Origin: a virus
Length of the DNA: 42,629 nt
Virus record (IMG/VR): IMGVR_UViG_3300025423_000038
Span: 1-42,629 of that record
Strand: one strand, 5' to 3'
Part shown: positions 1-42,629 of the stretch, one piece after another
How positions within the stretch are numbered: the first letter of the stretch is position 1
Layout of the letters: the number at the start of each line of letters is the position of its first letter
The notes under the pieces: generated by a model
What the model was told of the DNA's origin: nothing
Database searches by the model: none
Seen by the model: only the letters and a program-made list of their open reading frames with translations
Translations under genes and position numbers: made by a program

Positions 1-240
1 GGTTCTTATGGCGGTGCTGGCGGTGCTGGCTATTCTGGTACTCCTCCCCCTGCAACGGGTTCTAATGGTAGTGGGACTGGTAATTTTTTAAGTTGGGCAG
101 GTAACCCCTCGTACGGTGCCGCTGGGGTACATTCTGGATATTACTCTACTTGTACATGCGGCTGTCTTAATTATTTTTTTACACACACGCCATCCTCTGC
201 GGGTACATCTGGGGTTATTGTTATTCAAGGTTATTGGTAA
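1..240 (+). CDS. Glycine-rich tail fibre/adhesin, C-terminal fragment (5' end outside window)
   Basis: The frame is open from the first base to the stop at 238-240 and gives 79 residues of a C-terminal end. It is rich in glycine, serine, alanine and tyrosine, has four Cys residues in a short stretch (YSTCTCGCL), and ends in GVIVIQGYW. Glycine-rich repeats closing with a hydrophobic GVxIxx strand are typical of the distal receptor-binding tips of phage tail fibres and adhesins. Its position just before small virion-associated genes and the lysis cassette fits a tail fibre. Because the start lies outside the window, length and N-terminal domains are unknown. The adhesin role is inferred from composition only. 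Confidence 0.6.
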   Translation, partial: GSYGGAGGAGYSGTPPPATGSNGSGTGNFLSWAGNPSYGAAGVHSGYYSTCTCGCLNYFFTHTPSSAGTSGVIVIQGYW

Positions 241-249
241 GGATTAAAA

Positions 250-609
250 ATGTCAAATTATGCTTTAGTAGTAAATGGGATTGTACAAAATGCCGTAGTC
301 ATGACTGAGTACGAGTATAGTGTTTTAGAAGAAAACTTAAAAGTAGGGTATATCCTACAAACTTTAAATACAGGTACTATTTACATTGGAGGAACATATG
401 ATCCAGTAAATAATGTTTTTATGCCACCTCCTCCATACCCTTCTTGGATATTTGATTTAAATACTAAAACATGGCAGAGTCCAGTACCTAGACCTGATGA
501 CGGCATACAAAAATTCTTATGGAACGAAAGTGAAAAAAAATGGGTTGGTACAGGAGAACCTTTTAAAAGTAATCAACAACCAAAAACAACAGGAACTATG
601 AGCGCATAA
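250..609 (+). CDS. Small virion/tail-associated protein
   Basis: A 119-residue protein with an AAGGA ribosome binding site. The middle carries GGTYDPVNNVFMPPPPYPSWIFDLNTK, quoted here in outline: a YDP turn, a proline run, then PSW and a W-x-x-PVPxP motif near residues 62-82. This YDP / PPxPYPSW / PVPxP pattern recurs in small proteins encoded beside tail fibre genes in many tailed phages and probably belongs to a tail-fibre-associated or virion protein. It lies directly after the adhesin fragment and its stop overlaps the next start (TAATG at 607-611). No enzymatic motif is visible. Confidence 0.6.
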   Translation: MSNYALVVNGIVQNAVVMTEYEYSVLEENLKVGYILQTLNTGTIYIGGTYDPVNNVFMPPPPYPSWIFDLNTKTWQSPVPRPDDGIQKFLWNESEKKWVGTGEPFKSNQQPKTTGTMSA

Positions 610-890
610 TGGTAAAAATTATAACCCCTACACATGTGTTTAGTTATGCTTCAGCGCAAGTTAACGTATATCATGCTAATAAAGGTGAAGGGTTATTTAA
701 ACACCAACATCTATACTCTCATGCAACTATGTGCAATAGTGGGTCTTGTTTAGTTAGTTTAGAAGGTCGTAGTTATACATTAAACAAAAATAGTCAGCCA
801 TTAAATTTACCCGCTGGCGAATGGCATGAAATTGAAGCGTTAGAAGATAATACTGTGTTTGTAAATATTTTTGAAGAAGGGAAGCAATGA
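609..890 (+). CDS. Small cupin-fold protein
   Basis: A 93-residue protein whose pattern matches a single cupin barrel. A histidine cluster (H32, H34, H38) sits on an early strand, followed by SLEGRSYTL and then a LPAGEWHEI segment with E71 and H73, so the usual His-x-His plus later His metal site could form. The length is close to a minimal cupin. Small cupins of unknown substrate are common next to tail genes in phages. It starts in a TAATG overlap with the preceding gene and overlaps the next one by 4 nt, so all three are probably co-translated. The metal and any substrate are unknown. Confidence 0.6.
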   Translation: MVKIITPTHVFSYASAQVNVYHANKGEGLFKHQHLYSHATMCNSGSCLVSLEGRSYTLNKNSQPLNLPAGEWHEIEALEDNTVFVNIFEEGKQ

Positions 891-1249
891 TGATAGGTAG
901 ATTAATTGCAATTTTGTTTCTAAGCCGTGAGTTAGCTCACAGAGATCACCTAAAGACAAAATCATACGCACAGCACATTGCACTCAATGAATTCTATGAT
1001 GCCATTGTAGAGTTAGCAGACAAGTTAACAGAAGCTTATCAAGGAAGACATGGGATCATTAGTATCCCGCTTCTAAAAGACGAAAACCATAAAGATAATC
1101 CAGCAGACATGCTACAAAGTCATATGGATATGGTAGAAAAATTAAGATACACCGCAATTGATAAAACAGACACACCATTACAGAATATAGTAGATGAGAC
1201 TGTTGGACAGTATCTATCAACTCTTTATAAATTACGGAATCTAGGGTAA
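887..1249 (+). CDS. Conserved phage protein, DUF5856-like helical protein
   Basis: A 120-residue, mostly helical protein. The segment from residue 10 to 52 (LFLSRELAHRDHLKTKSYAQ, then NEFYDAIVELADKLTEAYQG) has regularly spaced His, Glu and Asp residues and matches from memory a widespread phage family (DUF5856). Members are sometimes annotated as Dps/ferritin-like because of this helical pattern. The family name and the ferritin resemblance are recalled, not computed. The ATG at 887 overlaps the end of the cupin gene (ATGA). It sits just upstream of the lysis genes, but no role in lysis can be read from it. Confidence 0.55.
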   Translation: MMIGRLIAILFLSRELAHRDHLKTKSYAQHIALNEFYDAIVELADKLTEAYQGRHGIISIPLLKDENHKDNPADMLQSHMDMVEKLRYTAIDKTDTPLQNIVDETVGQYLSTLYKLRNLG

Positions 1250-1254
1250 AAATT

Positions 1255-1488
1255 ATGGATATTCAACTTGTTATTAATACACTACTTCCTTTAGTGTTCA
1301 TTGCTCTTGGTTGGTTTTGTAAGGAATTATGGACTGCTGTTCAGAATCTTAAAGATGAAATGAATAGTTTAAAAACACACCTTGCAGAAAACTATTTACA
1401 TAAAGATGATTTTAATTCTCGTTGGGATGAAGTATTAAAAGCTATTCATCGTATCGAAGATAAGTTAGACAAACTTAAGGACAAATAA
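1255..1488 (+). CDS. Small membrane protein with coiled coil, lysis cassette (holin- or spanin-like)
   Basis: A 77-residue protein with one N-terminal hydrophobic helix (about residues 6-24, VINTLLPLVFIALGWFCK) followed by a charged helix with coiled-coil character (RWDEVLKAIHRIEDKLDKLK). A single N-terminal anchor followed by a coiled coil is the layout of i-spanins and of XhlA/DUF2730-type lysis accessory proteins. It lies 5 nt after the previous gene and 1 nt before the holin. Inner-membrane placement follows from the hydrophobic helix. Whether it is a spanin, an accessory holin or an antiholin cannot be decided. No lipoprotein partner (o-spanin) was found. Confidence 0.55.
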   Translation: MDIQLVINTLLPLVFIALGWFCKELWTAVQNLKDEMNSLKTHLAENYLHKDDFNSRWDEVLKAIHRIEDKLDKLKDK

Positions 1489-1489
1489 T

Positions 1490-1987
1490 ATGGAATGGTT
1501 AGCCCAAATTGCCCCAGGCATTGCAACAGCACTAGGTGGCCCATTAGCTGGACTTGCGGTTACTGCGATTAGTAAAGCATTAGGGATTGATGAAAAAGAT
1601 GTTCAATCTACTATAGAACAAGGTAAACTTTCTGCAGATCAATTAACAAGTCTTAAACAAGCCGAGATTGAGTTACAAGCCAAAGCACAAGAGTTAGGCT
1701 TAGACTTTGAAAAACTATCCACAGATGACCGCAAATCAGCTCGTGATATGCAAATAGCAAACAAGTCTATTATTCCTTCGATCTTAGCTTTTATTGTGAT
1801 TGGTGGGTTTGGACTTATTACAACACTTAAGATAAGCGGATATGCTATCGTTCAAGACCCAAGTATTCAAGACTTATTAACGACCTTGCGTGATGGCGTT
1901 ATCTTGGTTTTATCTTTTTACTTTGGATCAAGTGCAAGTTCACAAAATAAAGATAATATGTTACACAACTCTACGCCAGTTAAATAA
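1490..1987 (+). CDS. Holin of the three-transmembrane GTA/phage type
   Basis: A 165-residue protein. It begins with a hydrophobic Gly/Ala-rich helix (residues 5-30, PGIATALGGPLAGLAVTAIS), then KALGI and a helical linker (KQAEIELQAKAQELGL), a D-x-x-SARD segment, and two C-terminal hydrophobic helices (about 99-115 and 133-150) ending in SFYFGSSASSQNK. The order LGGPLAG, KALG, DxxSAR and FYFGSSxxSxxK is the signature of the GTA_holin_3TM family as I recall it. The protein would oligomerise in the inner membrane to release or trigger the endolysin encoded immediately downstream. The start follows the previous stop by one base. Confidence 0.8.
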   Translation: MEWLAQIAPGIATALGGPLAGLAVTAISKALGIDEKDVQSTIEQGKLSADQLTSLKQAEIELQAKAQELGLDFEKLSTDDRKSARDMQIANKSIIPSILAFIVIGGFGLITTLKISGYAIVQDPSIQDLLTTLRDGVILVLSFYFGSSASSQNKDNMLHNSTPVK

Positions 1988-1988
1988 T

Positions 1989-2522
1989 ATGACAGAAAAT
2001 TTAGATAAAGCATTAGTTTACATTTTTAAAAGCGAAGCTGGGTTTCAATCTGATCCTAACGACATGGGTAATAAACTACCTGACGGTAGAGCTGGATGTA
2101 CTAACCTTGGGGTAACTCAGGCAGCATGGGAATCTTATGTCGGTCATCCAGTAACTTGGAATGATATGAAAGCATTAACCGCTGTAAAAGTTACACCGTT
2201 CTACAAGCGTAAGTACTGGGATGCTATTCGTGGTGATGACCTGCCGACTGGTATTGACTATATGATGTTTGACTTTGCTATTAACGCAGGTCCAGGCAGG
2301 GCTATTAAATTATTACAAGAGGCTGTAGGTGAAAAAGCTGATGGAATTTTAGGTCCGATAAGTATGTCTACAATAAAAGCAATGCCAGTTAAACAACTCA
2401 TAGAACGCTTTACAGATACTAAAGAAAAGTACTATAAGAGTTTAGATAACCCAAAGTATGAAAAAGGTTGGCTTGCTAGAAATGAAACAGTAGAGATTAA
2501 CGCTTTACATATGTATGTATAA
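1989..2522 (+). CDS. Endolysin, glycoside hydrolase family 108 (N-acetylmuramidase) with PG_binding_3 domain
   Basis: The ATG at 1989 is chosen because it begins one base after the holin stop and gives the conserved start of the family, whereas the upstream in-frame ATG would add 33 residues of non-homologous sequence from inside the holin gene. The 177-residue product has the GH108 catalytic signature near its N-terminus: E16 in KSEAGF, then SDPNDMGN and GCTNLGVTQ. The C-terminal half has YWDAIRGDDLPTGIDYMMFD, AINAGPGRAIKLLQ and ADGILGP, typical of the PG_binding_3 domain. It should cleave peptidoglycan glycan strands at the end of infection. No signal peptide is visible, so release depends on the holin. 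Confidence 0.88.
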   Translation: MTENLDKALVYIFKSEAGFQSDPNDMGNKLPDGRAGCTNLGVTQAAWESYVGHPVTWNDMKALTAVKVTPFYKRKYWDAIRGDDLPTGIDYMMFDFAINAGPGRAIKLLQEAVGEKADGILGPISMSTIKAMPVKQLIERFTDTKEKYYKSLDNPKYEKGWLARNETVEINALHMYV

Positions 2523-2561
2523 GTAGGATAATAAAAGTTCCATTAACTAAAGGAGTTTTAC

Positions 2562-2810
2562 ATGGCAATGACCTTGGAAGAATTTGTAGAAAAAAGCGGT
2601 GCTGAAGTTGTAGGAGGTAATGTTATTGTTGGTATCACAGATACTCGCAAAATTGTAGGTGTTATTGAGAATGGTTCGTTTAATCTTAATGAAGATGGAC
2701 AGGCTATTTTAAAAGCACTTGAAGAAAATAAACCTGACGCAGCTGCTGCAAGAGCACCAAAAAATAGACCAACTGATTCAGCTGGTAAAACTGCAGAAGA
2801 TGTAATCTAA
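2562..2810 (+). CDS. Small hypothetical protein, probably virion-related
   Basis: An 82-residue protein with a strong ribosome binding site (AAAGGAG, 8 nt from the ATG). The N-terminal half alternates hydrophobic and polar residues, suggesting a small beta domain (VVGGNVIVGITDTRKIVGVI), and the C-terminal third is Ala, Pro and charge rich and probably disordered. I do not recognise the family. Its place between the endolysin and a large structural gene, with its own strong initiation site, suggests an abundant virion or assembly protein. Confidence 0.5.
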   Translation: MAMTLEEFVEKSGAEVVGGNVIVGITDTRKIVGVIENGSFNLNEDGQAILKALEENKPDAAAARAPKNRPTDSAGKTAEDVI

Positions 2811-2824
2811 ATAAAGGATGGACC

Positions 2825-4654
2825 ATGCCTCATATTCAACTCCAAAACTTTTCGGGGATTGTTCCTAGGACTGGTCCAACTCAGCTTGAAAATAATCAAG
2901 CACAAATAGCTAATAACGTAAGAGAAACTTCCAAAGAACTACGCTCTTGGAAAAAAGAATTATTTGAATATATACCTTCAAATTTAAACTCACAAACTGT
3001 TTATAAGTTATATAACGTAGTATCAGGATTATATAAATGGCTAGAGTGGTCTACTGATGTGGACGTTGTAGTTGGTCCTGTTGGTGACATTACTGAATCA
3101 AGAATTTACTACACTGGTGACAGTGTACCGAAAAAAACAAACTGGGCTATAGCCACTACATCTGGTACTGGAGCTCAACCATACCCAAACGCATATTTAA
3201 ACATGGGAGTATTAGCTCCTACAGCAGCACCGACATTAGTAAAATCTGGCGGATCAGGCACAGTCAAAGAAGATAGAGCATATATTTACACCAACATAAG
3301 TACATTTGGTGCTGTACAAGAAGAGTCTGCTCCAAGCCCTGCAACATCTATAAGTGCTGTTGAACCTGATGCCACAGTTACAGTATCTGGGTTTTCTAGT
3401 GTAGCAGTCAGCGGGTACAACATTACAAGCCGTAGAATCTATCGGTCTGTTGCAGGTACAAGCACTGTGTCGTATTTATTTGTGGCAGAGATTCCAGTAG
3501 CAACAACTAGTTATGCAGATTCAGTACTTGCCATCAATTTAGGTTCGTCATTAACTTCGTTGTATTTCACAGAACCACCGAGCACACTGCAAGGTATTGT
3601 CGCTATGGCGAACGGGATTTTAGCTGGGTTCACTGGAAATCAAGTATGGTTCTGTGAGCCATACCTACCGCATGCTTGGCCTGTAAATTACATGATGACG
3701 GTCAACGATGAGATTGTAGGACTTGGTGTATATGATAGCTCGGTAGTTGTGTTGACAAAACATCAACCCGTAGTTATTACGGGAACTTCTCCAGGCGGTA
3801 TGTCTCAAGTTAAACTCCCAATGATGCAACCCTGTGTTGCTAAAAAATCCATAACGACTGATCAGTATGGTGTACTCTATGCTTCACCTAACGGGCTGGT
3901 AAATATCGGAGAGGGGATTCAAGATGTTGTGACAACTGCACTATATACTCGTGAAGAATGGCAGGCACTGGTTCCAGCTACTTTTGTAGCGAAAGTTTAC
4001 AACAATTTATGGATTGGGTTCTATACAGCAGGTGGTACTACTCAGGCGATTGTTATTGCTCGTGGCGATGTACCACCACTGTTTACTCTTGACTATTCTG
4101 CTTCTGCTTTATTTATTGATCATCAGAACGCTAGTATTTATGCGGTATCTACTATTGACGGATTTATTTATAAGTTAGATGCTGACCCAAACAATAGTAC
4201 TTATTATGAATGGCTATCCAAAAAGTTTATATTACCTAACCCAATGAATTTTGCAGTTTGTAAGGTGATGGCGGACTATGATTACATTACTGATGGTAGT
4301 GCTTATGCTGCGTATATTGCTGCGTTGACTGCAGCGAACCAAGCGTTGTTTGCATCCGCAAGTGGTAATTTGATGAGTACTTTAAATAGCAACACTCTAA
4401 ACTCAATAGCAATAAATGGTTCAATTCTTTCTGATATCCCAGCTTCTGGGGAAACTACTAGAGTTATTAACATATTTGTTTATGCAGATGGGCAAGTTAT
4501 TTTTACAACTGGTGTTACTAGCCCAGAACCAATTCGCATGCCTGTAGCTACAAAAGCATATAACTACGAGATAAAGATATCAGGAAATGTACCTGTTCGT
4601 GGATTTGCTATGGCAACATCAATTGGTGAGTTAAGAGGAATGGTATATGGCTGA
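2825..4654 (+). CDS. Large structural protein, probable beta-rich head-tail or tail protein
   Basis: A 609-residue protein beginning with a segment (QNFSGIVPRTGPTQLENNQA) that recurs at the N-terminus of a family of phage structural proteins, in which residues become reorganised around N-QAQIANNV and ELRSWK. The rest is rich in short beta strands with Gly, Ser, Thr and Tyr and repeated SxxGxx turns, suggesting a multi-bladed beta structure. P22-like tail stabilisation proteins (gp10 type) have a comparable architecture and size, but I cannot show homology from sequence. It has a GGATGG ribosome binding site and overlaps the following small gene by 8 nt. No catalytic motif was seen. Confidence 0.6.
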   Translation: MPHIQLQNFSGIVPRTGPTQLENNQAQIANNVRETSKELRSWKKELFEYIPSNLNSQTVYKLYNVVSGLYKWLEWSTDVDVVVGPVGDITESRIYYTGDSVPKKTNWAIATTSGTGAQPYPNAYLNMGVLAPTAAPTLVKSGGSGTVKEDRAYIYTNISTFGAVQEESAPSPATSISAVEPDATVTVSGFSSVAVSGYNITSRRIYRSVAGTSTVSYLFVAEIPVATTSYADSVLAINLGSSLTSLYFTEPPSTLQGIVAMANGILAGFTGNQVWFCEPYLPHAWPVNYMMTVNDEIVGLGVYDSSVVVLTKHQPVVITGTSPGGMSQVKLPMMQPCVAKKSITTDQYGVLYASPNGLVNIGEGIQDVVTTALYTREEWQALVPATFVAKVYNNLWIGFYTAGGTTQAIVIARGDVPPLFTLDYSASALFIDHQNASIYAVSTIDGFIYKLDADPNNSTYYEWLSKKFILPNPMNFAVCKVMADYDYITDGSAYAAYIAALTAANQALFASASGNLMSTLNSNTLNSIAINGSILSDIPASGETTRVINIFVYADGQVIFTTGVTSPEPIRMPVATKAYNYEIKISGNVPVRGFAMATSIGELRGMVYG

Positions 4655-4862
4655 ACCTAAAAAACCTGCTATACCCATTGTTACTTCAGGTGATAGAGCT
4701 GTAATTAGCGCACTGTCTGCAGTTAGAGAAAACATTGAACTTATAACTGGTATGAGACCTGGAATTGATCAGATTAGTCAGCTTGCTAGTACTGCAAGTA
4801 CAACCGATATAATTACTAAGATTAACCAGATTATTGCAAGACTAAACTACCAAGGTAAATAA
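4647..4862 (+). CDS. Small hypothetical virion-associated protein
   Basis: A 71-residue protein that begins inside the last codons of the large structural gene and ends in a TAATG overlap with the acetyltransferase gene. Residues 1-15 are proline and lysine rich; residues 18-67 form one or two helices (ALSAVRENIELITGM, TTDIITKINQIIARL). Such a short helical protein translated together with a structural gene could be an assembly factor or trimeric coiled-coil component. I do not recognise a family. Confidence 0.5.
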   Translation: MAEPKKPAIPIVTSGDRAVISALSAVRENIELITGMRPGIDQISQLASTASTTDIITKINQIIARLNYQGK

Positions 4863-5284
4863 TGAGAACAACTATATATAACCAAGACGAAAGAATCTTA
4901 CCTTGGGTTGCTAAGAAATTAGGAGAAGATAGTTTTGATGGTGCTACAGGAATTGGTCTAGAAAAAGACGGTGAGTTAATTGCGGCTGTAGTTTTTAATA
5001 TGTATACAAAAGCGTCAATTTGTATGCACGTAGCCTCTGATGGTAGTAAGAATTGGCTGAACAAGGAGTTTCTGTTTAGGGCTTTCGCTTATCCGTTTAT
5101 TCAGTTAAAATGTAATAGAATCACAGCTCTCGTTCGTGTAGACAATATAGATGCTCAGATTTTTGATGAGAAACTAGGGTTTAAAGAAGAAGGTCTCATC
5201 CGTAAAGGGTCTGAAGACGGAACTGATATGATTTTATATGGTATGCTAAAAGAAGAATGCCGTTGGCTAGGAATTAAAATATGA
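4862..5284 (+). CDS. GNAT-like N-acetyltransferase
   Basis: A 140-residue protein following the GNAT order: GIGLEKDGELIAAVVFNMY (strands beta2-beta3), a loop replacing the classical acetyl-CoA Q/RxxGxG/A element around residues 58-72, ITALVRVDNIDAQIFDEKLGFKEEGLIRKG (alpha4-beta6, with the typical N-x-x-A-x-x-x-x-x-K-L-G-F-x-x-E-G pattern), and a final strand (TDMILYGML). GNAT proteins transfer an acetyl group from acetyl-CoA. Homologues recur among virion genes of podovirus-like phages, and the substrate there is unknown. The gene is translationally coupled on both sides (TAATG at the start, ATGA at the end). Confidence 0.7.
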   Translation: MRTTIYNQDERILPWVAKKLGEDSFDGATGIGLEKDGELIAAVVFNMYTKASICMHVASDGSKNWLNKEFLFRAFAYPFIQLKCNRITALVRVDNIDAQIFDEKLGFKEEGLIRKGSEDGTDMILYGMLKEECRWLGIKI

Positions 5285-6450
5285 AAATAAGTAATCATTT
5301 TGACATGCTCCCAGAACGAGCGTTTACTAAAAAACTATTTGGTTATTCCCCTGCGACTTTAGAAGGTAAAAGTTCTAGTTCTGCACCAGCTGCTGACCCA
5401 GGTATTGCCAAATCACAACAACAAATGGCTGATCTTGCTACGCAAGAGTATAATGACTTTAAAACAAATATTTGGCCCCAGTTACAACAACAAACACAAT
5501 CTCAAGTGGACATGTCAAATAAAGTCCAGCAACAACAATACGATACTACTCAAACACAAAATGATATAGCTGCTCAGCAGTATGCTCGCTATCAAGAAAA
5601 AGGTATTCCGATTCAAGATCAATTATATGATCAAGCTAGTACTGCGGGTAGCGATCAAGAACAAGAAGCCAAGGCATCACAAGCAATTGGTGATGTAAGA
5701 AGTCAAATGGACGCTGCTCAAGCTAGTAATGAAGCAAATATGAAATCTTATGGTGTTGATCCAACATCTGGTGCATTCCAAGGTCAAGCAAACGCTAATC
5801 AAATTATGGGGGCTGCTACTGGGGCTGCCGCTGCTACTCGTGCTCGTGACGCTGCTATTCAATTAGGTTGGGCGAAGAAGATGGATGCAGCTGGTATGGC
5901 TCAAGGTACCTTTGGTAATCAAGCATCGTCTACAGCTTTAGGTCTAAATGCAGGAAGTACATCACTAGCTTCAGGTGCTATGGGTACTAATGCAATTAAT
6001 GCGATGGGTAATAGTTACACTCAAGGTACTAATGCGGCAATGTCAGGATGGAACAATGTAGGTAACTTAGCTCTTGGTGCTACTAATGCGGCTAATAGTG
6101 CATGGGCTTCACAAAATGCTGCTAATGCTCAAAGCTCTTCTGGATTTGGCCAAGCAATCGGTGGACTTGCAGGTGCAGGAATTAATGCTTATGCAAAAAT
6201 GAATTCTCCAGCTGCAATATTAACAGGTTCTGATATTAGACTTAAAGAAAATATTGAGTTTATTGGATACTTACCAAGTGGATTACGTATTTATGAATAT
6301 GAATACAAACCAGAATTTAAAAATCATCCATTAGCAGGACATGGCAGATTCCGTGGAGTCATGGCTCATGAAGTTGAAACAGTTATTCCAGGAGCAGTAT
6401 TCGAGATGGATAATGGATATAAAGCAGTTGATTACTCAAAGGTGAATTAA
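5281..6450 (+). CDS. Virion protein with C-terminal S74 intramolecular chaperone
   Basis: A 389-residue protein. Residues 40-110 are Gln-rich and helical, residues 165-300 are Ala/Gly/Asn/Ser-rich repeats, and residues 317-389 form a peptidase S74 domain: S317-D-I-R-L-K322-E-N-I, then YEYEYKPEF, FRGVMAHEVE and NGYKAVDYSKV. In endosialidase-type chaperones the Ser and Lys five residues apart form the dyad that releases the chaperone after trimer folding, so cleavage is expected just before S317. S74 domains normally close tail fibres and spikes. Here the preceding part lacks beta-helix repeats and looks like an internal-virion or stalk protein. Start and end are coupled to neighbours (ATGA; the next ATG abuts the stop). 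Confidence 0.75.
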   Translation: MKISNHFDMLPERAFTKKLFGYSPATLEGKSSSSAPAADPGIAKSQQQMADLATQEYNDFKTNIWPQLQQQTQSQVDMSNKVQQQQYDTTQTQNDIAAQQYARYQEKGIPIQDQLYDQASTAGSDQEQEAKASQAIGDVRSQMDAAQASNEANMKSYGVDPTSGAFQGQANANQIMGAATGAAAATRARDAAIQLGWAKKMDAAGMAQGTFGNQASSTALGLNAGSTSLASGAMGTNAINAMGNSYTQGTNAAMSGWNNVGNLALGATNAANSAWASQNAANAQSSSGFGQAIGGLAGAGINAYAKMNSPAAILTGSDIRLKENIEFIGYLPSGLRIYEYEYKPEFKNHPLAGHGRFRGVMAHEVETVIPGAVFEMDNGYKAVDYSKVN

Positions 6451-8022
6451 ATGGGATTTGACTTAGGCATGGCACTTGGTGGTGCTGCAAAAACTGGGGT
6501 TGATACATATACAAAACTTCAAGAAGAAGACCGTCTAGCTAAAGCAGAACAAAGAGCTATTGAAGCAGATAAAAGAACTGCTGAACAGTTTCAGTGGCAA
6601 AGGGATAAACAAGCTGGGGAACGATCTTTACAAACTGCTGCTTCTAATGTTGCTAATATGGGCGATACACAAAATGTACCTGACCAAGCAGCTATGGCAA
6701 ATCCTCAAGGTGCATATCAACAATATGAAGGTGCAGATGGGCCAGTAACTCCAATGCAAGCTGTTCCTATTTCAGCTAAAGACAAACAAAAAATGTTTGT
6801 ACAACAAGCTCTTAAGGGTGGAGCTAACCCATTAGATGTTATGAACTACCAAAAAGGTTCTCTTGAATTAAAAGCTCTTAACAAACAGGCTGATAGAGAA
6901 GATCAGTTTGACGATGGTATAAAAAAAATACAAGATCAGTCAGCTAATCATCTCAGAATAGCAGCATCTGGTAACGGTAAAGAACTTGTTAAAATTGCAA
7001 ATAAAGAAGGTTTAGACGTTAGAGAAAAACAAAATAAAGATGGGACTCTAACATATGAATATTACGAAGACGGTAAATTAGCTAAAACTTTTAATGATGC
7101 TAATGCATTAGCTCATGCTGGAAACGAACTATTATTAACTCATTGGATGAAAACAGATGGTGTAAAACTTTTAGGGAGCCCTGCAGCAGTAGGTACTTAT
7201 CTAGCAAGTCAGAAAAAAGAAAAACAAGAAGACAAAAAGATTGATATTTTACAGCAGGATTCTGATACTAAAAAAACTGTATCCACATCTGAAATTAATA
7301 AAAACAACGCTTACGCTACTTACTTAAATAACGGTGGTAGAAGTGGAGGTGGTGGGGCTGGTTCTGCAGATAACCAAGAAAAATTAACTAGTTCTCAAGC
7401 TGAAATTCTTATGAAAGGGCAGCCAGGTAGATTTAAAAGCTCTGATGAAGCTAAAGCTTGGATTGTTAATGCTAAATTAAAAGGGGCTGATGTTCAACAA
7501 CAATGGTCAAAAACTGAGTTAGAGTTAGAAAAACAAGGATTACCTCCAGAACAAATTTCTTTAAGACAGAAAGCTTTTTTTGTTCGCCATGGGTATGCTC
7601 CTGATTCTGTCATGGAAATTGCTAGTATGGGGGTTAATCCAGAAACAAAAAAACCATTTACTGAACAAGAGAAAAAAGAGTTTTATAAAAGATACCCTAA
7701 TTCTATAGTTGAGTTTGGAGAACCTCCAGCGGCATCTACGGTTGATGATAAACTTACTGCAATTCCAGGTAAAGGTTATACACCAGAACCTAACTCACGA
7801 GCGGCTAAAGCAGCAGATAAAAGAAAAGCTGCTATTGATTTAAGAAACAAAGAAAAAGATGAACGTGCAGCTAAAGTTAAGTCAATGCAAGAAAGTGCTT
7901 TTAACCCTTCTACCCAGTTTGATGTAGATAAAGATATAATGCCAAAAGAAGCTCTTGTACGTAAATACAATCCATTACAAAGAGCATTAACACCAGAACA
8001 GTTTGATTACTTAAACCAATAA
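6451..8022 (+). CDS. Internal-virion-like protein, helical and Gln/Lys-rich
   Basis: A 523-residue protein starting directly after the stop of the S74 gene. Residues 1-20 contain a small Gly/Ala-rich hydrophobic segment (LGMALGGAAKTG). The rest is long charged helices (EEDRLAKAEQRAIEADKRTAE, KKEKQEDKKIDILQQ), with a flexible GGRSGGGGAGS linker near residue 300. The C-terminus (residues 430-523) is rich in Lys, Ala and Pro. This composition and the position between the S74 protein and the giant polyvalent protein match ejection or internal core proteins of podoviruses. No enzymatic motif was found. The role is inferred from context. Confidence 0.6.
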   Translation: MGFDLGMALGGAAKTGVDTYTKLQEEDRLAKAEQRAIEADKRTAEQFQWQRDKQAGERSLQTAASNVANMGDTQNVPDQAAMANPQGAYQQYEGADGPVTPMQAVPISAKDKQKMFVQQALKGGANPLDVMNYQKGSLELKALNKQADREDQFDDGIKKIQDQSANHLRIAASGNGKELVKIANKEGLDVREKQNKDGTLTYEYYEDGKLAKTFNDANALAHAGNELLLTHWMKTDGVKLLGSPAAVGTYLASQKKEKQEDKKIDILQQDSDTKKTVSTSEINKNNAYATYLNNGGRSGGGGAGSADNQEKLTSSQAEILMKGQPGRFKSSDEAKAWIVNAKLKGADVQQQWSKTELELEKQGLPPEQISLRQKAFFVRHGYAPDSVMEIASMGVNPETKKPFTEQEKKEFYKRYPNSIVEFGEPPAASTVDDKLTAIPGKGYTPEPNSRAAKAADKRKAAIDLRNKEKDERAAKVKSMQESAFNPSTQFDVDKDIMPKEALVRKYNPLQRALTPEQFDYLNQ

Positions 8023-8037
8023 TAAATAGAAATTAAT

Positions 8038-11000
8038 ATGGCCAATATTTGGGATAAACTTGAGCAGCAAGTTGTTCAACCTAGCAAACAAGATATGCCG
8101 ACAGGTTCTATATGGGATAATCTTGAAACTAAAGCTCTAGGAATAGAAACTACAAATAAACCAGGGATTGTTTCTGATATTAAGCGTGGTACTGGGCAAG
8201 TTATATCATCTGTTGGGTCTACACTTAGAGACTTAGGTCCAGAAGAAACTGGTAAATCTATTGAAGAGTATGGTAATGAAATTACTCGTAAAAATCCATC
8301 TTCAATTAACTCTGTAAGTGAAGCATTAGAAAGTCCGTTTACTACAATCCGTGAATCTTTGGGAGAAGTAACCCCACAAGTTGTTGTATCTGGCGCTCTT
8401 GGTATATTAGGTGGTATTGGTGGTGGTGCAATCGGTTCTATGCTCGGCCCAGCAGGAGCTACAGCAGGAGCTATAGCAGGTAGAGCAGCAGCAATTGCAG
8501 CAGGAAGAAAAATCGGTGGCGCTGCAGCTGCGTTCGGTGGAAATTTACTTCAAGAATATGGCGGTATTAGATCAGACCAAAGAGAATCTGGTAATAACGA
8601 TATTGGCAGGGCTATTGCTGGTAGTGGTACTGCTGCACTTTTTGATACTGCTTTTGGTGCAGAAGCTTTTACTAATAAAGTTTTAGGTAAAGGTGCTAGT
8701 ATTCTTGAAAGAGAAGCTGGTAAAAAACTATTGCCCCATATAGCTAAACAAGGCGGTATTGGTCTTGCTGAAGAAGCTGGTACAGAAGCTTTACAAACAG
8801 GTATTGAAAGAGCAGCAGCTTTTAAAGAGTTAACAGGTGATGAGGCTTATAACGAATACGGATTGTCTGCCATTAAGGGTGGTATTGGTGGTGGAGTTAT
8901 CCGTGGCGGTACTGCAGCTATGGCAGGACAAAAGAGACCAGAGATTGCATCAGAGGAAGATGGTTTAAAATCTGCCATTAATGGAAATAACCCTCCAGAA
9001 GTAACTGGACCACCGCCACCATTAGTAGGTCCACAACCAGCAGCTCCTAACATAGGAGAAGGTCCTCCACTACCACCTAACCAACAAGTAGGCCCACAAC
9101 CAGCAGCTCCTAACATAGGAGAAGGTCCTCCACTACCACCTAGTCAACAAGTAGGTCCCCCAACTTCAGCACAAGTTGCTGCTTCTAATGCACAAGCTAA
9201 ACAAGAAGCTGAAGCCCAAAAAAAAGCTGAAGAACAAGCTGCTCATGATGCAGCAATGGAACAAACAAAACAACTGTTTAATGCACAACCAAATGAAGAT
9301 GGCGGGCTAGATATTGCAGGTAAACGCATTTATAATATGCCACTTGCAAAAGTGTTTTTAGGTGAACTATATAAGACAATAAATAAATACAGTGATGTTG
9401 ATAAAACTTTAGCATCTGCTGCTGTAAAATCTGGTGTAGTAACCATTGACGATAAAGCTAGTGCAAAAAGTTTAATTGGTAAAATAGGTAGCTTTTTTGA
9501 TAAGTATCAACTACATCATGTAGAAACTATAGAAGAAGCTGCTAATACTGTAGATAAACAAATAGGTAGACTTAGCGGACCAAGTGCTTTAAAAGAAGCA
9601 ACTATACTTAATAATTTTTATAAAAATTTAACAGGGGCAGTAGCTCCATCTTTTGCCGTTATAGAAAAGCAAGCAGAAGAATCTTTAAAACCTAAAGAAA
9701 CAAAGAAAACGAAGCAAACCTCAAAAGGAGAATCAAATGGACAGCAAACAGAACAACAACCAGAACAACAGCAAGTGCCTGCCAGGGTGGGAGATGTACC
9801 AGTCACGGGAGGAGCAACAGAAACTGGAAATGGAGACCTTGGGCTTTTACAATCCGAGAGCCTTCGACCCATCGGGACAGGAAGTAACACTGGAGTCTCG
9901 AACAGCCAGCAAGATGTCGGAACAGGAGAAACTGGACCACGGGATAATGCCAGTGGAGCCGTCACCAGTACTAATGATGATCAGAAAAAGACGCAAAGGG
10001 TAATTCATAACTTTGATGAAACACCTTCAGGAGAAATAACGAATGAACAACCTACCGCAGAATCCACTACAGGAACAACAAATGTCCCCGCAGTTGTCTC
10101 AGGAAGAAATACAGGATCAAATCCATCGAGGCAAATTGAAATTCCTCCAAATGCTCCTCCAGCGATTAGAGAAGCCATTGAAAAAGGACCTCAGCGATGG
10201 AATGAGTTGACCGAACAAGAAGTTCCATTTGAAACACTACATCCTAATTTACAATTAGTTTGGTTGCAAGCTTATGCTGATAACAATATGAGCCTTGATC
10301 TTGTTGATAATATTATTTCTGAAAACGAAGAAACAGATATTACTTTTGATCAGTTACTGCCATTAATTATTGAAAAAATTGTTACTCGTTCTGGACAGAT
10401 GAGATCTTTTGACGTTCCTAAAATTAGAAATTTATTATTTTTATTACTAGGTTCTACTTCAAAAGAAAGAGATTTAAATCATGAACAACTAGTATTAGCA
10501 ACTGAACTTAATAACATACCTGCTGTGGATGATAAAGGTAAACCAGTCCTTAACCCAAGAACCAAAAAACCTTTTACATCTCAAGAAGCAATGGAAAAAG
10601 CACTGAAACAAGTTGAAAATTGGGAAGCTAAAGCAAAAACTTTTTATGCAGATAATGCCGCAGAGATTGACAGGATACTTCCGATTATTGCTAAAGAACA
10701 ATATGGTATTGATGGGATTGAGAGATTAAAAGAAGCTTTAGTTCAAGCTATGGAGTATAACAAGAGCAAAAGGCCTTCTGCACTAATCGCTCAAAATGAA
10801 ATTGGGGAGCTTGTAAATGACATCGAAGTAGAAACTTCAGCTCTTAACGATGAAGGCGAAGTTAAAAATACTGGTATTAATAATAGTGATGCTCGCCATG
10901 GTAGATTGGAATCGAGAGATGAAGGAAAAATAGCCACTGATGAGTATTTAAAATTAAGAGACGCTATAGATAAAAAAGATGAAGAAATAGCTGATGCAGA

Positions 11001-14000
11001 AGAAAACGGTGACTATGATAAAGTTGACGGTTTACTAGAAGCTAGAAACAAATTAGAAGAAAAACAAAATAAACTTCTAGCACAAGTTGCCAAGGAACAT
11101 AAAAAGAAAGCAGTTAGTAATTTGTCTGCTGCTAACCAAGAAAAAGTTTATGACGAACAAGCTGAGAGGGAAGATAATGCCGTTCAAGAGCAAAGCACAG
11201 ATGAAGGAAATGTTCGCAAATCAACCGAAAGTGGCAAAGAAGTGGGCAAAGGAAACGCCAAACCTGAAAAACCTGCCAGAACACGTAAAGCCAAAACAGA
11301 AAAAAATCAAGTAACAGTAGTAAAAACTGAAAAGCCAAAGAAGATTACTTTAAAGTCAGTTAAAGATGCTATTAAAGAAGCATACATACAAGGTGATATT
11401 AGTAGTGAACAAGAGTATGACTTAGGTCTTTTAATTAAGAATAAGGGTTTATCTGCGTCTGAACTCATGGTAGTTTTCCAAAGAGCCAAAGATGAGAAAT
11501 CAGGAACTAGTAATGTTCCAGTAAAAAATAATTCTCTTGCAAGCGCTTTGAAAGCAGCTGGTATTGACAAACATGCAGGGGATGGAAAGAACGGTCCGAC
11601 TACAGTATTATCAGATGAGTCTCGTACCATCGAAGGTGAAGCTCGTGTTGTGTCTTTAACTGATAAACAAACTGTTTTACTTACTGATCAAACAAATAAA
11701 CTTACAGACGGACAAAACAAGCGGTTAGAAGAGTTTTATAAAGAAAAACGTGGCACACCTGAGTTTATTGCTAGAGTTAAAGCCGATGTTCTTACTTTTG
11801 CTAATGATGGTGCTAAGGCTGTTGCTGGTGCTATCCGTGACATTATTAGACAGATTGCCAATGGAGTTATGTCTGTTGCAATTATTTTTAACCCTGGGTT
11901 TGTATCTGATCCAATTAAATTTGCAGTACCTACATACGAAACTCGTACTGAACAAGTAGTGGAGAAAGCTCCTGCGGAAGCTGCTAAGAATATGTCTCCT
12001 GCTGCACAACGAGCATATGAAGTTATTTTCCCTGCAATTAAAGAAAATTTAGCTAAGTCAAACAAGTTCTTTATTGTGACTGACAAGCCAACGGCTACAC
12101 AATTTATTTTTAACCCTGATGGTACATTGTTGTTTCAGAGTAAAGTATTAGTTGGTAAGAGCGTAGGGGATTTCCTCAAAGGCAATAATAACATTGATGC
12201 CAACAAAATTACTCCTGCTGGGCTTATGACTTTAGTTATGAGACAGAATACTTCAAGTACTAAGGGGTATGACTTTAATACTGTATTCGGTGTTGAAGGT
12301 GTAGATAACGGTGAGAAGTACTTTACTACCTTAATGCACTCAGTATGGCTCAATGAGAAAGATGCAGCTCAACGTCAGAAAGCACTCTCAGAAGCAGGTC
12401 CTGGCAATTCAAGATATTCGTTTGGTTGTATCAATACAGATAAAGACACATTTGGTACTCTACTAAAAGACCATAAAGAACAGATGAATGGCGCTATGCT
12501 ATTTGTTGTTCCTGATAACCAAGAAAGTGTAATGGAGTTTGTTAATGGTAAGGCTGTGTTTGAGAAAGACATTACTCGCCAAGGTATAACACCAAAGACA
12601 AAAACTGTTGTAGAAAAGACTACTCCTAAAGGTGCAGAAGCATCAAAAGGTACGCAACTTGCGGGCAAAGAAGAAAATCCTGGAGCTCAATACAGTAAGA
12701 CTGCCAAGGTTACAAACCCAGAAACAGCATCTGTAATTAACAAAGAGCTCAAGGCTTTTATTGGTGATATTAGTGCTGCAAGATTAGAAGTAGTGCAAAG
12801 CGTTGAAGATCTTCCAGATCATATACAAAACATTGTTAGTGAAAAACAAAAGCTCGATGGAAGCATAGTACAAGCTTTAGTGTATAAAAATAAAGCATAT
12901 ATGATTGCTAACAATATTGAAAAAGGTACTGCTCGTGCTGTATTTATGCATGAAATTGGTTCGCATCTTGGTCTTGAAAGATTATTATCCCCTAAACAAT
13001 ATACAAAACTTGTTGACACACTTAGTAGTTGGGCATCAAAAAATGATGGCTCTATTGAAAGTGAATTAGCTTTAAAAGCATCTATTAGAGCATTAGAATC
13101 CAATGAAGTAGGAGATAAGCGTACTAAAGAATTCGTAGCTTACTTTATTGAAGAAGCTGTTAACGCTGGAATTAACCCAACAGCAGTGGACTATAAAACA
13201 AACACAGGTAGATGGTTTATTGCTTTATGGGCTGCATTTAAAAATGCAATCCGCAAGTTAGGATTTAACCCTGATAAGATGAATGCCAAAGATGTAGTTA
13301 ACTTGGCTTATGGTGCTGCTCGCTTAGAAGTTCATGGTAACTGGCATGGTACAGCTAATGCTTTTAGAAAGTTTAACCATGATTACATGGGTAGTGGAGA
13401 AGGTAATCAAGCATTTGGTTGGGGTACATACTTAGCTCAACGACTAGGTATTGGCAGAGATTATATGCACATTGCTATTAAGGCGAATACGCAAGATTAC
13501 AGTATTAGTTATAAAGGTAAAGACATAGAATCATTGTTAGTAACATCTGATAGAACTGGTGGTTTTTCACAAGCTTTAATAGCATTAAGATTTGAGCTTT
13601 CAATGAACCCAAAACTCGATATAAATACTGCAATAAAAGAAGCTATTGATACAGCTAAAGATACTTTAGCTAGTAATAAAGGAGAACTACAAGAGTATAA
13701 AAATGGATTCGATGCAAACCTTTATGCAGATGAAGATACTAGAGCTTATATGATGAATGAACTAGAGTATTTAATCAGTGAGTTAGAAGACAGTATAGAT
13801 ACAAAAGAAAGAATTATAGAACAGCTAAAAAAATTAGATCCTAAAGATATTAATATCATTCCTTATATGCGCCCAAAGGGTTATTTATTAAGAGTAGATA
13901 CTAATGTAAAAAATGAAGAGTTACTTGATTTAGATAAACCATTGAGCCAGCAGTCTGCGCTTGTTAAAAAAGCACTTAAAAAAATACCTCAAGCAGAATA

Positions 14001-17000
14001 TGCTGATGATGCGTGGACTGGTAAGCAATTTTATGATTTTTTAGCAAAAGATTTGTTTGGTAATAGGCCAGTTAAAACAAAAGCAGACAAAATGGGAGAT
14101 ATTAAAGCTGCTTCTATGTTGTTAGATTCTGTTGGTATTAAAGGAAATTTATATTTAGATCAACCTAGCCGTGATGTAAATGCTCCAAGGGGATTACAAA
14201 CTCGTAATAAAGTAATATTTAATGACGAAAATATTTTTAAGATTGCTACTTTACCTCAAGCTTCTATAGATGATATTCAATTTTCTGTAGCTAGACCAAT
14301 TAGTGCAATCCGTGAAGGTGCTCAAAAGAGAATTGATTCATTACCCCCTGCGTATAGAGGTCCTGTACATGCTATCTTTGATACGATTGAAGACATAGCC
14401 AAAAAGGGTGCAATAATGGCTTCGTTTACTGAAGACTTGGCATCTGTGGCTAAGAAGTACATTCCATCTGTTGTAGAGTATGTTCGTTTGATGAAAGAGC
14501 GTTCTGCTATTAAGACTATGCGTGAACGTCGTGTAGATGAGATTTTGACTGAGTATCAGAGTTTAGATAAGTCTGTTAAGGGTACTGGAGCAGGAACTAT
14601 TAATGCGTTCTTGATGAAAGCTACTATGGAAGGTAAGTGGGCATATCAACCTTCATGGCTTAAAGATCCTGTAACAATTGACCCAGAAATGAAAAAACAG
14701 CTTGATGCGTTAATTGCCAAAGACAAAAAAGCTGGTGATTTAGTTAAAAAAGTATTTGAACATGGGTTTACTGACTTAACAGATATGAAGCAGTCTATCC
14801 AAACAACTGTGTCTACAGAGTATGATGCATTAATTAAACAAGCAGAAGCTGAAGAAGGCAACGAAAAAGAAGTAGCTGACTTACAAAAGAAAAAAGCTGA
14901 TGCGTTAAGAGAGTATCGTAGTCTTTTAGGTATTCAAGCAAATCTTCCGTATGCTCCATTAAAGCGTTTTGGTAACTATGTAGTTGTTGGTAAATCAGAT
15001 GCGTATTTAGAAGCTGAGAAACAAAATGATCGTGCTCTTATTACTAAATTAGAAAAAGATGGTAATGAGTATTTTGTTCAGTTTGCTGAGACATGGGCAG
15101 AGGCTAAAGCGATTTCTCGTAGTCAAGAAGGTAAGTATGCTTTAGTTGAACCGTTTGAAAAAGATATGGCTCAACGTGCCATGTACGGTGGTAAAGATGT
15201 AAATGATGTGTTTGAAAGATTACGTACACTAGCAGATAACTCATTTGAAGGTGGAAGCGACAAAGCTAAAAAAGCTGTTGACAGCCTGTTAGTAAATTTA
15301 AAACTTTCATTGCTATCTCAACACTCTGCTCGTCAATCAGAAAATCACCGTAGAAATATTGCAGGTGCTGAAGAAGATATGATGCGTTCTTTTGCTACAC
15401 AAGGTAAGGCTAATGCTCACTTTATATCCTCATTACATAACACTGACAAGATATACGATCAACTTCGTGAAATGAAAAAAGAAGCAGATGCCTCTACAAC
15501 TGGTCGTGGCGAGCGTCGTAGGTATTACAATGAGTTTATGAAACGTCACTCAATGGGGTTCAACTACCAAGCTAACCCACTTATGGATAAAGCACTTGGC
15601 ATAACTTCATTGTGGATGCTGCTCAGTAGTCCTGCTCACTTCTTACAAAATGCTACTCAGCCGTTTATGATGTCTATGCCTGTTATTGCAGGTAAGCACG
15701 GTGAAGGTAAGACATTTAAAGCTATGCTACAAGCATATAAAGAACTTGGTTCAATTATTGCTGCTGATGGTTTGAATGAGAAGAGTTACGCTAAGTTACC
15801 AGCTGATGTAAGAGAAGCCATTGAAACATTAGTTAATTCAGGCCGTATTGATATTAGCTTGGAATCTGACTTGGGGAGTTGGAAATCTGATGAGTCTAAG
15901 AATGTAGCAAGTCTTGCCGTTGAAAAGCTTCGTAAAATATCGCAGGATATTGAATCTATTAACCGTGTAGTAACTGCAGTAGCTGCGTATCGTTTAGAAA
16001 AACAAGCGGGTGCAAGTCAAGAAAAAGCTGTTGCTTATGCTGATCAGATTATTTTGGATACACATGGCGATTATTCGGGATTCAACGCTCCAAGATTTAC
16101 TCGTCAAGGGTTTGGTCGTTTGATAACTCAGTTTAGAAAGTTTCAGTTAATTCAGATCAGTTTGATTGCAAAATTAGGACATCAAGCATTTAAAGGTGCA
16201 AGTCCAGCTGAGAGAGCAATAGGAAGAAAAGCACTAGCGTTTACATTAGGTCATACATTTGCTGCGGCTGGACTTATGGGTATGCCTGGGTTTGCTGCGA
16301 TTGCATGGATTATTGGTAAAGCGTTTGGAGATGATGACGAACCTGATAATCCAGAAGCAACACTGCGTAAGATGATAGGTGATGATGCACTTGCTGATTT
16401 ACTACTAAAAGGTATTCCGAAACTTGCGGGGGTTGATTTATCAGGTAAGCTAGGTATGGGTCAGATGTTATCTTTATTGCCATATACAGAACTTGATTTA
16501 ACTCGTGATGGGTATGCTCGTGCAGTAACTGCTGCAATGGGTCCATTTATTGGTGGATTAGCACCTAAAGTAATTGACGGTATTGGGCTTATAATGCAAG
16601 GTAATTACTACAAAGGGTTAGAAGCAATTGCTCCTAAAGGTATGGCTGATGTACTTAAAGCAGTAGAATTAGCTAACAAAGGTATTGCTCAAAGAAACGG
16701 TGACGTAGTATTATCAGCAGATGACATTGGTGTACTTGATGTAATGAGTCAAGCTTTAGGTTTGCCGACTAACACAATTACTGATAAACAGTTTGTTCGT
16801 AATGCAGAGTATCAATTTGATAAGTTTTATAAAGAACGTAGTACTGATCTTAAGACTGATTATGTTAAGGCATTCCGTGAGGGTGATTCAGAAACGATGG
16901 CAGAGATTAGACAAAAGTGGGAACAGACTCAGATTGCCAGAGTTAGAAATGGTGAGAAACGTCAGCCGATTTCAGAGTTGTTTAGAGCTCCGCAAGAGCA

Positions 17001-17073
17001 AACAAAAAGACAGAATGCCATAAAAGGTGGTGTAAAAAAACCAAGCTTGGCATCAGGTATAACAGAGCGTTAA
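8038..17073 (+). CDS. Giant large polyvalent protein (L,D-transpeptidase-like, HExxxH zincin-like and ART-PolyVal-like domains)
   Basis: A 3,011-residue protein, probably carried in the virion and ejected with DNA. In order: two IWDxLE motifs (residues 4-9 and 25-30); a Gly/Ala hydrophobic segment (about 121-165); proline-rich tandem repeats (331-372); long Gln/Glu/Lys linkers (540-720, 950-1,180); an L,D-transpeptidase-like domain (about 1,340-1,500) with TPAG, H1434 and the S1461-F-G-C1464 nucleophile motif; an HEIGSH motif (H1638, E1639, H1643); an ADP-ribosyltransferase-like domain with WHGT (H1770), GSGEGNQAFGWGTYLA (Y1798) and YLLRVD; long helices; and a C-terminal region with LWMLLSSPAHFLQNATQ (about 2,530) and a hydrophobic segment near 2,730-2,760. 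These modules match the polyvalent proteins described for phages and conjugative elements. The domains could modify peptidoglycan and host proteins on entry. Activities are inferred from motifs only. Confidence 0.85.
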   Translation: MANIWDKLEQQVVQPSKQDMPTGSIWDNLETKALGIETTNKPGIVSDIKRGTGQVISSVGSTLRDLGPEETGKSIEEYGNEITRKNPSSINSVSEALESPFTTIRESLGEVTPQVVVSGALGILGGIGGGAIGSMLGPAGATAGAIAGRAAAIAAGRKIGGAAAAFGGNLLQEYGGIRSDQRESGNNDIGRAIAGSGTAALFDTAFGAEAFTNKVLGKGASILEREAGKKLLPHIAKQGGIGLAEEAGTEALQTGIERAAAFKELTGDEAYNEYGLSAIKGGIGGGVIRGGTAAMAGQKRPEIASEEDGLKSAINGNNPPEVTGPPPPLVGPQPAAPNIGEGPPLPPNQQVGPQPAAPNIGEGPPLPPSQQVGPPTSAQVAASNAQAKQEAEAQKKAEEQAAHDAAMEQTKQLFNAQPNEDGGLDIAGKRIYNMPLAKVFLGELYKTINKYSDVDKTLASAAVKSGVVTIDDKASAKSLIGKIGSFFDKYQLHHVETIEEAANTVDKQIGRLSGPSALKEATILNNFYKNLTGAVAPSFAVIEKQAEESLKPKETKKTKQTSKGESNGQQTEQQPEQQQVPARVGDVPVTGGATETGNGDLGLLQSESLRPIGTGSNTGVSNSQQDVGTGETGPRDNASGAVTSTNDDQKKTQRVIHNFDETPSGEITNEQPTAESTTGTTNVPAVVSGRNTGSNPSRQIEIPPNAPPAIREAIEKGPQRWNELTEQEVPFETLHPNLQLVWLQAYADNNMSLDLVDNIISENEETDITFDQLLPLIIEKIVTRSGQMRSFDVPKIRNLLFLLLGSTSKERDLNHEQLVLATELNNIPAVDDKGKPVLNPRTKKPFTSQEAMEKALKQVENWEAKAKTFYADNAAEIDRILPIIAKEQYGIDGIERLKEALVQAMEYNKSKRPSALIAQNEIGELVNDIEVETSALNDEGEVKNTGINNSDARHGRLESRDEGKIATDEYLKLRDAIDKKDEEIADAEENGDYDKVDGLLEARNKLEEKQNKLLAQVAKEHKKKAVSNLSAANQEKVYDEQAEREDNAVQEQSTDEGNVRKSTESGKEVGKGNAKPEKPARTRKAKTEKNQVTVVKTEKPKKITLKSVKDAIKEAYIQGDISSEQEYDLGLLIKNKGLSASELMVVFQRAKDEKSGTSNVPVKNNSLASALKAAGIDKHAGDGKNGPTTVLSDESRTIEGEARVVSLTDKQTVLLTDQTNKLTDGQNKRLEEFYKEKRGTPEFIARVKADVLTFANDGAKAVAGAIRDIIRQIANGVMSVAIIFNPGFVSDPIKFAVPTYETRTEQVVEKAPAEAAKNMSPAAQRAYEVIFPAIKENLAKSNKFFIVTDKPTATQFIFNPDGTLLFQSKVLVGKSVGDFLKGNNNIDANKITPAGLMTLVMRQNTSSTKGYDFNTVFGVEGVDNGEKYFTTLMHSVWLNEKDAAQRQKALSEAGPGNSRYSFGCINTDKDTFGTLLKDHKEQMNGAMLFVVPDNQESVMEFVNGKAVFEKDITRQGITPKTKTVVEKTTPKGAEASKGTQLAGKEENPGAQYSKTAKVTNPETASVINKELKAFIGDISAARLEVVQSVEDLPDHIQNIVSEKQKLDGSIVQALVYKNKAYMIANNIEKGTARAVFMHEIGSHLGLERLLSPKQYTKLVDTLSSWASKNDGSIESELALKASIRALESNEVGDKRTKEFVAYFIEEAVNAGINPTAVDYKTNTGRWFIALWAAFKNAIRKLGFNPDKMNAKDVVNLAYGAARLEVHGNWHGTANAFRKFNHDYMGSGEGNQAFGWGTYLAQRLGIGRDYMHIAIKANTQDYSISYKGKDIESLLVTSDRTGGFSQALIALRFELSMNPKLDINTAIKEAIDTAKDTLASNKGELQEYKNGFDANLYADEDTRAYMMNELEYLISELEDSIDTKERIIEQLKKLDPKDINIIPYMRPKGYLLRVDTNVKNEELLDLDKPLSQQSALVKKALKKIPQAEYADDAWTGKQFYDFLAKDLFGNRPVKTKADKMGDIKAASMLLDSVGIKGNLYLDQPSRDVNAPRGLQTRNKVIFNDENIFKIATLPQASIDDIQFSVARPISAIREGAQKRIDSLPPAYRGPVHAIFDTIEDIAKKGAIMASFTEDLASVAKKYIPSVVEYVRLMKERSAIKTMRERRVDEILTEYQSLDKSVKGTGAGTINAFLMKATMEGKWAYQPSWLKDPVTIDPEMKKQLDALIAKDKKAGDLVKKVFEHGFTDLTDMKQSIQTTVSTEYDALIKQAEAEEGNEKEVADLQKKKADALREYRSLLGIQANLPYAPLKRFGNYVVVGKSDAYLEAEKQNDRALITKLEKDGNEYFVQFAETWAEAKAISRSQEGKYALVEPFEKDMAQRAMYGGKDVNDVFERLRTLADNSFEGGSDKAKKAVDSLLVNLKLSLLSQHSARQSENHRRNIAGAEEDMMRSFATQGKANAHFISSLHNTDKIYDQLREMKKEADASTTGRGERRRYYNEFMKRHSMGFNYQANPLMDKALGITSLWMLLSSPAHFLQNATQPFMMSMPVIAGKHGEGKTFKAMLQAYKELGSIIAADGLNEKSYAKLPADVREAIETLVNSGRIDISLESDLGSWKSDESKNVASLAVEKLRKISQDIESINRVVTAVAAYRLEKQAGASQEKAVAYADQIILDTHGDYSGFNAPRFTRQGFGRLITQFRKFQLIQISLIAKLGHQAFKGASPAERAIGRKALAFTLGHTFAAAGLMGMPGFAAIAWIIGKAFGDDDEPDNPEATLRKMIGDDALADLLLKGIPKLAGVDLSGKLGMGQMLSLLPYTELDLTRDGYARAVTAAMGPFIGGLAPKVIDGIGLIMQGNYYKGLEAIAPKGMADVLKAVELANKGIAQRNGDVVLSADDIGVLDVMSQALGLPTNTITDKQFVRNAEYQFDKFYKERSTDLKTDYVKAFREGDSETMAEIRQKWEQTQIARVRNGEKRQPISELFRAPQEQTKRQNAIKGGVKKPSLASGITER
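9028..9153 (+). repeat. 63-bp tandem repeat (2 copies) in the giant protein gene
   Basis: Two adjacent 63-nt units (9,028-9,090 and 9,091-9,153) encode the same 21 residues, starting GPQPAAPNIGEG and ending PPLPP[N/S]QQV, followed by the start of a third (GGTCCCCCA). Only a few bases differ between copies. The unit is proline-rich and probably a flexible spacer. Copy number may vary between relatives. Confidence 0.9.
9737..10003 (+). CDS. Candidate overprinted gene inside the giant protein gene
   Basis: An 88-residue open frame, shifted relative to the giant protein frame, lies wholly inside it. Its ATG has an excellent ribosome binding site, AAGGAG at 9,725-9,730 with 6 nt spacing. The product looks like a real protein: a short Gln/Asn-rich start, then charged and aromatic segments (GWEMYQSREEQQKLEMETLG, FYNPRAFDPSGQEVTLESRT) and a basic tail (MIRKRRKG). 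In the giant frame the same bases encode low-complexity Gly/Thr/Ser linker, and the stretch is visibly richer in G and C than its surroundings, as expected if the second frame is the constrained one. I do not recognise the family. Confidence 0.55.
   Translation: MDSKQNNNQNNSKCLPGWEMYQSREEQQKLEMETLGFYNPRAFDPSGQEVTLESRTASKMSEQEKLDHGIMPVEPSPVLMMIRKRRKG
11177..11314 (+). CDS. Overprinted small conserved phage protein (MPFKSKAQ family) inside the giant protein gene
   Basis: A 45-residue protein starting MPFKSKAQ, continuing with MFANQPKVAKKWAKETPN and LKNLPEHVKPK. This start and the pattern F..P..A..W..ETPN.K.LP.....K are recalled from a short phage protein family that normally has its own gene. 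Here it sits in a different frame inside the giant polyvalent gene. The start is preceded by GAGAGGGAAG, with 5-8 nt spacing. The host frame encodes a Glu/Lys linker here. The open frame extends further upstream to 11,087, but the added residues do not fit the family, so the ATG at 11,177 is preferred. Function unknown. Confidence 0.75.
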   Translation: MPFKSKAQMKEMFANQPKVAKKWAKETPNLKNLPEHVKPKQKKIK

Positions 17074-17090
17074 TTTAAAGGAGAAGTTAA

Positions 17091-17384
17091 ATGAGTGAAC
17101 AGGTCGTTGTTAAATCAGCACATACAAGTACAAGTGCTACAACCTTGGTAACAGGGGCGGGATACCTAAAAAGTGTTAATTGTTTAGGTACTTCTACTGC
17201 GGGAACAATTTATTTTTATGATGGTTTATCTGCATCAGGCACTTTATTATGCCAAGTGGATGTTCCAGGCAATGCTAATAATATTAATACTGTACAAATA
17301 CCTGGCCCTGGATTACTATTTAATACAGGATTATATGTAACATTCCCTACGGGGTATAACGTAACAGTTTTCTACGGACTGTAA
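17091..17384 (+). CDS. Small beta-rich virion protein
   Basis: A 97-residue protein with a strong ribosome binding site (AAAGGAG, 7 nt spacing). The sequence alternates short beta strands: ATTLVTGAGYLKSVNCLG, GTIYFYDGLSASGTLLCQVDV, GPGLLFNTGLYVTFPTGYNVTVFYG. A compact beta sandwich of this size at the end of a virion operon is typical of head-decoration, head-fibre or tail-tip proteins. It is the last rightward gene before the convergent terminator. The exact location in the virion is not known. Confidence 0.6.
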   Translation: MSEQVVVKSAHTSTSATTLVTGAGYLKSVNCLGTSTAGTIYFYDGLSASGTLLCQVDVPGNANNINTVQIPGPGLLFNTGLYVTFPTGYNVTVFYGL

Positions 17385-17394
17385 TATGGCTAAT

Positions 17395-17420
17395 AAAAAA
17401 CCCCACGTCTTAGGTGGGGT
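17395..17420 (-). terminator. Intrinsic terminator of the leftward operon
   Basis: A perfect 7-bp stem (ACCCCAC / GTGGGGT, 17,400-17,406 and 17,414-17,420) with a 7-nt loop. On the minus strand it is followed by a run of six T at 17,400-17,395. It ends the leftward block, 31 nt after the primase-helicase stop. In the rightward direction the same hairpin follows the last virion gene but lacks a T run, so it may slow or partly stop rightward transcription. Confidence 0.85.
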
Positions 17421-17450
17421 ATAAAGGACTTCACGGAGTTAACGGGTTGA

Positions 17451-20405
17451 TTATACAGCTTTCTTAAGTTCTTGAGGTTCTTCTTTATTATGTACAGTCA
17501 AGAACACATTGTTTCCAGTCATACTGGCTAACTTATCCATATCAATACAAACTACGGTTACATTACCAGTCTGAACTGTCGTACCTTTACCAATGGTAAA
17601 CTTCTTGTTCATTGGAATCATAATACGATTATCTAGTGCATACTGCTCAATCTCTCTAAAAGATAATCTCTTGTTTTTAGCCCAAGCATCAGCTTCTTTC
17701 TTTGCCAAGAATAATTTACCTGCAAGCTTCTTAGACTCTGCTGACTTGTCGTGTTGTGAACCAATAACATATCTTCCTACTGCACCACCAATCGGTGTTC
17801 TAATTTGCTCAATAGCCTTTTCACGAGCATCAACATAACCATAAGTAGAAATAATTCTTGGAGACATTTCGTTAATCAACTCGCTTAGTGCATCTTCTGG
17901 AGTCATTACGTTTTCTTCTTGGATAGTCTTGGCTAATGTGTCGATCAAGTCAATAACAACTGGGTATAACTTCTCAAGATCAAACTCTGTAATACCTAAC
18001 ATATTTGTTATCTCAAGTGCAGTAAACGAACAGATAGCATGCTGACGATAAAAACGATACTTAGGATCAGATACAGCAGACTCAATCCTTCTGCCCCACT
18101 TCTGCATTCTAGCTATGACATCATCTAGGTTAGCAACTATGTATCTGATATATACATCTCCTGCCGCACCCATATGTAACTGCATCTGTTTCTTAGCAGA
18201 CTGAACTTCGCTAATGCTTTCTATCTTAGGTACTTTATATGTATCAATGTTAATCTGTATAAGACGAACTGCTTCAGCTTCTGTATTACCTTTCTGGCTC
18301 GCAAGCAGGCCATGAAGATCAGTATTTGCAGTAACTAGTGGATTCATTTGCCACTCGCCACCGTTCTTAGCTTTTGTACCGTTGTTCGAACTACTATACA
18401 GACGAGCCTTCTCAGAACCTGCTGCAACTGCATAAGCTAGTTTAGAAAAATCTTCTTTGCTAATGTTAGTAAGTTCATCTATTAAGAGTGGTATGTTTTT
18501 AAATGCACCCATCTGAGCATAACGAGCATTCTCTGTTGCACCCTTTTCTGTCTTGGTAGTCATCTTATCTGCGTTACCAAAAGCATACAGACTCGACCAA
18601 CAAACAGTAGTCTTACCCTTGGCAGTCTTACCACCGATCAAAGCCATGATCAGACCTTTATAGTCTTGATCACATAACGGAGTTAATAAAGAACCAAAAC
18701 TCGAACCGATTACATACTGCAAAGGTTCCATGCCTGTACGGTTATATAAATAATTTAATCCTGTAGCGTAGCCTTCAACCGTACCTGTTGGTACAGGAAA
18801 GAAACTCTGATACTCTCTGGCAAACCCGCCAAGTAAAACTTTACGAACTGTACCATCCTTATGATATAGTCGATCACCAATTAAAAAGGTCTGCATGTTA
18901 TTGTGCCAACCAAACTCGGTTAGTGTATTAATTTCTTCAGCTTCTGCTTTTAGTTTTTCAAGACTGTCTTTTAAATAGGCTGTCAAATGCATAGATGCCT
19001 CCTTGTGATTCGTTGATAGTATTTCATAGTCAGCTAAGGACTCCAAACATTTTTGTGGTGATGCAATAATCTTAGTCGGTATAGAAAACTCTCTTAGTCT
19101 TCCGTCTGGTAGATGGGCTCTCAGTGCTAATGCGTATGTACCATCTTCTGTTTTAATTCTATATAGTGGGTAAAAAATATTAGTACAGAACTCAAACGAG
19201 TGCATGATGTTGTCTTTGTCTTTCATGTACCGAACCATACGGCTATTCTCATGCCCATAACCCCTAGGTAATTCTGGAATTTGTACTTGGATCTTTTCTT
19301 CACCCTGCAATGCTTCTACTGTTTCTATCTTAGTTTCGGGTTCTTTTCTACCGAGTACATGCGGTGTAATTATAAGGCCCTTCTTAGGACAACCTACACA
19401 CCCACTAGGGTTACACTTAGCAAAGAACTCGCATGTCGCTGGTCCCGAAGACCAAGTATTGTATCTAACGTCAGTATCATTTTGTGAATGACCTGTTTCT
19501 TCTCTCTTCTCACTCCACTTGTATGCTAGGTCAATACCCTCTTCACAGAATTTAATGATGCCAATCACACCTCTCCAGTGTTCGTAATTTACATCGCCTT
19601 GTGTATCTCTCATCATGGCAACTTGATTACAATGGTTAGCAACTTCTTCAGCAAAGGTAGGGATAGAGGGTGGTAGATGTGCAGTTAGGTCATCGTTGAT
19701 GTCTGATACTGGTGCTACTCTTTGAGGTGCCACTACAATATTGCCTGCTTTCGCAAGGCCTACGAGTAAATCTTTAATGACAACTGGGTCGATTGGTTCG
19801 ACAGTAGTCTTGCATAGGACAGGCTTATCTGTTTTCTTACGGTTCGTGGAACCAATAGGTCTAAGTATCCTTGCAAAATCAGCAGTACAAGTCGGGTCTG
19901 CCAATACACCATGATGTGCCAAAACATACTTAAAAACATTGGCTAACTTAACCCATGACTCTGCTTTAATAGCTTTAGTAAAAGGCCAGTAACAATGAAC
20001 TCCATTACCAGAATCAACAAACATTGGCTTAGGAAAACTGTTTTCGGTACAAAACTTCGTTATAGCAACCGCTGCATCTTTCTTGGTAAGGTACCCTTCA
20101 CCCTTTGCAGCCTTATCTTCACCACAATCTAAATCAATCCATAATGCTTTTGCACTACCCCAATTAGAATTAACACGGTATTTCTTCTTACCGTCATCAC
20201 CTACCACATTGGGCTCTTTGAATGATGAACAAGCATGATACACACCGTATTTACCAGAACTGTCGTATGAAACAACACCGTCAGCCATATCCTGTAAATT
20301 AGTGTAGTGTTTATGTGCAACTCGACCCGTAGCTCTGTCAATCAAAGCAATGTAATAAACCCCCGTGGGAGGTAGAATCGCTTCTAAAAATCCAAGCGTA
20401 TCCAT
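17451..20405 (-). CDS. Primase-helicase: AEP-like primase domain fused to DUF927-type helicase
   Basis: A 984-residue protein. The N-terminal part resembles archaeo-eukaryotic primases: KALWIDLDCG (D91 and D93 as metal ligands) and SGNGVHCYWPF near residues 132-142, then ILRPIGSTNRK at 180-190. A four-Cys cluster (C325, C331, C336, C339) may bind zinc. The C-terminal part matches DUF927 helicases: LTEFGWHNN, then Walker A GGKTAKGKTT (591-600) and Walker B LLIDE (640-644). Together they would make primers and unwind DNA for the phage's family A polymerase. It is the last gene of the leftward block and starts one base after the preceding stop. The assignment of the primase part rests on motifs alone. 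Confidence 0.82.
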   Translation of the reverse strand: MDTLGFLEAILPPTGVYYIALIDRATGRVAHKHYTNLQDMADGVVSYDSSGKYGVYHACSSFKEPNVVGDDGKKKYRVNSNWGSAKALWIDLDCGEDKAAKGEGYLTKKDAAVAITKFCTENSFPKPMFVDSGNGVHCYWPFTKAIKAESWVKLANVFKYVLAHHGVLADPTCTADFARILRPIGSTNRKKTDKPVLCKTTVEPIDPVVIKDLLVGLAKAGNIVVAPQRVAPVSDINDDLTAHLPPSIPTFAEEVANHCNQVAMMRDTQGDVNYEHWRGVIGIIKFCEEGIDLAYKWSEKREETGHSQNDTDVRYNTWSSGPATCEFFAKCNPSGCVGCPKKGLIITPHVLGRKEPETKIETVEALQGEEKIQVQIPELPRGYGHENSRMVRYMKDKDNIMHSFEFCTNIFYPLYRIKTEDGTYALALRAHLPDGRLREFSIPTKIIASPQKCLESLADYEILSTNHKEASMHLTAYLKDSLEKLKAEAEEINTLTEFGWHNNMQTFLIGDRLYHKDGTVRKVLLGGFAREYQSFFPVPTGTVEGYATGLNYLYNRTGMEPLQYVIGSSFGSLLTPLCDQDYKGLIMALIGGKTAKGKTTVCWSSLYAFGNADKMTTKTEKGATENARYAQMGAFKNIPLLIDELTNISKEDFSKLAYAVAAGSEKARLYSSSNNGTKAKNGGEWQMNPLVTANTDLHGLLASQKGNTEAEAVRLIQINIDTYKVPKIESISEVQSAKKQMQLHMGAAGDVYIRYIVANLDDVIARMQKWGRRIESAVSDPKYRFYRQHAICSFTALEITNMLGITEFDLEKLYPVVIDLIDTLAKTIQEENVMTPEDALSELINEMSPRIISTYGYVDAREKAIEQIRTPIGGAVGRYVIGSQHDKSAESKKLAGKLFLAKKEADAWAKNKRLSFREIEQYALDNRIMIPMNKKFTIGKGTTVQTGNVTVVCIDMDKLASMTGNNVFLTVHNKEEPQELKKAV

Positions 20406-20406
20406 A

Positions 20407-20658
20407 TCAAACTCCAGCGATTGTTTTGTTTAATGCCCGTAGACCAATTTGGATAGATATATCTGTATGATTATGTGCAATCTTAGCAAGCTCTTCTGCT
20501 TGAATACTGCTCTCTGATGATTCAACAATTAAACGACCTAGCAATTCTGCTAGACCAATAATAATCTCTGCTCTTGCAAACCCTTTGTCTGCTACTAATG
20601 TCAGTCCTGCTTTTACAACACCTGCAACTTTACGCTCATCAATTTTTATTGTACTCAT
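20407..20658 (-). CDS. Small hypothetical protein upstream of primase-helicase
   Basis: An 83-residue, mainly helical protein (GLTLVADKGFARAEIIIGLAE near residues 18-38, LAKIAHNHTDISIQIGLRAL near 62-76). It is preceded by an ACGGAGAG ribosome binding site and ends one base before the primase-helicase start, so the two are co-translated. I do not recognise the family. A replication accessory role is only suggested by position. Confidence 0.55.
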   Translation of the reverse strand: MSTIKIDERKVAGVVKAGLTLVADKGFARAEIIIGLAELLGRLIVESSESSIQAEELAKIAHNHTDISIQIGLRALNKTIAGV

Positions 20659-20790
20659 ATACTCTCCGTAAATTTATTGTGGCACTCTCGCCACGGTCAC
20701 GTCCTTAGCAAATTTTCCTTGACGTTAGGACTATACCCTAAATCAGGGGAAGGAATATAGGGGCTCTAAGCCCCACCCATCTGCAAGAGG
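20659..20790 (-). promoter_or_regulatory. Intergenic region with two hairpins and a possible leftward promoter
   Basis: This is one of the few gaps in the leftward block. A 6-bp hairpin (GGGGCT / AGCCCC, 20,760-20,774) lies after the SSB-like gene but lacks a T run, so it is a poor terminator. A TATAGT box (minus strand, around 20,732) could be a -10 element, but no good -35 is visible. A second 5-bp hairpin (GTGGC / GCCAC, 20,679-20,694) would lie in the 5' leader. Internal transcription start or RNA processing is possible. Confidence 0.35.
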
Positions 20791-21687
20791 TCAATCGTCA
20801 AAACTTAATCCGCTCAAGTCTAAGTCAACTTCCATCTGCTGTTTCTCAACAACTTCGGGGACTTTCTTAACTTCTGGAGCTTTCTTTGTGGCAATCTTCG
20901 GAGGAGCAATTACTGGAGGTTGTTCAACTTCTGTCTGCGTCTCATCTTCTACTAGTGGCGCAGCAACTTCAAATACAGAACCAATAATGCTAGTAACAAT
21001 ATCTGACTCAAGCATTTCTTGTACTTGTGCATACCCACCATCATCAAGCATACCAACTGGTTTAAAAGTCAGCTTTGGAGTTGGTGATTCAATATCGAAT
21101 CCAATCTTTGTTGCTACCATGTTGTATCCTACACCACGCTTCTTGAGCATAGAACCGTACTCAGCAAGAGCACGAATTGATGCAGGCGGTACACGAATTA
21201 AATATGGATCGTTGATCTGATCAACTGTTGCTACTGCTAAACGAACTGTATCTTGGCATGCCTTACCCTTACCACCGTTCTCACCAATCTTAGAACCCCA
21301 TGCATTATTAGGACATGTAGCACATGCTTTAGACTGTGGGCTTGTTGAACTTGCATCGGGCTTGTCGCCCATCGGGGAAAAACAATCTGGCTTTGTATTC
21401 TCAGCACCTTCAGAGTAACCGTTAATGTAAAACACTTTAGAAGTACCCTTATTTGCCTTAATAATTACCATGTCAATTGACGTAGCTGGGCTCTCTGGAT
21501 CTTTCGGGTTAGGGATAATATGACGCTCTTTGTCTCTAACAACTGTAAAGTTTTTACCTTTAATACTAATAATTGGGAAACCACCGCCACCACTGTGTGC
21601 AGTTAAGTCATCGTTTAATTCTGATACATTAAAGTTTTTCAAATACGCAGGTAACTTCGAACCTTCAAATGGAATAATTGAACTCAT
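20791..21687 (-). CDS. SSB-like single-stranded DNA-binding protein
   Basis: A 298-residue protein. The N-terminus (PAYLKNFNVSELNDDLTA, GGGGFPIISIKGKNFTVV) matches a phage family that I recall being annotated as ssDNA-binding. A Cys cluster follows (KPDCFSP, KACATCPNNAWGSK, GKACQD), suggesting a zinc-binding loop. Residues 145-240 look like the beta-rich core. The C-terminus is a Pro/Lys/Glu linker ending in the acidic VDLDLSGLSFDD, comparable to the acidic tails with which SSBs recruit partners. It lies among replication genes. A short NDDLTAH string also occurs in the primase-helicase (residues 237-243), which may be coincidence. The SSB role is inferred. Confidence 0.6.
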   Translation of the reverse strand: MSSIIPFEGSKLPAYLKNFNVSELNDDLTAHSGGGGFPIISIKGKNFTVVRDKERHIIPNPKDPESPATSIDMVIIKANKGTSKVFYINGYSEGAENTKPDCFSPMGDKPDASSTSPQSKACATCPNNAWGSKIGENGGKGKACQDTVRLAVATVDQINDPYLIRVPPASIRALAEYGSMLKKRGVGYNMVATKIGFDIESPTPKLTFKPVGMLDDGGYAQVQEMLESDIVTSIIGSVFEVAAPLVEDETQTEVEQPPVIAPPKIATKKAPEVKKVPEVVEKQQMEVDLDLSGLSFDD

Positions 21688-21714
21688 AATTTTTTAAAAT
21701 GCTCCGTTGGTTGA

Positions 21715-22095
21715 TTAAGATCTTCTTACACTTACTACACGCTCTACTGTCCAGTTAAGTCCTGGGGGTAGTTCGTCTGTTGCTGTTTTAAATTCTTCAA
21801 CAGCTTTCTTTGCAGGTTTAACCTCTAACAAAGGCCATTCCTGATTTTTTATTACATAATCCATAAATACTTCTTTATCTGCTACTGTACAACTTGTTCT
21901 TGATGATGCAAATGCCGTACCAAACTCTGTACGGATAGATTCCATACCTGTTGATGCAAATACTTCTAGGAATTTGTTTTCGATTTTGTCCATGGCTTCT
22001 TCTACCTTGGCAACCTTGAGATCGTACTCTGCTTTATATTCTGACTTCTTGTCTCTACATTGTATATACTTTTCTACTAACTCAGCTATTGTCAT
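21715..22095 (-). CDS. Conserved phage replication-module protein of unknown function
   Basis: A 126-residue protein. The N-terminal half is a helical, charged segment (EKYIQCRDKKSEYKAEYD, EEAMDKIENKFLEVF). It is followed by GMESIRTEFGTAFASSRTSCTVADKEVFMDYV and a C-terminal PPGLNWTVERVVSVRR. This arrangement, with the G-T-A-F/Y-S-x-R-T-S-x-T-V-A-D block and the PPG-x-N end, is a common phage family, often next to SSB-like and helicase genes. Function is not known. It has an ACGGAGAAA ribosome binding site. Confidence 0.6.
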   Translation of the reverse strand: MTIAELVEKYIQCRDKKSEYKAEYDLKVAKVEEAMDKIENKFLEVFASTGMESIRTEFGTAFASSRTSCTVADKEVFMDYVIKNQEWPLLEVKPAKKAVEEFKTATDELPPGLNWTVERVVSVRRS

Positions 22096-22160
22096 TTATT
22101 TTTCTCCGTGGGAAGTTAAGTTTACTACTTTAGTATTTTCTGTCAATTATTTTTTCATAA

Positions 22161-23717
22161 TTATTCCTCTTTCATTAAGTCTAATAAAACACCCTGCATC
22201 TTTTCTCTGTTTTTGAGACGAGAGTATATCCGTCTTTCTACTTCTGAGCCTTCAATGTGTACGATAACTGTAGTCTTTTTCTGCCCAGGTCTTCTGACAC
22301 GAGCATTCGCTTGTCCATAAATATCGTTCGAGTGAATAGGAGCATACCATATAATATTTGTTGCCGCAGTTAGGGTTAACCCGTGAGACATGGTTGTTGG
22401 GTTAGCAATGAGTATGTGTGGGTCTTTATGTTTTTGAAAGCTACCAAAGATATCATCTCTGTCTCTTTTATTTACACCACCGTGCACGACCGACACCGAC
22501 CATAACTCTTCAAGTTCACGCTGCAGCATCTCAAGTACACCAGTAAGTGGTACAAAGATAATTACTTTACCTTCAGACTGCTCGATAGTTTCTTTAAGTA
22601 CTTGAATTCTTTCGGGTGTAGGTATAAAAACATTCTGCCCTTGTTTGTCGTAGGCTACTCCACAGGCAATCTGCACAAGCTTGTTGGATTTAACTGCTTC
22701 ATTAACTGCTAATATTTCTCCGCCATCGAACTCTGTTTTTAACTTGGATATCATATCCTTGTATGCCTTCTCTTGTTCTGGACTCATCTCTGCATGTTTG
22801 GTTAAGTGAATCTGTTCTGGTAAGTCAATACAATCATCAAGAGCATAACGAATTGCAGGTTGCATAGAGTTCATTACTACATCGTTAGCATTAGGTTTTG
22901 CTACCCACTTGAATTGCGTAAGTTGTTTCATCGTCATATCACGGAACTTACCAAAATACTTTGGGACATTCTCATTAGCAGGCACGACTAGTCGGCACTG
23001 AGCCCAAGCATCAGTAGGTTCGTTAGGGGTTGGCATACCAGTTAGTCCCCATACTCGCCTTGCAGTCTGCTTGTTGCATATTTCGTTCAGTATCTTCCAT
23101 CGATCTGTCGACTGGTTTCTAAACATGGCAATCTCGTCAACAATAATAAGGTCAATGTCTTTCCTAGTTTTTAACTCGTCTTTAACTGTTTTAATTCCGT
23201 CTGTGTTAATAATAAATACATCAACATCTTCATTGAGTAATTTCTTCCGCTTAGCCCTTGTACCGTACAACACTGTTGCAGTTAAATGCGGAAAGGTTTT
23301 AAATATCTCATCAGCCCAAGTTCTCTCCATAGTGGATAGCGGACATACAATCAATACTTTATTTACTTGCTTAGCTTTCTTCATGTAGTCATATGCCCAC
23401 AATGACGTGACTGTTTTACCAAGCCCCATACTGTTCAGACAAAACGCACGATCATTCATAGATAAAAAAGAAGCAGTTTCTATCTGTGCTTCAAACGGCT
23501 TGAACCTTCCAGGCCAGTCGTAATAATACTTCATGGGTGCAGGGACATTAAATCCTAAGTTTTGTAGTACCTTTGTTTCGTCTGGTCGGTGTGGTACGGC
23601 AACTAATATATCACCGTTGTGCTTAACTAACTTTGCTGTGGGTATTACTGTTGTGATTCTTGATGGTTCTTTTAGTTTGAATATAACTGCTTTTTTCTCC
23701 GTGTGTATCGTAGCCAT
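22161..23717 (-). CDS. SNF2-type DNA helicase/ATPase
   Basis: A 518-residue superfamily 2 protein with all main motifs: a Q-like segment (RFKPFEAQIE, 71-80), motif I SMGLGKT (96-102), Ia VLIVCPLSTMERTW, II VDEIA (193-197, a DEIA variant of DEAH), III LTGMPTP (225-231), V GLTLTAATNIIWY, and VI QANARVRRPGQK (469-480). The ARVxRxGQ form of motif VI is characteristic of the SNF2 family. Phage members are short, without extra domains, and occur beside VRR-NUC and HNH genes as here. It would use ATP to translocate on DNA, probably in replication or recombination. Its ATG overlaps the preceding stop (TAATG). Confidence 0.88.
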   Translation of the reverse strand: MATIHTEKKAVIFKLKEPSRITTVIPTAKLVKHNGDILVAVPHRPDETKVLQNLGFNVPAPMKYYYDWPGRFKPFEAQIETASFLSMNDRAFCLNSMGLGKTVTSLWAYDYMKKAKQVNKVLIVCPLSTMERTWADEIFKTFPHLTATVLYGTRAKRKKLLNEDVDVFIINTDGIKTVKDELKTRKDIDLIIVDEIAMFRNQSTDRWKILNEICNKQTARRVWGLTGMPTPNEPTDAWAQCRLVVPANENVPKYFGKFRDMTMKQLTQFKWVAKPNANDVVMNSMQPAIRYALDDCIDLPEQIHLTKHAEMSPEQEKAYKDMISKLKTEFDGGEILAVNEAVKSNKLVQIACGVAYDKQGQNVFIPTPERIQVLKETIEQSEGKVIIFVPLTGVLEMLQRELEELWSVSVVHGGVNKRDRDDIFGSFQKHKDPHILIANPTTMSHGLTLTAATNIIWYAPIHSNDIYGQANARVRRPGQKKTTVIVHIEGSEVERRIYSRLKNREKMQGVLLDLMKEE

Positions 23718-23965
23718 TAGCTCATCCTTATTACGGCAAGTATTGTAATTATTTCATCATCTGTTAACTCTCGTTCTGGCATTTTATAACTATGTATTAT
23801 ATTTGTATGTGTTTTCCATCTCAAAGTTAATTCAAGAGTAGTTGCATCATACCCAGAAGCAATAGCAATAATATTAGAAAGTTTGGCTCCAAGTAATTCA
23901 ATAGGTGGAATTGTTATTCCTTTATTTAGTACGGCATGAATCTGATTACCCGTAATTTTTGCCAT
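23717..23965 (-). CDS. Small hypothetical protein between HNH and helicase genes
   Basis: The ATG at 23,965 gives an 82-residue protein starting MAKITGNQ, and overlaps the HNH gene by 20 nt. An upstream ATG at 23,998 has a better placed AAGGG site and would add 11 residues but overlap the HNH gene by 53 nt, so the start is uncertain. The protein is small and mixed in structure, ending in a helix with the frequent phage string RELTDDEI. It ends in a TAATG overlap with the helicase gene. I do not recognise the family. Confidence 0.5.
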   Translation of the reverse strand: MAKITGNQIHAVLNKGITIPPIELLGAKLSNIIAIASGYDATTLELTLRWKTHTNIIHSYKMPERELTDDEIITILAVIRMS

Positions 23966-24206
23966 TGTTTTTGCGCCACCCTCTGTTAGTTGTTTCATCA
24001 ACTACCCTTAAGTTGCTCTTGCTATTTGTACCACCACTGTCTAACATCTTCTTATGGTCTACATCTTTACCATCACCCTTGGTAACTTTGCCGTCTTTGA
24101 TTGCTTCTCGTCTAGCTTGGTTACGCATAGCCCTCTTTTTCTTTTGTTCGGGTGTTGATTCGTATGCCTTGTCATACTCTGCTTTGGTCTTACCGCCTTT
24201 GTTCAT
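23946..24206 (-). CDS. HNH-like endonuclease
   Basis: An 86-residue protein. A basic N-terminal half (TPEQKKKRAMRNQARREAI) is followed by KGDGKDVDHKKMLDSGGTNSK, shown here up to the turn, and NLRVVDETTNRGW. The DVDHK / GGxNxxxNLRVV / NR pattern is that of small phage HNH-type proteins. The first His is in DVDHK and the Asn in SNLRVV; the last His of a canonical HNH is replaced by the NRGW segment, as is usual for this subgroup. It may nick or cut DNA in replication, recombination or packaging. RBS AGAGGAG, 8 nt before the ATG. Confidence 0.65.
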   Translation of the reverse strand: MNKGGKTKAEYDKAYESTPEQKKKRAMRNQARREAIKDGKVTKGDGKDVDHKKMLDSGGTNSKSNLRVVDETTNRGWRKNNGKNYG

Positions 24207-24486
24207 CTATAAACTCCTCTAGTTGTTTAACATCATCTACTACTATTGCCCATCCATCTGCGTGTCTTATTTCTTCTATTCTAATGTTCTGATTTGCAGT
24301 TGTGTATTCTCGTTTACCCTTAGCTTTTGCTTCTATCGCTAAAAATTTACCGCCCCAGCAACATATAAAATCAGGTACACCTACTTTACCAAACCCATTT
24401 GCAGCAGGCATAAAGTACCATATGTCGTTTTCATTAAGTATTTTTTTGATAGCGTCTTTAACTTTACCTTCTGGTGTTTGTGCCAT
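24190..24486 (-). CDS. VRR-NUC domain nuclease
   Basis: A 98-residue stand-alone VRR-NUC protein. The ATG at 24,486 is chosen because it overlaps the upstream stop (TAATG) and has GGGAG 8 nt before it. Motifs: TPEGKVKDAIKKIL at the start, GFGKVGVPDF with D39, AIEAKAKG with E52 and K54, then TTANQ with Q66. This is the PD-(D/E)xK core plus the downstream Q of the family. Stand-alone VRR-NUC nucleases are frequent in phages beside SNF2 helicases and are thought to process branched DNA. It overlaps the HNH gene by 17 nt. Confidence 0.82.
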   Translation of the reverse strand: MAQTPEGKVKDAIKKILNENDIWYFMPAANGFGKVGVPDFICCWGGKFLAIEAKAKGKREYTTANQNIRIEEIRHADGWAIVVDDVKQLEEFIDEQRR

Positions 24487-24701
24487 TAGCAACGCTCCCA
24501 TTTTTTGTACCAGTAAACTGGTGGTTGAGGATATCCAGTAAAAGTTATATTTCGAGAGAAAAGATTAAACAGTTCTTCGTCTGAATAGAAATCAATTAAA
24601 TCAAATGATTCTAAACGAGCAATAACTTTTACTACTTCTAAATACTTTCCTAACTTGCGTTTTTTATTACGCTTTGAATAACGTCTCTGTTGAGCGTTCA
24701 T
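24486..24701 (-). CDS. Small basic hypothetical protein
   Basis: A 71-residue protein with a strongly basic N-terminus (RRYSKRNKKRKLGKYLE) and an aromatic, proline-containing C-terminus (YPQPPVYWYKKWERC). It is coupled on both sides by TAATG overlaps, to the Cas4-like nuclease upstream and VRR-NUC downstream. The basic end could bind nucleic acid. Not recognised. Confidence 0.5.
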   Translation of the reverse strand: MNAQQRRYSKRNKKRKLGKYLEVVKVIARLESFDLIDFYSDEELFNLFSRNITFTGYPQPPVYWYKKWERC

Positions 24702-25354
24702 TACTTTTTATCCTTGTAATATGTGCATGACTTAACGGGGCACCAACCATTACATAACCCACTTGGTCTAGCAGGCCATTTGTCTGTCTCGTATGCTTTC
24801 TCTAACTTAGTAACTCTAGGTAAGAACTCATTCCATATCTTCGGTACATCGGCTCTAGTAAATACTTCTTTGTCTAACTTCTTTTCTTTGAGCCAAACAA
24901 ACACTGTAGTGACTTCATCTACCTCTGGGAACTCTGCGAACGTATAACCTGCGTACAACATGATCTGCTCAGTTACTTTTCTCTTACCAGTTTTATGATC
25001 AAACACCGCAGCCTTGTCTCCGTTGACCACTAGCAAATCGGCAATACCTCTAGACCATGCTTCTCTCCAGCTAGATTTATTAAATGATTTATCAATGTTC
25101 ATCTTATACTCTGCATACTTCTCACCTGGCAGGTTCGCCAACTTCGATGCAATACTTTCCCAATGCTCCATCCCCTCAGGTAATGCAGTGCCATTCATTA
25201 CTCTTTCTTCCATGGCTTTATGAACTACCTCACCCCACTTGATATGCTCCGTTGGTGGTTCTGAAACATCTCGTGCTACTCTCACATGATAGAACTGCTT
25301 GGGACATGTTTCGAATTTTTCTAACTGTGAGTAAGTCCATGAGGGTATCGGCAT
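24701..25354 (-). CDS. PD-(D/E)XK exonuclease, Cas4/RecB-like with possible iron-sulfur cluster
   Basis: A 217-residue nuclease. The N-terminus has the RecB-family start YSQLEKFETCPKQFY, then GEVVHKAMEE with H45; the catalytic core is GIADLLVV (D106) and AAVFDHKTGK (D119, K121), followed by Q130-x-x-x-Y134. Four Cys residues (C17, C201, C205, C210) are placed like those that hold a 4Fe-4S cluster in Cas4 and AddB-type nucleases. There are no CRISPR genes nearby, so a role in phage DNA end processing, recombination or host DNA degradation is more likely. It lies downstream of a candidate promoter at 25,417-25,425. Confidence 0.83.
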   Translation of the reverse strand: MPIPSWTYSQLEKFETCPKQFYHVRVARDVSEPPTEHIKWGEVVHKAMEERVMNGTALPEGMEHWESIASKLANLPGEKYAEYKMNIDKSFNKSSWREAWSRGIADLLVVNGDKAAVFDHKTGKRKVTEQIMLYAGYTFAEFPEVDEVTTVFVWLKEKKLDKEVFTRADVPKIWNEFLPRVTKLEKAYETDKWPARPSGLCNGWCPVKSCTYYKDKK

Positions 25355-25373
25355 TTTTTCTCCATGTGGTTAA

Positions 25374-25425
25374 ACCCCAAACCGATAACTCGGAGGGGTG
25401 TGTCTGCGATACAGACAGTATATCA
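25374..25425 (-). promoter_or_regulatory. Candidate extended -10 promoter with operator palindrome and structured leader
   Basis: On the minus strand TG-A-TATACT (25,425-25,417) is an extended -10 element; the -35 is poor. The predicted start near 25,410 falls within a perfect inverted repeat TGTCTG-N5-CAGACA (25,401-25,417), which could be an operator. The leader can fold into a composite stem-loop (25,374-25,399: GGGGT / ACCCC outside, TCGG / CCGA inside) just before the nuclease RBS. A short TAGGG / CCCTA hairpin (25,438-25,451) follows the polymerase gene. Confidence 0.45.
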
Positions 25426-25460
25426 CGAACTTCATATTAGGGAAAACCCTAGGTATCAAG

Positions 25461-27305
25461 TTACTTACAGTCTGCATAACTGTCTCCGCTTGCACCTTCA
25501 CATGCTACTGGTAAATCAGGTGCCCACTTCGGTGCTTGTGACATAACCTTAACCATGTAGTCAAGAACTCGCTGCTCAGCCTGCTGGGGACATACAACCA
25601 CTACCTCATCATGTACAGTAAGAACTACTTTAAACCTATTCTCTGTTCTATCAAACTCTCGCATCTTCTGATCTATCTGTGCCATCTGATCAAATACAAC
25701 AATCCTAGCAAGCGCTTGTACAACATTCTCGATTAACTTACCGCCATAGATCTTGACTGACCCATATCGTGCATCGTACTCATAACCATCTGCACCTCTG
25801 CGTAAATTTTTATACTGCACCTTCATACCGTTTGGTAGGTGAACACCATCAGCATTACAAAGAATCCCTATTGACCCCAATTTGAAATCGTACCCCCTTT
25901 GGATGGCATCAAGCGCCTTGTCCCCTTCTTTCCAGAGTTGAGCGATTGCAGAGTATTTATTCCTATAAAGGTGTACAACCTTCTCTGCCTGAACGATATC
26001 AATGTCTGCTGACACTCCTCCTTGCCCAACTTTGAGTGTTGTCTTGAACTTGTCTTTCCCCATCCCATATCCCAATCCGAGAATACAAGTTTTGCCGACG
26101 AAGCGTTCAACCTTATCAGCTTTAGTGACAGGCTTCTCGTATACTTCCGTAGCAAATTCTGAGTAAATATCTCTACCTTCCGAGAACGCTTGTAGTAACT
26201 CTGTCTCTCCTGCGAGCCATGCGACAACACGGGCTTCAATTTGCGATGAATCAACTGCCACAAGTTTATGTTGCGGGGGCGCTGTAATTGCTTGACGTAA
26301 CTCACCGCCCCGTGGGAGATTTTGTAAATTGACCTTGTCCCCACCTGATGCCCTACCAGTATGCGCCCCATAGTAGTTAAGTAGAATTGGGAGTGTTCCT
26401 CTTTCACTGATCTTAATGAATGCCTCCGTCCTAGTCTCTTCGAGTGTGGACTTAATGCCAAATCTCGCTGAAACCACCGCTTGCACCTTTTCGTCTTCAT
26501 GTTCAAGTAAGGCTTTAAACGCAACATCTGTTTTCCCAAACGCATAGGTTTCCTTTCCAGTAGCAGGGGATATTTTAATTGGGGGTTCTACACCTAAGTT
26601 CCTTAATACCTCAGCAAATTTAGGGTTTGATGATAGGTTCTCCCTTCCTATTTCTGCATCAATCTGATCCATCAACTCTTGCTTTTTATCCTGTACATTA
26701 ATGAGGTGTTTAAGCAGTACTTCCTTATTTAAATGTAATACAGGATCCGTGTACATTCTAATCATCATGTCGATGATATACATTTCCTTCTTGGTAGATA
26801 ACGGTTGTAGCTTTTTGAACAATGCATAAGTCAACTCGACATCGTTCTTACAGTAGTTACCATACTCATGCAATTCACTAAACTGAAAATTGATTCTACG
26901 CTTACCGATAGCCTTGACTACCTCAGTACCCTTTTTACCTAGTCCGAAGTAAGTTGCAGCCTTAGCCAGAGAACCGCCCACAGACTGACCAGTAATGGGT
27001 CGTACCATTGATAGAGTATCCAAATAATATTTAGGGTAAATACCAAAATGCCAAGCGAGGATAGCACCATCAAAAGCTGTATGATGGCAAAGAAGAATGT
27101 TGTTGGGGATATCATATGTATCAAGCTCACTTTGAATTTGTTGCTTAGTACCTGAGAACCATGTAGTAACACCATCATTTACTTTAATGCCGACACCAAT
27201 TACTTCAAACTGCCCATCACGAATATACTGCTCAGTCGTAATTTTAGATAGGGAGTAATCTTTGTCATAGTATGTTTCAAAATCTAGTGTAATTAAATCA
27301 GGCAT
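25461..27305 (-). CDS. Family A DNA polymerase with 3'-5' exonuclease
   Basis: A 614-residue polymerase. The ATG at 27,305 is chosen: AAGGAGG lies 8 nt before it and the product begins with the exonuclease motif, whereas the longer frame only adds residues from the upstream gene. Exo I is TLDFETYY (D8, E10), Exo II CHHTAFDGAIL, Exo III YCKNDVELTYALF. Polymerase motif A is AVDSSQIEARVVAWLAG (D352), motif B is around RFVGKTCILGLGYGMG, motif C is TVHDEVV (H565, D566, E567). No 5'-3' exonuclease is present, as in phage replicative polymerases such as T7-type. It should be the main phage replicase, with the primase-helicase and the SSB-like protein. It overlaps the upstream gene by 8 nt. Confidence 0.93.
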   Translation of the reverse strand: MPDLITLDFETYYDKDYSLSKITTEQYIRDGQFEVIGVGIKVNDGVTTWFSGTKQQIQSELDTYDIPNNILLCHHTAFDGAILAWHFGIYPKYYLDTLSMVRPITGQSVGGSLAKAATYFGLGKKGTEVVKAIGKRRINFQFSELHEYGNYCKNDVELTYALFKKLQPLSTKKEMYIIDMMIRMYTDPVLHLNKEVLLKHLINVQDKKQELMDQIDAEIGRENLSSNPKFAEVLRNLGVEPPIKISPATGKETYAFGKTDVAFKALLEHEDEKVQAVVSARFGIKSTLEETRTEAFIKISERGTLPILLNYYGAHTGRASGGDKVNLQNLPRGGELRQAITAPPQHKLVAVDSSQIEARVVAWLAGETELLQAFSEGRDIYSEFATEVYEKPVTKADKVERFVGKTCILGLGYGMGKDKFKTTLKVGQGGVSADIDIVQAEKVVHLYRNKYSAIAQLWKEGDKALDAIQRGYDFKLGSIGILCNADGVHLPNGMKVQYKNLRRGADGYEYDARYGSVKIYGGKLIENVVQALARIVVFDQMAQIDQKMREFDRTENRFKVVLTVHDEVVVVCPQQAEQRVLDYMVKVMSQAPKWAPDLPVACEGASGDSYADCK

Positions 27306-27726
27306 TATGTGCCTCCTTATACATACACAACAATCCATGGGTTATATATTGAATCATGTAAGCTTCTACTTCATTACTAAATTTTTCTTCACCTATTTTT
27401 TCAGCAACATCCTGTACTATGTGTGTAGCTTCATGTGCCATAATACTTGCTAGAATTTCTGGTGTTATATCAGGGGGTGCAACAACTGTAACAAGAGCTC
27501 TATTAATACCATCTGACACTATGTCTTTGTCATCATAGAATGTAGTTGCCCCAAATGAACTAGGGTACTCTGGTCTACAAACCCCCTTCTTCATCTTTAA
27601 GTTATCCCAATATGACACCCATGTTTCTTCGTCAGGACAAAACCCAAAATGATAATTAAACAACTGAAGTATATCCCAGTAAAGGATGCTTTCTTTTTTC
27701 TTTTGCTTCTTAGGTAGTTTACCCAT
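27298..27726 (-). CDS. Zincin-like metallopeptidase-family protein
   Basis: A 142-residue protein with a zincin helix IMAHEATHIVQ (H98, E99, H102) and a downstream NEVEAYMIQ whose Glu (E119 or E121) could be the third zinc ligand, the gluzincin arrangement. The N-terminus is lysine-rich. Phages commonly carry such small HEATH-type proteins between replication genes; no substrate is known. It is coupled to the upstream membrane protein gene by TAATG and overlaps the polymerase gene by 8 nt. Confidence 0.65.
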   Translation of the reverse strand: MGKLPKKQKKKESILYWDILQLFNYHFGFCPDEETWVSYWDNLKMKKGVCRPEYPSSFGATTFYDDKDIVSDGINRALVTVVAPPDITPEILASIMAHEATHIVQDVAEKIGEEKFSNEVEAYMIQYITHGLLCMYKEAHNA

Positions 27727-27965
27727 TAGTTACCTCCAAGTTTTACTGCCGTGTTGTGGATCATACTATTGAACCATCGTCTAATAATGTAACTACGAAT
27801 AATCGAAACTCCTGTGTATAGCAAGCCCATATAAAAGTTATTCTCTAAAGATATATGAAACCCGAACAGTGGCAAGATGACTAGGTTCATCCCAAAGTTA
27901 ATGCTAAATCCAATCAAAATATTGATACATGCTTCAATGAAACTACCTAGTCTAGTCTGACTCAT
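27726..27965 (-). CDS. Small membrane protein, DUF7220-like
   Basis: A 79-residue protein starting MSQTRLGSFIEACINILIGF. It has two hydrophobic helices (about residues 13-34 and 44-60) followed by IIRSYIIRRWFN. The start MSQTRxGSxxEAxxN and the SIxRSYxxRRxFN end match a very common phage membrane protein family (DUF7220 from memory). The orientation and function in the inner membrane are unknown. It is coupled by TAATG to the next gene. Confidence 0.72.
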   Translation of the reverse strand: MSQTRLGSFIEACINILIGFSINFGMNLVILPLFGFHISLENNFYMGLLYTGVSIIRSYIIRRWFNSMIHNTAVKLGGN

Positions 27966-28269
27966 TTTTTACCTTGACTCTCTTTAATATTGCTTTAGTC
28001 CAACCCCACATATCAAACTCACTTCCACCATTGGATATAAATTTTTCTAACTCATGTGCAATTTCTTCATCCGTCAATTCACGCATGGGCGGTGCATCTG
28101 CTTTTTCTTTTGTTAGATAAAAATCCCTAAGCATAAGGGCATACTTAAATTCGGTATGTTTTAACAAAGGGTATAACTCACCAAGAATACTGTGAACACC
28201 AAGTGTAGTAACGTATGAATTTAATACTTCTTCTAAATCGTTTTTAAGATTTTCTCTTTCATCAATCAT
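27952..28269 (-). CDS. Hypothetical protein
   Basis: A 105-residue, mostly helical and acidic protein (ERENLKNDLEEVLNSY near the start) with a MRELTDEEIAHELEKF segment near residues 62-77. The same RELTDxEI string is in the small protein at 23,717-23,965, so the two may share a short module. It overlaps both neighbours by 8-14 nt. Family not recognised. Confidence 0.5.
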   Translation of the reverse strand: MIDERENLKNDLEEVLNSYVTTLGVHSILGELYPLLKHTEFKYALMLRDFYLTKEKADAPPMRELTDEEIAHELEKFISNGGSEFDMWGWTKAILKRVKVKNESD

Positions 28270-28435
28270 CTTTACTCTCCCAAATTATTGTCGGATCTAT
28301 ATATTCTTCAGCAAACTTAATCGCACGGTCTTTGTCATGGAATGCGTCTAAAAATTTCCATTTACCAAACCATCTTTTTTCTTCAACTACATACCATTCT
28401 GTTCTTGGTGTGTATCTTACTCTAAGTTTCTTCAT
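28262..28435 (-). CDS. Small conserved-type protein, 57 aa
   Basis: A 57-residue frame fills the gap between two larger genes. It starts in an ATGA overlap with the upstream stop (28,432-28,435) and ends 8 nt inside the next gene. The product MKKLRVRYTPRTEWYVVEEK, followed by a Trp/Phe-rich segment WFGKWKFLDAFHDKDRAI, looks like a small beta-alpha domain of the kind that phages encode in numbers. The precise coupling is the main evidence. Function unknown. Confidence 0.65.
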   Translation of the reverse strand: MKKLRVRYTPRTEWYVVEEKRWFGKWKFLDAFHDKDRAIKFAEEYIDPTIIWESKDD

Positions 28436-28782
28436 GGCATTAACTCCTTTGGTGGTCGATCATCCCCTTCGGGGTAAGTCTTACTGTATAAAGTAAGCAT
28501 TCGTACATTGCACATGACATGCGCTAGGTGGGGTTGACCTGATTCGGGGTCTATATCTTCTCCACTCTGCCATGCAGCAAGGTGTCTCATCGCACAAGCA
28601 TACGGAACAGACCAGTTCATACCCTTAGCCCAATTCCATGCAGCGTACTTCTCCTTACCGTACATCCAGACACGAGCTTCGTCTTCTAAAGTACACAATG
28701 GTATTAGACTTAAATCAGCCTTGTTGTCATTGTATCGAGCTCCACTACCTTTCTCTGTGCTATTAACGTCTCCTATACTCAT
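28432..28782 (-). CDS. dATP/dGTP diphosphohydrolase-like protein (DUF5664 / MazG-related)
   Basis: A 116-residue protein with the pattern GARYNDNKADLSLIPL, then GKEKYAAWNWAKGMNWSVPY and AMRHLAAWQSGEDIDPESGQ, followed by PHLAHVMCN. This matches the phage family listed as dATP/dGTP diphosphohydrolase N-terminal domain (former DUF5664), an all-alpha NTP pyrophosphohydrolase-like fold. Some members hydrolyse dATP or dGTP and take part in making diaminopurine DNA, others probably only adjust nucleotide pools. No PurZ-type adenylosuccinate synthetase is in this window. It overlaps both neighbours by ATGA. Confidence 0.78.
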   Translation of the reverse strand: MSIGDVNSTEKGSGARYNDNKADLSLIPLCTLEDEARVWMYGKEKYAAWNWAKGMNWSVPYACAMRHLAAWQSGEDIDPESGQPHLAHVMCNVRMLTLYSKTYPEGDDRPPKELMP

Positions 28783-29144
28783 TCTTCCTCCTTACCTAAT
28801 GTGTTCATTACTGTTTTAGTTTTCTTGGCTAAAGCATTTGTAAACTTAAAGACTTCTGCCATTTGCTCTTCTGTGAGTTTCGCTGCTTCGGCACAACGCT
28901 TTGCATTAGATGCCATCAATGATGTCATTGCATCAACAATAGGATTTTTCTCGTTTGCTAATATATTCTTACCTTCTTGGATCGACATATCTATTGCTAT
29001 AGCCATTAACTTCATTACGCTTTTTGAATTCATTAGATATGCAGCAAAGTTTGCAAATTGTTCTCCGTGTACTGCTGCTGCGGTCTCCATCATGTCTTCT
29101 AAATCAGTTACTAAGTCTTCTACTTGTTTTGGCATTTCAGTCAT
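28779..29144 (-). CDS. Hypothetical helical protein
   Basis: A 121-residue protein predicted to be almost entirely helical (QVEDLVTDLEDMMETAAAVH, NPIVDAMTSLMASNAKRCAE, EEQMAEVFKFTNALAKKT). It ends in an ATGA overlap with the diphosphohydrolase-like gene. Family not recognised. Confidence 0.5.
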   Translation of the reverse strand: MTEMPKQVEDLVTDLEDMMETAAAVHGEQFANFAAYLMNSKSVMKLMAIAIDMSIQEGKNILANEKNPIVDAMTSLMASNAKRCAEAAKLTEEQMAEVFKFTNALAKKTKTVMNTLGKEEE

Positions 29145-29206
29145 TTTATTTCCTTTGTTGGTTGTGTGTATATGGTAACTGCTATTAAAAATTGATGCAA
29201 TAAGTA

Positions 29207-29359
29207 TTAACCCTTACGCTTCTGATGATGCATTTCTTTTTCACTTGGTGGAATCCATCCTAATGTTTTGAACTTAGCCATTATGTTTGTTGACAGCGAT
29301 GGTGTGTATTTCCATTTAGGATTTAGGTAGTCTGGTGCTTCTTGTTTAGTTCTTTTCAT
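29207..29359 (-). CDS. Small protein, 50 aa
   Basis: A 50-residue frame starts in an ATGA overlap (29,356-29,359) with the upstream gene. The product MKRTKQEAPDYLNPKWKYTP continues with LSTNIMAKFKTLGWIPPSEK and a basic end. It is proline- and lysine-rich with several Trp and Tyr. The coupling and the protein-like composition support a real gene. The 62 nt after it are non-coding and may hold a weak promoter for the next gene. Confidence 0.6.
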   Translation of the reverse strand: MKRTKQEAPDYLNPKWKYTPSLSTNIMAKFKTLGWIPPSEKEMHHQKRKG

Positions 29360-29673
29360 TTAACCCCCGTTGAAATGTTGTGTGCTTTAGGGTATCTAAT
29401 ACGATACTTTTCTGCTGATGCATACGAACCTTTACCAGCTGGTGCATCATAGAATTTTCTTTTCTTGCATTCTGTCACAATATCTACTTGCTTGTTCTTC
29501 GCATACTCAAAAATAAATGCACTTGGGTTCTGTGCTTGAATACTTTTAATCGCTTCATTTAATCTATCTACATAGATATCAGCTTCTTCTTTTGACAATC
29601 TATCAAACTGCTCACCAGTTAATCCAGACGACGATCTCTTTAATAATTCTTTCTGCTCTAATGTTAATAACAT
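29356..29673 (-). CDS. Hypothetical protein
   Basis: A 105-residue protein: a helical N-terminal half (LTLEQKELLKRSSSGLTGEQ, then KEEADIYVDRLNEAI) and a basic, Tyr-rich C-terminal half (KKRKFYDAPAGKGSYASAEK). A GAGGA ribosome binding site lies inside the preceding 31-aa gene. Family not recognised. Confidence 0.5.
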   Translation of the reverse strand: MLLTLEQKELLKRSSSGLTGEQFDRLSKEEADIYVDRLNEAIKSIQAQNPSAFIFEYAKNKQVDIVTECKKRKFYDAPAGKGSYASAEKYRIRYPKAHNISTGVK

Positions 29674-29759
29674 ATACTTTTCCTCGTTAACTCATTTAAA
29701 AAAATAATTAAACTACTCATTGATATTGCTATTACTACACAAATTACATACACTTTCAT
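29664..29759 (-). CDS. Small membrane peptide, 31 aa
   Basis: A 31-residue frame, starting in an ATGA overlap (29,756-29,759) with the upstream coiled-coil gene and ending 10 nt inside the next. The peptide has one hydrophobic helix from residue 3 to 22 (VYVICVVIAISMSSLIIFLN) and a short basic tail. It fills what would otherwise be a gap in a tightly packed operon. Inner membrane location is inferred. Confidence 0.5.
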   Translation of the reverse strand: MKVYVICVVIAISMSSLIIFLNELTRKSICY

Positions 29760-29989
29760 TTTTCTCTCGCTTTCCAATATTGAACTTTACTTTTTAATTG
29801 TTCAATTTCTTGTGCTTGTTTTTTAATTTTATTAACTGCTTTAATGTTTAAGTCAGCAGAAGATGTTTGAATGCCTAATAAATCTTTTAATTGTGCAATT
29901 TCTTTTTCTTGTTCTTCAACTTTATTTTGCAATGAAATAATAAGATTTGGGTTTTCTCTCAATAATTCATCTAATTCTTTTAAAGTCAT
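29756..29989 (-). CDS. Coiled-coil protein
   Basis: A 77-residue protein made of heptad-rich helices (ISLQNKVEEQEKEIAQLKDL near residues 18-37, KKQAQEIEQLKSKVQYWKA near 56-74). It probably forms a dimer or higher oligomer. It follows the preceding gene by 3 nt and is coupled to the next by ATGA. Function unknown; short coiled-coil proteins recur at 31,821-32,386. Confidence 0.5.
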   Translation of the reverse strand: MTLKELDELLRENPNLIISLQNKVEEQEKEIAQLKDLLGIQTSSADLNIKAVNKIKKQAQEIEQLKSKVQYWKAREK

Positions 29990-29992
29990 TAT

Positions 29993-30304
29993 TTACCTTT
30001 CGCTTTCTTTATAGGCAAACAAGGTAATTAATTCAACTCTGGTGTAATTTCCATAACATCCATCATCAAAGCTAATTCTTGGACCGCCAGCAATAGATAA
30101 ACTTTCAATAATCCCTTCTGATTCATCATCAAGCAAAATGACTCGATCTCCTATCTTTGGCTCACGAGAAACAGATAATTGAGTAATTTGTTTTTTTAAA
30201 TTATTAATTTCTTGTACCGCATTAAAAAATTGTTTCCTCGACATCTCATTACTCATTGCAATTTCATAAGGCATTCCTAAAATTCCTTCCGATACAATCG
30301 TCAT
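29993..30304 (-). CDS. Hypothetical protein with KOW/SH3-like C-terminal half
   Basis: The ATG at 30,304 is preferred because it overlaps the upstream stop (ATGA) and has AAGGAG 6 nt before it. The 103-residue product has a helical N-terminal half (NEMSRKQFFNAVQEINNLKK) and a C-terminal small beta domain (KIGDRVILLDDESEGIIESL, then RISFDDGCYGNYTRVELI). A K-x-GDRV-x-L turn followed by D/E and G-I suggests an SH3-like barrel as in KOW domains. Family not recognised. Confidence 0.5.
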   Translation of the reverse strand: MTIVSEGILGMPYEIAMSNEMSRKQFFNAVQEINNLKKQITQLSVSREPKIGDRVILLDDESEGIIESLSIAGGPRISFDDGCYGNYTRVELITLFAYKESER

Positions 30305-30534
30305 TTCTTTCTCCTTAGTTCTCTGCATAACTCTTTCTCCTTAGTTGTAAAGTCAGGGCTTATCTCTGCAATCCAACAATCTTTCTTATCTAGTTTTATT
30401 GGTTTAGTTTTTTCTAAAGATAAGATAAGTAAAAATGTAAGTACAGAAACTATACTTCCTAAAGCAATATTTTTTATTAGGTTGTTCCTTTCCCGAAGGA
30501 TGTTACTGATTTTCTTTCTATACAATTCATACAT
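30301..30534 (-). CDS. Small single-pass membrane protein
   Basis: The ATG at 30,534 has AAGGAGG five bases upstream; a GTG six bases earlier would lie within this site and is rejected. The 77-residue product has a basic N-terminus (YRKKISNILRERNNLIK), one hydrophobic helix (about residues 22-41, NIALGSIVSVLTFLLILSLE) and a charged C-terminus with two Cys. The basic side should stay in the cytoplasm. It overlaps the zinc-finger frame upstream by 58 nt, one of the longer overlaps here. Confidence 0.5.
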   Translation of the reverse strand: MYELYRKKISNILRERNNLIKNIALGSIVSVLTFLLILSLEKTKPIKLDKKDCWIAEISPDFTTKEKELCRELRRKK

Positions 30535-30638
30535 TTCCACCTCCTTTGTTTTGATTTATTAAGTAACGTAACTAATTTAATTCTGTCTAGCGTGTAATAC
30601 TTCTGACAGTTAGAACAGAACTTTCTATCTAAATCCAA
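30477..30638 (-). CDS. Small zinc-finger protein with a TTG start
   Basis: A 53-residue product with two CxxC pairs (KFCSNCQKYYT and RWKCMNCIER), separated by a 24-residue basic segment, typical of a single treble-clef or zinc-ribbon finger. There is no ATG. The TTG at 30,638 has AGGAG 6 nt before it and lies one base after the previous stop, so it is preferred to the TTG at 30,662. The Cys spacing supports a real zinc-binding protein. It probably contacts nucleic acid or protein. Confidence 0.5.
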   Translation of the reverse strand: MDLDRKFCSNCQKYYTLDRIKLVTLLNKSKQRRWKCMNCIERKSVTSFGKGTT

Positions 30639-30639
30639 A

Positions 30640-31248
30640 TTACGCTCCTGACATTCTTGCAATCACCGCATTGGCAGTCAACGCATCGGTATCTAAAGAC
30701 TTGAGTGCTTCCATTGCTGCATTGGTTTTCTCTGACTTCTCCTTTTTGGTATTCAGTCTACTTATATCAGCCCAGTCTATATATGCTTCTACATCAGGCC
30801 ATAGCTTGACTGCTTCATTAAGTGACTTACACTTTTGTAGGAAGCCTTTAACATCGCTTCTTGTTTTATACCAACGAGTTTCTATCTCATGCTCTGTATC
30901 TAACCACTTCTTAAACTCTGCAAACTCAGGATGCTCCCAGTCTACATTTTCGATATAGTTTGATGCTTTTGGGGGCATTTTTATATAACCTTTTGTGTAT
31001 ATATAAGTCCGTGATGTACTATGCGGGGTTTGCACAATCAAAGAATTATACTTAGTTATAAAACTTTCTGGCAGTATATCTTTTAAGTGTATATGTTCGC
31101 CCCACAAAAGACCTAACAAGTACTCAGAGTTCTCATCAAACCCTTTGTCTGGTTTCTCACCAATAGTATTTAACTCCTTGTTTCTCATACCGTTAATCTT
31201 TGATTCTACTCGTGTGATTAAATCACCGCTGATTGCTACGTATGCCAT
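30640..31248 (-). CDS. Phage protein, possibly Nmad5-like
   Basis: A 202-residue protein starting MAYVAISGDLITRVESKING. The middle is mixed alpha/beta (YIYTKGYIKMPPKASNYIEN), and the C-terminal third has LNEAVKLWPDVEAYI followed by a Lys/Glu-rich helix. A helix ending in the WPDVxxYI motif recurs in phage proteins I recall as Nmad5 (nucleotide-modification-associated domain 5), but the match is weak and from memory. No catalytic residues can be assigned. RBS AAAAGGG. Confidence 0.45.
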   Translation of the reverse strand: MAYVAISGDLITRVESKINGMRNKELNTIGEKPDKGFDENSEYLLGLLWGEHIHLKDILPESFITKYNSLIVQTPHSTSRTYIYTKGYIKMPPKASNYIENVDWEHPEFAEFKKWLDTEHEIETRWYKTRSDVKGFLQKCKSLNEAVKLWPDVEAYIDWADISRLNTKKEKSEKTNAAMEALKSLDTDALTANAVIARMSGA

Positions 31249-31275
31249 AGTTGTTTCCCTTTTTGTTAGTTAAGT

Positions 31276-31824
31276 TTATTTAAATTCATAGTTAAAAGTA
31301 ATAATGTGCTCGTCTTTAATCATGCTTAAGACTTCTTCTTTTTTCTGTTGATAACTTTCTGTGCTTATAAACCCCTGTGCTGCTATGTCAAACCGTTTTA
31401 CATCTTTACCTGATAATATTCTTACTGAGTCATCTCCTTCCCAAGTAGGCTCTGTTAAAAATTCTCTGTGGTAATACCCTTTTTCTCTTTCCCACTTGGC
31501 ATATTCTTCTGGTTTTTCTATCCTGTACATCACTCTATCAGTTTTCCACCAATCTGATAATTCGGGTAAACCCGAAGAGTCCATGTTTCTATAGTATAGA
31601 TATGTCCAGTAAGTACCTTTCTTAGAGAACTGCATGATAGGTATGTTTGTATGTTTTGCTAGGATGTCGTGATACAGAGCCGCCTCGCCACTGGTTGAAG
31701 TTAGATACCCTACTTCAAATGCTTTGATCAATCTATTCTTAGTTACCTTACCCATCTTACCTAAGTTGATATTGATCTGAGCGTTGTTTGCTACCTTGAT
31801 TATTCTTTGTAATTCGTAGTTCAT
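31276..31824 (-). CDS. Hypothetical protein
   Basis: A 182-residue, soluble, Tyr- and Trp-rich protein (FSKKGTYWTYLYYRNMDSSG, then WWKTDRVMYRIEKPEEYAKW). It overlaps the upstream coiled-coil gene by 4 nt (ATGA). No family or motif recognised. Confidence 0.5.
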   Translation of the reverse strand: MNYELQRIIKVANNAQININLGKMGKVTKNRLIKAFEVGYLTSTSGEAALYHDILAKHTNIPIMQFSKKGTYWTYLYYRNMDSSGLPELSDWWKTDRVMYRIEKPEEYAKWEREKGYYHREFLTEPTWEGDDSVRILSGKDVKRFDIAAQGFISTESYQQKKEEVLSMIKDEHIITFNYEFK

Positions 31825-32099
31825 TTTGTTCCCTCATTATGTTCCAGTCTGTTAATTACACGATAAGTCGTAAGTATATCTAGGTGATTAGTACTTATCC
31901 ACTCTTCAAGACGCTCATGTTCTATACATTTTTGTCTATAGAAATCATTTCGATGTGTTAATTCCGCAATTTTTATTTTGGTTTTATCAGCATGATTTCT
32001 AAGGTCTTGTGTTATTTCTAACTCCTTTTGTAGTGCGTATCTTAGTCTACCGATCTCGTCATTTAATTTCTTAACTTCAAGACCTAACTGATTACTCAT
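31821..32099 (-). CDS. Coiled-coil protein A
   Basis: A 92-residue protein, mostly a long heptad-rich helix (VKKLNDEIGRLRYALQKELE, then LRNHADKTKIKIAELTHRND). It ends with TTYRVINRLEHNEGTK, which resembles the end of the adjacent protein (ESAMVIKRLEGTT). The two may be diverged copies or interacting partners. Coupled by ATGA to both neighbours. Confidence 0.5.
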   Translation of the reverse strand: MSNQLGLEVKKLNDEIGRLRYALQKELEITQDLRNHADKTKIKIAELTHRNDFYRQKCIEHERLEEWISTNHLDILTTYRVINRLEHNEGTK

Positions 32100-32386
32100 G
32101 TTGTTCCCTCCAATCTTTTAATTACCATTGCTGATTCAATTACACCAGGATATTCTCTTTCTATTATTTTTCTAAGGCTGTGGTAGTTTGAGAACACCTT
32201 TTTCCATTTCTGCTTTTTTAACCACTCCCTTTCTGTCTCTGCTTCTGCCACATCTACTTCATGTTTGAGTGCATCTATTTCTTTTAGTAACTCAACTGCC
32301 TCCTCTTCAAGTTGATTTATTTTTTCTTGGTACTCATCTCTTATTCCATCTTCTAACTCTTCACGGGACGGGAATCTGCTCATCAT
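32096..32386 (-). CDS. Coiled-coil protein B
   Basis: A 96-residue, highly charged helical protein (YQEKINQLEEEAVELLKEID, then HEVDVAEAETEREWLKKQKW). It starts ATGATG, so the exact first Met is uncertain by one codon. The C-terminus VIKRLEGTT resembles the end of coiled-coil protein A. The first base of the start codon is shared with the stop of the VWA-metallopeptidase gene. Confidence 0.5.
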   Translation of the reverse strand: MMSRFPSREELEDGIRDEYQEKINQLEEEAVELLKEIDALKHEVDVAEAETEREWLKKQKWKKVFSNYHSLRKIIEREYPGVIESAMVIKRLEGTT

Positions 32387-33537
32387 TACTCCAATTCAAA
32401 ACGAACTACTTCACCGTACGGAGGGGTCTCATCGGAACTAACACACCATACTGTTGGGAAGTCGGGAGCTTGAGTATATGAATCATACGCATCGGTAAGT
32501 GTAACAACTACGCATGGGTTAATACCTGCTTTCTCAAGATAGTCAAAGCCTGCCTCCATACATGTACCACCACCTGAGTAGAAGTTGATATTGACCTCCT
32601 CACCCTTCTCGAATATCTCATGCTTGATAACCTGTGTATCGGTATAGATGACATGAACCTTCTCTGGTGTGCACTGCTCGGTAATCTTCTTGATATGTCC
32701 GTTGTAGTACTCAATCTCCTTATGAGACACTGAACCAGACACATCTATCTGATATACAACTTCGCCCATTGATGGCGACCGAGCAGTACTAGGCATGTAC
32801 ATACCCTGACCAATAAACCTACGATTAGGTCTTGCCCAACTGTAATCACTGCTAGTCATGTCGACCATATAACGCTCAAGGATATCATACCAAGGAGTCT
32901 TGACATTGATAAAGTCTGCAACAAAATCTGCTAACGCAGCGGGTAAGTTACCTCTAGCCTTGGCTACCTGAGCGGCTTCTGCTACATCTACCTTGGTCTG
33001 TGCTTCTATCTCTTTGATCTCGGACTCACTAAGCGGACCGCCCTCGTCTAGTACATCGCTACCCATACCGTCACCGTCCATAGGGTTATTACCGCCACCA
33101 CCTTCACCTTCTCCTTCACCATCACCATCTCCGTCATTGTCTGGTAACTCATTGTAGATTTGATCAGTAGTCTTGTCCTTAGAGCCAGGTAGGTTGACAG
33201 TCTTAGGTATACGCTCACCAACATTACATGTATCTAGTGTGTCGTTAATCCATGCATCACCTGCATAGTTCCACTTACCATGGTCACGCTGACCTCGTCT
33301 TGTAGCATGTTGTGCAATGACATGACCTACCTCGTGGGCTAAGCCCCATACAATCTGTGGCACAGTTAATGACTCAATAAAGTCTGGGTTGTAGTAGATA
33401 GTACCTCGTGCGTTGACTGCTAGTGTCGGTATATCCTTACGTGCAACAAGGGGTCGTTTGTATAAAATACTGGCAAAGAACGGATGGTCTAAGCCGATGG
33501 CTACTTTTGCTTTGTCCAACTTACTCACTGTCTTCAT
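32386..33537 (-). CDS. VWA-like metallopeptidase (DUF2201 type)
   Basis: A 383-residue protein. The ATG at 33,537 is used (GAGG 9 nt upstream; the longer frame runs back into the preceding gene). N-terminal half: a zincin helix GLAHEVGHVIAQH (H68, E69, H72) followed by NYAGDAWINDTL. A flexible acidic linker of Gly, Asp and Glu (133-163) leads to a VWA-like domain with the MIDAS motif QIDVSGSVS (D265, S267, S269), SGGGTCMEAG and a final VVTLTDAYDS. This is the DUF2201 fusion of peptidase and VWA domain. It lies with a MoxR ATPase and a DUF3150-like gene, as in bacterial MoxR-VWA chaperone pairs. Substrate unknown. Confidence 0.85.
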   Translation of the reverse strand: MKTVSKLDKAKVAIGLDHPFFASILYKRPLVARKDIPTLAVNARGTIYYNPDFIESLTVPQIVWGLAHEVGHVIAQHATRRGQRDHGKWNYAGDAWINDTLDTCNVGERIPKTVNLPGSKDKTTDQIYNELPDNDGDGDGEGEGEGGGGNNPMDGDGMGSDVLDEGGPLSESEIKEIEAQTKVDVAEAAQVAKARGNLPAALADFVADFINVKTPWYDILERYMVDMTSSDYSWARPNRRFIGQGMYMPSTARSPSMGEVVYQIDVSGSVSHKEIEYYNGHIKKITEQCTPEKVHVIYTDTQVIKHEIFEKGEEVNINFYSGGGTCMEAGFDYLEKAGINPCVVVTLTDAYDSYTQAPDFPTVWCVSSDETPPYGEVVRFELE

Positions 33538-33880
33538 TGTATATATCCTCGTATGTGTATTCAAATATTCCTGTGTGATTGATGTTGTAGTCGATACTTA
33601 CTAAGATGTCCCAGTCACCATCACAAGTAAAAGACTTTCCAATTTCTAATGATTCAAGTTCCTCCTTACTATCGATTATGTAATGGACATCACCTTGATA
33701 ATAGTCTTCCGTATCATCCATCCATGATTGATATCCTCCTCTAATAACTCCTACATACCCGCTTTTTACATCTGCATCATCTTTATGGTCGTAATATTCA
33801 ACTTTAAAATAGTCTAGAACAATCGTTCTCGTACCTTCCATGCGGAATAAAACTCTATCTGTTATCTCTTCATCGGTCAC
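33521..33880 (-). CDS. Hypothetical acidic protein
   Basis: A 119-residue acidic, Tyr-rich protein (FKVEYYDHKDDADVKSGYVG, then DTEDYYQGDVHYII) with a C-terminal beta-rich part. It overlaps the DUF3150-like gene upstream by 4 nt and the peptidase gene downstream by 17 nt. It resembles in style the small protein at 35,510-35,815 (both begin MTDEE/MTDEQ and are acidic), but homology is not clear. Confidence 0.5.
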   Translation of the reverse strand: MTDEEITDRVLFRMEGTRTIVLDYFKVEYYDHKDDADVKSGYVGVIRGGYQSWMDDTEDYYQGDVHYIIDSKEELESLEIGKSFTCDGDWDILVSIDYNINHTGIFEYTYEDIYNEDSE

Positions 33881-34743
33881 ATTAGTCCTTTCATTTTGTT
33901 GGCGATGGCTTCTAACTTCTTGTGGGCTGATTCCCTAACAACTGGTGATTCTCTGAGTGAGTCCTTGTGCTGATCAAATACTACGATGGCTGATGATAGG
34001 TTCTTGATTGCCTCATCTAACGCAGGGTCATCATCGATATTTAACTTCCTTGCTCGCTCTAGTCCATCCAATACATTCTCGATGGCACTGTTCCTAAACA
34101 CTGATTCCTTCTCTCCGATCTCTATACTCAACTTGGCTACTAACTTATTAAGTGGCTCAAGCATACTCATTACAGTGTCACGTCGTGCTACCTTACCAGC
34201 TTCCTTGATAGACTCTTGGAAGCCCAACTTATCTTCCTCACTTAGGTCATATAGGAAGTGACTCTGGTCTGGTAGTGGAGCGAAGCGTAATGAATAACCC
34301 ATGCAACTACGGAACTCCTCTGCTGTTGGATAGTCCTCTACCTTTGCTCTCGATGTGACCTGATTCTTTGAGCGATACATGATATCAAGTTGTACATAGT
34401 TGTTGTAGTTAGGCATCTCCTTGTCGAGCAGTGAGTCTACATAGTTAATACGCTGACGCATCTCATGTGTATATTCCATATAGTTGTTGTTCGGGAGGAT
34501 CCTGGGACCCTTGTCGATGTACCCCAATGTGTTCTTCTTGTGGAAGATATAGATACTTGAGTGTTCTTGCATGATACGGTTGATCGGGTTGTTGGGGTCT
34601 CTGAACAACTTACTGTTGACTATAAGACTTGTGTCGTCCATCTGATTCTGAATGATTGCCTCTGCTACTGCATCTCGCTTGGTTAAGTTCGCCTTACGCA
34701 TGGTAAGTTTAACAAGCATCGCCTTCTCGTTTAGTTGTTTCAT
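33877..34743 (-). CDS. DUF3150-like partner of the MoxR/VWA set
   Basis: A 288-residue helical protein. The N-terminal part has MLVKLTMRKANLTKRDAVAE and the C-terminal half is a long coiled coil (residues 190-287, with LEPLNKLVAKLSIEIGEKES and LDEAIKNLSSAIVVFDQHKD). It lies between the VWA-metallopeptidase and MoxR genes, where many phages have a DUF3150-type protein of similar size. The assignment is mostly by context. It may be the effector or adaptor of the chaperone pair. Its start lies within the repeated 15-nt initiation sequence. Confidence 0.55.
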   Translation of the reverse strand: MKQLNEKAMLVKLTMRKANLTKRDAVAEAIIQNQMDDTSLIVNSKLFRDPNNPINRIMQEHSSIYIFHKKNTLGYIDKGPRILPNNNYMEYTHEMRQRINYVDSLLDKEMPNYNNYVQLDIMYRSKNQVTSRAKVEDYPTAEEFRSCMGYSLRFAPLPDQSHFLYDLSEEDKLGFQESIKEAGKVARRDTVMSMLEPLNKLVAKLSIEIGEKESVFRNSAIENVLDGLERARKLNIDDDPALDEAIKNLSSAIVVFDQHKDSLRESPVVRESAHKKLEAIANKMKGLM

Positions 34744-34754
34744 AGTGCATCCTA

Positions 34755-34928
34755 TTAGTTAGTGATTGTTTGAGTAACTGAAAACCCGTCTTTCTCAGCT
34801 AGATATACATCTACCTCGTATTGTTTCTTCGCCTTGAATTCTTTTGCGGCAATCTTCTGTGCTTGATAACTGGTAGTCGCACATACCTCTACTCTTTTAC
34901 CTTTGTATATTGCTATGTATACATTCAT
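34755..34928 (-). CDS. Small conserved phage protein, 57 aa
   Basis: A 57-residue frame with an ATGA overlap at its start (34,925-34,928) and the repeated AGGATGCACT site. Product: MNVYIAIYKGKRVEVCATTS, then YQAQKIAAKEFKAKKQYEVD and VYLAEKDG. The pattern K-G-K-R-V-E-V...T-S-Y-x-A-Q-x-x-A-A-x-x-F-x-A-K-K...V-x-L-A is common in small proteins of unrelated phages, from memory. A small alpha/beta fold is likely. Function unknown. Confidence 0.7.
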   Translation of the reverse strand: MNVYIAIYKGKRVEVCATTSYQAQKIAAKEFKAKKQYEVDVYLAEKDGFSVTQTITN

Positions 34929-35116
34929 AGTGCATCCTTGTTTAGTTTGAGTTTGATAACATCTTTCTGTTTCATTATTTGTATATCTTTAAGGGTTCGC
35001 AATGCTTCATCAACATCTTTCACCTCTTGCAATTCTTCTTCGGAATCAGCGTATTGTTCTTCAGACTCTAGCCAATTCTCTAATAAATCTATCGCTTTGT
35101 TTGTAGGTAAGTTCAT
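34925..35116 (-). CDS. Small hypothetical protein
   Basis: A 63-residue acidic helical protein (IDLLENWLESEEQYADSEEE, then DVDEALRTLKDIQIM). It ends KDAL because its last codons overlap the repeated initiation site of the next gene. Coupled by ATGA on both sides. Confidence 0.55.
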   Translation of the reverse strand: MNLPTNKAIDLLENWLESEEQYADSEEELQEVKDVDEALRTLKDIQIMKQKDVIKLKLNKDAL

Positions 35117-35328
35117 AGTGCATCCTTATGTCTAATGGTTACAGTTCTACCGTCATTATCGTTATTTCTTACTACCATCGTTGCCTTACCGTCATGTAAA
35201 TCAAGGAATACTTGTGCTATAAATGTTGCTTCATCTTTGCTATTCTCTTTCTCTTGGTGCCACAGATACGTCATGGCTACTGCATATAGCCCTAAGAATA
35301 TCTCTGCTACTGATATGGATATATCCAT
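35113..35328 (-). CDS. Small membrane-anchored protein
   Basis: A 71-residue protein with an N-terminal hydrophobic helix (about residues 4-22, ISVAEIFLGLYAVAMTYLW) and a charged C-terminal domain ending RTVTIRHKDAL. The final KDAL is dictated by the repeated initiation site for the next gene. Its ATG abuts the upstream stop. Confidence 0.55.
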   Translation of the reverse strand: MDISISVAEIFLGLYAVAMTYLWHQEKENSKDEATFIAQVFLDLHDGKATMVVRNNDNDGRTVTIRHKDAL

Positions 35329-35517
35329 TTACTCCCCCTTAACTATGATTTTTTGTTCGATTAAATTATTCATCGCAATCATACCTTTGCTATATCCTAT
35401 ACAGAATGCCTCCATTATTTCAGGGCTATGTTGATAACCCTGTTCTTCTAAAAACTTGTCATACTCTGCCTCAATTACTCCTTCTATAAATTTCTGCATC
35501 AATTCTAATTTATCCAT
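35329..35517 (-). CDS. Small hypothetical protein
   Basis: A 62-residue helical protein (LELMQKFIEGVIEAEYDKFL, then MEAFCIGYSKGMIAMNNLIE). It overlaps the upstream gene by 8 nt and its stop abuts the next ATG. Not recognised. Confidence 0.5.
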   Translation of the reverse strand: MDKLELMQKFIEGVIEAEYDKFLEEQGYQHSPEIMEAFCIGYSKGMIAMNNLIEQKIIVKGE

Positions 35518-35815
35518 TACTCTCTCTCTCCCATAAGGTTATTTCTTCTTCCCATCCGTAAGTTACTACTCCTGCTGCATCTCTCTTGCCAGTCTTAATT
35601 ACTTCTGTAGTATGTGTATGAAATGTTTCTCCTTCTTCACATATATTGTTGTAGTCAACTTCCATATCGTTATACTTCTCGTGTGCTTCTTCTTTACTGT
35701 ATGCATCTATCTCAACGGAGTAGTAAATGGTCTGTGCTGCGTACATCCTAAACCGTCTAGGTTCTCCATCGAGACGACTGCTTACTGCTTTAACTATTTC
35801 CTGTTCGTCAGTCAT
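35510..35815 (-). CDS. Hypothetical phage protein
   Basis: A 101-residue protein. After a short acidic helix it has an ARMYAAQTIYYSVEIDAYSKE-like segment (actual residues from 22: FRMYAAQTIYYSVEIDAYSK), typical of small phage domains that alternate a beta strand with an A-x-S-x-E-E-A helix. It ends with an acidic aromatic tail (YGWEEEITLWERE). It lies 13 nt after the MoxR gene. Function unknown. Confidence 0.5.
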   Translation of the reverse strand: MTDEQEIVKAVSSRLDGEPRRFRMYAAQTIYYSVEIDAYSKEEAHEKYNDMEVDYNNICEEGETFHTHTTEVIKTGKRDAAGVVTYGWEEEITLWERESNG

Positions 35816-35828
35816 CTCGATACCTTTC

Positions 35829-36833
35829 TTAGAACAACACGCTTGAGTTCTTTACTGCCCACTGTGTGAACGCTTTGGTCTGCTTGATCTCTGGCTTGAG
35901 CTTCATGGCATCGGAGATACACATCACGTTGAACTCTGGAGGCATACGATTAACGAACTCGATAGCACGATCGAAGTTGTCCTTATTGATACGGTGAGCC
36001 AACGCACCAGTTAACGCATACAACACATCCATCTTGGTCGGCACTTCTGCCTTGCTAGGGTGCATCATAATTTCGTCAGGGTTGGGTAACTCATCGAACA
36101 GTCTACAGAACGCAGTGAACGGAGCAGCCGCACCCTCGCCAACATCGCCTGCCACATTGGTAAAGTACAAGTCAGACCGAAGTGTCGATGGAATCTGTGC
36201 GGCACGAGCCCACGCTCTAGGGGTTGGAGATACTCTAGCATTGGCATCGAAGGCACTGAGTAAGTCAGGTTTGAATCGTAAGAACGACACTACCTTAGCA
36301 ACAGTATCATCGGGCAAGTTGTCGATCGCCCAGTCACACCAGTCGTCTAATGAGACATCGAAGTCAAGGATACGCATGCGGTTGGCAAGTTTGGTTGATA
36401 GTCTGTAAGCACCCGACTTATCTTCTGTACGATTACCACTGGCGATGACGTAGGTCTCTGATGATAGGTTCAATTCCCCAACTCTGCCGTCGTAAATAAG
36501 ACCACAACACGCATTCTGCATCTGCGGTGAACAGTCAGTCAACTCCTCGATAACTAGAAGATTACGACCATACTCCAACTGCGCTAGGTCATCGGGCTTC
36601 TTCCACCGTGTAGTCTCACCTGCATTGGATGGTGTACCTAACAGATCTACTGGGTCACGGAGTGATGCATTAAACTCAATAACCTTTTCGAATTTAAGTT
36701 CACGACCGATGTCACGGGCTAAGTCTGACTTACCACCACCTGGAGCACCGAGTAATAGAAACGCTGGATGCTTACGACCATGTGAACTGCTGAACTGTGA
36801 AACAATTGATTCTTTGATATCTGAGTATTTCAT
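35829..36833 (-). CDS. MoxR-like AAA+ ATPase
   Basis: A 334-residue AAA+ protein: Walker A GAPGGGKSD (29-37), NASLRDPVDLLGTPS after it, Walker B NLLVIEEL (91-98), sensor 1 region TYVIASGNRTED (133-144), an arginine-containing RLSTKLANRM segment and a helical C-terminal lid. The DPVDLLGxP loop is typical of MoxR/CbbQ-type proteins. These act with VWA-domain partners to remodel protein complexes, which fits the VWA-metallopeptidase and the DUF3150-like genes downstream. In phages the set is widespread but its target is unknown. Confidence 0.85.
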   Translation of the reverse strand: MKYSDIKESIVSQFSSSHGRKHPAFLLLGAPGGGKSDLARDIGRELKFEKVIEFNASLRDPVDLLGTPSNAGETTRWKKPDDLAQLEYGRNLLVIEELTDCSPQMQNACCGLIYDGRVGELNLSSETYVIASGNRTEDKSGAYRLSTKLANRMRILDFDVSLDDWCDWAIDNLPDDTVAKVVSFLRFKPDLLSAFDANARVSPTPRAWARAAQIPSTLRSDLYFTNVAGDVGEGAAAPFTAFCRLFDELPNPDEIMMHPSKAEVPTKMDVLYALTGALAHRINKDNFDRAIEFVNRMPPEFNVMCISDAMKLKPEIKQTKAFTQWAVKNSSVLF

Positions 36834-36847
36834 GTGTGTTACCTTTC

Positions 36848-37120
36848 TTAGTCTATGTTGGGGTTAAATGTATCTGATGTGCCATGTGTATCTACTGAGA
36901 TATCTCTGTATTCTTTGATATCTAGTCGTGATAATCTTTTTCTTAACTTCCTTAGTGCTTCTGCTTCGATCTGCCTAACTCGTTCCCTACTGCATCCTAA
37001 AACCACCGAAATTTCTTCGAGGGACATGCCTCCTTCTCCTGTTACGTTAATAAAAGATTTCATGCGTTTGTGCCACTGTTCTAAACTTTCTTCCACTGGC
37101 GGTTTCTTTTTGTATGCCAT
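36848..37120 (-). CDS. Sigma-70 region 4-like DNA-binding protein
   Basis: A 90-residue protein whose middle (residues 32-62) closely follows sigma-70 region 4: MSLEEISVVLGCSRERVRQI, then EAEALRKLRKRL. The -RERVRQIE- recognition helix is the part that reads the -35 element in host sigma factors. The other sigma regions are absent. The protein could redirect or compete with host sigma factors, or simply use the HTH for DNA binding. It is coupled by TAATG to the gene upstream and precedes MoxR. Confidence 0.75.
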   Translation of the reverse strand: MAYKKKPPVEESLEQWHKRMKSFINVTGEGGMSLEEISVVLGCSRERVRQIEAEALRKLRKRLSRLDIKEYRDISVDTHGTSDTFNPNID

Positions 37121-37386
37121 TAATCTTCATCCTCCTCACCGTCATACGTTCCTGTAAAGTCTTCTTCTGCTAAGACTGGTTGTTTTAATGCTTTGCTTAA
37201 CCGTTCTACCATACCTTGTAACTCTTCGATTGTGTCGCCAGTCATGTGTGGCTCGCAGTGTGCGTATGGTTCGTTAGTTTTGCTATTGTAATATACTTCA
37301 GCGAACTGGAAGTAAGACTCTTTTACAATCTCTCCGTCTGATTCAAACTCGATGTCAGTTTTGATTACTCTGTGGTTCCAATGCAT
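37120..37386 (-). CDS. Conserved small phage protein
   Basis: An 88-residue protein starting MHWNHRVIKTDIEFESDGEI, with FQFAEVYYNSKTNEPYAH and DTIEELQGMVERLSKALKQP. The order M-x-W-N-x-R-V, EVYYxxxxxP, DTxEEL and ALxxPVL is that of a family common to many phages and some bacteria, function unknown. RBS AAGGAG, 6-7 nt before the ATG. It ends with an acidic tail. Confidence 0.65.
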   Translation of the reverse strand: MHWNHRVIKTDIEFESDGEIVKESYFQFAEVYYNSKTNEPYAHCEPHMTGDTIEELQGMVERLSKALKQPVLAEEDFTGTYDGEEDED

Positions 37387-37387
37387 G

Positions 37388-37771
37388 TCATGCTCCTTGT
37401 GTGGTTGGTTGATGTGTTGATGATAGGTCTGCTTGCTCTTTGTCTACTGTATATCCACGATTCATCCATACTTTCATGGTCATGTTCTCGAACCAATCCT
37501 GCACTGTGGGGATACGACCACCACAATCTTCTTTTACATGTTGCTCAAGAATCATACGGACGGGGACTTTCTTACCGCCCGTAACTGTGATGGTCTTACC
37601 GAACTTCTCTTCTCCTTGGAATATACCTAGTGAGTGGTGCTTGAGGGCTCGGTGTCGTGCATCTGCAAAGTGTGCCTTTGTGTCGTCCATCCAATCGTGC
37701 AATGGTTGATAGTCTTCTACTTCTCCACCCCATAGTTTGACTGAGGTTAATGAGTGATGGTATGGGTTCAT
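37388..37771 (-). CDS. Conserved phage protein, DUF6915-like
   Basis: A 127-residue protein starting MNPYHHSLTSVKLWGGEVED. It has DWMDDTKAHFADARHRALKH, then HSLGIFQGEEKFG and EQHVKEDCGGRIPTVQDWF. The His-rich central motif (KAHFADxRHRALxHHSxGIF) and the EQHVxED...IPTxxDW end match the family recalled as DUF6915. The conserved His/Asp/Glu residues suggest a metal site, but no activity is established. It has an ATGA overlap with the upstream gene. Confidence 0.72.
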   Translation of the reverse strand: MNPYHHSLTSVKLWGGEVEDYQPLHDWMDDTKAHFADARHRALKHHSLGIFQGEEKFGKTITVTGGKKVPVRMILEQHVKEDCGGRIPTVQDWFENMTMKVWMNRGYTVDKEQADLSSTHQPTTQGA

Positions 37772-38037
37772 CTGCCTTCCTTCTCTAAGGTTGCAATCAT
37801 ATGGTCAATCCATCTACGTCTGTACTCGTCTTGATAGTGGTATGTAAGGTGCGGACCTACTCCATTTTCATGGAGCCACTGAGTGACTGTACTGTGTGGA
37901 TGTATTAATTTTCGAATATATTTTTTTGCTCTTTCGCAAGAAGCCCAAGGTGCGTCTGCACGGTTAATCGCCCAACATACAAAATTAACGCTTTCCAAGT
38001 GTGGTTTCGCTTTCTTTAAAACCGTGCTTATCTTCAT
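37768..38037 (-). CDS. Conserved small phage protein
   Basis: An 89-residue protein (KISTVLKKAKPHLESVNFVC, then YIRKLIHPHSTVTQWLHENG and RRRWIDHMIATLE). The start and the R-x-x-W-I-D-H-M-I pattern are common among small phage proteins. Coupled by an ATGA overlap to the next gene. Function unknown. Confidence 0.6.
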   Translation of the reverse strand: MKISTVLKKAKPHLESVNFVCWAINRADAPWASCERAKKYIRKLIHPHSTVTQWLHENGVGPHLTYHYQDEYRRRWIDHMIATLEKEGR

Positions 38038-38310
38038 CTATATCCCTCCGTTCTCTAGTTCGCTGTCCCTTGCTTTGAGATAGTCCTTAACACTGCTGAG
38101 TAGTATGCGTCTATGCCCACCGAATGTGAGATAGTATTTAAATATGCCCTTGTCAGCCATCTTCTGAACCGTACCTAACGACAAGCCACACATAGTTGCT
38201 GCCTTTTTGGTTGTTATAAATACGTCTGTCACTTGCTCTACCTCCTTTATCGGTTCTTCTACATCTATTTTGTTTATTATGCTTATTAGTTTGTCTACCC
38301 AGTTACTCAT
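38038..38310 (-). CDS. Excisionase/MerR-like helix-turn-helix protein
   Basis: A 90-residue protein. The ATG at 38,310 is preferred (GGGGAG 7-8 nt upstream); the longer frame adds 27 residues from inside the upstream gene. Residues 31-80 match HTH_17 excisionase-type domains: FITTKKAATMCGLSLGTVQK, then MADKGIFKYYLTFGGHRRIL and VKDYLKA. The GGHRR wing is characteristic of this winged-helix group. It could act as a transcription regulator or an architectural factor. No integrase is in the window, so an excision role is not supported. Confidence 0.75.
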   Translation of the reverse strand: MSNWVDKLISIINKIDVEEPIKEVEQVTDVFITTKKAATMCGLSLGTVQKMADKGIFKYYLTFGGHRRILLSSVKDYLKARDSELENGGI

Positions 38311-38761
38311 CTTCAACTCCCCAATCGTCGTCGTTACTCTCAAACTCGTGGTGATCTGTCTCCATGTAATTAACTCCCACATCCATCTCAAACTTAGGCG
38401 GTGATTCTCTGAAGTCGATAGTCATATGACCCTGCCCCCCATCGTTGTTGTACCAGTCAAGGTTCGAATCTTCAAGCCAGTCAAGTGTAATCTGTTTAAG
38501 TACTTCATCGATGCCTATCGTCTTGACCTCGGTCTGCATCACCCACTCGTTGTCTCGCTTAACTCTATCCGTCTCTACCACCCACTCAATCATTTCTTTG
38601 TAGATTTCTACTCTGCCATTGTCGCTATCGAATGCAGCAATGTCCTCGATGTCTCCTGAATCACCGCCACCACTAAACTCAACACGAACTTCTTTGACAT
38701 TTAGTAACCTGAGTCGTGCTAGTAACTCGATCTTCTTGTCTCTGCTTGGGAATAATTTCAT
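38303..38761 (-). CDS. Conserved phage protein, DUF6878-like
   Basis: A 152-residue acidic protein: KEVRVEFSGGGDSGDIEDIA near residues 22-42, NNDGGQGHMTIDF near 104-117, then a C-terminal acidic tail with several His. The SGGGDSGxIE and DGGxGxxxID motifs match a common phage family (DUF6878 from memory). The conserved Gly/Asp loops suggest ligand or metal binding. Its start is in an ATGA overlap. Confidence 0.65.
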   Translation of the reverse strand: MKLFPSRDKKIELLARLRLLNVKEVRVEFSGGGDSGDIEDIAAFDSDNGRVEIYKEMIEWVVETDRVKRDNEWVMQTEVKTIGIDEVLKQITLDWLEDSNLDWYNNDGGQGHMTIDFRESPPKFEMDVGVNYMETDHHEFESNDDDWGVEDE

Positions 38762-39117
38762 ACTGTTGCTCCTTCTAGTCTGTTAGCGATATAGTTATTG
38801 AATCCGTAATACATGATGTCCATCAACTGAACTGCATTGAACCACTGGTGTATTTCAGCGTTAGGCCAAGCATATTTCTTATGTCGTTCAGTAGTTCGTG
38901 ATGATTTCTCATTGTTACCAAGCCATACTTCTGCTTCATAGTCATAGACAAACATGGGGTAATGCTCCCCATAAGAACAGACTACATAATAACTGCCTCT
39001 TTTCTCTCCATAAACTGTTTTATTGTTCGTCTCAAAATCGTGGTGCTTATCCACATGTGTACAGATGTCTGAGTTCTTGACACCTTTGTGTTTGATGAGA
39101 TTTGGTTTAACTTCCAT
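38758..39117 (-). CDS. Conserved phage protein
   Basis: A 119-residue protein with YVVCSYGEHYPMFVYDYEAE near residues 43-63 and LGNNEKSSRTTERHKKYAWP near 66-85. The pattern YVVxSYGxHxPMxVYD...W.GN..K.S.TT.RH is recalled from small phage proteins found in this type of gene cluster. Function unknown. Coupled to the next gene by ATGA. Confidence 0.65.
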   Translation of the reverse strand: MEVKPNLIKHKGVKNSDICTHVDKHHDFETNNKTVYGEKRGSYYVVCSYGEHYPMFVYDYEAEVWLGNNEKSSRTTERHKKYAWPNAEIHQWFNAVQLMDIMYYGFNNYIANRLEGATV

Positions 39118-39120
39118 GAG

Positions 39121-39627
39121 TTACTCTCCTTTTGGTTTAGCAGGTCTGCCTCTTTTCTTTGGTGTAGGCATCCCCTGTGGTTGCGGTTCTTTCTTTTTGA
39201 ATGGTCTGCCTCTTTTCTCTGGCGCAGGTTCGCCATCAGTCCAAAGTTTTAGTGCTTCATCTAATTTCTTTTTGAGGGTGGGTGTGTTGCTATCTTCTAG
39301 TTCTTTGATGAAGTTGGGCTTTCTGATAGGTGCTTCTGTTTTTTCTTCGTTGCTACCGTCAGTTTTACCTTTGACATACCCTGCGGCATACGCTTTCTTG
39401 CGTTCTTTCGCTACGTCTAACTCCCATGTTGCTAACGCTTCTCTGACTCCGAATTCTTTCCCTGCATCAAATGCATTTTTCGAAACTTTATCTATTCGTG
39501 CTTGCATGTTATCTGCATTTATGTTGTCCACTTCTTTCTTACCTTGTGCGTATCCTATGTCATATGCAGTGTTGTATCCTAGTTCAATACCCTTGTGTAA
39601 TGCGTCTAATGTTTCTGCTCTGCTCAT
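39121..39627 (-). CDS. Protein with two C-terminal AT-hook motifs
   Basis: The ATG at 39,627 is used because it overlaps the upstream stop (ATGA). The 168-residue product has an N-terminal helical domain with Gly-x-x-x-Gly spacing (IELGYNTAYDIGYAQGKKEV, then AYAAGYVKGKTDG). The C-terminus is basic and carries two AT-hook cores (EKRGRPFKKK and KKRGRPAKPK), which bind the minor groove of AT-rich DNA. Given the AT-rich genome and the AT-rich repeat region about 1.1 kb away, a DNA-organising or origin-binding role is possible but not shown. Confidence 0.65.
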   Translation of the reverse strand: MSRAETLDALHKGIELGYNTAYDIGYAQGKKEVDNINADNMQARIDKVSKNAFDAGKEFGVREALATWELDVAKERKKAYAAGYVKGKTDGSNEEKTEAPIRKPNFIKELEDSNTPTLKKKLDEALKLWTDGEPAPEKRGRPFKKKEPQPQGMPTPKKRGRPAKPKGE

Positions 39628-39944
39628 GCTGTCCACTCTTCCTTTGTTCCGTTGTTAAAATAAATACGTGTGTAACACTCACCCTCATCTACCCAATGGA
39701 TAGAACCACTAGCATCTTCAATAGGGTTATCACATGCATTACGCTCACTGACTTTGTACCATCTATCGCCACAACAATCGCAGTCTGACCCTGTGCTACA
39801 TCCGTTAAAGTAAATTCCATGGGTCTGTGCCTTAGTATTTGCCATGTCAGCATTTTCTGCCTCTATGAATACTTCAATGGTTACTTCGTCGTTGACGTAA
39901 AAAGAACCACCGCTATTGTTTTGTCTGAATTTATAGAATTTCAT
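39624..39944 (-). CDS. Conserved phage protein, DUF7296-like
   Basis: A 106-residue protein: MKFYKFRQNNSGGSFYVNDE, then TIEVFIEAENADMANTKAQT and IYFNGCSTGSDCDCCGDRWY. The start, the IEAxxxxxANxxA helix and the GxDCxCCGDRW motif match a very common phage family (DUF7296 from memory). The Cys cluster could bind zinc. Function unknown. Confidence 0.72.
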   Translation of the reverse strand: MKFYKFRQNNSGGSFYVNDEVTIEVFIEAENADMANTKAQTHGIYFNGCSTGSDCDCCGDRWYKVSERNACDNPIEDASGSIHWVDEGECYTRIYFNNGTKEEWTA

Positions 39945-40114
39945 TGTGATTCCTTTGCATGGAAGATTATTTTATTTTCGGTAATACTGAGACTGAATCC
40001 TGCTTCTAGCTCTCTTGTAATACCATCTACTGATACAAATACTTCGGTGTCAAAAGGATTCATTCTTTCTTTATCTACCATATCGGTTATTCTTAGTAGT
40101 TCGTTTAATGTCAT
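39941..40114 (-). CDS. Small hypothetical protein, 57 aa
   Basis: A 57-residue frame with an ATGA overlap at its start (40,111-40,114) and one to the DUF7296-like gene at its end (39,941-39,944). Product: MTLNELLRITDMVDKERMNP, then FDTEVFVSVDGITRELEAGF and LSITENKIIF. It has a helix followed by beta strands. The double coupling supports it. Confidence 0.65.
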   Translation of the reverse strand: MTLNELLRITDMVDKERMNPFDTEVFVSVDGITRELEAGFSLSITENKIIFHAKESQ

Positions 40115-40362
40115 AGGTCGATGTCCTCGTGGATTTGGGTGATTTTGTAGCCTAGTTCTTTGATGTGTGCCAAGTTGTCAAAGGTTAGCGTTTTCTGTCC
40201 TAGCATCTCAGCGAATATGGTTGCCTTCTCACAGTGTGGATAAATAACTTGTGCACCGTAGTTGTGTTTAATATAGACCTCGATTTGCAATGTTGGCGGA
40301 CTGCGATGCGTAGTATCTTTTGGGAAGAAAGGACTGATGATAGGTGTTGATATGTTTTCCAT
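40111..40362 (-). CDS. Conserved small phage protein
   Basis: An 83-residue protein. Residues 25-80 (LQIEVYIKHNYGAQVIYPHC, then EKATIFAEMLGQKTLTFDNL and IKELGYKI) match a small phage family with the pattern V-x-x-x-Y-G-x-x-x-I-Y-P-x-C-x-x-A-x-x-F-A...KTLT...I..LGY. Function unknown; it is frequent near the beginning of leftward or early operons. Confidence 0.65.
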   Translation of the reverse strand: MENISTPIISPFFPKDTTHRSPPTLQIEVYIKHNYGAQVIYPHCEKATIFAEMLGQKTLTFDNLAHIKELGYKITQIHEDIDL

Positions 40363-40364
40363 AG

Positions 40365-40469
40365 TTACGCTCCATATTTAATTACGAATATCATACCGAG
40401 GGTTGCACCAATAAAGATGGCGAAGAACCCACCCCATAAATAATCTGTGAAGTCTGGTTTTTGTTTCAT
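40365..40469 (-). CDS. Small membrane peptide, 34 aa
   Basis: A 34-residue frame ending 2 nt before the next gene's start, with AAAGG upstream. Product: MKQKPDFTDYLWGGFFAIFI, then GATLGMIFVIKYGA: a polar N-terminus and one hydrophobic helix with GxxxG spacing. It lies in a row of three similarly small frames that open the operon. Confidence 0.55.
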   Translation of the reverse strand: MKQKPDFTDYLWGGFFAIFIGATLGMIFVIKYGA

Positions 40470-40481
40470 GTGTGTACCTTT

Positions 40482-40568
40482 TTATTGGATGTTTACTAAG
40501 ATTGCTAGGACTACATACGCTATTAGTTGTGCGTAAAACCATATTGAAAAGAGTATATTGATTAGCAT
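40482..40568 (-). CDS. Small membrane peptide, 28 aa
   Basis: A 28-residue frame, almost wholly hydrophobic (MLINILFSIWFYAQLIAYVV, then LAILVNIQ), suggesting a single membrane helix. The ribosome binding site is weak. It fits tightly between two other small frames, but the chance of a spurious frame is highest here. Confidence 0.4.
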   Translation of the reverse strand: MLINILFSIWFYAQLIAYVVLAILVNIQ

Positions 40569-40578
40569 AATGAGCCTG

Positions 40579-40707
40579 TTATTTGAAGATGTTGAACAAG
40601 AATTCCCATATACGGAATTTTATAGTGGGCTCAATGTAACCCATCTCGTGATACTCTTCACAATATTGCATGTGATTTGTGTCTACCCAATTACGGATTG
40701 ATTCCAT
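40579..40707 (-). CDS. Small protein, 42 aa
   Basis: A 42-residue frame with AAAGG before the ATG. Product: MESIRNWVDTNHMQYCEEYH, then EMGYIEPTIKFRIWEFLFNI. An acidic helix precedes an aromatic amphipathic C-terminus. It is the last gene before the long repeat-rich gap and so the first of the main leftward block after the control region. Confidence 0.5.
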   Translation of the reverse strand: MESIRNWVDTNHMQYCEEYHEMGYIEPTIKFRIWEFLFNIFK

Positions 40708-41163
40708 GATTTGTGACCTTTCTTTGGTGAGTTTTGGGGTGGATAATACAGAGATAATTGCTAGAGATAAATAGGAGCCTTATAAACAAAGGGTCTCAGG
40801 TAATTATCTCTAAATCGTTTTTTCGTTTAGGCGACCCCCGTATATAGAGATATGTAATGTATGCCATGTGCAAATACAAACACACACGAACACGTTCTCT
40901 ATATCTCTCTATACTATATATTAATAGATAAATAGATAATTAGATAATTACAGACAGCAAAGCACCTGTTTATAAGGGGGTTGTATTTATCTCTGGTAAT
41001 TATCTCTAAATGGAACAAGAGAACAGAGATAAATACAATACTGCACTATTATGGTAAGCCTAATTGATGGTTTAGGTAGGTTGGCGAATCCCCCTCGTGT
41101 TCACGACCATTGCCTACTGTTAGAAGAGGGGTTGGCAGTCCCTCTAATTGGAATAACTATGCC
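40708..41163. other. Repeat-rich AT-rich intergenic region, candidate origin or operator array
   Basis: There is no convincing gene in this 456-nt gap. It holds at least seven copies of an AGAGATAA-type motif in both orientations: 40,750, 40,763, 40,801-40,811 (reverse), 40,985-40,994 (reverse), 40,997-41,007 (reverse) and 41,025, with weaker copies near 40,847 and 40,901. A 17-mer GGTAATTATCTCTAAAT occurs at 40,799-40,815 and 40,995-41,011. TTGTATTTATCTCTG (40,981-40,995) and its exact reverse complement (41,024-41,038) form a 15-bp inverted repeat. CCTTATAAAC (40,778-40,787) has its reverse complement at 40,968-40,977. An 8-nt tandem AT-rich unit (AATAGATA twice, then ATTAGATA) lies at 40,923-40,946. 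Iterons beside an AT-rich element resemble a replication origin. Confidence 0.7.
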
Positions 41164-41424
41164 TTATCTTTTCTTTGGCATAACAGGGCGAGATAGAACA
41201 TACTTATTGTCTCTATTCTTTTGTCCGAATGTGCGAGCCATCTCATACACACCTGCACAGTTTGTCATTCGAGTTGATGGGGGCAAGCCCCCTTGATGCC
41301 TAGCACCATCATGCCCACCTTTATACTTCGGTGCATCGGGACTAAAATCCCAAACCTTTTGCACTACTGTTGGATAGTGCGACATTGTTCCCTTCGGAAC
41401 AGTATGAACCTTTTTAATTTTCAT
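41164..41424 (-). CDS. Small hypothetical protein downstream of the hammerhead ribozyme
   Basis: The ATG at 41,424 has GGAGGG 5-6 nt upstream and gives 86 residues; a longer frame to 41,469 would run through the ribozyme and is rejected. Product: MKIKKVHTVPKGTMSHYPTV at the start, then VWDFSPDAPKYKGGHDGARH, with a basic C-terminus (NRDNKYVLSRPVMPKKR). It looks soluble and basic, with conserved-looking Gly/His/Asp turns, and may bind nucleic acid. The family is not recognised. Its mRNA 5' end would be set by ribozyme cleavage 17 nt before the start codon. Confidence 0.6.
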   Translation of the reverse strand: MKIKKVHTVPKGTMSHYPTVVQKVWDFSPDAPKYKGGHDGARHQGGLPPSTRMTNCAGVYEMARTFGQKNRDNKYVLSRPVMPKKR

Positions 41425-41435
41425 AAACCCTCCAT

Positions 41436-41485
41436 GTGATAGACCCCCGTAGGGGTTTCGGCTCATCAAGCCTCATCAGTATCAC
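41436..41485 (-). ncRNA. Type I hammerhead ribozyme
   Basis: A complete hammerhead on the minus strand. Reading 5'-3' in RNA: stem I strand GUGAUA (41,485-41,480); core CUGAUGA (41,479-41,473); stem II GGCU / AGCC with loop UGAUG (41,472-41,460); core GAA (41,459-41,457); stem III ACCCC / GGGGU closed by the stable UACG tetraloop (41,456-41,443); C17 (41,442), the cleavage site; then UAUCAC (41,441-41,436), which pairs perfectly with GUGAUA. All invariant core bases are present, A15.1-U16.1 included, and stem I is open, hence type I. The 3' product would begin UAUCAC, immediately before the GGAGGG site of the next gene. The upstream stop is 11 nt before it. The predicted stem I is only 6 bp and the loop I-loop II contact is not evident. 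Confidence 0.94.
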
Positions 41486-41496
41486 TGATATACAAC

Positions 41497-41919
41497 TTAC
41501 GCAACAACTTCGCCAGTGCCTTCAGCCTTAACAACTGATTGAACAACTTGCTTGACGATATCGTATACATAAGCCTTAGTGCCTTTTAATTCCTTACCGC
41601 TATTACGCACGACATAATCCACTTGAGTGCATAGTGCGATAAAGTCAGCCTTTTTCATTGGACCACTTGCATCCACTGAAACAGATAGATACGGCTGAGC
41701 AGACTTCGCAACTAACTGACTGACAATGTCACGAGCCGCAGGGCGATACATACCATTAGCGATTTGTTCCTGATAGATTGTGTAACCTATGTTAGAACGG
41801 CTTGCACTAGAACCTTTTGCTATGGTTAAAGCGATTGAACCAGTCTTAACTACGCCAGTCTTAGAAACTGACATTGTGAAGATATCTTTGTTGAATACTG
41901 CTAATTGATTGTTTGACAT
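41497..41919 (-). CDS. Hypothetical protein, first gene of the leftward transcript
   Basis: A 140-residue protein with an AAAGGG site 8 nt before the ATG. Starts MSNNQLAVFNKDIFTMSVSK, has a Ser-rich ALTIAKGSSASRSNIGYTIY segment, and two helical parts (KKADFIALCTQVDYVVRNSG; TKAYVYDIVKQVVQSVVKAE). It seems soluble and balanced in charge. The family is not recognised. It is the promoter-proximal gene of the leftward unit, behind a leader with boxA-like sites and a terminator, and ahead of the hammerhead. An early regulatory or host-takeover role would fit the position but is a guess. Confidence 0.6.
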   Translation of the reverse strand: MSNNQLAVFNKDIFTMSVSKTGVVKTGSIALTIAKGSSASRSNIGYTIYQEQIANGMYRPAARDIVSQLVAKSAQPYLSVSVDASGPMKKADFIALCTQVDYVVRNSGKELKGTKAYVYDIVKQVVQSVVKAEGTGEVVA

Positions 41920-41957
41920 AATAATACCCTTTAAAATTAAACTACGATTAGACTACT

Positions 41958-41996
41958 AAAAAAACTTAGGGAGGCTGACTATTTCTAATCAACCTC
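41958..41996 (-). terminator. Intrinsic terminator in the leader, before the first gene
   Basis: On the minus strand an 8-bp stem (GAGGTTGA / TCAGCCTC, one G-U pair; 41,996-41,989 and 41,978-41,971) with a 10-nt loop is followed, after CCTAAG, by seven T (41,964-41,958). It stands 38 nt before the first leftward gene and downstream of two boxA-like sites, so it would be expected to stop unmodified polymerase. The 6-nt gap between stem and T run makes it weaker than a textbook terminator. Confidence 0.6.
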
Positions 41997-42389
41997 GTAA
42001 ATTCTTTTGGTAACGCTTTCCGTTGGTTAATAAATTATTGATACGCCTCGCTGTTTTAGCAGTTCTTGTCAGAGGTTAAGAGGCTTGGCATTAAACATAA
42101 TTGTCAGATACATTTAATACATAGGGATACTACTCGATTGCATGGCTTTTCTCATTACCACACCTTTTCTGTTTTCGTGACTAATCGGCTTGCTAGTTAT
42201 GGTGATTACATGAAATACTAAACCTAGAACATTAAAATTCTAAGCCGTATCCTTCTATCTTATACGGGACTATTGCACCCTCTCCGATTTGTTACCGCCC
42301 TCGTTAGGCTCACTACTACATACAATAAGGTTATTTCCAATCTACACCTACCCTATACCATCTACGGATTCAAGATGGGCATTTTAGCA

Positions 42390-42408
42390 AATTGTTAAAG
42401 AGAGGATG
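42390..42408 (-). promoter_or_regulatory. boxA-like antitermination site, copy 2
   Basis: The 19-mer AATTGTTAAAGAGAGGATG is the plus-strand form of an RNA element that contains CTCTTTAACAATT, identical over 13 nt to the boxA of E. coli rRNA operons as I recall it. boxA RNA binds NusB with ribosomal protein S10 and prevents premature termination. This copy lies after the long inverted repeat, about 400 nt before the leader terminator. Confidence 0.65.
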
Positions 42409-42424
42409 ATTACAACCTCACGCC

Positions 42425-42509
42425 TAGTGAATTAAATGTTTTGATACTATCGTTAGACTGTTCCCCCTAATGATGGAAGAAAATCAGAGCCGATAAGTTT
42501 AATTCACTA
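42425..42509 (-). repeat. 12-bp perfect inverted repeat in the leader
   Basis: TAGTGAATTAAA (42,425-42,436) is the exact reverse complement of TTTAATTCACTA (42,498-42,509). In RNA it would form a 12-bp stem enclosing 61 nt. The stem sits between the two boxA-like copies, which recalls the boxA and stem-loop arrangement of rRNA leaders and of phage antitermination sites. Confidence 0.7.
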
Positions 42510-42527
42510 ATTGTTAAAGAGAGGATG
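42509..42527 (-). promoter_or_regulatory. boxA-like antitermination site, copy 1
   Basis: An identical 19-mer copy of the site at 42,390-42,408. It begins only a few nucleotides after the predicted transcription start (about 42,533) and is preceded by a short palindrome GATGCTTGCATC (42,524-42,535 on the minus strand), placed like a boxB or operator. The spacing between copies is 119 nt. Confidence 0.65.
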
Positions 42528-42539
42528 CAAGCATCGTAT

Positions 42540-42567
42540 ACTATATGCAATCTACCCCTATTGTGAA
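42540..42567 (-). promoter_or_regulatory. Leftward sigma70-like promoter for the leader
   Basis: Minus strand: -35 TTCACA (42,567-42,562), 16-nt spacer, -10 TATAGT (42,545-42,540). Each hexamer matches the consensus at five of six positions. The predicted start near 42,533 lies just before boxA copy 1. The -35 overlaps that of the rightward promoter. Confidence 0.6.
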
Positions 42568-42596
42568 CAAAATAAACGCAAATGATAATCATTCTC
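42561..42596 (+). promoter_or_regulatory. Rightward promoter overlapped by a Fur-box-like palindrome
   Basis: Plus strand: -35 TTGTGA (42,561-42,566), 17-nt spacer, -10 GATAAT (42,584-42,589). The 19-mer GCAAATGATAATCATTCTC (42,578-42,596) matches the classical Fur box at 16 of 19 positions, and its core TGATAATCATTCTCA matches the 7-1-7 form at 14 of 15. It covers the -10 and the predicted start, where bound Fur would repress. CTACCCCT (42,552-42,559) and AGGGGTAG (42,608-42,615) form an inverted repeat around it. The gene served lies outside the window. Confidence 0.6.
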
Positions 42597-42629
42597 ATCT
42601 GACTTCGAGGGGTAGGGGAGCGGGACAAC

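Follow-up and report, generated by a model that had tools for sequence, protein, structure and literature searches.

The window analysed here comes from a phage in an environmental sample and spans an entire IMG/VR virus record (42,629 bases). On its minus strand, a hammerhead ribozyme sits between co-directional phage genes, as do the phage intercistronic hammerheads reported earlier (PMC3088659). A sequence-only reading of this DNA had described the element, at 41,485-41,436 (minus strand), as a complete type I hammerhead, and inspection base by base bore this out. The RNA reads GUGAUA-CUGAUGA-GGCU-UGAUG-AGCC-GAA-ACCCC-UACG-GGGGU-C-UAUCAC, with stems I, II and III of 6, 4 and 5 pairs, all 15 of them Watson-Crick, and with the core elements C3UGANGA9, G12AA14, A15.1-U16.1 and H17 all present. 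Stems II and III are closed and stem I is open, which gives the type I arrangement. The elements of the locus, in the direction of transcription, are as follows.

41497..41919, minus strand: upstream gene, 140 aa, with its stop codon at 41499-41497, 11 nt before stem I
41474..41490, minus strand: competing hairpin UAUCAGU/ACUGAUG, which would tie up stem I along with some of the core
41486, minus strand: conserved A2.7, preceding the stem I 5' strand
41436..41485, minus strand: type I hammerhead ribozyme, stem I opening to the flanking mRNA
41480..41485, minus strand: stem I 5' strand GUGAUA, partner 41441-41436
41473..41479, minus strand: catalytic core CUGAUGA (C3-A9), read from the sequence
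41460..41472, minus strand: stem II, GGCU (41472-41469) with AGCC (41463-41460), and loop UGAUG, the family motif U-N-A
41457..41459, minus strand: catalytic core GAA (G12-A14), read from the sequence
41443..41456, minus strand: stem III, ACCCC (41456-41452) with GGGGU (41447-41443), including A15.1-U16.1, and UACG tetraloop
41442, minus strand: C17, with predicted cleavage between 41442 and 41441, positioned by the hammerhead rule
41436..41441, minus strand: stem I 3' strand UAUCAC, predicted 5'-OH end of the downstream message
41428..41433, minus strand: Shine-Dalgarno sequence GGAGGG, 2 nt past stem I
41164..41424, minus strand: downstream gene, 86 aa, AUG at 41424

The cut site given in the sequence-only reading, between 41,442 and 41,441, is correct by the hammerhead rule, and its account of the surroundings agrees with the map: the two genes are co-directional, the stop codon of the first lies 11 nt upstream of stem I, and the predicted new 5' end falls 17 nt ahead of where the second gene starts, beside the Shine-Dalgarno sequence GGAGGG. 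The predicted post-cleavage leader is UAUCACAUGGAGGGUUU (17 nt), followed by the AUG at 41424. Neither the upstream 140-aa protein nor the downstream 86-aa protein has a PHROG or Pfam family match. The upstream gene follows a 700-nt leader, and it is plausible that it heads an early operon.

The core pattern CTGATGAGN{8,14}CGAAAC has one match in the window, and 100 shuffles yielded none. A general hammerhead descriptor, covering core and stems, gave a single match in the window; 40 Mb simulated to the same dinucleotide composition contained no match. On these two results, a chance origin of the window hammerhead was rejected.

A covarying hammerhead family between stop and start codons

Searching IMG/VR with the pattern CTGATGAGN{7,13}CGAAACN{8,12}GTC returned at least 132 distinct matches. 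Among the matches listed, stems II and III are present in 108; stem I is present as well in 105 of the 132, and these represent hammerheads of one design. The pattern itself dictates the bases of the core, pair 1 of stem II and pairs 1 and 2 of stem III. Among the matches listed, stem I is exactly 6 bp long in 91 of the 108 and is followed by a mismatch in which A's are conserved, pairing being 0.92 at pair 6 and 0.09 at pair 7, as compared to about 0.3 at later positions; 85% have A2.7, about 70% have G2.6-C1.6 and 76% have A1.7, and loop II has the form U-N-A-N-N. None of these features of stem I, its border and loop II is imposed by the search pattern. The window copy carries the 6-bp stem I, A2.7, G2.6-C1.6, A1.7 and the U-N-A loop II; A2.7, A1.7 and this loop would be compatible with a tertiary contact.

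The stems of the family covary. In a gapless alignment of 34 members, double changes occupy 135 cells as compared to 35 in shuffled controls, and covariation amounts to 0.704 versus 0.129, a signal that was lost when the partners were slid. In stem I, all six pairs change on both sides. Although 99.8% of the stem cells in this alignment are paired, that figure is partly selected, because the rows were pre-filtered for at least 4, 3 and 4 pairs in stems I, II and III; the 105 of 132 raw matches that pass are the fairer test. The sequence-only reading had held that relatives lacking conserved pairing and core bases would speak against the ribozyme, and the strongly covarying family conserves both.

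A hammerhead covariance model had also been suggested as a check on the window. Our family model R1, built from 34 seed sequences that include the window copy, scored that copy at 70.3 bits, with the next best window site at 11.2, and neither R1 nor the descriptor found a second ribozyme in the window. In contrast, Rfam gave no match in the window at gathering scores, its hammerhead models remaining below their cut-offs (24.5 of 56.3 bits for RAGATH-1-hammerhead, RF03152; 22.5 of 48.5 for Hammerhead_3, RF00008). The family loci tested likewise all fell below the Rfam gathering cut-offs, with sub-threshold matches to Hammerhead_1 (RF00163). RF00163, RF00008 and RF03152 have the same catalytic core as the family. 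Being missed by Rfam at its cut-offs, the family is probably under-annotated.

The position of the family members relative to genes is consistent. When any frame that opens with ATG and encodes 40 aa or more is counted as a gene, a start codon lies within 60 nt past the cut in 80 of 100 members (median 26 nt; among the matches listed), as compared to 28% for random same-strand positions and 9% for the opposite strand, and the cut-to-start distances of the matches listed cluster at 20-39 nt. On the other side, for 75 of 105 matches listed, the best upstream frame has its stop codon between -20 and +10 nt of stem I; 20 of those 75 stops are the UGA of the core, which necessarily ends any frame entering it in that way. 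The downstream genes are small and varied. Some start regions have a Shine-Dalgarno sequence and others, many of them A/T-rich, have none, which makes it likely that several host groups are involved. Legionella, a Burkholderiales bin and an Aliivibrio bin are among the named contigs whose match was confirmed.

In several members, the ribozymes form arrays within single operons, with nine copies in 4.3 kb in G045, six or seven in G049, five each in G052 and G061, and nine in L130. The copies of an array sit between successive genes, differ in sequence and follow the gene boundaries, and they are not repeats. The window phage has one copy only, as opposed to the several copies that flank genes in other members. 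Searches for cultured-phage relatives of two other ribozyme-rich operons, similar to those for the window, found none. In one contig (L100:4218-4290), a second hammerhead-like core (CTGATGAGCGCTGAATGCGCGAAACAC) directly follows the full one, possibly as a tandem pair. The nine-copy contig L130 (1-5798), binned as Aliivibrio sp., has one gene in common with Flavobacterium phages, and this shared gene makes the bin label doubtful.

Through the same gene we reached a cultured member of the family. Flavobacterium phage elemoA_7-9A (MT497017.1) matches the family model at 52.8 bits, its ribozyme being located between QLF85238 and QLF85236, and each of the 68 elemo records found contains the ribozyme region. 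The two strands of stem II are GACU/AGUC in elemoA, GGUU/AACC in elemoC_14-1A and GACU/AACC in elemoE_10-3D, so that the isolates show compensatory changes at two pairs, whereas elemoE_10-3D has two mismatches. Given these mismatches, some copies may tolerate or suffer a loss of function. The elemo phages (host Flavobacterium sp. BAL314) thus offer natural variants with compensated and with broken stem II, which, together with the consistent placement of the family, make the function of a phage hammerhead directly testable. The annotated ORF QLF85237 opposite the elemo ribozyme (L239:5994-6101) is probably not a gene.

Within the lineage of the window phage itself, the element is isolated. Two other IMG/VR contigs only encode both flanking proteins, identical in protein sequence, and in the one of these two that was read the ribozyme is identical to the window copy. 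Among cultured phages, we found neither homologues of the flanking proteins nor DNA relatives of the ribozyme region. Of 37 records whose DNA polymerase is related (48-64% identical), not one matches the family model, and a looser core pattern, applied to 10 of those 37, gave one match, without room for a proper stem II. The absence from all 37 polymerase relatives points to an element that is recent or patchy in this lineage, and because of this isolated occurrence the use of the ribozyme in this particular phage cannot be tested by conservation.

Proposed cleavage between cistrons and competing explanations

Hammerheads between phage or prophage genes were described by Perreault et al. (2011), who proposed a role in the processing of long transcripts (PMC3088659). 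Their systems comprise the Agrobacterium ardA triple array, Clostridium scindens, Azorhizobium, PaP3 and Bcep176; prophage intergenic hammerheads cleave in vitro, and the Agrobacterium array does so in E. coli as well (PMC3088659). The HHphage hammerhead of haloviruses HF1 and HF2 lies 13 nt upstream of the start codon in an early-gene transcript, and a transcript 5' end has been mapped to no more than 3 nt from its site of cleavage (PMC3088659). The core of HHphage is a variant one and its host is archaeal, whereas the window copy has the consensus core; both lie shortly upstream of a start codon. The hammerheads of the 2011 set are likewise intergenic, several of them sometimes flanking single genes, but they span all three types (I, II and III) and differ in their settings, whereas the family presented here is a single type I design, distinguished by a fixed 6-bp stem I and a fixed stop-to-start placement when compared with those shown there (PMC3088659). 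The single window copy is therefore a further example of the phage intercistronic hammerheads already described, and the view of the sequence-only reading that its use is unusual has to be given up, as the same arrangement recurs in many phages and was outlined in 2011 (PMC3088659). It is the uniform design of the family and its dense arrays that deserve more attention than the single copy. The function of bacterial and phage hammerheads has been a standing question since 2011. In the open-access literature searched, we found no newer paper on phage hammerheads.

The most economical reading is that cis cleavage separates the two cistrons, and we consider it probable that the window hammerhead cuts the polycistronic phage RNA in this manner, uncoupling upstream and downstream genes in decay and translation. 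By analogy with the hammerhead class, the RNA would be cut in cis after C17 in the intercistronic gap, probably while it is being transcribed or shortly afterwards. Reading frame and stop codon of the upstream message would stay complete, and its 3' end would consist of the hairpins of stems II and III and a 2',3'-cyclic phosphate, an end that should be an obstacle to 3' exonucleases. On the downstream message, a 5'-OH would be followed by a leader of 17 nt that contains the Shine-Dalgarno sequence. Such separate ends and leaders are what would uncouple the cistrons, with presumed effects on message stability and translation. A comparable product is known from the glmS ribozyme, which cleaves itself within a bacterial 5' leader and likewise yields a 5'-OH message; it has a different fold and needs glucosamine-6-phosphate, whereas no ligand is suggested for the window hammerhead. 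For the family as a whole, we tentatively suggest, with rather less than even confidence, that phages of several lineages share one ribozyme module, set directly against the stop codon of one gene, with 20-40 nt of leader remaining before the next. Whole operons would then be turned into separate 5'-OH messages by RNA catalysis alone, a protein-free route to monocistronic mRNAs that would avoid 5'-monophosphate-dependent decay.

An alternative view places the main effect on translation of the downstream gene: the uncut stem I would block the 30S subunit at the Shine-Dalgarno sequence, and the cut would let the 6-bp stem fall apart and free the ribosome site. The short distances in the window, with 2 nt from stem I to GGAGGG and 17 nt from cut to AUG, agree with this view, as does the clustering of the family's cut-to-start distances at 20-39 nt (matches listed), near the upstream reach of the 30S footprint. 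However, many family members have A/T-rich start regions devoid of a Shine-Dalgarno sequence, and at a median spacing of 26 nt most start sites are clear of stem I. We regard translational control as rather unlikely to be the main role, while it and the cistron-separating cleavage are not mutually exclusive. A related proposal would make the ribozyme a switch, kept off by the hairpin UAUCAGU/ACUGAUG for as long as neither a terminating ribosome nor a factor has opened that hairpin. When the ribozyme is folded with its flanks, this hairpin indeed forms the minimum-energy local structure in place of the hammerhead, being more stable in silico by about 2 kcal/mol, or by 4.4 with longer flanks on both sides, in energies that exclude tertiary contacts; moreover, its 5' arm would be reachable by a ribosome at the stop codon. 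The energy gap between hairpin and hammerhead in the window is average for the family (family median 4.0). Across the family, however, pairing between upstream flank and core is no better than with shuffled flanks. As such pairing is not enriched, an off switch was rejected as a family feature and the switch reading was not adopted for the window, where we give it a small chance.

That the window hammerhead might be an inactive relic or a chance look-alike would fit its absence from the DNA-polymerase relatives of the phage and the competing fold favoured in silico. Against this stand the lack of any match in 40 Mb of simulated sequence, the intact core bases and 15 pairs, and the presence of the peripheral features of the family (A2.7, G2.6-C1.6, A1.7 and the U-N-A loop), which together leave this explanation very improbable. 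Hammerheads of viroids and retrozymes act in circularisation, ligation or mobility, and the several copies found in some phages could release gene-length pieces, as a role of this kind in place of mRNA processing would have it. Yet the window phage has a single copy, the copies of other members differ in sequence and are set by gene boundaries instead of being repeats, and spliced or circular products were sought and not found by Perreault et al. (PMC3088659), so that this role is barely credible here. Cleavage that separates the cistrons is the reading that we retain.

Leader, repeats and plus-strand genes

The 700-nt leader before gene 1 contains two exact copies of a 19-nt repeat (42390-42408 and 42509-42527, minus strand). 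Within them, TCTCTTTAACAA (42392-42403 and 42511-42522, minus strand) is one mismatch from GCTCTTTAACAA, which we took to be the rrn boxA core in our search; equally many boxA-like matches occurred in 7 of 100 shuffles. The boxA-like repeats suggest Nus-dependent antitermination of the early transcript. Between the leader and gene 1, a terminator-like hairpin is followed by a T-rich run (41996-41971, minus strand), as would be expected if antitermination controls the operon. Past the downstream gene, a non-coding cluster of direct and inverted repeats of the TAATTATCTCTAAAT type occupies 40750-41011. A plus-strand gene block contains a 3011-aa reading frame (8038-17073), together with genes for an internal virion protein (2825-4654) and for a virion structural protein (5281-6450).
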